Origin: Lachnospiraceae bacterium
Lineage (GTDB): Bacteria; Bacillota; Clostridia; Lachnospirales; Lachnospiraceae
NCBI GenBank assembly: GCA_024696825.1
Contig: JAILGL010000070.1
Coordinates: forward strand, 1-36,138
Length of the DNA: 36,138 nt
Reading direction: 5' to 3'
The position numbers were made by a program, and so were the translations under genes. The notes beneath the pieces were generated by a model. The model had not been told where the DNA came from. It worked only from the letters and a program-made list of their open reading frames with translations, and made no database searches. Of this stretch, positions 1 to 36,138 are shown in pieces (position 1 is the stretch's first letter; each line of letters starts with the position of its first letter).

Positions 1-175
1 TATTTTCATAACGGCAGATACATTTAGGTTCATCCGACCAATCCCAGATAACCAGATACATCTTACCATCATCTACTTCCGGCTGAAGAACATAAGTATC
101 GTCTTTATAGACAAATTCTGCATCATGATAATGTGATACTAACTCATACAATTCATCAAATGTTATTCCCTTCAT
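1..175 (-). CDS. Hypothetical small acidic protein, possible immunity protein (3' end cut off by window)
   Basis: An open frame runs leftward from an ATG at 173-175 to the window edge, giving 58 residues that begin MKGITFDELYELVSHYHDAE and continue with an acidic, aromatic-rich stretch (V-I-W-D-W-S-D-E-P). The ATG overlaps the TGA stop of the preceding gene (ATGA overlap), which signals translational coupling. I do not recognise a named family. Small acidic proteins placed directly behind toxin-like domains are often immunity proteins, and that is the only basis for the suggestion. The C-terminus lies outside the window. Confidence 0.5.
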   Translation of the reverse strand, partial: MKGITFDELYELVSHYHDAEFVYKDDTYVLQPEVDDGKMYLVIWDWSDEPKCICRYEN

Positions 176-549
176 ACTTTCACCCCTTTGAATAATTTTT
201 TGTGTTTCTCATATAACTCGTCTCCGGGGTATATGTTTACAGGATTAGGCAATGTGTCTCCATCTTTATAATAATGAACATGCAGACTTTTACCCTTATA
301 ATGCATCCCGTAATCAATACGATACACCGGCATTCGATTTTCATCAAATGTGATATACTGATCAAAGGTTCCGTCTTTACGATACGAGACATAGGATGTC
401 CCCGGTGTATTTGATCGTTCCGGCAGGCTTACGCTTGCTTTAGGATCCTTGAGAGCAAGTACCTTCACCCCATCAACATAATCAACTGTTTCCCATCTTG
501 CAGGAGCTGAAAATCCCCCGCTTTCTAAAAATGAACCTCTACTTCCCAT
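172..549 (-). CDS. Phage/polymorphic-toxin-like hypothetical protein (H-x-H-Y-Y motif)
   Basis: A 125-residue protein starting MGSRGSFLESGGFS. A longer frame extends upstream, but the ATG at 547-549 is preferred because it overlaps the end of the upstream DUF4417 gene by 11 bp and because proteins beginning MGSRG are familiar from Firmicute prophages. The middle holds a Tyr/Gly-rich stretch (SNTPGTSYVSYRKDGTFDQY). The C-terminal third has RIDYGMHYKGKSLHVHYYKDG, a His-rich pattern like small toxin domains of polymorphic toxins. No secretion signal is visible. It is sandwiched between DUF4417 and a small acidic protein and overlaps both, so the three form one operon. A nuclease or toxin activity is inference only. 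Confidence 0.55.
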   Translation of the reverse strand: MGSRGSFLESGGFSAPARWETVDYVDGVKVLALKDPKASVSLPERSNTPGTSYVSYRKDGTFDQYITFDENRMPVYRIDYGMHYKGKSLHVHYYKDGDTLPNPVNIYPGDELYEKHKKLFKGVKV

Positions 550-1189
550 TTGCAGCACGCTCCTTCCATCTCTGTGAAAAACAGGGATAATAATGTACAT
601 TGTCATACTCATCCAATTCAGGAACGTTCCTGCCGCATACAATGAGATGCGTAGGTGTTTTAGCAGCCTGTAATTTACTTACGCCGGTCAAAAAGATCCT
701 TTTACTGTAAGGACTTGACATGCATCCATTGGATGATATTGCAATCGAGCTGTTTTCCGGCAATCCATCGAAGCACCACTCAAAATCAGCTTCTTCGCAC
801 CAGGTCGCGACAGGTATTACATCAAAGCCATTCATCTGCAGATAAAAGGCCATAACCCTGTTTCTTGTACAATTCCATATATTCTGTCCCGGAAGCAGTT
901 CCGGATGCATGGAATAATCAGTTGTTATAATGCCCGCAAATTTCTTGAGGTTATCGAAACTCATCTCAGGATGATTCCAAAAGCCCTCAAAGAGCGCATC
1001 ATCAATAAAGAAGTCCACCCAGTGATTTTCCGGGTCTCTTACTCCTTTTCGCTCATTATATCCAATAACATTACAAGGAATCGATTGTGTCGGATTTAAT
1101 TGCGGCAATCGGTACTTTCCGACTAATGTGGCACCGTGCCAGTAATACATTTTGAAAATATCATATTTTCTAATACCAGTTTTTAGCAT
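539..1189 (-). CDS. DUF4417 family protein
   Basis: A 216-residue protein that I recognise as DUF4417 from a chain of features: FFIDDALFEGFWNHPE, then FAGIITTDYSM, then IWNCTRNRVMAFYLQMNG, then VIPVATWC and FEWCFDGLP. The family is common in Firmicute prophages and integrative elements and has no established biochemical role that I know of. The ATG at 1187-1189 is supported by a ribosome binding site (AAAGGAG about six bases upstream). Its last codons overlap the next gene by 11 bp, so translation is probably coupled to the toxin-like protein downstream. There is no signal peptide or membrane segment, so it is likely cytoplasmic. Confidence 0.8.
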   Translation of the reverse strand: MLKTGIRKYDIFKMYYWHGATLVGKYRLPQLNPTQSIPCNVIGYNERKGVRDPENHWVDFFIDDALFEGFWNHPEMSFDNLKKFAGIITTDYSMHPELLPGQNIWNCTRNRVMAFYLQMNGFDVIPVATWCEEADFEWCFDGLPENSSIAISSNGCMSSPYSKRIFLTGVSKLQAAKTPTHLIVCGRNVPELDEYDNVHYYPCFSQRWKERAANGK

Positions 1190-1244
1190 ATTCTGCTCCT
1201 TTCACCCGATCTACGGGGATAAAATAATCATTGATTTTACAAGG

Positions 1245-1294
1245 CAGATATGCTAAAATATCTTTTACCACAAAGATTGCTTATAGCATATCTG
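1245..1294. repeat. 11-bp inverted repeat with 28-bp spacer
   Basis: CAGATATGCTA at 1245-1255 is repeated as its exact reverse complement TAGCATATCTG at 1284-1294. The repeat sits in the gap between the ImmA-like gene and the DUF4417 operon, upstream of the latter. It could be an operator or a remnant recombination site; nothing in the sequence decides between them. Confidence 0.5.
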
Positions 1295-1300
1295 GAATTA

Positions 1301-1349
1301 AACACGTTGACTACTGCTACCAACAGTTATCAATGTGTTTTTTCTTTAA
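1301..1349 (+). terminator. Hairpin with T-rich tail between accessory genes
   Basis: AACACGTTGA at 1301-1310 pairs with TCAATGTGTT at 1330-1339 (one G-T pair), with a further inner ACTG/CAGT pairing. Read on the plus strand the stem runs straight into TTTTTTC, as in an intrinsic terminator. Read on the minus strand, behind the ImmA-like gene, the tail is only GTGTTTAATT, so termination in that direction would be weak. Confidence 0.4.
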
Positions 1350-1376
1350 ATACAATCAATAGAACCACCTCCTTAC

Positions 1377-1934
1377 TTAAGCTACATCTATTTCCAATTG
1401 TTCCAAAATTCTGATTTCATAATCCTCATATTCATCCGGACCATATTGGAGCCATTTATCATAGTAATTCATTGCATAATTGGCCGCCTGAAATCCTATG
1501 TCAAAATTTTCCATAATATTTTCGACCGTCTTTTCGTCTATGACATTATGAATCAAAACAGGTGATGCGAGAGCATATTTTGCGAAGAATTTAGCCTCTG
1601 ATTCCTCTTCTTCACCTTCTTCAACATGACCAAGAATATAATGCCCTACCTCATGCATGATCGTCTGGTTGATGCGACTATAATCCTTTGACTCGTCATT
1701 GTAATATATAATCCATTCGCTGGTGTTAGTTTCAACGGAAAATCCATCATCACTATATTCCATCACTTTCAGCCTTTTCTTTTTAGATAAGGCTGAGTAA
1801 GGAATAACAGTCAATCCAATTTTAATCGCAACCTCAAAAGAGCTAATCGGCAACCCCTTTATATCATAGTCAACAAACATATCGGCGACAGCTTGCTTGA
1901 TATATTCGTATGTTTCATCACTAAGTCTCATCAT
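1377..1934 (-). CDS. ImmA/IrrE-type zinc metallopeptidase
   Basis: A 185-residue protein with the zinc-protease motif H-E-V-G-H at residues 94-98 and a second acidic cluster (E-S-E-A-K-F-F-A, about 111-118) that fits the family's third metal ligand. ImmA-type proteases (COG2856) cleave the XRE repressor of an integrative element or phage and so relieve repression. The gene overlaps the XRE gene upstream by 14 bp, the standard arrangement for such a pair. A GGGAG ribosome binding site precedes the tandem ATG codons. The whole length is intact, with no frameshift. The natural target is inferred to be the neighbouring repressor. Confidence 0.85.
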   Translation of the reverse strand: MMRLSDETYEYIKQAVADMFVDYDIKGLPISSFEVAIKIGLTVIPYSALSKKKRLKVMEYSDDGFSVETNTSEWIIYYNDESKDYSRINQTIMHEVGHYILGHVEEGEEEESEAKFFAKYALASPVLIHNVIDEKTVENIMENFDIGFQAANYAMNYYDKWLQYGPDEYEDYEIRILEQLEIDVA

Positions 1935-2256
1935 CTTCTCCCTTTTCCATCAATAATGCTATAAACTCCATTTTCTCCTCCTTGGTCATCTTAGATGCAT
2001 TCCTGGCTATAAGAGACTTTGCAAATACAAGGTCGCTATCCTTGTCCATCTCCTCATCATCCCTTAACAAGTCGTCAGCTGTCGTTCCAAGGGCTCTGGC
2101 GATTTTTATAAGATTCGTACCTCTGGGAACCCTATCGCCTTTAATATAATGAGATATTGCCGATTCTGTAATTCCAGTCATCTCTGATAATCTCTTTTGA
2201 GAGATACCCTTATTACCTAACATCTCTTTAATACGATAAGTTATGCTTCTTGCCAT
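1921..2256 (-). CDS. XRE-family helix-turn-helix repressor
   Basis: A 111-residue protein with a Cro/C1-type helix-turn-helix at about residues 5-62 (G-I-S-Q-K-R-L-S-E-M-T-G-I-T-E-S-A-I-S-H-Y), followed by an acidic tail (DDEEMDKDSD) and a C-terminal helix. The ATG is preceded by AAAGGAGG. A strong promoter with an inverted-repeat operator lies just upstream, so autoregulation is likely. Together with the overlapping ImmA-like protease it forms a repressor/anti-repressor pair typical of ICEBs1-like elements and prophages; here no integrase or structural gene remains in view. Confidence 0.9.
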   Translation of the reverse strand: MARSITYRIKEMLGNKGISQKRLSEMTGITESAISHYIKGDRVPRGTNLIKIARALGTTADDLLRDDEEMDKDSDLVFAKSLIARNASKMTKEEKMEFIALLMEKGEDDET

Positions 2257-2590
2257 TCTGCGTACCTCCTTTGGTTCTTTTTACCTTGACATAATGATAA
2301 TATCAAATAATTATCACTTTGTCAACTGTATCTGCGTAAATGTTGATTTTTATTTTATATTTATCGCAATATATGGGATTTCTGTTGTCGTAGTTGCAAT
2401 TTTCTTATGGATCATATTATACAGAGAACTTACAAAAGGACAAGTCTATTCACTGGAATCATCTTTACTCGAGGAAGACTCATCAAAAGCAAGTAATTTA
2501 GGGCTCTCCAGCTGGGTGCAAACTATCCTCAGCTGAGTTCAAATCTGCACCCACCTCTCCTCCAGCACAAGCTCTTATCATAATAGAAGA
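2257..2590. other. Gene-poor stretch upstream of the XRE repressor
   Basis: Beyond the XRE promoter this stretch holds no gene I can support. A plus-strand frame ending at 2536 contains one hydrophobic segment (about 2335-2420), but it has no ribosome binding site and no recognisable family, so it is at best the remains of a gene. Near its end CAGCTGGGTGCAAACT (2509-2524) and CAGCTGAGTTCAAATC (2530-2545) form an imperfect direct repeat. Confidence 0.35.
2295..2325 (-). promoter_or_regulatory. Promoter and operator of the XRE-ImmA operon
   Basis: On the minus strand a perfect -35 box TTGACA (2320-2325) is separated by exactly 17 bp from a -10 box TATTAT (2297-2302). An inverted repeat, TGATAAT at 2295-2301 and ATTATCA at 2310-2316, covers the -10 box and most of the spacer, which is a natural place for a repressor to block polymerase. 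A second TTGACA at 2286-2291 faces the opposite way, so a divergent promoter may once have existed. Confidence 0.75.
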
Positions 2591-2630
2591 AAGGCGTCCC
2601 ACGAGATACCGAATCTCGCAGAACACCTTA
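2578..2630 (-). terminator. Rho-independent terminator behind the recombinase remnant
   Basis: AAGGCGT (2591-2597) pairs with ACACCTT (2623-2629) with one mismatch, and an inner CGAGAT/ATCTCG stem closes on a five-base loop. Read on the minus strand the stem is followed by TTTCTTCTATT. It lies at the end of the recombinase remnant and would stop leftward transcription. Confidence 0.5.
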
Positions 2631-2860
2631 TTTCAAGCCTTTCAGAGGTGGGTCGCTTTTGCCGAATTGTATCAATTTTCGGTGGGAAACATCACCCTTG
2701 GAATCAAGCGTCCTGGTTGCCTCTTTTTCGAACCAGATCTCGATACCCAGCTCCTTCAGCCTCCGTATGACCGTCAGCGAATCCAGCATGTTCCTTGCGA
2801 ACCTTGATATCGACTTGCAGATTACGATGTCTATCTTCCCCCCTCGCAGTCATCGATCAT
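2628..2860 (-). pseudogene. Serine recombinase (resolvase/invertase) catalytic-domain fragment
   Basis: Reading the minus strand gives [20 protein letters not shown] and then [13 protein letters not shown] and TLDSKGD. This is the classic core of large and small serine recombinases (the S-R-F-A-R-N segment and the F-E-K-E segment before the D-S-K-G turn). The N-terminus with the nucleophilic Ser is absent. The start of the fragment (MIDDCEGG, from 2860) is in a different frame: a run of six G at 2838-2843 (minus strand) is one base short for an in-frame reading. After D-S-K-G-D similarity stops and a short unrelated tail runs to a TAA. It is therefore a truncated, frameshifted remnant of a mobile element, immediately downstream of an ABC exporter remnant. 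Confidence 0.75.
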
Positions 2861-3155
2861 TTGCGCTTTCAGATTTAAGAATCCTGTCGCAGTGACGGAT
2901 GGTCGAGAGGCGGTGGGCTATAACAATACGGGTAGATCCCATTTTATCCAAAGCATCTGCAACATGCTTTTGTGCAAGGTTATCCAGAGCCGATGTCGCC
3001 TCGTCTAAAATTATAATCTTCGACTTTGACAAGACGGCTCTCACTATCATGATTCTCTGTTTCTGACCGCCGAAAATGTTCCCACTCCCCTCGGAAATCA
3101 GGGTATGCTCCGTGATATGCAGCTTAATAAAAACATCCGAAAGAGCTTGGTTCAC
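2850..3155 (-). pseudogene. ABC exporter ATP-binding domain fragment (bacteriocin-exporter-like)
   Basis: About 95 residues match the second half of an ABC transporter nucleotide-binding domain. They show a degenerate signature (GSGNIFGGQKQR in place of L-S-G-G-Q-R-Q-R), Walker B with D-loop (IIILDEATSALDN) and the switch His (IVIAHRLSTIRHCDRI). The wording (HTLISEGSGNI, IRHCDRI) resembles NHLP/NHLM-type peptide-exporter ATPases. The Walker A half and any membrane domain are missing. The natural frame ends right after C-D-R-I and runs into sequence belonging to a serine recombinase, so the reading frame is a junction product. It cannot be a working ATPase. Confidence 0.75.
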
Positions 3156-3263
3156 CGGGACGGACTCCCTTGCATAAAATCCATTCAGCTATATTCGCCA
3201 ATCTGAGAACAAAAAGAAATATAGCCACAGCAAAAATAAAAATATGCACTGCTTTTAAGAGAG

Positions 3264-3310
3264 AAAACAAAAATCGCTGTACCTACCGAAAACACGGCAT
3301 TCACAGCGAT
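3264..3310 (-). terminator. Terminator hairpin beyond the tRNA-Ser 3' fragment
   Basis: ATCGCTGT (3273-3280) and ACAGCGAT (3303-3310) form a perfect 8-bp stem with an inner CCG/CGG pairing. On the minus strand the stem is followed by TTTTTGTTTTC. It lies just beyond the duplicated tRNA-Ser 3' end and may be the terminator that originally served the tRNA before insertion (inference). Confidence 0.6.
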
Positions 3311-3322
3311 AAATTGAAACTT

Positions 3323-3340
3323 AGAAGGAGGGATTTGAAC
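3323..3340 (-). repeat. Duplicated tRNA-Ser 3' end (putative att site)
   Basis: The 18 bases AGAAGGAGGGATTTGAAC are identical to 3560-3577 inside the tRNA-Ser gene and cover its T-loop and 3' acceptor side. The rest of the tRNA is absent, and the T stem cannot form with the flanking bases. A short direct repeat of a tRNA 3' end is the usual scar left by an integrase that targets a tRNA. Confidence 0.65.
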
Positions 3341-3492
3341 AGGCCCTTCCGGTGTCAGCAAATCGCCCTTCCCTTTAGTCGGGCTCTTTGGACACCGTCA
3401 CAAAAGCGCCTCGCTTCTTCCGCCACCGGCGGCGCTTCGGTGCTTTTGCCCCCGCCGCTCGCGGCGCTCGGACAAATCTACTTTTTCCGCAC
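3341..3492. other. GC-rich, strongly structured block inside the tRNA-Ser duplication
   Basis: This stretch is far richer in G+C than its surroundings and is built from nested inverted repeats. CAAAAGCGCC (3401-3410) faces GGTGCTTTTG (3439-3448), with CCGCC/GGCGG between them, and a second compact GCCGC/GCGGC hairpin lies around 3452-3466. CGGTGTC and GACACCG form a wider pairing at its left side. I see no coding sense on either strand. It may be a mobile palindromic element or a small structured RNA; the sequence alone does not settle this. Confidence 0.4.
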
Positions 3493-3519
3493 AAAAAAAA
3501 GAAGGCCTAAAGCCTTCTT
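3493..3519 (-). terminator. Terminator of the tRNA-Ser gene
   Basis: AAGAAGGC (3499-3506) and GCCTTCTT (3512-3519) form a perfect 8-bp stem with a 5-base loop. Read on the minus strand it is followed by an unbroken run of T (the A run at 3493-3500 on the plus strand). It lies about 38 bp beyond the tRNA 3' end and in the right orientation. Confidence 0.85.
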
Positions 3520-3556
3520 GCTTTTGTACGGAGAAAACTTCTCCTCCATTTCATTA

Positions 3557-3644
3557 CGGAGAAGGAGGGATTTGAACCCTCGCGCCGCTCACGCGACCTA
3601 CACCCTTAGCAGGGGCGCCTCTTCAGCCTCTTGAGTACTTCTCC
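3557..3644 (-). tRNA. tRNA-Ser (anticodon GCT)
   Basis: The minus strand folds as a class II tRNA. The acceptor stem GGAGAAG (from 3644) pairs with CTTCTCC (ending at 3558), and G at 3557 is the discriminator base, as usual for serine. The anticodon loop reads C-T-GCT-A-A, giving GCT. A long variable arm follows (CGCGTGAGCGGCG), then the T arm GAGGGTTCAAATCCCTC. The 3' CCA is not encoded. A consensus promoter precedes it and a terminator follows. Its 3' end is duplicated at 3323-3340. Confidence 0.95.
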
Positions 3645-3673
3645 CTGTCAACGGTTAACCGTCAGCGATAATT

Positions 3674-3702
3674 AGTATATCAAATATCTCTAATATAGTC
3701 AA
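3674..3702 (-). promoter_or_regulatory. Promoter of tRNA-Ser
   Basis: On the minus strand TTGACT (3697-3702) and TATACT (3674-3679) are separated by exactly 17 bp, close to the sigma-A consensus. Transcription would begin near 3667, about 22 bases before the mature tRNA. The promoter lies within about 10-40 bp of the end of the fumarase beta gene. A 12-bp palindrome, ACGGTTAACCGT, lies at 3651-3662 in the leader. Confidence 0.8.
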
Positions 3703-3712
3703 ATACTTTTTA

Positions 3713-4240
3713 TTAGCTTTCGTATAGATTATTGCCTTCTTTATCTATTATAACGATAACCGGAAGGTTTTCTACCTCAAGCTTTCTAATGGCTTCTGTT
3801 CCAAGATCATCATAGGCGATAACCTCTGCCTTCTTTATACATTTGGATAAAAGGGCACCAGCTCCACCAATGGCTGCAAAATATACAGCCTTATTTTTCT
3901 TTATGGATTCAATAACTGCTTCATTTCTTCTGCCCTTTCCAATCATTCCTGTAAGGCCTAAGTCTAAAAGCTTTGGTGTATATTTATCCATTCTTCCTGC
4001 TGTGGTAGGGCCTGCTGAACCTATTACCTGTCCCTCTCTTGCTGGTGAAGGTCCAAGATAATAAATAATATTATCCTTTAAATCAAGTGGTAACTTCTTA
4101 CCCTCTTCTAAGGTTTCTATCATTCTTTTATGGGCAGCATCTCTTGCTGTATAAATGGTTCCTGTTATATATACGTAATCCCCTGATTTAAGGTTTTCTA
4201 CCTTTTCCCTGGTTAAAGGTGTTTCAATATAAGTTTCCAT
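3713..4240 (-). CDS. fumB: Class I fumarate hydratase, beta subunit
   Basis: A 175-residue protein matching the C-terminal (beta) part of iron-sulfur class I fumarases and L-tartrate dehydratases. It shows G-P-T-T-A-G-R-M-D (about 78-86), G-M-I-G-K-G-R-R (98-105) and A-A-I-G-G-A-G-A-L. With the alpha subunit it would interconvert fumarate and malate in the cytoplasm. The gene follows the alpha gene by about 50 bp on the same strand and is presumably co-transcribed. Two-gene fumarases are usual in anaerobic Firmicutes. Tartrate dehydratase is the alternative, since the families are hard to separate by sequence. The symbol is by analogy. Confidence 0.85.
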   Translation of the reverse strand: METYIETPLTREKVENLKSGDYVYITGTIYTARDAAHKRMIETLEEGKKLPLDLKDNIIYYLGPSPAREGQVIGSAGPTTAGRMDKYTPKLLDLGLTGMIGKGRRNEAVIESIKKNKAVYFAAIGGAGALLSKCIKKAEVIAYDDLGTEAIRKLEVENLPVIVIIDKEGNNLYES

Positions 4241-4293
4241 GATTTAACCTCTTTTTATATTTTCCATATTAAAATGTTTTATTTAACTATTAC

Positions 4294-5136
4294 TTATATA
4301 ACTCTGGTGGCGTGTCTGTCCACGTGACAACACATATTTACTGCTACAGGGAGTCCTGCTATATGAGTTGGATATGCGATTATATTTACTGCTAAGGCTG
4401 TTGTGGAGCCATGTAATCCTGCAGGTCCTATGTCTAACTTATTAATCTTTTCAAGCATTTCAATCTCTAAGTCACGAAGATATTCTACCTCATTATGTTC
4501 ATTTAAATTTCTTGTAAGGGCCTTTTTAGACATTAGAGCGCATTTTTCAAATGTACCGCCTATTCCTACTCCTACAACAAATGGAGGGCAGGCATTAGGT
4601 CCTGCGTTCTTTACAGCATCAAGTATGGCATCCTTTACGCCTTCGATACCATCAGCTGGCTTTAACATATAGACCTTACTCATATTTTCACTTCCAAAGC
4701 CCTTTGGTGCTACTGTTATCTCTATATTTTCACCAGATACTATTTCATAATGAATAATTCCAGGTGTGTTATCCTTGGTATTCTCACGAAGGATAGGATC
4801 CTTTACTACTGATTTTCTAAGATATCCTTCTGTGTAACCCTGTCTGATGCCTTCATTTACGGCATCTTCAAGATTCATTCCTTCTATATGTACATCCTGA
4901 CCTATCTTTAAAAATACCACTGCCATTCCTGTATCCTGGCAGATAGGAATACTTTCATTTTTGGCTATCTCCATATTTTCCTTTAGCTGTGAAAGTATTT
5001 TTTTACCTAATTCAGAGCTTTCATTTTCTGAAGCTTCTAATATTCTGTTCTTTACATCCTCTGATAATTCGAGGTTTGCAGAAATGCACATTTCCTTAAT
5101 GTTTTTTATAATTTCATCTGTATGTACTGTTCTCAT
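4294..5136 (-). CDS. fumA: Class I fumarate hydratase, alpha subunit
   Basis: A 280-residue iron-sulfur hydro-lyase alpha subunit. Cysteines expected to bind the oxygen-sensitive [4Fe-4S] cluster are visible in PICQDTG, NACPPF and FEKCALMSKKAL, with the G-V-G-I-G-G loop between the last two. The frame is open further upstream to 5178, but the ATG at 5136 (MRTVHTDEIIKNIKEMC) is chosen because GGAG lies about six bases upstream and the family starts there. It is the first gene of a pair with the beta subunit. A conspicuous dyad lies in its upstream region (5159-5190). Tartrate dehydratase is the alternative activity. Confidence 0.87.
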   Translation of the reverse strand: MRTVHTDEIIKNIKEMCISANLELSEDVKNRILEASENESSELGKKILSQLKENMEIAKNESIPICQDTGMAVVFLKIGQDVHIEGMNLEDAVNEGIRQGYTEGYLRKSVVKDPILRENTKDNTPGIIHYEIVSGENIEITVAPKGFGSENMSKVYMLKPADGIEGVKDAILDAVKNAGPNACPPFVVGVGIGGTFEKCALMSKKALTRNLNEHNEVEYLRDLEIEMLEKINKLDIGPAGLHGSTTALAVNIIAYPTHIAGLPVAVNMCCHVDRHATRVI

Positions 5137-5158
5137 TTTAAACTCCATATTCATTAGT

Positions 5159-5196
5159 AGCCCAATTAGGACTTTCATCCTAATTGAGCTATTATA
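5159..5196 (-). promoter_or_regulatory. 13-bp dyad and -10 box upstream of the fumarase operon
   Basis: AGCCCAATTAGGA (5159-5171) and TCCTAATTGAGCT (5178-5190) form a near-perfect 13-bp inverted repeat (one G-T pair as RNA) around a 6-base loop. A perfect -10 box TATAAT (minus strand, 5191-5196) abuts it, although no good -35 box stands 17 bp away. If that box is used, transcription starts inside the dyad, so the dyad is more likely a DNA operator. If transcription starts further upstream it would be an mRNA hairpin about 22 bases ahead of the start codon. Confidence 0.5.
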
Positions 5197-5250
5197 TAAG
5201 TTTATTTTATTAATAATTTATTTGTTTTGTTACATTTTATAAGCTTTTAA

Positions 5251-5267
5251 ATGCTTATTATAAGCAT
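5251..5267 (-). terminator. Weak hairpin behind gyrA
   Basis: ATGCTTA and TAAGCAT form a perfect 7-bp stem with a 3-base loop, about 25 bp after the gyrA stop codon. The tail on the minus strand is only TTTAAAAG, so termination would be leaky at best. Confidence 0.3.
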
Positions 5268-5290
5268 AGATTTTATACTTTAAATGCTAT

Positions 5291-7927
5291 TTATTCCGCA
5301 GAATCTTCTGCATCCTTTTTGGCTCTATCCACTAATTCTAAAACATCCTCTGGTGTTTCATTATTAGTAGCTTCTGCGCCTTCTGTACTCTCAGCATTAA
5401 CTAAAGTTTTAGCATTTTCAGTATTTTCAGCACCTTCTGCATTATTACTAACATCTGTGTCAGCCTGCTCAATTCTATCTCTTACCTTAGCAATTCCTGC
5501 AACCTTAACCTCAGTAGCCTCATCCTCGGCATCGATATTAATAAGCTTAACACCTGATGTAACACGGCTGAGCTTTGATATCTCATCTACCTTAAGCTTT
5601 ATAATAATTCCTTCTGTTGTAATAATCATTACTTCATTATCATCATTTACTGACTTAGCTGCTACAACATCACCGGTCTTTCCTGTAATCTTATAACATT
5701 TAATACCCTTTCCGCCTCTTCTGTGTGTAGGGAATTCTGATATATCAGTTCTCTTACCCATTCCATTTTCAGAAACGATAAGTATGTCAGAGCCCTGAGT
5801 ATCAAGCTGCATTGCCACAACCTCGTCATTATAATTAAGGTTAATACCTCTTACACCCATGGAGCTTCTACCGGTTGGACGCACGTCATTTTCATTGAAA
5901 CGGATGCACTGTCCAAACTTGGTAATGATAATAATATCTTTCTTTTTATTAGTAGATTTAACCTCGATAAGCTCGTCATCTTCCTTGAGATTAATAGCGA
6001 TGATACCTGTTTTTCTTATATTTGCAAACTCCTTCATAGGTGTTTTCTTAACTACACCGGTCTTAGTTGCAAGGAATAAGAATCTGTCTTCATCTACCTT
6101 TCTCATAGGAATTATAGCCGTTATATTCTCATCCGGCTGAAGTCTTAAGAGATTAACTATAGCTACACCTCTTGCGATTCTGGAGCTTTCCGGAATCTCG
6201 TAAGCCTTAAGTCTGTAAACTCTTCCCTTATTGGTAAAGAGTAAGAGCAGATGGTGAGTTGTGGTCATAATAAGGTCTTCAATATAATCATCCTTGATTG
6301 TATTCATTCCCTTTATTCCCTTACCTCCACGGTGCTGGCTCTTAAATGTATCTTCAGACATTCTCTTAATATAACCAAGCTTTGTCATGGTAATAACTAT
6401 ATTTTCATTTGGAATAAGATCCTCATCCTGTAAATCAAATTCATCAAATCCAATGCTTGTACGTCTTTCATCGCCAAACTTATCTCTGATTTCAATGATT
6501 TCAGTCTTAATTACTCCAAGAAGAATCTTTCTGTCAGAAAGGATTAATTTAAACTCTGCAATCTTCTTCTGAAGCTCAGCATATTCTGTTTCAATCTTTT
6601 CTCTTTCCAAACCTGTAAGAGCTCTAAGTCTCATATCTACAATTGCCTGAGTCTGAGCATCGGTAAGCTTAAATCTTTCCATGAGCTTTTCCTTGGCATC
6701 TGCAGTTGTCTTAGATCCTCTAATTATCTTAATAACCTCATCAATATTATCAAGGGCTACAAGTAATCCTTCTAATATATGAGCTCTTTCTTCTGCCTTA
6801 TTAAGATCATATTTTGTACGTCTTGTAACTACTTCCTCCTGATGTGCAAGATAATAATTTAACATCTGAAGGATATTCATAACTACAGGCTCATTTTTAT
6901 TAAGTGCAAGCATATTTACACCAAATGTATCCTGTAACTGTGTATGCTTATATAACTGATTGAGAATAATATTAGGATTGGCATCTCTTCTAAGCTCGAT
7001 GCAAATTCTCATACCTTCTCTGTTTGTCTCATCACGAAGATCTGTAACTCCGTCAATCTTCTTTTCCTTGCAAAGATGACTGATTTTTTCAATGAGTTTA
7101 GCCTTATTTACCATATATGGAAGCTCAGTAACAACGATTCTGTTCTTACCATTTTCCATAGGTTCTATCTCTGTTACGGCACGAACTCTAATCTTTCCAC
7201 GACCTGTTCTATAAGCTTCTTCTATTCCTTTCTTTCCAAGAATAGTAGCGCCTGTTGGGAAATCAGGTCCCTTTATAATATCTAAAATTTCTTCTATTTC
7301 TGTATCTCTATCTTCATCAACAGTATTATCAATAATCTTTACAACACCATCTATTACTTCATTTAAATTATGAGGTGGTATGTTAGTTGCCATACCTACG
7401 GCAATTCCCTGTGTACCATTAACAAGTAAGTTAGGATAACGTGCAGGAAGTACCTTTGGCTCTCTTTCTGTTTCGTCAAAGTTAGGTGTGAAATCTACTG
7501 TATCTTTTCCAATGTCCTGAAGCATTTCTACAGATATTTTACTAAGTCTTGCCTCAGTGTAACGCATGGCTGCTGCTGAATCTCCATCCACAGAACCGAA
7601 GTTTCCATGTCCGTCTACAAGTGGATATCTGGTATTCCAATCCTGAGCCATATTTACAAGAGCACCATAGATAGAGCTGTCACCATGTGGATGATACTTA
7701 CCCATGGTATCACCGACGATACGGGCACATTTACGATGTGGCTTATCAGGTCCGTTATTAAGCTCTGACATGGCAAAAAGAATTCTTCTCTGAACAGGTT
7801 TTAAACCATCTCTTACATCAGGAAGTGCTCTTGATGCGATTACAGACATTGCATAATCAATGTATGAAGTTTCCATTTCTTTTTTCAGGTCAACTTCATT
7901 TATTTTATCAAAAATATTCTCGTCCAT
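5291..7927 (-). CDS. gyrA: DNA gyrase subunit A
   Basis: An 878-residue GyrA. The N-terminal breakage-reunion domain shows [20 protein letters not shown] and the active-site tyrosine in A-A-M-R-Y-T-E-A-R, which forms the transient phosphotyrosyl-DNA link. The quinolone-determining stretch reads [13 protein letters not shown], keeping the Ser at the usual drug-contact position. The beta-pinwheel C-terminal domain carries a GyrA-box variant, QHRGGKG, needed for negative supercoiling. The last ~70 residues are a low-complexity Ala/Glu/Asn/Thr tail. The gene lies 14 bp behind gyrB in the dnaA-gyrA direction, and the two subunits form the A2B2 enzyme. Confidence 0.98.
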
Positions 7928-7941
7928 TTTGTCTCCTATCC

Positions 7942-9921
<1,980 letters not shown>

Positions 9922-11007
9922 TTATTTTATTTCTTCCACAACGCCATTTTTTACATAAAAGGTTTTATCAAGTACAATGCTTGAATTAATAAATTCTTCA
10001 AGACCCGTACAGGTTATCATTGTTTGAATATCTTTTATGTTGTCCAGTAAAAAGTTCTGCCTGTCTCTGTCGAGTTCAGACATAACATCATCCAGTAAAA
10101 GCACCGGATTATCCCCTGTTACTCTTTTTACAATTTCTATCTCAGCGAGCTTTAATGCAAGAGCACAGGTTCTCTGCTGTCCCTGAGATCCATATTTTTT
10201 TAAATCTATATCACCATTTAAAAATATAATATCATCTCGATGAGGTCCCACATTAGTGGTCATGGTACTTAAATCCACATTTTCCTTAATTGCAAGCATT
10301 GTTGCAAAATCAACAGAATCCACATTTTTCTTATACTTAATATTAATGCTTTCTTTTTTTCCTGTTAATTTGTAGGTAATCTCTTCGAGTAATACACTTA
10401 AATTGTTAATAAATGATTCGCGAGTGTCTATAATTTTACAACCATATTCCACAAGCTTCTCATTCCATATTGGAAGGGTAGCCTTTAAATTATTATCATA
10501 ATAAATTTGCTTTAATAATTTGTTTCTCTGATTTAAAACTTTTTTGTATTGAGATAAATTATAAAAGTAAACTTGGTTTAACTGACAAAGCTCCATATCT
10601 ATAAATTTTCTTCTTTCGTCAGGACCATTTTTTATGATATTTAAATCCTCCGGTGAAAAAAATATAACATTTAAAAGTCCCATGAGTTCACCTGATTTTC
10701 TAAGTGGAACTCCATTAATAGCTATACCCTTTCCTTTATTTTTTTTAAGGTGCATATCTATTCTCTGTAAAATACCTTTTTTAGAAATAATAATTCTAAT
10801 ATGTGATTCATCCTCGCCTATTTTTATCATTTCCTTATCCTTGGCATTCTTATGAGATTTTGTAGTAGCACCGGTTATAACAGCTTCTAAAATATTAGTT
10901 TTTCCCTGAGCATTATTACCATAAATCATATTTACATGCTCATGAAAATCAATCTCTAAATTTTCATAATTACGAAAATTTTTAAGATTCATTGAAACTA
11001 TATGCAT
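9922..11007 (-). CDS. recF: DNA replication and repair protein RecF
   Basis: A 361-residue SMC-like ATPase. Walker A is GNNAQGKTN (about residues 30-38), the ABC-type signature is the Y-G-S-Q-G-Q-Q-R segment, and Walker B is L-L-L-D-D-V-M-S-E-L-D. RecF works with RecO and RecR to load RecA at gaps behind stalled forks. The ATG follows the stop of the S4-domain gene by two bases, so translation is coupled. Length and order (S4 protein, recF, gyrB) are standard. It lies in the gene line running from dnaA. Confidence 0.96.
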   Translation of the reverse strand: MHIVSMNLKNFRNYENLEIDFHEHVNMIYGNNAQGKTNILEAVITGATTKSHKNAKDKEMIKIGEDESHIRIIISKKGILQRIDMHLKKNKGKGIAINGVPLRKSGELMGLLNVIFFSPEDLNIIKNGPDERRKFIDMELCQLNQVYFYNLSQYKKVLNQRNKLLKQIYYDNNLKATLPIWNEKLVEYGCKIIDTRESFINNLSVLLEEITYKLTGKKESINIKYKKNVDSVDFATMLAIKENVDLSTMTTNVGPHRDDIIFLNGDIDLKKYGSQGQQRTCALALKLAEIEIVKRVTGDNPVLLLDDVMSELDRDRQNFLLDNIKDIQTMITCTGLEEFINSSIVLDKTFYVKNGVVEEIK

Positions 11008-11009
11008 AT

Positions 11010-11219
11010 TTATTTTGTAACCTCACAGGTAATACCATTAAATGTAAATGTATCACCTTCATAAAGCTTTTTGCCTCTACGTGTTTCTACTTCATTGTTT
11101 ACTAAAACTTCACCTTCAGTTATTACAATCTTAGCTTCAACTCCTGAAGATACAAGACCTGCAAGCTTAAGTGCCTGGCCAAGCTTTATAAACTCATCCT
11201 TTATAACTATTTTTTCCAT
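11010..11219 (-). CDS. yaaA: S4-domain RNA-binding protein
   Basis: A 69-residue protein consisting of one S4 fold (FIKLGQALKLAGLVSSGVEA, then I-T-E-G-E-V-L-V-N-N-E-V-E-T-R-R-G-K-K). This is the small RNA-binding protein encoded between dnaN and recF in most Firmicutes, known as YaaA or RlbA in Bacillus and thought to be involved in ribosome assembly. It is separated from recF by two bases. About 100 bp of plain AT-rich DNA separates it from dnaN. Confidence 0.92.
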   Translation of the reverse strand: MEKIVIKDEFIKLGQALKLAGLVSSGVEAKIVITEGEVLVNNEVETRRGKKLYEGDTFTFNGITCEVTK

Positions 11220-11321
11220 GTTTTTTCCTCACATAATTAATTTATGATTTTATAAGTTAATTAATTTTAATATTATATTATTTATATTTTTAATTATCTT
11301 ATACTTTTTAATTCATAAATA

Positions 11322-12473
11322 TTATATGTTGATTGGTAATATAATATAAATGTAATTATTTTCATCATCCCTAATAGTACATGGGGACTTGCTGTTGTTA
11401 AAATACATTTTTATATTTTCATCATCAATTGCTCTTAAGGCATCTAAGATAAATTTTGGATTAAAGCCAATGGTGAGATCATCACCATTCTTTTCCACTT
11501 CAATATCTTCATCCATTGCTGCAAATGAAGCATTCATATTGAAATTAGCATTATTATCACTAATGTTAATAACTAAAGGTCTCTTATCTATTTCTTTTCT
11601 AAGAAGCATACTTCTGTCGATAGTATCATGAAGTTCCTTCTTGTTAATAATAATGTTAGTATTGCTGTCATAGCTAATCATTCTGTCAACTGCATAATAA
11701 TTACCATCTATAAGTCTGGAAACAATTACTGTATCATCAAATACAAACATTACATGCTTCTCAGTAAAATACATATTAACCATTGACTCAGCATCATCAG
11801 ATAATATCTTACTTATTTCTCTTAAAACCTTTCCAGGAATAATAACCTTTTTACTCTCATATTCCTTAGAAAGCTGCACATTACGAATAGCGATTCTGTT
11901 ACCGTCAATAGCTATAACTCTAAGGGAACTGCCATTAATCTCGAAGCACTCACCTGTCATAACCACTACATTTTCATTTTCTGAAATAGAAAATTCAGTC
12001 TGATTAATTATATTTTTGAGACCAAGCATTGTTATATCCACTGATGATCCCTTAACTATAGATGGAAGCTGTGGAAATGTATCTGCAGAAAGAACCTTTA
12101 ATGTGAAATTAGCCTTTCCTGACTTAATAGTCATATCAGCCTTTTCATATACTGCATCCTCTCCCTCTTCTACATCTTCCTTTTTAACCTCAACAAAATC
12201 AGAAACTGATATACTAACTTCATCACTAGGAAGCTTGTGAACCATATCTGAGAAAATCTTTGCTTCTACACAAATCTTACCAGGAGTAATAACCTCTGCA
12301 TCAAAAGAAGTTTCAATTCCTAAATCTAAATTATTAGAAGTGATCTTCACCTTATTATCATCAGCTTCTATTACTATATAGCTTAAAATCTTAATACTAC
12401 TTTTACCTGGTACTGCTCTTAATGCTATATTAAGAGAATTGCTAAGTTTTGTCTTATTACATTTTATATTCAT
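11322..12473 (-). CDS. dnaN: DNA polymerase III beta subunit (sliding clamp)
   Basis: A 383-residue sliding clamp with three repeats of the clamp fold. The C-terminal end reads I-Y-I-I-L-P-I-N-I, in place of the usual P-V/M-R-L close. It forms a ring that tethers DNA polymerase III and docks repair proteins and ligase. Two ATGs are possible: 12482 and 12473. The second (MNIKCNKTKLSNSL) is chosen because AGGA lies about 10 bases upstream, while it would be too close to the first. The gene sits downstream of dnaA after a 287-bp gap. Confidence 0.95.
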   Translation of the reverse strand: MNIKCNKTKLSNSLNIALRAVPGKSSIKILSYIVIEADDNKVKITSNNLDLGIETSFDAEVITPGKICVEAKIFSDMVHKLPSDEVSISVSDFVEVKKEDVEEGEDAVYEKADMTIKSGKANFTLKVLSADTFPQLPSIVKGSSVDITMLGLKNIINQTEFSISENENVVVMTGECFEINGSSLRVIAIDGNRIAIRNVQLSKEYESKKVIIPGKVLREISKILSDDAESMVNMYFTEKHVMFVFDDTVIVSRLIDGNYYAVDRMISYDSNTNIIINKKELHDTIDRSMLLRKEIDKRPLVINISDNNANFNMNASFAAMDEDIEVEKNGDDLTIGFNPKFILDALRAIDDENIKMYFNNSKSPCTIRDDENNYIYIILPINI

Positions 12474-12760
12474 AATATTCATTTCCTTTCAAAATGAGTT
12501 TTGATGAATTTGTTCATATCCATGCTTAAAAATTTTTAAATGCGCTGTCTGCAAAAATATATAAATAAATAACTTATTTTTTAATATTAGTATTATTATA
12601 GGCTGTGAATTTGTTAATATGTATCTCAAACCATAATAAATACAGAATTTGTTATATTGAATAAGTTATTAGTTTTTTTGTGATTTTTGTTAACTGATGT
12701 TTATTAAAAATTTGATGATTTTCTATCAAATTTAAGATATTAACAAAAAATGTTGAAATG
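12474..12760. other. AT-rich dnaA-dnaN intergenic region
   Basis: A gap of 287 bp that is very AT-rich, with no gene and no good DnaA box (TTATCCACA) on either strand. In Bacillus subtilis the corresponding gap carries part of a two-part origin and the unwinding region. Here all clear boxes are on the other side of dnaA, so a role in unwinding is possible but unsupported. Confidence 0.4.
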
Positions 12761-14212
12761 TTATTTATTTATCCCCAACTTCTTTAATACATTGCCGAAG
12801 TTCTCGTTAAACTCGGGATATTTGGAAGGATTGCTTAACATTTCTTTGGCCTTTTTTTCACCGTTTATAACAGTGGAATGGTCTTTACCGCCCAATTCTT
12901 CGCCAATTGCCTTAAGTGAATTATTTGTGTATTGACGTGCAATGTACATACACATGTGTCTAGGCTCTACTAATTCCTGAAGTCTTTTCTTACTCTTAAT
13001 ATCTGAAATAGGAATTGCATATATATCACAGATAACCTGAAGAATATGATTAATGGTAAGAGTTTTATTAGAACCTGAGCTAATCATATCAGCTATCTCA
13101 CGCTTAACCTCTTCAACAGTAAGTTCATAATTTCTGGATCTGGAAAGGAGTATTATTTTATTCATGGCTCCTTCAAGCTCTCTTATATTAGAAGAAACAT
13201 TATCAGCTATATACTGAAGAATCTCATCACTAATAGGATTAGTAAGGTTTTCTTCCTCAACCTTCTGTTTAAGAATAGCCATTCTTGTTTCATAGGTTGG
13301 CATATTTACATCTACAGGAAGACCTGATAAGAATCTTGAACGCATTCTTTCTTCAAGTACGTCTAAGTCCTTTGGCTTCTTATCACAGGTAAGGACTATC
13401 TGACTACCCTGTTCATAGAGTTCATTAAAGGTATTAAAGAACTCATTCTGAACTGCTTCCTTTCCTATAATAAACTGAATATCATCTACTAAAAGAACAT
13501 CTACATTACGATATTTATTTCTAAAAATGGTTGTGCTGCTTGAATCTCTGTTATTCTGACGAATGGCTTCTATGATTTCATTAGTGAACTTTTCACTTGT
13601 TACATAGAGGACATTCTTAGTATTATCATCATCTAATATCTTGTTAGCGATAGCATGCATAAGGTGAGTCTTACCAAGTCCTGCATTACCATATATAAAT
13701 AAAGGATTAAGACTTCTGTCACCAGGATGCTCTGCTACTCTAAGACAAGCATTATAAACCATCTTATTCTCATCACCTGAAATATAGGTGTCAAAGGTAT
13801 ACTTAGGATTAATGTTAGAATGGTTATGACGATTATCTGAATTATTAAATGAAGTAGGAGCTTCCATATTAGTATCATTGGAAATCTCTACAGCTTCTGC
13901 ATCAACAGGAAGATCTTTAAGATCCTCTTCAAGGAAGAATTCAACCTCTATATCATTAGTTATATCTACATTAGCCTTAATAGAAGTACTGAACTGCTCC
14001 TTAAAATTCTTATTCATGAACTTTTTAGTTGTATCACTATTAGCATCCGGATTCTCCATATTAATAATGATTCTAACCAGTCCATTACTATAGCTATGAA
14101 ATTTAACATTCCTTATAAATGTATCAAACTGGAATGAATTATTCATAAGGTTACCTATAAAGGTAATAATGTCTTCCCATTTATCAGCTATGGATGATTC
14201 TATATTAATCAC
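12761..14212 (-). CDS. dnaA: Chromosomal replication initiator protein DnaA
   Basis: A 483-residue DnaA. Domain I is at about 1-95, and domain II is a short Asn-rich linker. The AAA+ domain III has Walker A GNAGLGKTH and Walker B V-L-L-V-D-D-I-Q-F-I. Domain IV has the DNA-binding signature GGKDHSTV. The protein binds DnaA boxes in the adjacent origin and melts it. The start codon is GTG at 14210-14212, preceded by AAGGAG nine bases upstream. The non-ATG start may limit translation. The gene reads away from oriC toward dnaN, so it is probably autoregulated through the boxes upstream. Confidence 0.98.
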   Translation of the reverse strand: MINIESSIADKWEDIITFIGNLMNNSFQFDTFIRNVKFHSYSNGLVRIIINMENPDANSDTTKKFMNKNFKEQFSTSIKANVDITNDIEVEFFLEEDLKDLPVDAEAVEISNDTNMEAPTSFNNSDNRHNHSNINPKYTFDTYISGDENKMVYNACLRVAEHPGDRSLNPLFIYGNAGLGKTHLMHAIANKILDDDNTKNVLYVTSEKFTNEIIEAIRQNNRDSSSTTIFRNKYRNVDVLLVDDIQFIIGKEAVQNEFFNTFNELYEQGSQIVLTCDKKPKDLDVLEERMRSRFLSGLPVDVNMPTYETRMAILKQKVEEENLTNPISDEILQYIADNVSSNIRELEGAMNKIILLSRSRNYELTVEEVKREIADMISSGSNKTLTINHILQVICDIYAIPISDIKSKKRLQELVEPRHMCMYIARQYTNNSLKAIGEELGGKDHSTVINGEKKAKEMLSNPSKYPEFNENFGNVLKKLGINK

Positions 14213-15026
14213 GTTTATTAGCTCCTTACATAATGATTATAGTATAAAAGATTATAGTTATATGTAGTTATATGTACTGAAATATGTATGCAGCTTATAT
14301 GTAAAAATATACATAAAAGAGTATACAAATTTATATAACCATAACCTATCTAATTTTATATCAAAATGAGAAAAATTACAAGAAAATATGAAGAAAGTCA
14401 TATATAAAAATGGGATAGTTATCAACAAATGTGGATAACTTGTTAATAAAAATGTTGATTATTATGGATAAAATTAAATGCTTAAAAATCGGACTTTTTC
14501 ACAAATGTGAATAAAAATGTGAATAAATGGGGGTATTTTTTTTATAACTAACATTTAATCCACAAAATGTGGATAAAAAAGATATGTTTATAAAAATGTT
14601 TACTACAAAAGTAGAATAGTATATTATAGATAAAAACATGTGTGGATAAATTATGTGGATAATTGTTTATTACCGTTGCGGAAAACTAGATAATGTATGT
14701 TATTATTTTCGAACACAATATGAGTTTCTTCCTATTATAATGTAAAATATAAAAAATGATTATTATCATGTTTTTCCACCAAATAACCAAAATTATCAAC
14801 ATTCATATCACAACTTATTCACATAGTTATCAAGAAGCTTTTGAAAAATTTTTTCATCTTATTAGAAGTTATCAACCATTTTTGTCCACTTTTACACATT
14901 ATTTTTTTAGTTTATTAGATAAAAATATCTTCTGTTCTCCTTTTTATTTTTCTGGATGATCTTTTATGATCCTTTAATTTGTCTTCAGAGAATACTAAAG
15001 AATACTGAAAAATAAGTAAAAACTAC
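14213..15026. other. Chromosomal replication origin (oriC) with DnaA-box cluster
   Basis: About 0.8 kb of non-coding, very AT-rich DNA between divergent dnaA and rpmH. Perfect DnaA boxes (TTATCCACA) on the minus strand are at 14430-14438, 14568-14576, 14641-14649 and 14654-14662. One-mismatch boxes on the minus strand are at 14506-14514 and 14518-14526. One-mismatch plus-strand boxes are at 14419-14427 (TTATCAACA), 14556-14564 (TAATCCACA), 14793-14801 (TTATCAACA) and 14815-14823 (TTATTCACA). Strong boxes left of 14.67 kb point one way and those right of 14.79 kb point the other. ATATGTA-type repeats fill 14250-14330. Divergent gene direction on the two sides supports bidirectional replication starting here. 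Confidence 0.92.
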
Positions 15027-15055
15027 TTGACTTATTAAAAATATGTGATTATAAT
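15027..15055 (+). promoter_or_regulatory. Promoter of the rpmH-rnpA operon
   Basis: TTGACT (15027-15032) and a perfect TATAAT (15050-15055) are separated by exactly 17 bp, a near-ideal sigma-A promoter. It gives a leader of about 105 bases before rpmH. It sits at the right edge of the origin, so DnaA binding nearby could influence it (inference). Confidence 0.88.
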
Positions 15056-15167
15056 GAACTTTGCATGCGATTTTTTATAGTTTATGCTTAGCTTAGGCTA
15101 TACATCTATATTTAATCTAGTGCATATACAAAGTTTTATTAGAATAAAAAAAGGAGGTAATATCACT

Positions 15168-15302
15168 ATGAAGATGACTTATCAGCCAAAGAAAAGACAG
15201 AGATCTAAAGTACATGGATTCAGAAAGAGAATGCAGACTTCTAATGGTAGAAAAGTCTTAGCTGCAAGAAGAGCTAAGGGTAGACATAAGTTGACTGTAT
15301 AG
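15168..15302 (+). CDS. rpmH: 50S ribosomal protein L34
   Basis: A 44-residue, very basic protein with the universal L34 pattern [11 protein letters not shown], then H-G-F-R-K-R-M and [13 protein letters not shown]. The frame is open further upstream, but the ATG at 15168 is certain because AAAGGAGG lies just ahead and the family starts with M-K-x-T-Y-Q-P. It is the first gene of the conserved rpmH-rnpA-yidD-yidC-jag line and reads away from the origin. Confidence 0.98.
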
Positions 15303-15352
15303 GCTGCAAATTATTGTAGCCTTTTCTCTACTTATGGATTAGGTAAATTAAT

Positions 15353-15697
15353 ATGTTTGTTTCATTAAAAAAGAATTATGAATTTGTAAATGTATATCAA
15401 AATGGTAACTCTATTGCTAATAGACAATTGGTTGTCTATATATTGAAGAATGACAGGGATAGTAATAGGTTTGGAATTTCAGTTAGCAAAAAGGTAGGAA
15501 ACAGTGTAGTAAGACATAGAATTACCAGATTGATAAGAGAAAGTATCAGATTAAATTTAGATAGATTTGAGTCCGGTTATGATATAGTTATCGTTGCCAG
15601 ATATTCCGTAAAAAACGAAGGTTTTATTTCTGTTGAAAAGTCTCTTTTGCATTTATTAGGTAAGCATGGATTATTATTGGATAAATATAATAAGTAA
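15353..15697 (+). CDS. rnpA: Ribonuclease P protein component
   Basis: A 114-residue basic protein. It carries the family core RFGISVSKKVGNSVVRHRIT followed by R-L-I-R-E-S-I-R, the conserved helix that binds the RNase P RNA and the pre-tRNA leader. It assists the catalytic RNA in removing 5' leaders from tRNA precursors. It lies 50 bp behind rpmH in the same direction, and the two are normally co-transcribed. Confidence 0.97.
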   Translation: MFVSLKKNYEFVNVYQNGNSIANRQLVVYILKNDRDSNRFGISVSKKVGNSVVRHRITRLIRESIRLNLDRFESGYDIVIVARYSVKNEGFISVEKSLLHLLGKHGLLLDKYNK

Positions 15698-15772
15698 GAT
15701 TATAAATATACCTATAATTAATAAATGCAGAAGCTTATATATATGTGATACGTGTGTTATTGAGGTATTATC

Positions 15773-15982
15773 ATGAGTAAAATTTGTATATTATTAATAA
15801 GATTTTACCAAAAGTTTATATCCCCTTTAAAGCCACCATGCTGTATCTATACTCCTACTTGTTCAGAGTATGCGATTATAGCGTTTAAAAAGTACGGCTT
15901 TTTTAAGGGATTTTTTTTAAGTGTAAAAAGAATTTTGAGATGCCATCCTTTCCATAAGGGTGGATATGATCCTGTACCTTAA
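15773..15982 (+). CDS. yidD: Membrane protein insertion efficiency factor YidD
   Basis: A 69-residue protein with the hallmark Y-Q-K-F-I-S-P, the cysteine motif [11 protein letters not shown] and the C-terminal [14 protein letters not shown]. YidD is a small amphipathic membrane-associated protein that helps the YidC insertase. Its place between rnpA and yidC is the conserved one. About 300 bp of AT-rich DNA with no other feature that I can support separates it from yidC. Confidence 0.96.
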
Positions 15983-16279
15983 TATACATTTCTTCATTAT
16001 TCAATTAAATCCCATTTATTTATAATTCATTTTTAATTAGCAGTTTTATAATCCATAAGAAAATCTTGTAATAATGATAGTATGTACTATGCTCATTTAT
16101 AATATTTTTTTTTAAATATTTAGTAGTAATATTTGTAAATTTTTTGGTGTTATAAATGATTACAGGATTAAAAAAATTTTAGAAAAAAGTTATATAATTA
16201 TAAGAAAAAACAAATGAAAAATAACTAAAATAACTACTATTAATCTAAGTTGTAAAATAGTTATTGAAAGGATTATTTA

Positions 16280-17692
16280 ATGAGTAGTTTTGGAATTTTA
16301 ACAACTTATAATGGAGCAATTCTTGGACCAATTGCTAAGTTATTAGGTGTAATTCTTGAAGGAATTTATAAGATTTTAGCTAACATTGGAATTGAAAATA
16401 CAGGAGTTTGTATTATTATATTTACATTTTTGATAAACGCTCTTATGATACCTTTACAGGTTAAGCAGCAAAAGTTTTCAAAGATGTCTTCTATTATGAA
16501 TCCTGAGCTTCAGAAAATTCAGAATAAATATAAGAATAAAAAAGATCAGGAATCACAGAGAAAACAGAACCTTGAGATTCAGGCAGTTTATCAGAAATAT
16601 GGAGTTAGTCCTGTTGCAGGATGTCTTCCATTACTTATTACATTTCCAATTATCTTCGCCTTGTATCGAGTAATTTATAATGTGCCTGCATATGTTTCTT
16701 CAGTTGGTCACATTTATGAAAATCTTGCAAAACCTCTTAAGGAGGCTGGTATTAAGGTTGATTATCTTTGGGAAGTAACAGGACGTAAGAATCCTACTTA
16801 TGTTGTAAATAATGCTATTAAGGCTGCTAAGAAAGCAACAGAAGCTAAGAAATCAGTTAGTGTAAATTATTATATTGATGTTTTATCTCAGTATACTTCA
16901 GCAAACTTTGATATGTTAAAAAAAGCACTTGTTAAAGATGGTAAAGATACTGCTGAAATAGTTAGTACTATTGCATCTACAAAGAGTAAGGCTGCACGTA
17001 TTAATACATTTTTAGGTATGAATATTGCTGACCTTCCTAAGATTAAATCCTTAAGTGTTTTAATACCAATTGTTTCTGTAATTACACAGTACATTAGTTC
17101 AAAAATTAGTATGGCTTCAACACCACAGAATAATAATAAGAATTCACAGAACGATGTAACAAATGCTACTATGAAGTCAATGACAACAGTTATGCCATTT
17201 GTATCAGGTGTTATGTGTTTCATGTTCCCTATCGGTGTTGGTATTTACTGGATTGCCGGTAATGTATTCCGTATATTCCAGTCATTATTTATAAATCTTT
17301 ATTTTGATAAGAAGGATCTTCAGAAAGAGATTTCAGATAATGTAGACAAGTCCAAAAGACGTTTCAAAATGCTTGGAATGGAAGATGATGAAATTAAAAA
17401 ATTAACTAATAAAAAGATTCCAACTGATAAAGAAATTCAGGATTCTAAGCTTGGAAACAAAAAGACAGAAGAAAGCACTAAGACAGAAAAGAAACCAGTA
17501 AGCTATTATGCTAATGGTGGTAAAAATAATAAGAAAAATAATAGAAAAAATAATAATAAAAATGCTAATAATAATTCAAATAATTCTGAGAAAGCTAAGA
17601 CTACAGATTCAGAGTCTAAGGAAGCTACAAAGAATTATAAGAAGGGTTCAATTAGTTCATATGCAAATATGTTGAACCGTCGTGACTCATAA
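16280..17692 (+). CDS. yidC: Membrane protein insertase YidC (Oxa1 family)
   Basis: A 470-residue Oxa1-type insertase. Transmembrane segments are visible near residues 30-58, 115-140 (GCLPLLITFPIIFALYRVIY), 250-268 and 300-335 (ending in I-G-V-G-I-Y-W-I-A-G-N). The first cytoplasmic loop has the family pattern P-L-Q-V-K-Q-Q-K-F-S-K-M. No lipobox is visible, unlike many Firmicute YidC lipoproteins. An insertion of about 100 residues lies between the second and third hydrophobic blocks. The last ~110 residues are cytoplasmic, Lys/Asn-rich low complexity, which may contact ribosomes as in other long-tailed Oxa1 proteins (inference). Confidence 0.96.
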   Translation: MSSFGILTTYNGAILGPIAKLLGVILEGIYKILANIGIENTGVCIIIFTFLINALMIPLQVKQQKFSKMSSIMNPELQKIQNKYKNKKDQESQRKQNLEIQAVYQKYGVSPVAGCLPLLITFPIIFALYRVIYNVPAYVSSVGHIYENLAKPLKEAGIKVDYLWEVTGRKNPTYVVNNAIKAAKKATEAKKSVSVNYYIDVLSQYTSANFDMLKKALVKDGKDTAEIVSTIASTKSKAARINTFLGMNIADLPKIKSLSVLIPIVSVITQYISSKISMASTPQNNNKNSQNDVTNATMKSMTTVMPFVSGVMCFMFPIGVGIYWIAGNVFRIFQSLFINLYFDKKDLQKEISDNVDKSKRRFKMLGMEDDEIKKLTNKKIPTDKEIQDSKLGNKKTEESTKTEKKPVSYYANGGKNNKKNNRKNNNKNANNNSNNSEKAKTTDSESKEATKNYKKGSISSYANMLNRRDS

Positions 17693-17849
17693 CATTTTAT
17701 GAATTAAAAATATTCAATGCATTTAGAATATTTAATATAAGCATTTTATAATCAAATAATTATAATAAAAATATTTTGAATTTAATAATGAGAATTAGTA
17801 ACAATATTTAAAATTTAAAATTAAAAATTAAAAATGGAGGTAATATATA

Positions 17850-18674
17850 ATGGTTGAATGGAAAGAGTTTTCTGGAAAAACTATTGAAGAAGCTGTTTCA
17901 GCTGCATGTGAAGAATTAACAATTACAAGTGATAAGCTTGTTTATGAAGTTGTAGAAAAAGAAACTTCAGGTTTACTTGGTCTTTTTAGTAAGCCTGCTG
18001 TAATAAAGGTTAAGCTTGAAAAGAACGATGAAGAAAAGGTTAGAGATTTTCTTAATGAAGTATTTGCTGCTATGAGAATTAGCGTAAATATTGATATCAA
18101 AACTGATCCTATTGAGAATGTAATAAACATCGATCTTTCAGGTGATGAGATGGGAATTCTTATTGGTAAGAGAGGTGGTACTCTTGATTCACTTCAGTAT
18201 CTTGTAAGTCTTTATGTTAACAAGAACAGAGAAGATTATGTTAAGATCAAAATCGATTCTGAGAACTATCGTGAAAGAAGAAAAGCTACTCTTGAGAATC
18301 TTGCAAAGAACCTTGCTTCAAAGGTTAAGAGAACAAGAAAGCCTGCTCATCTTGAACCAATGAATCCTTATGAGAGAAGAATTATTCATTTTGCACTTCA
18401 GCAGGATGAGTATGTAGAGACTCACAGTGAGGGTGAAGAGCCTTACAGAAATGTAGTTATTTCATTAAAGCCAGGCGTTAAGTTAGAGGATACTTATCGT
18501 AGAGGTTATAATAAGAGAGGTCGTTCTTATGGTAACAGAAATGGTGGTCACAAGAACGGTGGTTATAAGAGAAGCAACTACAATAAGAACAAGGGCTACA
18601 ACAAGTATGATAAGTCTAAGAGTGCAAATGCTTCTGATGCTGCAGCTAAACCAGCAGACAATTCAGCTGAGTAA
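17850..18674 (+). CDS. jag: RNA-binding protein KhpB/Jag (Jag-N, KH, R3H)
   Basis: A 274-residue protein. The Jag-N domain is at about 1-50 (G-K-T-I-E-E-A and G-L-L-G-L-F-S-K-P). The KH domain is at about 75-145 with the G-x-x-G loop I-G-K-R-G-G, and the R3H domain at about 150-215 with P-Y-E-R-R-I-I-H. A C-terminal tail of about 55 residues rich in Gly, Arg, Asn, Tyr and Lys resembles RGG-type RNA-binding tails. KhpB binds RNA with KhpA and influences cell elongation and division in Firmicutes. GGAGG precedes the ATG, and a strong terminator follows. Confidence 0.95.
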   Translation: MVEWKEFSGKTIEEAVSAACEELTITSDKLVYEVVEKETSGLLGLFSKPAVIKVKLEKNDEEKVRDFLNEVFAAMRISVNIDIKTDPIENVINIDLSGDEMGILIGKRGGTLDSLQYLVSLYVNKNREDYVKIKIDSENYRERRKATLENLAKNLASKVKRTRKPAHLEPMNPYERRIIHFALQQDEYVETHSEGEEPYRNVVISLKPGVKLEDTYRRGYNKRGRSYGNRNGGHKNGGYKRSNYNKNKGYNKYDKSKSANASDAAAKPADNSAE

Positions 18675-18704
18675 TTCTAAGTAAAATTATAATTTGTAAT
18701 GATT

Positions 18705-18755
18705 GGGACCTTAACATAAGTTGGTAATTTATCAACTTGTGTTACGGTCCTTTTT
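18705..18755 (+). terminator. Terminator of the rpmH-jag operon
   Basis: A long imperfect hairpin starts with GGGACCTTAACATAAGTTG (18705-18723) and closes with CAACTTGTGTTACGGTCC (ending at 18750), followed directly by TTTTT. It separates the jag and mnmE transcription units. Confidence 0.9.
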
Positions 18756-18845
18756 AATGTATCATATGTGTAGGTGTGGGCTTTTTTAGATGTTTTAAAT
18801 TTTGTTTAATGTTTAACAAATGAACCTTGATAAATGGAGGTTAAT

Positions 18846-20228
18846 ATGTCTGAATATAATGGAGATACAATTTGCTCTATAGCCAGTGGTATCGGTGGTG
18901 CCATAGGAATTATAAGAGTAAGCGGTGACGAAACATTTCATATAGTTAGTCAGATTTTTAGAGATAAAAATAATAATAAAGTAGATGTATCAAAGCTCTC
19001 CTCTCACACTATTCATTATGGTTATATTTTTGATGATGAAGAAAAAAGTGATGAGGTTCTTTTGCTTGTGATGAAAGCACCTAATACTTATACAAGAGAA
19101 GACGTGGTTGAAATAGATACTCATGGCGGTGCATTTATCATGAATAAAATTATGAGACTTTTAATTGATAATGGAGCGAAGGTTGCAGAGCCGGGTGAAT
19201 TTACAAAAAGAGCATTTTTAAATGGAAGAATTGATTTGTCTCAGGCAGAGTCTGTCATGGATATAATTTCATCCAAAAATGATTATGCACTCCACTCTTC
19301 CATCAGTCAGTTGTCCGGTTCCCTTACAAATTACATCGAAAAAATCCGAAAAGTTATATTAGACGATTTAAGCTTTATAGAGGCCGGTCTCGATGATCCG
19401 GAACATATTTCTATAGACGATTACAAAAACACGCTTAAAACGCATCTCAGAGAGTCGATTTTTGAGATAAAAAAATTAACCGATAAATTTAACGAGGGCC
19501 GACTTATAACTCAGGGAATAAATACTGTTATAGTTGGAAAACCAAATGCAGGAAAATCTTCCATTTTAAATTTGCTTTTGGATTTTGACAGAGCAATCGT
19601 AACTGACATAGCAGGAACCACCAGAGACGTAATTGAAGAAAAAGTTTTAATTGATAACATTTTATTAAACTTAATTGATACGGCAGGAATTCGTGAGACA
19701 GAAAATTTGATTGAGAATATTGGTGTTGAAAAGACATATGAATATATTGAAAATGCAGATCTGATTTTTTATGTTATTGATTCTACCGAAGAATATACAT
19801 TTGAGGATGAAGAAATAATAGAGCAGATAAAGGATAAAAAGGGAATTATTTTATATAATAAAACGGATTTGCAATCAATTGTAGATGACAGATTTTCAGA
19901 GAAATTAAACTGGAGAGAAATCTATTTTTCAGCAGAAACAAAGCAGGGTCTTGATGAATTAAAACAGGCCATTAAGGAAGAATTCTTCAATGATAATTTA
20001 AGCTTTAATGATGAGGTTACAGTTACTTCTGACAGACATTATAATGCAATGGTTTCCGCAATTAATTCACTTCAAAGTGTTTTGGATACTATCGAGGCTG
20101 ACATGCCGGAAGACCTTTACTGTATAGACATGAAGGATGCTTATAATTACCTGGGACTTATAAATGGTAATACTGCAACAGAGGATTTGATAAATAATAT
20201 TTTCAAAAATTTCTGTATGGGTAAATAA
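18846..20228 (+). CDS. mnmE: tRNA modification GTPase MnmE
   Basis: A 460-residue protein. The N-terminal folate-binding domain starts MSEYNGDTICSIASGIGGAI. The inserted G domain shows G1 GKPNAGKSS, G2/G3 I-A-G-T-T-R-D and D-T-A-G-I-R, and G4 N-K-T-D. The C-terminus ends F-C-M-G-K, keeping the catalytic Cys of the usual F-C-I-G-K motif. With MnmG it makes the cmnm5 group on wobble uridine 34 of tRNAs. The ATG at 18846 is chosen over an earlier one because GGAGG directly precedes it. It lies just upstream of its partner mnmG. Confidence 0.97.
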   Translation: MSEYNGDTICSIASGIGGAIGIIRVSGDETFHIVSQIFRDKNNNKVDVSKLSSHTIHYGYIFDDEEKSDEVLLLVMKAPNTYTREDVVEIDTHGGAFIMNKIMRLLIDNGAKVAEPGEFTKRAFLNGRIDLSQAESVMDIISSKNDYALHSSISQLSGSLTNYIEKIRKVILDDLSFIEAGLDDPEHISIDDYKNTLKTHLRESIFEIKKLTDKFNEGRLITQGINTVIVGKPNAGKSSILNLLLDFDRAIVTDIAGTTRDVIEEKVLIDNILLNLIDTAGIRETENLIENIGVEKTYEYIENADLIFYVIDSTEEYTFEDEEIIEQIKDKKGIILYNKTDLQSIVDDRFSEKLNWREIYFSAETKQGLDELKQAIKEEFFNDNLSFNDEVTVTSDRHYNAMVSAINSLQSVLDTIEADMPEDLYCIDMKDAYNYLGLINGNTATEDLINNIFKNFCMGK

Positions 20229-20356
20229 GAATAGAAAAAGAAAAATGTAGTTAAAAAGTAAGGTAAAAATAATGTATGTAAATAGGAATATATGAAAATA
20301 TGTTAATACATTAATATATAAATATATTTTATAAATGTTGGAAAGTGAGATTTACA

Positions 20357-22231
20357 ATGTATACTTATGAAGAATACGATGTAGTAGTCGTAGGTGCAGG
20401 ACATGCAGGTTGTGAAGCAGCTCTGGCATCTGCAAGACTTGGTATGAGAACTTTAATTTTTACTGTTAGCGTTGACAGCATAGCTATGATGCCTTGTAAT
20501 CCTAATATTGGTGGTACTTCTAAGGGGCATTTGGTTAGAGAACTTGACGCTCTTGGCGGTGAAATGGGTAAGAATATTGACAGAACATTTATACAATCTA
20601 AGATGTTAAATAAGTCAAAGGGCCCTGCTGTTCACTCTTTAAGAGCTCAGGCAGATAAAAAAATGTACAGTAAACAGATGAGAAAGGTTCTTGAAAATAC
20701 CGATAATCTCGTAATTAAACAGGGTGAAGTTGCTGATATAAAGGTTGAAAATGGTAAGGTTACAGGTGTACTTACAGCAACAGATGCATTTTATCCTTGT
20801 AAAGCTGTAGTATTATGTACCGGAGTTTACCTTAATGCAAGATGTATAACAGGTGATGTTAGTTCATATACAGGACCAAATGGACTTGCAAGTGCTACTC
20901 ATCTCACAGCTAATCTTGAAAAATTAGGAATTGAAATGAGAAGATTTAAGACAGGAACACCTGCAAGAATTGATAAAAGAACTATAGATTTTTCAAAGAT
21001 GACAGAGCAAAAGGGTGATACACCAGTTGTACCATTTTCATTTTCAACTGATCCTGACAGTGTCCAGAGAGAACAAATTTCCTGCTGGTTAACTTATACT
21101 AATGAAGAAACTCATGAAATAATAAGAGATAATATCGACCGCTCTCCTCTTTATGCAGGAGTAATTAAATCAACAGGACCAAGATATTGTCCTTCAATTG
21201 AAGATAAGGTAATGAGGTTTGCTGATAAAAACAGACATCAGGTGTTTATAGAACCTGAGGGAGAGTATACAAATGAAATGTATATTGATGGAATGTCCAG
21301 TTCCATGCCTGAGGATGTACAGGTTAGAATGTACAGATCAGTACCGGGACTTGAGAATGCTCAAATTGTTAGAAATGCATATGCTATAGAATATGATTGT
21401 ATTAATCCTCTCCAACTTAAAGCAACTCTTGAATTTAAAAAGATAAAAGGTCTTTTCAGTGCAGGACAGACTAATGGATCTTCTGGATATGAAGAAGCTG
21501 CAGGTCAGGGATTAGTTGCAGGTATTAATGCAGCCCTTGAGGTAGCAGGCAGAGAACAGATAATACTTGATCGTTCTGATGCTTATATCGGAGTTCTTAT
21601 AGATGACCTTATTACTAAAGGAACTAATGAGCCATATAGAATGATGACTTCAAGAGCTGAGTACAGATTATTGTTAAGACAGGATAATGCTGATATAAGA
21701 CTTAGAAAAATTGGTCATGATGTAGGACTTGTACCTGATGATGTTTATGAAAAGTTTTTAGTAAAGCTTGATATGATTAAGAAGGAAATTGCAAGAGTTA
21801 AAACAGTTAATCTTGGCTCAAGTGATAAGTTAAATGCAATACTTGCTGCAAATAATAGTAACCCTGCAGAGAATGGAATTTCTTTATATGAACTTATAAA
21901 GAGACCTGAGTTATCCTATGAAATAATAAAGGATGTGGATGTAGACAGACCAGATCTTCCACAGGAAGTTCAGGATCAGGTTAATATCTCAATTAAATAT
22001 GAGGGTTATATCAAGAGACAGGAAAGACAGGTATTTGGATTTAAGAGAATGGAATTAAAGAAGATACCAGCTGACCTTGACTACAATGATGTATATAGTT
22101 TAAGAAAAGAAGCTGTTCAAAAGTTAAATGACATTAAACCTGAAAATGTTGGTCAGGCATCCAGAATATCCGGAGTATCACCTGCAGATATATCAGTTCT
22201 ACTTGTTTATCTGGAAAAGTTAAAAGGATGA
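20357..22231 (+). CDS. mnmG: tRNA uridine-34 carboxymethylaminomethyl modification enzyme MnmG
   Basis: A 624-residue FAD enzyme. The dinucleotide-binding motif is [13 protein letters not shown] near the N-terminus. The family signatures [17 protein letters not shown] and [18 protein letters not shown] follow. With MnmE it builds the wobble-uridine modification. A GTG at 20345 is in frame, but the ATG at 20357 fits the family start ([15 protein letters not shown]) and has GTGAG upstream. The gene is followed by a terminator that contains a ParB site. Confidence 0.97.
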
Positions 22232-22318
22232 TAAGTAGATGATGTAATGGTAATGCTTATATAGTTGTTTAATAAGTAAAGATATATAAAGGTAGTAATT
22301 ATATATGGTGATTATATA

Positions 22319-22351
22319 GGAGAATGTTTCACGTGAAACATTCTCCTTTTT
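22319..22351 (+). terminator. Terminator of mnmG built around parS site 1
   Basis: GGAGAA and TTCTCC flank a perfect parS (22325-22340), making a flawless 28-bp palindrome (22319-22346) that is followed by TTTTTATAT. As RNA it gives a stem of about 12 bp with a minimal loop and a U tail, the layout of an intrinsic terminator. The same DNA is therefore a ParB site and a transcription end signal. Confidence 0.8.
22325..22340. promoter_or_regulatory. parS site 1 (ParB binding)
   Basis: TGTTTCACGTGAAACA matches the Bacillus parS consensus at all positions. It stands 141 bp (start to start) from the next site and is embedded in the mnmG terminator palindrome. Confidence 0.95.
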
Positions 22352-22401
22352 ATATGGAAGAAATAGAAAGGATAAGAAGTATTAGATCTGATAAAAAATA
22401 A

Positions 22402-22440
22402 TTATCAACAATGTTATTAACTTTTGTTGATAACATTGTT
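22402..22440. promoter_or_regulatory. Inverted pair of DnaA-box-like sequences between parS 1 and 2
   Basis: TTATCAACA (22402-22410) and its inverse TGTTGATAA (22425-22433) are one mismatch from the DnaA consensus and match the weaker boxes in oriC. They overlap a perfect 11-bp inverted repeat, AACAATGTTAT (22407-22417) and ATAACATTGTT (22430-22440). They could bind DnaA or simply form a hairpin. Confidence 0.45.
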
Positions 22441-22465
22441 TGTGATATAAAAATATCGATTTTAT

Positions 22466-22481
22466 TGTTTCACGTGAAACA
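22466..22481. promoter_or_regulatory. parS site 2 (ParB binding), first of the tandem array
   Basis: A perfect TGTTTCACGTGAAACA. The next site begins 56 bp later. The linker begins TTAGGACGGAT and resembles those of the following units. Confidence 0.95.
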
Positions 22482-22521
22482 TTAGGACGGATACCAAAAT
22501 TAGAATAATATAATCACAAAT

Positions 22522-22537
22522 TGTTTCACGTGAAACA
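22522..22537. promoter_or_regulatory. parS site 3 (ParB binding)
   Basis: A perfect TGTTTCACGTGAAACA. The next site begins 58 bp later. The linker begins TCAGGATCGATTCC. Confidence 0.95.
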
Positions 22538-22579
22538 TCAGGATCGATTCCAAAAAATAGAAATCATATCACCACAAAT

Positions 22580-22595
22580 TGTTTCACGTGAAACA
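22580..22595. promoter_or_regulatory. parS site 4 (ParB binding)
   Basis: A perfect TGTTTCACGTGAAACA. The next site begins 57 bp later. The linker begins TCAGGACGGATTCC. Confidence 0.95.
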
Positions 22596-22636
22596 TCAGG
22601 ACGGATTCCAAAAATTGAAATCATATCAACATAGAA

Positions 22637-22652
22637 TGTTTCACGTGAAACA
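22637..22652. promoter_or_regulatory. parS site 5 (ParB binding)
   Basis: A perfect TGTTTCACGTGAAACA. The next site begins 57 bp later. The linker begins TCAGGATAGATTC. Confidence 0.95.
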
Positions 22653-22693
22653 TCAGGATAGATTCAAAAATTAGAATAATATCAACATAAAAC

Positions 22694-22709
22694 TGTTTCA
22701 CGTGAAACA
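22694..22709. promoter_or_regulatory. parS site 6 (ParB binding), last of the array
   Basis: A perfect TGTTTCACGTGAAACA. The sequence after it no longer follows the repeat linker, so the array ends here, about 150 bp before rsmG. Confidence 0.95.
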
Positions 22710-22779
22710 TTTACATAAGTCAAAAGTTGATATGGATCTTTCCTGAATAATATTTATCAAATCTATTATTAAATTTTCA

Positions 22780-22807
22780 TTGAATATTTAAGTTTTTCAT
22801 ATATAAT
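22780..22807 (+). promoter_or_regulatory. Putative promoter of rsmG
   Basis: TTGAAT (22780-22785) and a perfect TATAAT (22802-22807) are 16 bp apart, about 55 bases before the rsmG start codon. A separate promoter is expected because the mnmG terminator lies upstream. Confidence 0.6.
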
Positions 22808-22862
22808 TGATTATAGATGCAATTGTGTATTTGGCATTATCATATAAGAAAAGGATGCTTTT

Positions 22863-23591
22863 ATGAGTGATTTTAATACTAAGCTTGGAAAGCTTTTACA
22901 AGCTGAGAATATAAATGTGGAAGAAGAGCAGCTTAATAAGTTGGAGGTCTTCTATGAAATGATAATTGAAAAGAATAAGGTAATGAATCTTACAGCTATT
23001 ACGGATGAAGATGAATTTATCATTAAACATATTTATGATTCAATTATCATGATGAATTATTATAATCTAAATGAGTTGGAAGAGAATGATAAGATTTTAG
23101 ATCTTGGAACGGGGGCTGGTTTTCCCGGAGTTCCTCTTGCAATTATGAATCCGAAGTTACATTTTGTATTAGTTGATTCCTTACAAAAGAGATTAGATTT
23201 TATTGACGATGTTTGTAAAGAAATAAATATTAATAATGTAACAACTATTCATTCCAGATTTGAGGATTTGGGTAGAGATGAAGATTATAGAGAAAAATGT
23301 AAGCTGGTTGTTTCAAGAGCAGTTGCTCCACTGAATATATTAATGGAATATGCTATTCCTTTCATAGTTCCCAATTATAATTTTATTGCTTATAAGTCTA
23401 AGGAAACTGAAAAGGAAACCATGGAAGCTGAGAATGCATTTGATAAACTGAAGTGTGCGATTAAAGACAGGTTTGACTATAAGCTTCCAAATATTAATGA
23501 GGACAGAACAATACTCGTTATTAATAAGAAGGAAGCTACGGATAATAAGTATCCAAGAAAGGCTGGAAAGCTTCAGAAAAAACCGTTGTAA
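22863..23591 (+). CDS. rsmG: 16S rRNA (guanine-527-N7)-methyltransferase RsmG
   Basis: A 242-residue Rossmann methyltransferase. The SAM-binding motif is ILDLGTGAGFPGVPLAI near residue 80, preceded by the family's N-K-V-M-N-L-T-A-I-T and the substrate segment K-H-I-Y-D-S. It methylates G527 of 16S rRNA; loss of this activity is known to give low-level streptomycin resistance. The gene is in its usual place between mnmG and parA, but here it is separated from mnmG by the 631-bp parS region. AAAAGGA stands about eight bases ahead of the ATG. Confidence 0.96.
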   Translation: MSDFNTKLGKLLQAENINVEEEQLNKLEVFYEMIIEKNKVMNLTAITDEDEFIIKHIYDSIIMMNYYNLNELEENDKILDLGTGAGFPGVPLAIMNPKLHFVLVDSLQKRLDFIDDVCKEININNVTTIHSRFEDLGRDEDYREKCKLVVSRAVAPLNILMEYAIPFIVPNYNFIAYKSKETEKETMEAENAFDKLKCAIKDRFDYKLPNINEDRTILVINKKEATDNKYPRKAGKLQKKPL

Positions 23592-23631
23592 AAAGTGGCT
23601 CAAATCGCCTATATATAAGGAAAGTAGCAAA

Positions 23632-23655
23632 GGGGGAAAAGCAAAAGCCTTTTCC
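23632..23655 (+). other. Hairpin between rsmG and parA
   Basis: GGGAAAAG and CTTTTCCC pair around a short A-rich loop about 40 bp after rsmG. No T run follows on the plus strand, so it is a poor terminator. It may be an RNA-stability element. Confidence 0.3.
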
Positions 23656-23679
23656 CACCAATTAATTCCTATAATAATC

Positions 23680-23708
23680 TTGTAGTATTAAAAAAATTGT
23701 TTTATAAT
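23680..23708 (+). promoter_or_regulatory. Putative promoter of parA-parB
   Basis: TTGTAG (23680-23685) and a perfect TATAAT (23703-23708) are exactly 17 bp apart. Transcription would begin near 23715, which supports the parA start at 23787 and excludes the earlier in-frame start at 23697. Confidence 0.6.
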
Positions 23709-23786
23709 AACTTAGTGTCTAGAAGAGAAAATAAGATAATTTACAAGGAAGAAAAGAGCAGATTTATTGCTCGGAAAAGAGTTAAT

Positions 23787-24557
23787 ATGGGTAAAATAAT
23801 TGCAATTTCCAACCAAAAGGGTGGTGTAGGAAAGACCACAACAGCTATTAATTTATCAGCTTGTTTGGCAGAAAAAGGTAAGAAAGTATTGCTTGTGGAT
23901 ATCGATCCTCAGGGTAATGCAACCAGTGGTTTGGGAATAGATAAGACAACAGTTGAACACTCAAGCTATAAGCTTCTTACCGGGGTAGATGATGTTTTAG
24001 TAACTTTACATCCAAAGACAGCTATGGAAAATGTAACGGTTATTCCTGCAGAAAGAGATTTGGCAGGTGCTGAGATAGAGATGCTTTCCATAGATGATAA
24101 AGAATACATTTTAAAGAATGCACTTCACAGAATTAGGAACACATTTGATTTTATTATAATTGATTGTCCGCCTTCACTTAATATGCTTACAGTTAATGCA
24201 CTTACGGCGGCAGACACAGTTATGGTCCCAATTCAGTGTGAGTATTATGCATTGGAAGGATTGGCTGAACTTATGTATACCATTTCATTGGTTCAGAAAG
24301 GTCTTAATCCGGATCTTAGAATCGAAGGAATAGTATTTACTATGTATGATGCCAGAACATGTCTTTCCTTGGATGTAGTAGAGGATATTAAACTTAATAT
24401 CGAGGAGAAAGTATTTGAATCAATTATTCCAAGAAATGTTCGTCTTGCTGAGGCGCCAAGTCATGGAATGCCAATAAATGTATTTGATCCAAAATCAAGG
24501 GGAACAGAAAGTTATAGAAATCTTGCTGACGAGGTTATAGCAAATTTAAATAACTAA
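23787..24557 (+). CDS. parA: Chromosome partitioning ATPase ParA/Soj
   Basis: A 256-residue ATPase with the deviant Walker A K-G-G-V-G-K-T-T at residues 11-18 (the Lys at 11 is the signature residue), Walker A' (L-L-V-D-I-D-P-Q-G-N-A) and Walker B (I-I-I-D-C-P-P-S). ParA binds DNA nonspecifically when loaded with ATP, is stimulated by ParB, and in Bacillus (Soj) also controls DnaA. The frame is open for 30 more codons upstream, but the ATG at 23787 fits the family start and has GGAAAAGAG ahead of it. It lies 56 bp before parB. Confidence 0.97.
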   Translation: MGKIIAISNQKGGVGKTTTAINLSACLAEKGKKVLLVDIDPQGNATSGLGIDKTTVEHSSYKLLTGVDDVLVTLHPKTAMENVTVIPAERDLAGAEIEMLSIDDKEYILKNALHRIRNTFDFIIIDCPPSLNMLTVNALTAADTVMVPIQCEYYALEGLAELMYTISLVQKGLNPDLRIEGIVFTMYDARTCLSLDVVEDIKLNIEEKVFESIIPRNVRLAEAPSHGMPINVFDPKSRGTESYRNLADEVIANLNN

Positions 24558-24613
24558 TTCTGTTATATTTTATAACTAATAATATGAGGCGTTAGCCGGA
24601 ATGAGAGGGATTT

Positions 24614-25477
24614 ATGGCACCAAGAAAAAGAGGATTAGGTGGTAAAGGAATCAACACACTTATCGAAGCCAGCAACACAGATAATGGAGCTACTGAAATT
24701 GATATTAACAAGGTTCAGCCGAATTCAAAGCAACCAAGAAAAAATTTTAATGAAGATGCATTAAATGAATTGGTTGAGTCAATTAAGAGTTTGGGTATTA
24801 TCGAACCACTTATTGTTAATAAGAAATCTAAGGAAGGTTTTTATGAAATCGTTGCAGGTGAGAGACGTTGGAGAGCTGCTAAGCTTGCCGGTATCAAAAA
24901 GGTTCCTGTTATTATAAAGGACTATAGTGATCAGGAAGTTATGGAGATAGCTCTTGTTGAGAATATTCAGAGGGAAGACCTTAATCCTATCGAAGAAGCT
25001 GAGGCCTATAACAGTTTGATAAAGGAGTACAAGCTTACACAGGATCAGGTTGCTGAGAAGGTGTCAAAGAGTAGAACAGTTATTACAAACTCCATCAGAC
25101 TTTTAAAACTTGATGAAAAAGTTAGACAGATGGTAATAGAAGAGAAGCTTACTAACGGTCACGCCAGAGCACTTCTTTCTATCAAGGATAAGAAGAAACA
25201 GTTTGAGGTTGCAACACTTATATTTGACAGTAGCATGAGTGTTCGTGAAACTGAGAAATATATTAAAAAACTTCTTAATTCTTCTAATTCAAAGAAGAAG
25301 GCAAAACAGCCGCAGACTGCTATGGACGCTATATACAGCAAGTATGAGGAAAGACTCAGAGAAAGCATTGGTTCAAAGGTATCTATTAAAAGTGCTTCTA
25401 ACGGCAAGGGTAAGATAGAGATAGAGTATTATTCCAATGATGATTTTGAGAGAATTGTAGAGATATTATCTAAGTAA
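24614..25477 (+). CDS. parB: Chromosome partitioning protein ParB/Spo0J
   Basis: A 287-residue ParB. The N-terminus has the ParA-contact motif G-L-G-G-K-G-I-N-T-L. The CTPase/nuclease-like domain carries IVAGERRWRAAKLA and E-N-I-Q-R-E-D-L-N-P, which bind CTP. A helix-turn-helix (L-T-Q-D-Q-V-A-E-K-V-S-K-S-R) follows for parS recognition, and the C-terminal dimer domain is at about 235-287. ParB clamps load at parS and slide along DNA. Its likely targets are the six perfect parS sites 2 kb upstream. GAGAGGG precedes the ATG. Confidence 0.97.
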   Translation: MAPRKRGLGGKGINTLIEASNTDNGATEIDINKVQPNSKQPRKNFNEDALNELVESIKSLGIIEPLIVNKKSKEGFYEIVAGERRWRAAKLAGIKKVPVIIKDYSDQEVMEIALVENIQREDLNPIEEAEAYNSLIKEYKLTQDQVAEKVSKSRTVITNSIRLLKLDEKVRQMVIEEKLTNGHARALLSIKDKKKQFEVATLIFDSSMSVRETEKYIKKLLNSSNSKKKAKQPQTAMDAIYSKYEERLRESIGSKVSIKSASNGKGKIEIEYYSNDDFERIVEILSK

Positions 25478-25500
25478 AGAAATGGAGATAACAAAATATC

Positions 25501-26028
25501 ATGAGTATATTTGAAATGATTGGAATTGATGCAGGTTATGTAATTTTAGGATTATGTGCCCTTTGCATTATTCTTTTAATTATGGTTATAGTGGCACTTG
25601 TAAAAATCGGTCATATGAAGAAAAACTACGAGAAGCTTATGGATGGTAAGGATGGTCAGAGTCTTGAGGAAGCAATTCTTAGAAAGTTTTCAAGTATCGA
25701 TGTTTTAGAAAAAAATGTTATTGATATTTACAAGATTCTTGAGTCACATGATAACAGACTTACTAATACTTATCAGAAATTAGGCGTTGTAAAATACGAT
25801 GCATTTAAGGAGATTGGTGGAAAGCTCAGCTTTTGTATAGCGCTTCTTACAGCTAATAATGATGGATTTATTATTAATACAATGCATAGCTCAAAGGAAG
25901 GTTGCTATACCTATACTAAAGAAATTGCAAATGGAGAGTCATTTGTTACTCTTTCAAAGGAAGAAGAAAAGGCTCTTTTAAAGGCAATTAATTTTAGTAA
26001 AAATGATGCTTACGAGGATGAAGATTAA
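25501..26028 (+). CDS. DUF4446 membrane-anchored protein
   Basis: A 175-residue protein with one N-terminal transmembrane segment (about 12-35, YVILGLCALCIILLIMVIVA). A coiled-coil-like stretch and the DUF4446 core follow (V-V-K-Y-D-A-F-K-E-I-G-G-K-L-S-F and the I-I-N-T-M-H-S pattern). The family is usually encoded right behind parB in Clostridia. Its function is unknown to me; the position suggests a link with chromosome segregation or the membrane. It starts 23 bp after parB, so it is probably the last gene of parA-parB, and a strong terminator follows. Confidence 0.88.
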   Translation: MSIFEMIGIDAGYVILGLCALCIILLIMVIVALVKIGHMKKNYEKLMDGKDGQSLEEAILRKFSSIDVLEKNVIDIYKILESHDNRLTNTYQKLGVVKYDAFKEIGGKLSFCIALLTANNDGFIINTMHSSKEGCYTYTKEIANGESFVTLSKEEEKALLKAINFSKNDAYEDED

Positions 26029-26075
26029 TAAAAAAATAATTAAATAGATAATAAAAAAGATAATAAAAAATAAAT

Positions 26076-26117
26076 CAAAAAAGTTCTTCTCTAATATTTA
26101 GAGAAGAACTTTTTATT
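26076..26117. terminator. Bidirectional terminator between converging transcripts
   Basis: GTTCTTCTCT (26083-26092) and AGAGAAGAAC (26100-26109) form a perfect 10-bp stem with a 7-base loop, flanked by an A run on the left and TTTTTATTTT on the right. It can therefore stop both the parAB transcript and the opposing glycosyltransferase transcript. Confidence 0.93.
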
Positions 26118-27134
26118 TTAGTTAAATCCATATATGCGACTAAGAAGTCTGTAGCTTTTCTTTACTATATTTTCATTTAAACTCTTGTTGGATTTTAAGA
26201 TAAATCCTAGCTTAGAACGAACAATTATTTTATAAAGTAAAAGATTTTTTTGTTTCAAATATAGCCAAAGATCATCCCTTTTTTCAAGGCTCTCAGGAGT
26301 TCCGTCATAGATAAGAAGAGATGATGAAACCATCATTATCATAGCCATATATTTAATCATATATTTTTTTAATCCGCGAGGAGACAAGAAAACAGGATTA
26401 CAACAATCTATCATAATCTTGGTTACTTTAATCTGCTGATCAATTCGTGAAATCATAACCTGTTCATTTACGGACTGATCTTCCCTGCCGATGTAATATC
26501 TGTATAGATCTACATCATGATAATAAATCGTTTTTACAAACTGCATAGGATAATATGCAAAAATGTTATCTACATAGAAGGTATGCTCTGGAAGCTCCAA
26601 GTTACAGTCTATGAGCAAGGTTCTACGATAGATAAGAGTGTGCATTAAAAGGTTTTGAGACATTTTAAAATGTCCAACATTTTTCCAGGTTATCTCCTTG
26701 TTCTTTGGAATAGCCATACCAAAGGACATAATTTTTCTCTTATTAAGGGCCACCTTTTCGTAAACATAATTGGTTATATAAAGGTCGAGCACCTTACCAT
26801 TTGAAATCATATATTTAATGAGATCAATAGTACTGATAAGACTTTCCTCATCAAACCAATCATCGCTGTCAAGTACCTTAAAATAAGTACCTGTGGCATT
26901 TTTTAAACCAGTATTAACCGCTGAACCATGTCCTCCATTTTCCTTCTTGATGACACGTACTGTGTCAGGATATTTCTCTTCATAATCTCTAGCGATTTCG
27001 TAAGTGTTATCTGTTGAACCGTCATCTACTATAATTATCTCAACGTCATTTTTACAAACCAGTGCAGAGTCTATAGCACGGTTCATATATTCAGCAGAAT
27101 TATAACAAGGAATCGCCACTGTAAGTATTTTCAT
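26118..27134 (-). CDS. Family 2 glycosyltransferase
   Basis: A 338-residue GT-A fold enzyme. The N-terminus reads LTVAIPCYNSAEYMNRAIDS, then I-I-I-V-D-D-G-S-T-D-N-T and the metal-binding D-S-D-D-W. No transmembrane segment is obvious, so it acts at the cytoplasmic side on nucleotide-sugar substrates. The sugar and acceptor cannot be told from sequence. The ATG at 27134 fits the family start; GGAGG lies 11 bases upstream. It is the last gene of the minus-strand surface block, 42 bp behind the GH25 gene, which suggests a role in cell-wall polymer or surface glycan synthesis. Confidence 0.92.
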   Translation of the reverse strand: MKILTVAIPCYNSAEYMNRAIDSALVCKNDVEIIIVDDGSTDNTYEIARDYEEKYPDTVRVIKKENGGHGSAVNTGLKNATGTYFKVLDSDDWFDEESLISTIDLIKYMISNGKVLDLYITNYVYEKVALNKRKIMSFGMAIPKNKEITWKNVGHFKMSQNLLMHTLIYRRTLLIDCNLELPEHTFYVDNIFAYYPMQFVKTIYYHDVDLYRYYIGREDQSVNEQVMISRIDQQIKVTKIMIDCCNPVFLSPRGLKKYMIKYMAMIMMVSSSLLIYDGTPESLEKRDDLWLYLKQKNLLLYKIIVRSKLGFILKSNKSLNENIVKKSYRLLSRIYGFN

Positions 27135-27176
27135 ATAATTCTCAACCTCCAATATATTATAAAAATTATTAATTAA

Positions 27177-27935
27177 TTAATTGTTATTAGCAAAAACCGT
27201 TATATCTTCTAATTTAATTTTTCTATTTAAAACATTCAAATCTATATATTTTTGATCTCCATTAAAGCCTTCAAGTTCACCAAGATCAGTATATTGCCAA
27301 ACTTCCCAGTCATTTCCGGCATCGATAAATACGTGATAATAAACGCTTCGTCTCCAGCGGGTACAATCCTTAAAATCACCTTTTAAAAACTTCTTTTCGA
27401 TTGAACGAGGCGCATAAATCATAGGCTTTACGCCATATTCTGCCTCAATGGTTTTAATGTAAGACCGGAGTTCTTTAACTACAGCCTCTCTTTTTGGTGG
27501 ATGGATTTTCTTGTCGGCGTAGTATTCAACATCAACTACAGGTAACAGAGATCCCTCCAAATCACCAACTGTTGCAATAAAGTTCTGGGCCTGGGTTTTG
27601 CCGCTGCTGTCAAATGAAAAGAAATGATATGCACCTCGTACCAAACCGGTATTAGCTGCATTTTCCCAATTTGTTTGAAAATATCTGTCAACGTGTGAGC
27701 TTCCCTCTGTAGCCTTAATATAAACAAATTTTATATTTTGCTCTTTTAACCTTTGCATATTTACATCGCCCTGATATACGGATAAATCAACTCCGATGGT
27801 ATCTGTTTTTTTAATAAAATATTTGTTTATCAATAGCTTTTTTGTTTTCAACAAATAACATAGAGCGACGAAGATTAAGAAAAGCAAAAATAGTATTATA
27901 ATAATGGCAATAACTGCCTTCTTTTTCTTAGTCAA
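27177..27935 (-). CDS. Membrane-anchored GH25 muramidase (lysozyme)
   Basis: A 252-residue protein. After K-K-K-K comes one transmembrane segment (residues about 7-28), then a GH25 domain from about residue 45 to the end. The catalytic motifs are visible: IGVDLSVYQGDVN with the conserved Asp, L-P-V-V-D-V-E-Y with the acidic pair, and W-Q-Y-T-D. GH25 enzymes cut the MurNAc-GlcNAc bond of peptidoglycan. The start is a TTG at 27933-27935, chosen because GGAGG lies five bases upstream and because earlier starts would run into the upstream gene. It lies 73 bp behind the kinase-like/LRR gene. Confidence 0.93.
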   Translation of the reverse strand: MTKKKKAVIAIIIILFLLFLIFVALCYLLKTKKLLINKYFIKKTDTIGVDLSVYQGDVNMQRLKEQNIKFVYIKATEGSSHVDRYFQTNWENAANTGLVRGAYHFFSFDSSGKTQAQNFIATVGDLEGSLLPVVDVEYYADKKIHPPKREAVVKELRSYIKTIEAEYGVKPMIYAPRSIEKKFLKGDFKDCTRWRRSVYYHVFIDAGNDWEVWQYTDLGELEGFNGDQKYIDLNVLNRKIKLEDITVFANNN

Positions 27936-28008
27936 AACAACCTCCAAATCAAAGTTACCCCATTGAAAATGAGTATAACATAACAGGATGTAAAAATCTA
28001 TATGAATT

Positions 28009-29601
28009 CTATATAATAATTTGGCAATCAGGATGATTGGAGGTAAAGTTATTAAGGCTCTCTTCAGATATTTTGGTACCATGAAGATTTAGAAATTTTA
28101 ATTCCGAAAAATTGGAGAGAACAGATATATCAGAAATATCAGTATCTGAGATATCCAAGTAAGTAAGATTTATTAATTCTTTAATGGGACTTAAATCCTT
28201 AATGGGATTGTCATTAAGAACAAGAATTTTAAGGCTGTTAAGCCCTGATAGTTCATCTAAATTTTCCAGTTTATTATTACTTAGATAAAGCTCTGAAATA
28301 TAGGTAAATGCAGCGATTCCGTCAGTGCTTTTTAGAAAATTATCATGAAGATAAAGTATATTTACAGAGTCAGCAAATTTTTTAGAAAGCTTATCCTTTG
28401 GTAAGGAGGTTATGCTTTCTAATTTTGAATTGGAGAAATCTGCAGAGGTATCCTCTGAAATATTTTCATTTTTGTTTGGAGAAGTAGAGACCTTTTTTTG
28501 TGTAGTTTTTAATGCAGATTTTTTTGAAAAAACAGGAGCATTAAATGCTATAAAAAAAGTAGAAATTATCAAAAAAATCCATAGAAAAATATATCTAAAT
28601 TTTGGTCGTTTTAGCTTCAAAAATTTAGAGGTAATTGAAGGCATATTTATTATGATTTTAGAGTGCTTTTTTGTAGGTTTTGAAGGGGTTTTAAACCTTG
28701 TATTTTCAATGGTTTCAGGTCCTATATTATCAGATATTTTTTCTGTTTTTTTATAGATAATATTTTGGATTTTTTGGCTTAAAATTATATCTTCTGAAAA
28801 TACATTTTCGTTGTCAAATTCCTTATTAAATTCTTCGTAAATTTTATAGTTAATTTCTTCTAAAGCAGATAAAATATCATCCCATTCAGAAGAATTTATA
28901 TCAATTAAATTTTCCTCTAATTTTATAAGAATACTTATATTAAAATCAAAGGCCTCATATAATGAGTCCAATTGAAACAATTCATTTTGAAGAATTAACC
29001 TATTATTAGAGGATTTTGCATTATTAGAGGATTTTTCACTATTAGAAGTTTTTGCATTATTAGAGGATTTTGCATTATTATAATTATCATATGGAAAATC
29101 GCATAATGCGGCCACATTTAAGGCTTCTTTAATTAACATATTTGGAATGGAAATATCCTTATGAGTTAATCCATTTCTATGAAGGACAATTATAGCCTCT
29201 AAGACATTATTAAAATAGCCTAAAAGGGTTGATTTAGTGACACTATTTGATTCGATTAGTTTAGTTAGAGGTGTGAGATTATCAAATATTAAAATCACAT
29301 AGTAGTCATTTATATATTTATTTGTTGGGGTGCAAAGCATAGGACATTTAATCTTTGTAAGCTTATTATAATAATCATGAGAAAAATTATTTTTTGGTAT
29401 TAACTTAGCTATGTAAGATGCATCGTCTATGCTATTTTTGCAGCGAAAAACAAAGGAGCTGTCGTGATCAGAGAGCTCCTCTGTTATGGTATACTCCTCT
29501 AAAAATGTTTCAGGGAGCTTTCGTAAAAGTTTTCTTCCCGGATTATAATAAGCAGAGTCAGTATTAATTGTTTGGTCTGAATTGATATTATTAGTTGTCA
29601 T
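28009..29601 (-). CDS. Transmembrane protein: degenerate kinase-like domain inside, leucine-rich repeats outside
   Basis: A 530-residue protein. Residues 35-170 look like the core of a Ser/Thr-kinase fold: K66 in Y-I-A-K-L, the catalytic-loop-like HKDISIPNMLI with D149 and N154, and D-F-P (D168) in place of D-F-G. The glycine-rich loop is missing, and after D-F-P comes a repeat of S-S-N-N-A-K type (173-200) instead of a normal activation loop. The rest of the C-lobe (201-280) is short. One transmembrane segment spans about 336-354, preceded by basic residues, so the N-terminus is inside. Residues 411-515 carry about five leucine-rich repeats (L-Y-L-S-N-N-K-L-E-N-L, L-V-L-N-D-N-P-I-K-D-L). The ATG at 29601 follows AGGGGG. 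Whether it is an active kinase is open. Confidence 0.75.
   Translation of the reverse strand: MTTNNINSDQTINTDSAYYNPGRKLLRKLPETFLEEYTITEELSDHDSSFVFRCKNSIDDASYIAKLIPKNNFSHDYYNKLTKIKCPMLCTPTNKYINDYYVILIFDNLTPLTKLIESNSVTKSTLLGYFNNVLEAIIVLHRNGLTHKDISIPNMLIKEALNVAALCDFPYDNYNNAKSSNNAKTSNSEKSSNNAKSSNNRLILQNELFQLDSLYEAFDFNISILIKLEENLIDINSSEWDDILSALEEINYKIYEEFNKEFDNENVFSEDIILSQKIQNIIYKKTEKISDNIGPETIENTRFKTPSKPTKKHSKIIINMPSITSKFLKLKRPKFRYIFLWIFLIISTFFIAFNAPVFSKKSALKTTQKKVSTSPNKNENISEDTSADFSNSKLESITSLPKDKLSKKFADSVNILYLHDNFLKSTDGIAAFTYISELYLSNNKLENLDELSGLNSLKILVLNDNPIKDLSPIKELINLTYLDISDTDISDISVLSNFSELKFLNLHGTKISEESLNNFTSNHPDCQIII
29002..29073. repeat. 18-bp coding minisatellite (4 units) in the kinase-like gene
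   Basis: Four 18-bp units of ATTATTAGAGGATTTTGC type with a few changes (29002-29019, 29020-29037, 29038-29055, 29056-29073). They encode the hexapeptide repeat N-N/S-A/E-K-S/T-S. The length is a multiple of three, so copy-number change would alter the protein without breaking the frame. Confidence 0.85.
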
Positions 29602-29632
29602 AAATCCCCCTATCAAACGCTATAATTATATC

Positions 29633-30865
29633 TTACTTAAGTATTTTTACTGTACAGGTATCTAAAATATTTCCATCTAAATCCTTTAAAATTAGTGAGG
29701 TTAAGCCTTCTTTTAAAGCGATTATTTCTGTATCATTTATTTCTAATTTTGTTATATCCAAACAGAAAAATTCATAGCTTGTTGCATTATAATTATCCAT
29801 TAAATCAGAGAAGGAAAGCTTCTCGTTTTTTTGTAATTTAATAAATGAATTTTTAAGCTTAACTGATGTGTAATTATTATCGGAATTAGTGCTGTTTTTC
29901 TCGTTGTTTTTCTTGTTATTTTTGTCTGAATTTTTGTCTGAATTCTTGGCAGATTTATTACCTGAGTTTTTACCTGAATTTTTATCTGTTTTTTTACTGG
30001 AATTAGTATCAGAAATTTGAGAATTTTTATCTGTATTTTTGTCTGAATTTTTTCCATTAAAATTATGAGAATTTACACCATTACTATATGCTGTAACACC
30101 ATTATTTACAGTCTTTGAAGAACTTGTATCCGACGAGTTATTAGTATCATTTTTAATGGACTTATTACTTGTTTTTTTGGATGAATTATTCTTCTTATTT
30201 GAGGTGTTATTTTTGTTATTTTTACTGGAGTTATTATTCGAGTTTTTACCCTTATTTTTACTGCTATTATTACCTGAATTTTTACTCTTATTATCTACCT
30301 TAGAACTTGTTGTTTTCTTTGTGTTATTATTTGCAGTAGACAGAGTAAGGGTTAGTTTATAATATACGCTTTCGCTATTTTGATTAGTTACAGTTAGCTT
30401 ATAAGTATCTAAGTTGTTAAGCTTATAGGTTGCCTTAAAGCAGGCTCCACCTGATGTATAACTTAGAGTGCTTTGCCTCTGAATTACACCTGCGGAGGAG
30501 TAGAGTTTTAGTGGTAGCTTACTTATATATTCTTTCTCACAATTAAGACTTATACTTAGAAGCTGACCGGTTTCTTTTGTGCTTATATTATAGGTTTTTG
30601 AAGCATAAGGGGAGAGTGTTTTAGAGTAGGTTTTTACTGTAGAATTAGTTGCAGCTGTAACTAATATTTCACCTGAAAAATTACCTACCTGTTTTCTGGA
30701 TTCAAACAGATTAAAGCTAAGGCTAAGTATCAAAATTAGCCCAAATATTTTTTTAAAATGTATATTTCTTAAAAAATTATTAGAAGCAATGTTATTAAAA
30801 AAAATTTTACTAACTTTCTTACTTTTCAACGCATTAAAAAAATGTGATTTCCGCCGATCTTCCAT
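29633..30865 (-). CDS. Anchored surface protein with Asn/Lys/Ser linker and Ig-like C-terminus
   Basis: A 410-residue protein of unknown function. A basic cytoplasmic start is followed by one hydrophobic segment (about 40-54, IFGLILILSLSFNLF) that serves as signal or anchor; no lipobox is seen. Residues about 70-175 look like a beta-sandwich (alternating T/Y/L strands). Residues about 176-330 are a repetitive Asn, Lys, Ser and Asp linker (K-N-S-D-K-N, N-N-S-S-K-N). The last 80 residues resemble a bacterial Ig-like (BIG2) domain: L-K-N-S-F-I-K-L-Q-K-N-E-K-L-S at the start and the I-A-L-K-E-G-L-T-S-L-I-L-K strand near the end. It lies 31 bp upstream of the kinase-like/LRR gene, so the two products may act together outside the membrane. 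Confidence 0.65.
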   Translation of the reverse strand: MEDRRKSHFFNALKSKKVSKIFFNNIASNNFLRNIHFKKIFGLILILSLSFNLFESRKQVGNFSGEILVTAATNSTVKTYSKTLSPYASKTYNISTKETGQLLSISLNCEKEYISKLPLKLYSSAGVIQRQSTLSYTSGGACFKATYKLNNLDTYKLTVTNQNSESVYYKLTLTLSTANNNTKKTTSSKVDNKSKNSGNNSSKNKGKNSNNNSSKNNKNNTSNKKNNSSKKTSNKSIKNDTNNSSDTSSSKTVNNGVTAYSNGVNSHNFNGKNSDKNTDKNSQISDTNSSKKTDKNSGKNSGNKSAKNSDKNSDKNNKKNNEKNSTNSDNNYTSVKLKNSFIKLQKNEKLSFSDLMDNYNATSYEFFCLDITKLEINDTEIIALKEGLTSLILKDLDGNILDTCTVKILK

Positions 30866-30992
30866 AGTTTTTTCCCTTTCTATTATATCTTTTATAACCT
30901 TTATAACAATTAACTTTTGTGAAGTGATATGTTAAAGATTTTACATTTTTAAAATAGAAAAGTCTATGTGCAAAGTGACGGAAATCACATTT
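30840..30992 (-). promoter_or_regulatory. 14-bp inverted repeat spanning leader and start of the 410-residue surface protein gene
   Basis: AAATGTGATTTCCG at 30840-30853 lies inside codons 4-9 of the gene. Its exact reverse complement CGGAAATCACATTT lies at 30979-30992, about 115 bp upstream of the start codon. If both are in the transcript they could pair and close a loop of 125 bases that contains the ribosome binding site and start codon. As DNA they could be paired protein sites. Confidence 0.45.
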
Positions 30993-31020
30993 AAATTTTG
31001 TATAATTATCACAAATTTTT

Positions 31021-31121
31021 AGTTCTAAATAGTTCTAAATAGTTCTAAATAAGTTCTAAATAATTCTAAGTACTTCTAAGTACTTTTAATTAATTCCAGA
31101 TAATCCGGATAATTTTAAATT
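31021..31121. repeat. Ten-unit, 10-bp tandem array between two surface genes
   Basis: Three exact copies of AGTTCTAAAT (31021-31050) are followed by about seven progressively diverged units (AGTTCTAAAT, AATTCTAAGT, ACTTCTAAGT, ACTTTTAATT, AATTCCAGAT, AATCCGGAT, AATTTTAAAT). The period stays close to 10 bp, near one helical turn. The array begins right behind the stop codon of the upstream 837-residue gene. Confidence 0.85.
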
Positions 31122-31122
31122 A

Positions 31123-33636
31123 TTACAAATAACTATAAAATGAATTATCACCCTTTTCAAATTCATCTTCAGCGGCGCTTAGGCTGCGCTTTACATTTCT
31201 TCCTGTTTCCGGATCGTAGTAGGTTATATTTGCTGAAGTGTAGCCAGTAATAAGTACATAATGATTGCTTGAAATCTTAGCAATTACAGGCTTTTTGGAG
31301 CTGACAAAATAGATGATTTCATCAATGCTGCAGCCCTTTAAGTTAACGGCATTATCCATCTTTTTATTAAGGACGGACATCGGTGTATAACCCTTAAGAT
31401 TATTGGCCTTAACCGTAATCTGATTGGATCTTAAAAGTAGTGCACAACAAGCCTGAAGGGATGAAATATTTGACCTTGTTTTTATATCGTCAAAGCCTGC
31501 CAAATCCTGTGAAAGATAGGCACCTCCACGCTCCCAGATAACATTGCCTTTTTCATCTGTAACAACACCCATCTGAGCATCTGCTTTTTTAATGGCAGAA
31601 TTGGCACGTCTTTCCTTGGAATCAATTCGTCCGTAGGAATAAATGTAGAAGCCTGCTTCAGGGTCCTTATACTTAATATAAAGGTTTGTATTTTCAGAAA
31701 CCTTTACATTTTTTGTTGTAGTTGTTTCAGGTATTTTGTCAAGCACAGTACCTGATGGGAGAGAAATGTATTTCTCTGTAAGAAGCCTCTTGGTTACACG
31801 TGTTGTAACCTTGTACTTTGCCTTGTTTGGCGAAGACTCAGTAAGCATGCTGTCGTTAGAGGTTGGTTTAAATGTTCTGCCCTGCTTCTTACTTCTGTAA
31901 ATGGTAATAATTTTATTTTTAACCTCAACCCCCGTTACATAGATATTTCCCTTTTTGTATGAACGGATGGTCTTTCCATAAGGATCTGCGATGATGGTTT
32001 CATAAGCAGGACTTACCACAGTTCCATCGTCGCTGGTATAGATATCGCTGTTATGAACGAAGCCGTAAATCAAGTTAGAATCTATAGTTCCAAGGACTTT
32101 AATAGTGTCACCTTCTTTAGATTCTACTGTATATTTTTTACCGGTATCAATGTTTTGAATAGTAATTTTATCAGCCGGTTTGTCCTTCGTTGCATTTGAT
32201 AAAATAATTGATTTTGAGGACTTAATCATGGCAAAGTTTCCTGAAGAAATATTGTCTGAAAGTATCTCATTTTTCCTTGAAGAAGTGTTGTATTTGTAGG
32301 CAACACCGTTAAGGGTAAAGTAAAAATCATTCTTATCATTTATATAACAAAATGAACCGAAATCCTCTTTAAGTCTGTCATAGGTTGTATTAAGAGGAAC
32401 ATAAATCTTTTCGGAAAGCTCATTTTTCTTAGCGTTAAATGCATATAAAATAATGGATACACGTCCTTCGTAATCACCACTGTTCATGTAGCCGTAAACA
32501 ACGAAATCAATGTTTCCGGAATTTTTCATATTGATAATTTTTATGTCGTGACTGTCAAAATCATTTGTAAGATAATCATCGTCTCCCTGCTCGAAGGAGA
32601 ACACCTTTCCAAGCTGATTATTCTTAAGATTATAGGACCAGAGAGTACCATTTCTGACAAATGCCATATGCTCATTATCGTCACTTATGGAAATATTGAA
32701 ATTGTCTTTATCTGTGATTCCAATCTTAAATTCACTCTTTGTAAGGGAAGTAAGCTCAGGCTTAAATATAGCCTCCATTTTTCTCTTATAATTGAGAAGA
32801 TAGTAGGTTCCCTTGCTAAGTCTGACTCTGTAATATTCGGTTACATGGTAGGTTTCATTAGCTTTATTTTTCTGAAGAGTTACAAAATAATCCAGAGAAA
32901 TTGCAGCTGTTTCAATATTAATTTCATTGATGGTTGTTGTAACCGGAGTAATAATATTTGGAACGGTTTTATTCCATTTTATAAGGGTAGAGCTGGAATT
33001 AATGGTAACATCTGCGAGAGAATTATTGCTCTGTGATGTAGGCTCGATATAATCTGAAATGTTTAGCTTACCCTTGTCAAATGTAGCTTTATGAAAGTTC
33101 TTTACGAAGGTTAATTTTTCATCCAGGAAGAAATCACTTTCATAATATTTTATTCTTGTATAGTAATGAATATATTTTCCTTTGTTGGTGGTAAGGGTGA
33201 ACATAAGATTATATTCTTTACCCGTATCCATAGTAACATCCAGCTTTACAGGCGCATATAGGGATGAATTTTTTTTCTTAAATGCAGACACTGAAGACTC
33301 ACACATTTTGGAATTATCAGACAAATCATATAGAGCATAATCAAGCTTTTTATATGCTGATAAATCCGAGCCGGATATCTGTAAATCAAAGGATTTAGTG
33401 GTGTCTATAGGTGTTATGGATTCGCGAACGATACCGTCGGAAAGCTCACCTGAATAACCCCTTAAGGTATTGATATTTTTGTCATCGAGTTTTATGGAAA
33501 CTACCGGAAAAGTAGAGGATTGTAATACAGTTGCGGTAGATGAATATACAGCAAGATTTGGTATGCTTCTGTAAAATATAACAACAGACGCTATAAGTAC
33601 TGCAAATAAAATTAGATATTTGTATATACCTCTCAT
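31123..33636 (-). CDS. Large anchored extracytoplasmic protein with C39-peptidase-like C-terminus
   Basis: An 837-residue protein with an N-terminal transmembrane anchor (about 6-24, YLILFAVLIASVVIFYRSI). The bulk (about 30-640) is beta-rich with repeated Y/F-N/D/G turns that suggest a propeller-like fold. The last 170 residues resemble the C39-like peptidase fold (Peptidase_C39_2 type): KPVIAKISSNHYVLITGYTS supplies the His, and I-T-Y-Y-D-P-E-T-G the Asp. The usual C-G-P-A motif is not present; the matching place reads S-L-Q-A-C-C-A-L, so the nucleophile may be lost or shifted. AAGGAGGAAAGT precedes the ATG. It is the first gene of the surface block, 61 bp behind rsmI. Function unknown. Confidence 0.7.
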   Translation of the reverse strand: MRGIYKYLILFAVLIASVVIFYRSIPNLAVYSSTATVLQSSTFPVVSIKLDDKNINTLRGYSGELSDGIVRESITPIDTTKSFDLQISGSDLSAYKKLDYALYDLSDNSKMCESSVSAFKKKNSSLYAPVKLDVTMDTGKEYNLMFTLTTNKGKYIHYYTRIKYYESDFFLDEKLTFVKNFHKATFDKGKLNISDYIEPTSQSNNSLADVTINSSSTLIKWNKTVPNIITPVTTTINEINIETAAISLDYFVTLQKNKANETYHVTEYYRVRLSKGTYYLLNYKRKMEAIFKPELTSLTKSEFKIGITDKDNFNISISDDNEHMAFVRNGTLWSYNLKNNQLGKVFSFEQGDDDYLTNDFDSHDIKIINMKNSGNIDFVVYGYMNSGDYEGRVSIILYAFNAKKNELSEKIYVPLNTTYDRLKEDFGSFCYINDKNDFYFTLNGVAYKYNTSSRKNEILSDNISSGNFAMIKSSKSIILSNATKDKPADKITIQNIDTGKKYTVESKEGDTIKVLGTIDSNLIYGFVHNSDIYTSDDGTVVSPAYETIIADPYGKTIRSYKKGNIYVTGVEVKNKIITIYRSKKQGRTFKPTSNDSMLTESSPNKAKYKVTTRVTKRLLTEKYISLPSGTVLDKIPETTTTKNVKVSENTNLYIKYKDPEAGFYIYSYGRIDSKERRANSAIKKADAQMGVVTDEKGNVIWERGGAYLSQDLAGFDDIKTRSNISSLQACCALLLRSNQITVKANNLKGYTPMSVLNKKMDNAVNLKGCSIDEIIYFVSSKKPVIAKISSNHYVLITGYTSANITYYDPETGRNVKRSLSAAEDEFEKGDNSFYSYL

Positions 33637-33697
33637 ACTTTCCTCCTTTTTGGTGTGTGATAAACGCTTGCAAGATTTGAATTAAATTCTCTAAAAA

Positions 33698-34540
33698 TCA
33701 AGTCATAACCTGGTTATAAATTTCTCTTTTTGGAACGTCTCTTTCCTTTGCTACCTGCTTAATGGCATCTTTTTTGGAAAGGCCATTTGAAATGTGATAT
33801 TCAACGTGTTCCTCTATAGTCATGTCATCCCAGAAATGCTCCATTTGATTATCTGCATCATCCTGGGTAAGTCCCTTTATTACAAGAACATATTCACCTC
33901 GAGGGTCTGTTTCTTCGTAATGGGAGAGTGCCTCACTAAAGGTTGTTATGTTAAATTCTTCATGAATTTTTGTAAGCTCTCTGCAGATGGTAAGCTCCCT
34001 GTCACCTAGGGTTTCCATCAAGGTTTTCAGAGTCTGTTTTAAATCATGAGGTGCCGAATATAGTATAATAGTTCTGGTTTCAAGTTTTAATCTTTCCAGC
34101 ACTATTTTTTGATCTTTTTTCTTCTTTGGTAAAAATGCTTCGAAAACAAATTGGGCTGTTGGCATGCCGCTTGCACAAAGGGCAGTTATTACTGCGCTTG
34201 GTCCCGGAATAGGAGTTACCTTTATTCCTTCTTCATGTGCAAGTCTCACTAAAACCTCGCCCGGATCTGAGATTCCGGGAGTTCCTGCATCTGTTACAAC
34301 AGCTACATTTTTACCTTCCTTTAACATCTCAATTATCTCATAAGCCTTGTCGTATTTATTATACTCGTGGTAGCTTGTGAGAGTATTTTTTATTTCAAAA
34401 TGATTTAGAAGTCGGAGAGTATTTCTCGTGTCTTCTGCCGCGATTACGTCTGAATTTTTAAGGCATTCTATAGCCCTGTAGGAAATGTCTGAAAGATTTC
34501 CTATGGGCGTAGCGCATACATATAAAGTACCTGTATCCAC
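33698..34540 (-). CDS. rsmI: 16S rRNA (cytidine-1402-2'-O)-methyltransferase RsmI
   Basis: A 280-residue SAM-dependent methyltransferase of the tetrapyrrole-methylase fold. Visible motifs are LYVCATPIGNLSDISYRAIE at the N-terminus, A-A-E-D-T-R-N-T, V-V-T-D-A-G-T-P-G-I-S-D-P-G and the P-I-P-G-P-S-A-V segment. It 2'-O-methylates C1402 of 16S rRNA in the decoding centre. The start is a GTG at 34538-34540 with GGAGGG just upstream. It follows trmN by 62 bp in the conserved ricT-trmN-rsmI order. Confidence 0.96.
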   Translation of the reverse strand: MDTGTLYVCATPIGNLSDISYRAIECLKNSDVIAAEDTRNTLRLLNHFEIKNTLTSYHEYNKYDKAYEIIEMLKEGKNVAVVTDAGTPGISDPGEVLVRLAHEEGIKVTPIPGPSAVITALCASGMPTAQFVFEAFLPKKKKDQKIVLERLKLETRTIILYSAPHDLKQTLKTLMETLGDRELTICRELTKIHEEFNITTFSEALSHYEETDPRGEYVLVIKGLTQDDADNQMEHFWDDMTIEEHVEYHISNGLSKKDAIKQVAKERDVPKREIYNQVMT

Positions 34541-34602
34541 GATTTCCCTCCTGTTCTAAGTCTTAGTTATTTTCTAATTATTTTCTGATTCTTACTAATT
34601 TT

Positions 34603-35361
34603 TTATTTTTCCATCCCATACAGTCTTAATAATTCCTCCGTATAGGAGCCGTCCTGATTATATACTATCAATGGACTTTCCACTGTAAGAAATGGTTTGC
34701 CGGCTCTTACGCCTTCTATCAGCAGCATATTTGGCTCCTTATCTACATAAGGATATATGAGTCTTAGGCGTTTCGGCTCTAATTTATATTTGCGCATCAG
34801 GTCGATTATCTCCACCAGTCGGTGGGGTCTGTGAACCATAAAGAAATGCCCGGATGGCTTTAACAAATTGCTTGCCTCAAGGATTAAATCCTCTAAGGTT
34901 AGTAAAAGCTCGTGACGGGCAATTGCCTTTGGTTCATTAGGATTTTTAATCCCGTGACCTGTATTCATATAAGGGGGATTGGCAGTTACAATGTCGTAAA
35001 CGCCCTTGCCGTAAATGTTGTGAGCATCCTTAACATCCCCTTTTGTAAGTGTAATATCATTTTCCAGATTATTATAGAGAATACTTCTATTTGCAATGTC
35101 CGCGCTTTCTTCCTGAATCTCTATGCAATCAATATGAGAGTAAGGAATCTTGGCACTTAGAAGAAGTGGTATAATTCCATTTCCTGTGCAAAGGTCTAAG
35201 ACCTTGCCTTTTGTCTTAGTACGGACAAAGGATGAAAGCAAAACTGCATCCATCCCAAAACAAAAAATATCCGGATTTTGAATTATTTTCAGATTATTAA
35301 TCTGTAAGTCATCAAGCCTTTCATTAGGCTTAATGAGACTTGTTAGTTCTTTATTATCCAT
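34603..35361 (-). CDS. trmN6: tRNA1(Val) (adenine-37-N6)-methyltransferase-like protein
   Basis: A 252-residue Rossmann methyltransferase of the YfiC/TrmN6 (COG4123) family. The SAM loop reads VLDLCTGNGIIPLLLSA, and the catalytic N-P-P-Y motif of adenine-N6 enzymes is in D-I-V-T-A-N-P-P-Y-M. It is thought to modify A37 of a tRNA; the exact tRNA in Firmicutes is not certain. It starts 14 bp after ricT and is followed by rsmI, so the three are probably one operon. Confidence 0.92.
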   Translation of the reverse strand: MDNKELTSLIKPNERLDDLQINNLKIIQNPDIFCFGMDAVLLSSFVRTKTKGKVLDLCTGNGIIPLLLSAKIPYSHIDCIEIQEESADIANRSILYNNLENDITLTKGDVKDAHNIYGKGVYDIVTANPPYMNTGHGIKNPNEPKAIARHELLLTLEDLILEASNLLKPSGHFFMVHRPHRLVEIIDLMRKYKLEPKRLRLIYPYVDKEPNMLLIEGVRAGKPFLTVESPLIVYNQDGSYTEELLRLYGMEK

Positions 35362-35375
35362 AGTTCTTTACTAAA

Positions 35376-36138
35376 TTATTTCTTGCCTCTTCTTTCCATA
35401 GGCTGTTTGTTAAATGCTTTCTTCTTAAATACACCTGGTTTCTTAGGTTTTGCACCCTTAGCTGCATTAGGATTCTTAGCATTTTTTGGATTAGGCTGAT
35501 TGTGGTGTTTGTTATTGTTTTTATTATTGCCATTATTGTTGTTGGCGTTATTAAAATGTCCCTGCTTTTTAGGCTTTGACTTTTTCTTATGATTACCCTT
35601 GTTATGCTGCTGTGACTGTTCTTCCTCAGCTTCCATATCAGAGATATCAGCGCTTTCCATAAGCTTTAATTCCTTGAGAAGATTGTCGTCAAGAGCTTCA
35701 TCCTCAGGAAGAGATGCAACATAATCTTTGGTTGCTTTTTTCTCACCGAAGGAAAGCTCCTTGGCAGGATATTCTCTAACCTCTTTATCACCACTGTCGG
35801 TTTCTAATATAATCTTAACCTTTTGTTTTAAGACGCTTACGGACTGAACCTCTCCGCTAAATCCATCTATGGTTTTAACTCTCTGACCTATATTTGGAAG
35901 GTTTTTGTTAAGCTCCTCGTAAGCCTCTTCCTCATTTTTAAGGCAGCACATTAAGCGGCCGCAGACTCCTGAAATCTTAGCCGGATTAAGGGAAAGCCCC
36001 TGATCCTTAGCCATCTTTATAGATACAGGTGAAAAGTCTGTTAAAAATGTAGTACAGCAAAATGGTCTTCCGCAGATACCATAACCACCGATTAATTTGG
36101 TCTCATCTCTTACACCTATCTGTCTAAGCTCGATACGG
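35376..36138 (-). CDS. ricT: PSP1-domain regulator RicT/YaaT (5' end outside window)
   Basis: The visible 253 residues start inside the gene and include the PSP1 core: RIELRQIGVRDET, then G-Y-G-I-C-G-R-P-F-C-C and I-S-G-V-C-G-R-L-M-C-C-L-K. These cysteines match the [4Fe-4S] ligands known from Bacillus YaaT (RicT). In Bacillus the RicA-RicF-RicT complex guides RNase Y cleavage of mRNAs. After about residue 150 comes a long low-complexity tail rich in Lys, Asn and Gln (G-N-N-K-N-N-N-K-H-H-N). The frame reads through to the window edge, so an ATG at 36012-36014 is internal and not the start. Confidence 0.93.
   Translation of the reverse strand, partial: RIELRQIGVRDETKLIGGYGICGRPFCCTTFLTDFSPVSIKMAKDQGLSLNPAKISGVCGRLMCCLKNEEEAYEELNKNLPNIGQRVKTIDGFSGEVQSVSVLKQKVKIILETDSGDKEVREYPAKELSFGEKKATKDYVASLPEDEALDDNLLKELKLMESADISDMEAEEEQSQQHNKGNHKKKSKPKKQGHFNNANNNNGNNKNNNKHHNQPNPKNAKNPNAAKGAKPKKPGVFKKKAFNKQPMERRGKK

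Follow-up and report, generated by a model that had tools for sequence, protein, structure and literature searches.

ParB loads at parS sites, closes with CTP and slides to spread (PMC8299390, PMC7053999), and it recruits both ParA and SMC (PMC8299390, PMC7053999, PMC7083940). In Bacillus subtilis, eight parS sites are scattered over ~0.75 Mb, an arrangement that is the exception and belongs to few lineages, clustered parS being the bacterial norm (PMC8357415). Corynebacterium glutamicum has ten sites (parS1-10), which lie near oriC, separately and mostly between genes, over 35 kb; a single parS suffices in this species, yet more parS sites lead to larger ParB clusters (PMC7083940). The closest published precedent for the locus described here is the parS cluster of Myxococcus xanthus, in which 24 parS sequences are located upstream of parAB (PMC3778016).

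The stretch of DNA analysed here (the window, 36,138 nucleotides) is contig C82 of a draft assembly of 2.47 Mb from a gut-type member of Lachnospiraceae, which comprises 185 contigs, is 95.9% complete and is apparently metagenome-derived. Its gene order is dnaN-dnaA on the minus strand, then oriC, followed on the plus strand by rnpA-yidC-jag-mnmE-mnmG, the parS array and rsmG-parA-parB, with dnaA, dnaN, rnpA, yidC and jag assigned from translations only. The relevant features are these:

14419-14823, no strand: oriC, a DnaA-box cluster upstream of dnaA with a GC-skew switch
20345-22231, plus strand: mnmG (TIGR00136, 871 bits)
22318-22352, plus strand: predicted intrinsic terminator of the mnmG transcript, a 13-bp stem formed by the extended palindrome AGGAGAATGTTTCACGTGAAACATTCTCCT and followed by a T-tract
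22325-22340, no strand: parS site 1, perfect, separate from the tandem array and central to the terminator stem
22402-22446, no strand: long hairpin with imperfect pairing, located between sites 1 and 2 (-20.1 kcal/mol, z -6.4), of doubtful significance
22464-22710, no strand: 57-bp tandem array, five perfect parS cores and four related linkers
22863-23591, plus strand: rsmG (TIGR00138, 161 bits against a cut-off of 99.5)
23787-24557, plus strand: parA (soj; AAA_31, 236 bits)
24614-25477, plus strand: parB (spo0J; ParB_N, HTH_ParB and ParB_C domains)

All six parS sites, which together span 385 bases of the mnmG-rsmG gap, match the 16-bp palindromic consensus TGTTTCACGTGAAACA at 16 of 16 bases, and they start at 22325, 22466, 22522, 22580, 22637 and 22694, in steps of 141, 56, 58, 57 and 57 bp. 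The initial annotation had placed them at exactly these bases and had given the same steps for sites 2-6, which Tandem Repeats Finder calls independently as a 57-bp array of 4.3 copies. It had also described the linkers as drifted copies around unchanged cores, a description borne out by a mean linker identity of 75% among sites 2-6, compared with 37% in shuffled linkers, and by 17 variable columns out of 43 in the linkers against none of 16 in the core (Fisher p=0.0015). There are four linker copies for the five cores; the sequence joining site 1 to site 2 and that following site 6 do not belong to the repeat, and site 1, 141 bp upstream of site 2, has a flank unrelated to the array. With at least three parS, a regular step and homologous linkers, the locus falls into our working class of tandem parS arrays.

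No further site with two or fewer mismatches is present in the window, where the sole three-mismatch site lies at 30665; dinucleotide shuffles of the window gave a mean of 0.2 matches at up to three mismatches, and none reached seven. Across the whole draft assembly, no site beyond these six comes within one mismatch of the consensus, a single two-mismatch site is found on contig C29, and base composition predicts ~0.0009 perfect sites per genome. The many equally strong sites elsewhere that the initial annotation had said would speak against its reading are thus absent from the draft genome. The array repeat was not found as a dispersed element in the genome.

The parS sites are origin-proximal, ~7.6 kb from oriC, where the GC skew switches at about 14-15 kb, and they lie 1-2 kb upstream of genes encoding a cognate ParA and a full-length ParB with all three canonical domains. 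The nearest named relatives of this ParB are from Lachnospiraceae draft genomes, on which the family assignment used here rests, and its identification as Noc was rejected (254.8 bits, under the cut-off of 315). Contig C10 encodes a full-length SMC (TIGR02168, 1053 bits, above cut-off). In this genome there is no parS in the rsmG-parA gap, the usual location in the family. A DUF4446 protein (PF14584) is encoded at 25501-26028, directly 3' of parB, and further downstream a leucine-rich-repeat protein that also has a transmembrane segment and a kinase-like N-terminus (28009-29616) neighbors a GH25-like muramidase (27177-28082), both recognized by eye from translation only. An Rfam search of the window returned one tRNA and nothing else.

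Like the Myxococcus xanthus cluster, this locus gathers many parS in one origin-proximal region beside parAB and does not rely on scattered sites. The M. xanthus cluster is larger, however, with sites on both strands and a varying consensus, whereas the present array consists of six perfect palindromes, five of them with a 57-bp period. C. glutamicum shares the identical 16-bp parS near oriC together with ParB and SMC (PMC7083940), but its sites form no tandem repeat. Bacillus subtilis likewise shares the parS sequence and the ParB and SMC system, but its sites are not clustered.

The initial annotation had set the array against chromosomal parS sites scattered singly, as in Bacillus. That contrast does not hold and is misleading, because tight clustering into doublets or triplets is already the norm in Lachnospiraceae. 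Members of the family usually have two to three perfect sites (298 Lachnospiraceae genomes), and only six of the 298, the present one included, have at least six. Among the 31 multi-site genomes listed, 30 have all perfect sites within 2.8 kb; the median span is ~310 bp, and in 13 the sites lie within 120 bp. The family doublets and triplets resemble the present sites in sequence, in their origin-proximal neighbourhood and in spacing (36-60 bp in many genera). They differ in number and in position, since parS occurs between rsmG and parA at 46 of 48 loci, while the mnmG-rsmG gap contains parS at one of 50 comparable loci, the present one. The congener G001 has three parS in the usual place and an mnmG-rsmG gap of 47 bp. 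Two other congeners, G002 and G003, were left out as negative evidence, their assemblies being without a parB contig; G003 has a degenerate parS-like sequence just past rsmG, near a contig end. Judged by the sequences of these relatives, the putative centromere has been amplified and also shifted by one gene relative to the family norm.

Comparable arrays occur elsewhere in the family. At least three perfect sites at steps of 36-66 bp were found in 16 of 397 Lachnospiraceae genomes; in a class-wide draw, the same search returned the present genome and one outside the family (G570). Arrays with related linkers are present in nine genera with periods of 36-122 bp:

present genome: 57 bp
G113: 52 bp
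G350: 54 bp
G253: ~61 bp, 17 sites
G141: 58 bp
G221: 52 bp (called from two linkers)
G380: 39 bp
G081: 36 bp (called from two linkers)
G040: 122 bp (outside the 36-66-bp search range and added to the nine-genus count)

The G253 array (locus L025), the largest seen, has 17 parS-like sites with up to two mismatches at ~58-64-bp steps and is apparently a two-unit higher-order repeat. The 52-bp array of G113 (L022 and L023) runs off two contig ends, and it may be that short-read assemblies under-count parS arrays. Homology of linkers between genera was rejected, the only matches being weak and AT-rich except between the two halves of one array. The conservation of array spacing that the initial annotation had named as support for its reading is not found; period and linker are particular to each array-bearing genus. 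Eight changes of the tandem state are required on a tree built from parA-parB-mnmG at 54 loci, in which the sister of the window's own locus has no array. Tandem arrays thus appear to have had at least about eight independent origins in Lachnospiraceae; the tree speaks to independence and not to frequency, because its loci were chosen partly for having arrays. The remaining clusters have unrelated linkers, so that tight clustering also arises without duplication.

Site 1 is a parS that is also a predicted intrinsic terminator stem, with a stem and T-tract 87 nt after mnmG. The stem has a folding energy of -19 kcal/mol (z -7.1), and site 1 is the sole terminator-like match in the region, against 0.2 expected. 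Sites 2-6 have neither the extended stem nor a T-tract. Among the 210 perfect parS at the family loci that were retrieved, palindromic pairing continues past the 16-mer by at least four extra pairs in 20%, compared with 1.8% at offset controls. T-rich tails follow 12 of 25 parS with at least five extra pairs and 24 of 185 others (p=0.00012, a value that is approximate since sites within one genome are not independent), and there is no matching enrichment of upstream A-runs at the sites with at least five extra pairs. Part of the palindromic extension may reflect an extended preference of ParB, but the strand-specific T-tract points to a subset of parS that doubles as predicted terminators. Similar cases in the family include L009:811, L035:8321, L039:8533 and L055:8625 (analysed orientation). 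No paper on an overlap of parS and terminators was found, which is weak evidence given that subscription journals lay outside the search.

The hairpin at 22402-22446 has 20 pairs and is followed on the minus strand by a T-rich stretch. It carries an inverted pair of DnaA-box-like TTATCAACA motifs, at 22402 and 22425. The idea that DnaA boxes generally accompany parS was rejected, their density being 1.7 per 10 kb near parS and 2.0 elsewhere, with no link across the family, and the pair is therefore probably incidental.

It is improbable that the six palindromes are mainly transcription signals, acting in the mnmG-rsmG region as terminators or regulatory hairpins and not as ParB sites. Site 1 has the look of a bona fide terminator stem and the T-rich tails in the family fit such a role, but the five array sites are bare of both terminator elements, and all six are exact copies of the parS consensus, beside parAB and oriC; termination would be a second role of site 1 and not a replacement of its role as parS. 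Capture of a plasmid or phage centromere seems far-fetched. The iterated sites do have a layout like that of plasmid centromeres, a comparison made in the initial annotation, yet it finds no support at the sequence level: among plasmid and phage records, none is similar to the array and none covers most of it. The sites fit the chromosomal consensus, the flanks are core genes in conserved order, and a second ParB was not found in the genome. An assembly artefact, which the initial annotation had named as fatal to its reading, is scarcely credible either. The draft, apparently metagenomic nature of the assembly leaves room for one, and the split G113 array means that exact copy numbers can be wrong; however, the linkers differ from unit to unit and the longest exact repeat inside the array is only 29 bp, which makes an artefact unlikely, and unique genes flank the array on both sides within a single contig.

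Neutral amplification, in which slippage duplicated a parS doublet and the cell relies on one or two of the sites while carrying the others to no functional gain, is a possibility, if a rather doubtful one. It competes only with the proposal of added strength and not with the centromere identity, so that our confidence in the two overlaps. Copy number and period vary freely among genera, one site is sufficient in C. glutamicum (PMC7083940) and G001 has only three sites, in the usual place, all of which speak for it. Unneeded copies should, however, decay as fast as the linkers, whereas the five cores here are intact and 40% of linker columns are variable (p=0.0015), and the cores of the eight other arrays are largely intact as well. 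Core-centred gene conversion may be an alternative cause of their integrity.

The six sites thus very probably serve a ParABS-SMC system as its chromosomal centromere, one that local tandem duplication has amplified; this reading is supported by six consensus parS with essentially none elsewhere, their proximity to oriC and parAB, and the presence of an encoded SMC. In the proposed mechanism, an ancestral doublet or triplet would have expanded by unequal recombination or replication slippage, after which selection would keep the cores while the linkers drift. Every parS would catalyse closure of the ParB-CTP clamp, which would then slide into flanking DNA, and six adjacent gates would together concentrate loading in one zone, from which the partition complex is seeded and SMC is loaded. 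The terminator at site 1 would block mnmG transcription from the array, leaving a ~0.4-kb intergenic platform ahead of the rsmG promoter. A common helical phasing of the arrays was rejected: the periods in different genera correspond to 3.4, 3.7, 5.0, 5.4, 5.9 and 11.6 helical turns and share no phase, so the sites are most likely independent gates and not one phased cooperative surface. We infer that the array adds ParB loading strength; since one parS can suffice in C. glutamicum, the additional sites may bring robustness or no benefit at all.

The present array amplifies an otherwise ordinary component, and the single locus is of less interest than the recurrence of such arrays by independent origin and the overlap of parS and terminator. 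Many bacteria keep several parS although one can suffice. The roughly eight array origins, with 3 to 17 sites and at least one sister species lacking an array, constitute a natural copy-number series, in which one could ask if ParB loading and SMC flux are tuned by the number and spacing of parS. The overlap of parS with terminators points to a simple means of excluding transcription from the loading zone. Tentatively, and with the balance of probability still against it, it may be that Lachnospiraceae centromeres evolve repeatedly and convergently into satellite-like arrays, in which the core is selected, period and linker are free, copy number tunes ParB loading and some parS act as insulating terminators. 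If so, these arrays would be a bacterial analogue of fast turning-over centromere repeats.

Follow-up and report, generated by a model that had tools for sequence, protein, structure and literature searches.

A parS site extended into a predicted intrinsic terminator after mnmG in a Lachnospiraceae genome, and recurrent candidate parS terminators in Bacillota

Results

The window, by which we mean the whole 36,138-nucleotide stretch of Lachnospiraceae DNA analysed here, is an origin region with the gene order yidC, jag, mnmE, mnmG, a 631-bp gap, rsmG, parA, and parB. The identities of MnmG (gidA; positions 20345 to 22231; TIGR00136, E = 3e-262), RsmG (gidB; 22863 to 23591; TIGR00138, E = 2.9e-47), ParA (soj; 23697 to 24557; ParA-family matches), and ParB (spo0J; 24614 to 25477; TIGR00180, E = 2.4e-61), all encoded on the forward strand, were checked with NCBIfam. 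In a search of the whole genome assembly (2.47 Mb, 185 contigs), all six perfect parS sites, at which ParB is predicted to load, were found in the mnmG-rsmG gap (at 22325, 22466, 22522, 22580, 22637, and 22694). The six sites lie inside 390 bp, with parA and parB adjoining rsmG, as is characteristic of a chromosomal parS cluster, and matches with at most three mismatches numbered 7 in the window versus 0.2 expected by chance.

Sites 2 to 6 form an array of 57-bp tandem units (22464 to 22710), none of them terminator-like; parS arrays built as tandem units were also seen in three family members, with units of approximately 52, 58, and 122 bp (L092, L093, and L079, respectively). Between site 1 and this array lies an inverted pair of the DnaA-box-like sequence TTATCAACA (22402 to 22433), and the main DnaA-box cluster (14419 to 14801) is located approximately 8 kb from both this pair and the parS cluster. 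A sigma-70-like promoter candidate for rsmG-parA-parB was identified at 22780 to 22807 on the forward strand (10 of 12 matches), a weak assignment, chance matches of this kind being common. Elsewhere in the window, a 17-pair bidirectional terminator-like hairpin (26078 to 26114) is located between the open reading frame (ORF) after parB and a convergent glycosyltransferase-like gene.

Site 1 differs from the other five sites in its flanks. On the mnmG strand, positions 22318 to 22351 read A GGAGAA TGTTTCACGTGAAACA TTCTCC TTTTT, in which TGTTTCACGTGAAACA (22325 to 22340) is a parS site without mismatches to the 16-bp consensus. The preliminary description of this DNA had reported that parS site 1 and its GGAGAA/TTCTCC flanks form an exact 28-bp palindrome (22319 to 22346) followed by TTTTT, and that the other sites are without such flanks, and both statements were borne out: the palindromic extension was 7 bp at site 1 versus 0, 0, 0, 1, and 0 bp at the other five. 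The palindrome is in fact 30 bp long (22318 to 22347), the next pair outward being A-T, and constitutes the predicted terminator stem-loop on the forward strand, with parS site 1 at its apex. The T-tract directly 3' of the stem (22347 to 22351) is on the mnmG strand, with none on the reverse strand.

RNA folding of the sense strand of this palindrome predicted a hairpin of 12 to 13 pairs with a 4-nucleotide ACGU loop and an energy of −16.6 to −18.2 kcal/mol (z-score, −4.1), and none of 200 shuffles was equally stable. Depending on where the stem is taken to end, a classical terminator score was +16.2 (28-bp form) or +7.8 (30-bp form), whereas the reverse strand of site 1 scored −41 and the five remaining parS sites scored between −46 and −77. 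In a pattern scan of 16 kb, the hairpin ranked first of 11 terminator-like sites, with 5.3 expected. The hairpin begins 86 nucleotides 3' of the mnmG stop codon (22231), on the same strand, a spacing that exceeds the usual distance and counts against a terminator. Rfam gave seven matches on the DNA examined, all far under the family gathering scores, and hence no curated RNA element. Site 1 combines a stable, G-C-containing hairpin of at least five pairs, a short loop, a U-tract, and an upstream gene on the same strand, the features of an intrinsic terminator; a terminator function is very likely.

We compared the locus with those of relatives. A terminator conserved between mnmG and rsmG throughout the genus was considered and rejected, as two genomes of the genus have these genes close together: in one (G002), mnmG and rsmG are nearly contiguous and three parS sites lie 3' of rsmG, and in the other (G001), the gap is short and the only parS-like sequence lies 3' of rsmG. 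A search for mnmG in a third genome (G003) gave no match. Among the genus genomes compared, parS after mnmG is peculiar to the window genome, which counts against the terminator reading; the most common place of parS in relatives is upstream of parA. The same flank extension, which the preliminary description had proposed to look for in relatives, was found in a family member of another genus (G067), with the identical GGAGAA/TTCTCC stem and T-tracts, and the parS site with these flanks is also present in a contig of an uncultured Lachnospiraceae bacterium (L192). The same extension occurs without a T-tract in a further genome (G129; L089:1933), and this counts against termination as its function.

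Perfect parS sites were found in 189 of 250 family genomes; a T-tract 2 to 9 bases after parS was found in 61 of the 250 and an A-tract in 33. In a crude count across 299 genomes of the phylum, T-tracts (31) were not raised relative to A-tracts (26), so the claims made below are confined to particular lineages, for example Lachnospiraceae, Clostridium, and Paenibacillaceae.

The excess over chance was assessed in a sample chosen irrespective of flanks (122 parS sites from 63 genomes of relatives, the window left out), for which the chance level was obtained from 1,000 shuffles that matched every flank to another one drawn at random. Palindromic extensions of at least 5 bp were found at 21 of the 122 sites (2.9 expected) and of at least 7 bp at 13 (0.31 expected). 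Terminator-like sites, under a lax rule (5 T's of 7) that leaves 2 of the 15 passing the A rule also, numbered 15 versus 0.8 expected, and none of the 1,000 shuffles reached 15. Stratification by G+C content changed these results little. In the mirror control, an A-run after the stem was found at 6 of 122 sites versus 0.4 expected; extension as such is in excess, though less so than the T-tract class, and not all extended parS palindromes are terminators. Two extended palindromes with A-runs after and T-runs before them (L288 in G173 and L095 in G229) are unexplained by termination. One contig begins with a parS site whose perfect extension of 63 bp makes a palindrome of 142 bp (L114:1-150), probably an assembly fold-back.

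Named genomes were scanned with a pattern consisting of parS in a GAA-parS-TTC extended stem followed by T5, and at least 117 such loci were obtained. Among the loci listed, 109 of 117 belonged to Bacillota, the most common named families being Lachnospiraceae (25) and Paenibacillaceae (15); the extension went beyond the required 3 bp in 136 of the 143 strand matches listed, and the stem sequences differed between loci. A contig labelled Muribaculaceae (L205) may be mis-binned.

Because the parS core is palindromic, a T-tract can point either way, which makes its orientation to genes a clean test. T-tracts were present on both strands at 26 of the 117 loci listed and on one strand at 91. Of these 91 listed loci, the nearest upstream gene was on the same strand in 76 and on the opposite strand in 4 (P ~ 3e-18), with 6 inside a predicted ORF and 5 without an upstream ORF in the stretch; gene calls in this and the following neighbour-pair and control counts are mechanical ORF calls rather than curated annotation. 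In the 76 same-strand loci listed, parS followed the stop codon at a median of 21 nucleotides, and at no more than 100 nucleotides in 69 of them. The upstream genes, assigned to families in a scan of 86, encoded RsmG (21), ParB/Noc (17), LuxR-type response regulators (13), GyrA (7), seryl-tRNA synthetase (serS; 6), arginyl-tRNA synthetase (argS; 5), and GyrB (2). At loci chosen regardless of extension, a same-strand stop codon within 100 nucleotides was found for 15 of the 24 sites that had both a T-tract and an extension of at least 4 bp (14 of 23 without the window's own site), versus 2 of 14 sites with an A-tract and extension and 6 of 43 sites with a T-tract and no extension (Fisher's exact test, P = 0.006 and P = 8e-5, respectively). 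At 8 of the 117 loci listed, parS lay inside a predicted ORF; two of these, from gammaproteobacterial bins (L103 and L117), are probably not terminators.

Covariation was examined downstream of rsmG in Paenibacillaceae. rsmG was found in 97 of 98 genomes searched, and a parS site (at most two mismatches) was located downstream of it in 59 of 70 loci examined. A strict stem-plus-T rule was satisfied by 19 of the 59 loci, versus a mean of 2.8 and a maximum of 8 in 2,000 shuffles of the left arm; the reverse strand satisfied it at 7 of the 59, some of them bidirectional, which counts against the terminator reading. This local pairing rule replaced minimum-energy RNA folding as an automatic classifier, which was dropped after returning 14 stems only, A-tracts having been paired with the U-tract; some ten more mismatched stems, recognised by eye, were left uncounted. 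The stems include GAGGA/TCCTC, GCCGTGAA/TTCACGGC, GCCGAGAA/TTCTCGGC, ACCTCCGTA/TACGGAGGT, ACCTCTGTA/TACAGAGGT, and CCTTAGC/GCTAAGG, and show compensatory substitutions, changes in one arm being matched on the other. Over the 8 flank pairs of the 59-row alignment, the covariation score was 0.395, versus a mean of 0.207 in 500 shuffles, none of which reached 0.395, and at most 0.213 for slid pairings; kinship of the rows inflates such counts and is retained in the slid control. Six of the loci, when folded, gave energies of −22.7 to −28.1 kcal/mol (z-scores, −3.7 to −5.7). G-U mismatches outnumbered A-C mismatches in the stems by 7 to 3, very few cases for distinguishing pairing as RNA from pairing as DNA. 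In four Paenibacillaceae loci (L326, L328, L329, and L334), a parS variant caps a longer, GC-rich stem that resembles a terminator and contains an internal mismatch.

Discussion

The element at site 1 most probably has two functions in one sequence, as a parS site for the loading of ParB-CTP and as the intrinsic terminator of mnmG. As DNA, it has at its centre a canonical 16-bp parS site, the place at which ParB-CTP would load. As RNA, the same palindrome with 6 to 7 further pairs (AGGAGAA/TTCTCCT) would form the 12- to 13-bp hairpin with the ACGU loop that, together with the U-run, ends the mnmG transcript. The analysis establishes the sequence, its predicted fold, the recurrence in relatives, the orientation to gene ends, and the covariation, whereas actual termination and actual ParB binding are inferred. 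At the level of sequence, there is good support for parS serving also as a terminator. Of the preliminary proposal, the dual use of one sequence stood insofar as a perfect parS site and a terminator structure coincide and relatives show the same coupling; its placement at the end of mnmG agrees with the strand of the T-tract and with a position past the stop codon, and has no counterpart at that position in the genus genomes compared.

Since the 16-bp parS palindrome offers a ready-made upper stem, any parS site beside a gene end could become a terminator by the gain of a few complementary flank bases and a T-run. parS would in this way have been exapted as the stem of a terminator without loss of either function. 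In the relatives, the coupling appears to be independent, an interpretation supported by its occurrence with different stem sequences, which share the direction of the upstream gene and lie a short way past the stop codon, and the genomes compared indicate that conversion of parS into a terminator has occurred many times in Bacillota. In the window, mnmG transcription would stop on reaching the parS cluster and leave the five-site array, between terminator and rsmG promoter, largely untranscribed; the array may thus occupy an untranscribed gap with the terminator at its upstream edge and the weak promoter-like site at its downstream edge. Insulation of the array from transcription is, we infer, likely a side effect of the terminator.

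A real terminator might also respond to ParB, its efficiency depending on ParB occupancy, with a feedback loop on read-through into parA-parB where these genes lie downstream. Conversely, as the preliminary description had suggested along with an effect of bound ParB on termination, passing polymerase might disturb ParB loading. Candidate parS terminators often stand just before parA (7 rsmG-parA, 7 ParB-like-parA, and 13 unassigned-parA pairs among the 117 loci listed), and a passage of a review describes expression effects of nearby parS sites (PMC7022226), among them raised comCDE expression upon mutation of one parS site in Streptococcus pneumoniae and repression by Pseudomonas aeruginosa ParB of the genes adjoining parS3 and parS4. 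Against such a response, Bacillus subtilis ParB clusters were no roadblock to Escherichia coli RNA polymerase in vitro, long pauses alone being increased at 200 nM, and ParB condensates persisted while transcription ran in vitro, according to the available part of that study (PMC10681803). Many candidate parS terminators, moreover, would end genes unrelated to partition, such as gyrA, serS, and argS, and in the window, rsmG and the promoter candidate separate the terminator from parA. We therefore regard ParB-dependent efficiency as unlikely, an interplay of ParB and termination being possible but unsupported. Equally improbable is the wider proposal of parS terminators as regulatory elements that evolved convergently and are widespread in Bacillota, in which ParB occupancy tunes termination, assembly of the partition complex exerts feedback on the read-through that reaches parA-parB from rsmG, noc, or mnmG, and termination at the edge keeps the cluster free of transcription.

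An origin by mutation alone would require that parS, as a quasi-palindrome, seeds hairpin-templated repair by which the flanks turn complementary, the likeness to a terminator being an unselected by-product. The excess of extensions followed by A-tracts (6 of 122 versus 0.4) fits this, as do very long perfect extensions (17 and 15 bp at sites of relatives and 22 bp among the named-genome loci). Such a process predicts neither T-tracts on the gene strand nor the 76:4 orientation nor a median of 21 nucleotides after the stop codon, and the A-tract control is without the gene-end pattern. Hairpin-templated repair may be how extensions begin; as the whole explanation it is quite improbable. We think it less probable still that the extension serves to strengthen the binding of ParB or to form a DNA cruciform, with transcription irrelevant. 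The palindrome is indeed perfect as DNA, but flank sequences vary freely between species while pairing is kept, which speaks against direct ParB contacts; a cruciform needs neither a T-tract nor an orientation to genes; and wobble-pair stems in Paenibacillaceae (L316, L318, and L320) are imperfect as DNA, the small G-U versus A-C count noted above applying here. That six sites per genome in AT-rich flanks yielded one resemblance by chance is hardly credible: the site is unconserved in the two same-genus genomes compared, but extensions of at least 7 bp are expected in 0.31 of 122 sites before any demand for T-tract and orientation, and the identical stem with T-tracts is present in another genus.

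On the preferred reading, that of one sequence with both functions, the bacterial centromere and the intrinsic terminator, both textbook elements, would be joined in a link that recurs at different origin-proximal genes, and this coupling would account for part of the placement of parS sites. The recurrence of candidate parS terminators in Bacillota is of more interest as a general finding than the single site in the window. Mutating parS could also remove a terminator, so that altered expression in a parS mutant is not necessarily an effect of ParB. Swaps of the stem arms offer a simple genetic handle on whether transcription across the centromere matters for ParB loading.

In searches of a library of open-licence papers, including the available parts of PMC7414963, PMC5815017, and PMC12779278, we found no description of parS as a terminator. 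Site 1 resembles known chromosomal ParABS systems in its perfect 16-bp consensus, its place in an origin-near cluster, and the ParA and ParB encoded nearby, whereas these systems, in the excerpts available, are described in terms of promoters, repression, and roadblocks rather than of parS as a terminator stem (PMC7022226, PMC2346475, PMC10681803). In Mycobacterium bovis BCG, parS overlaps the −10 box of a gidB promoter, regulation being only proposed in the part of the paper available (PMC2346475); there, as here, parS lies over a transcription signal beside gidB/rsmG, a promoter in that case and a predicted terminator in ours. With ordinary intrinsic terminators, site 1 shares the stable stem, the short loop, the U-tract, and the place after a stop codon, and it differs from them in that the parS sequence dictates its loop and upper 6 pairs. 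The closest known parallel, as far as the excerpt available goes, is that of the DNA uptake sequences of Neisseria, which when paired act as rho-independent terminators (PMC2397512). In both cases, a protein-recognised DNA motif recurrently provides the stem of an intrinsic terminator; in Neisseria, two inverted copies of a motif that serves transformation make up the stem, whereas here, a single palindromic centromere site would form the upper stem and the motif serves chromosome segregation.
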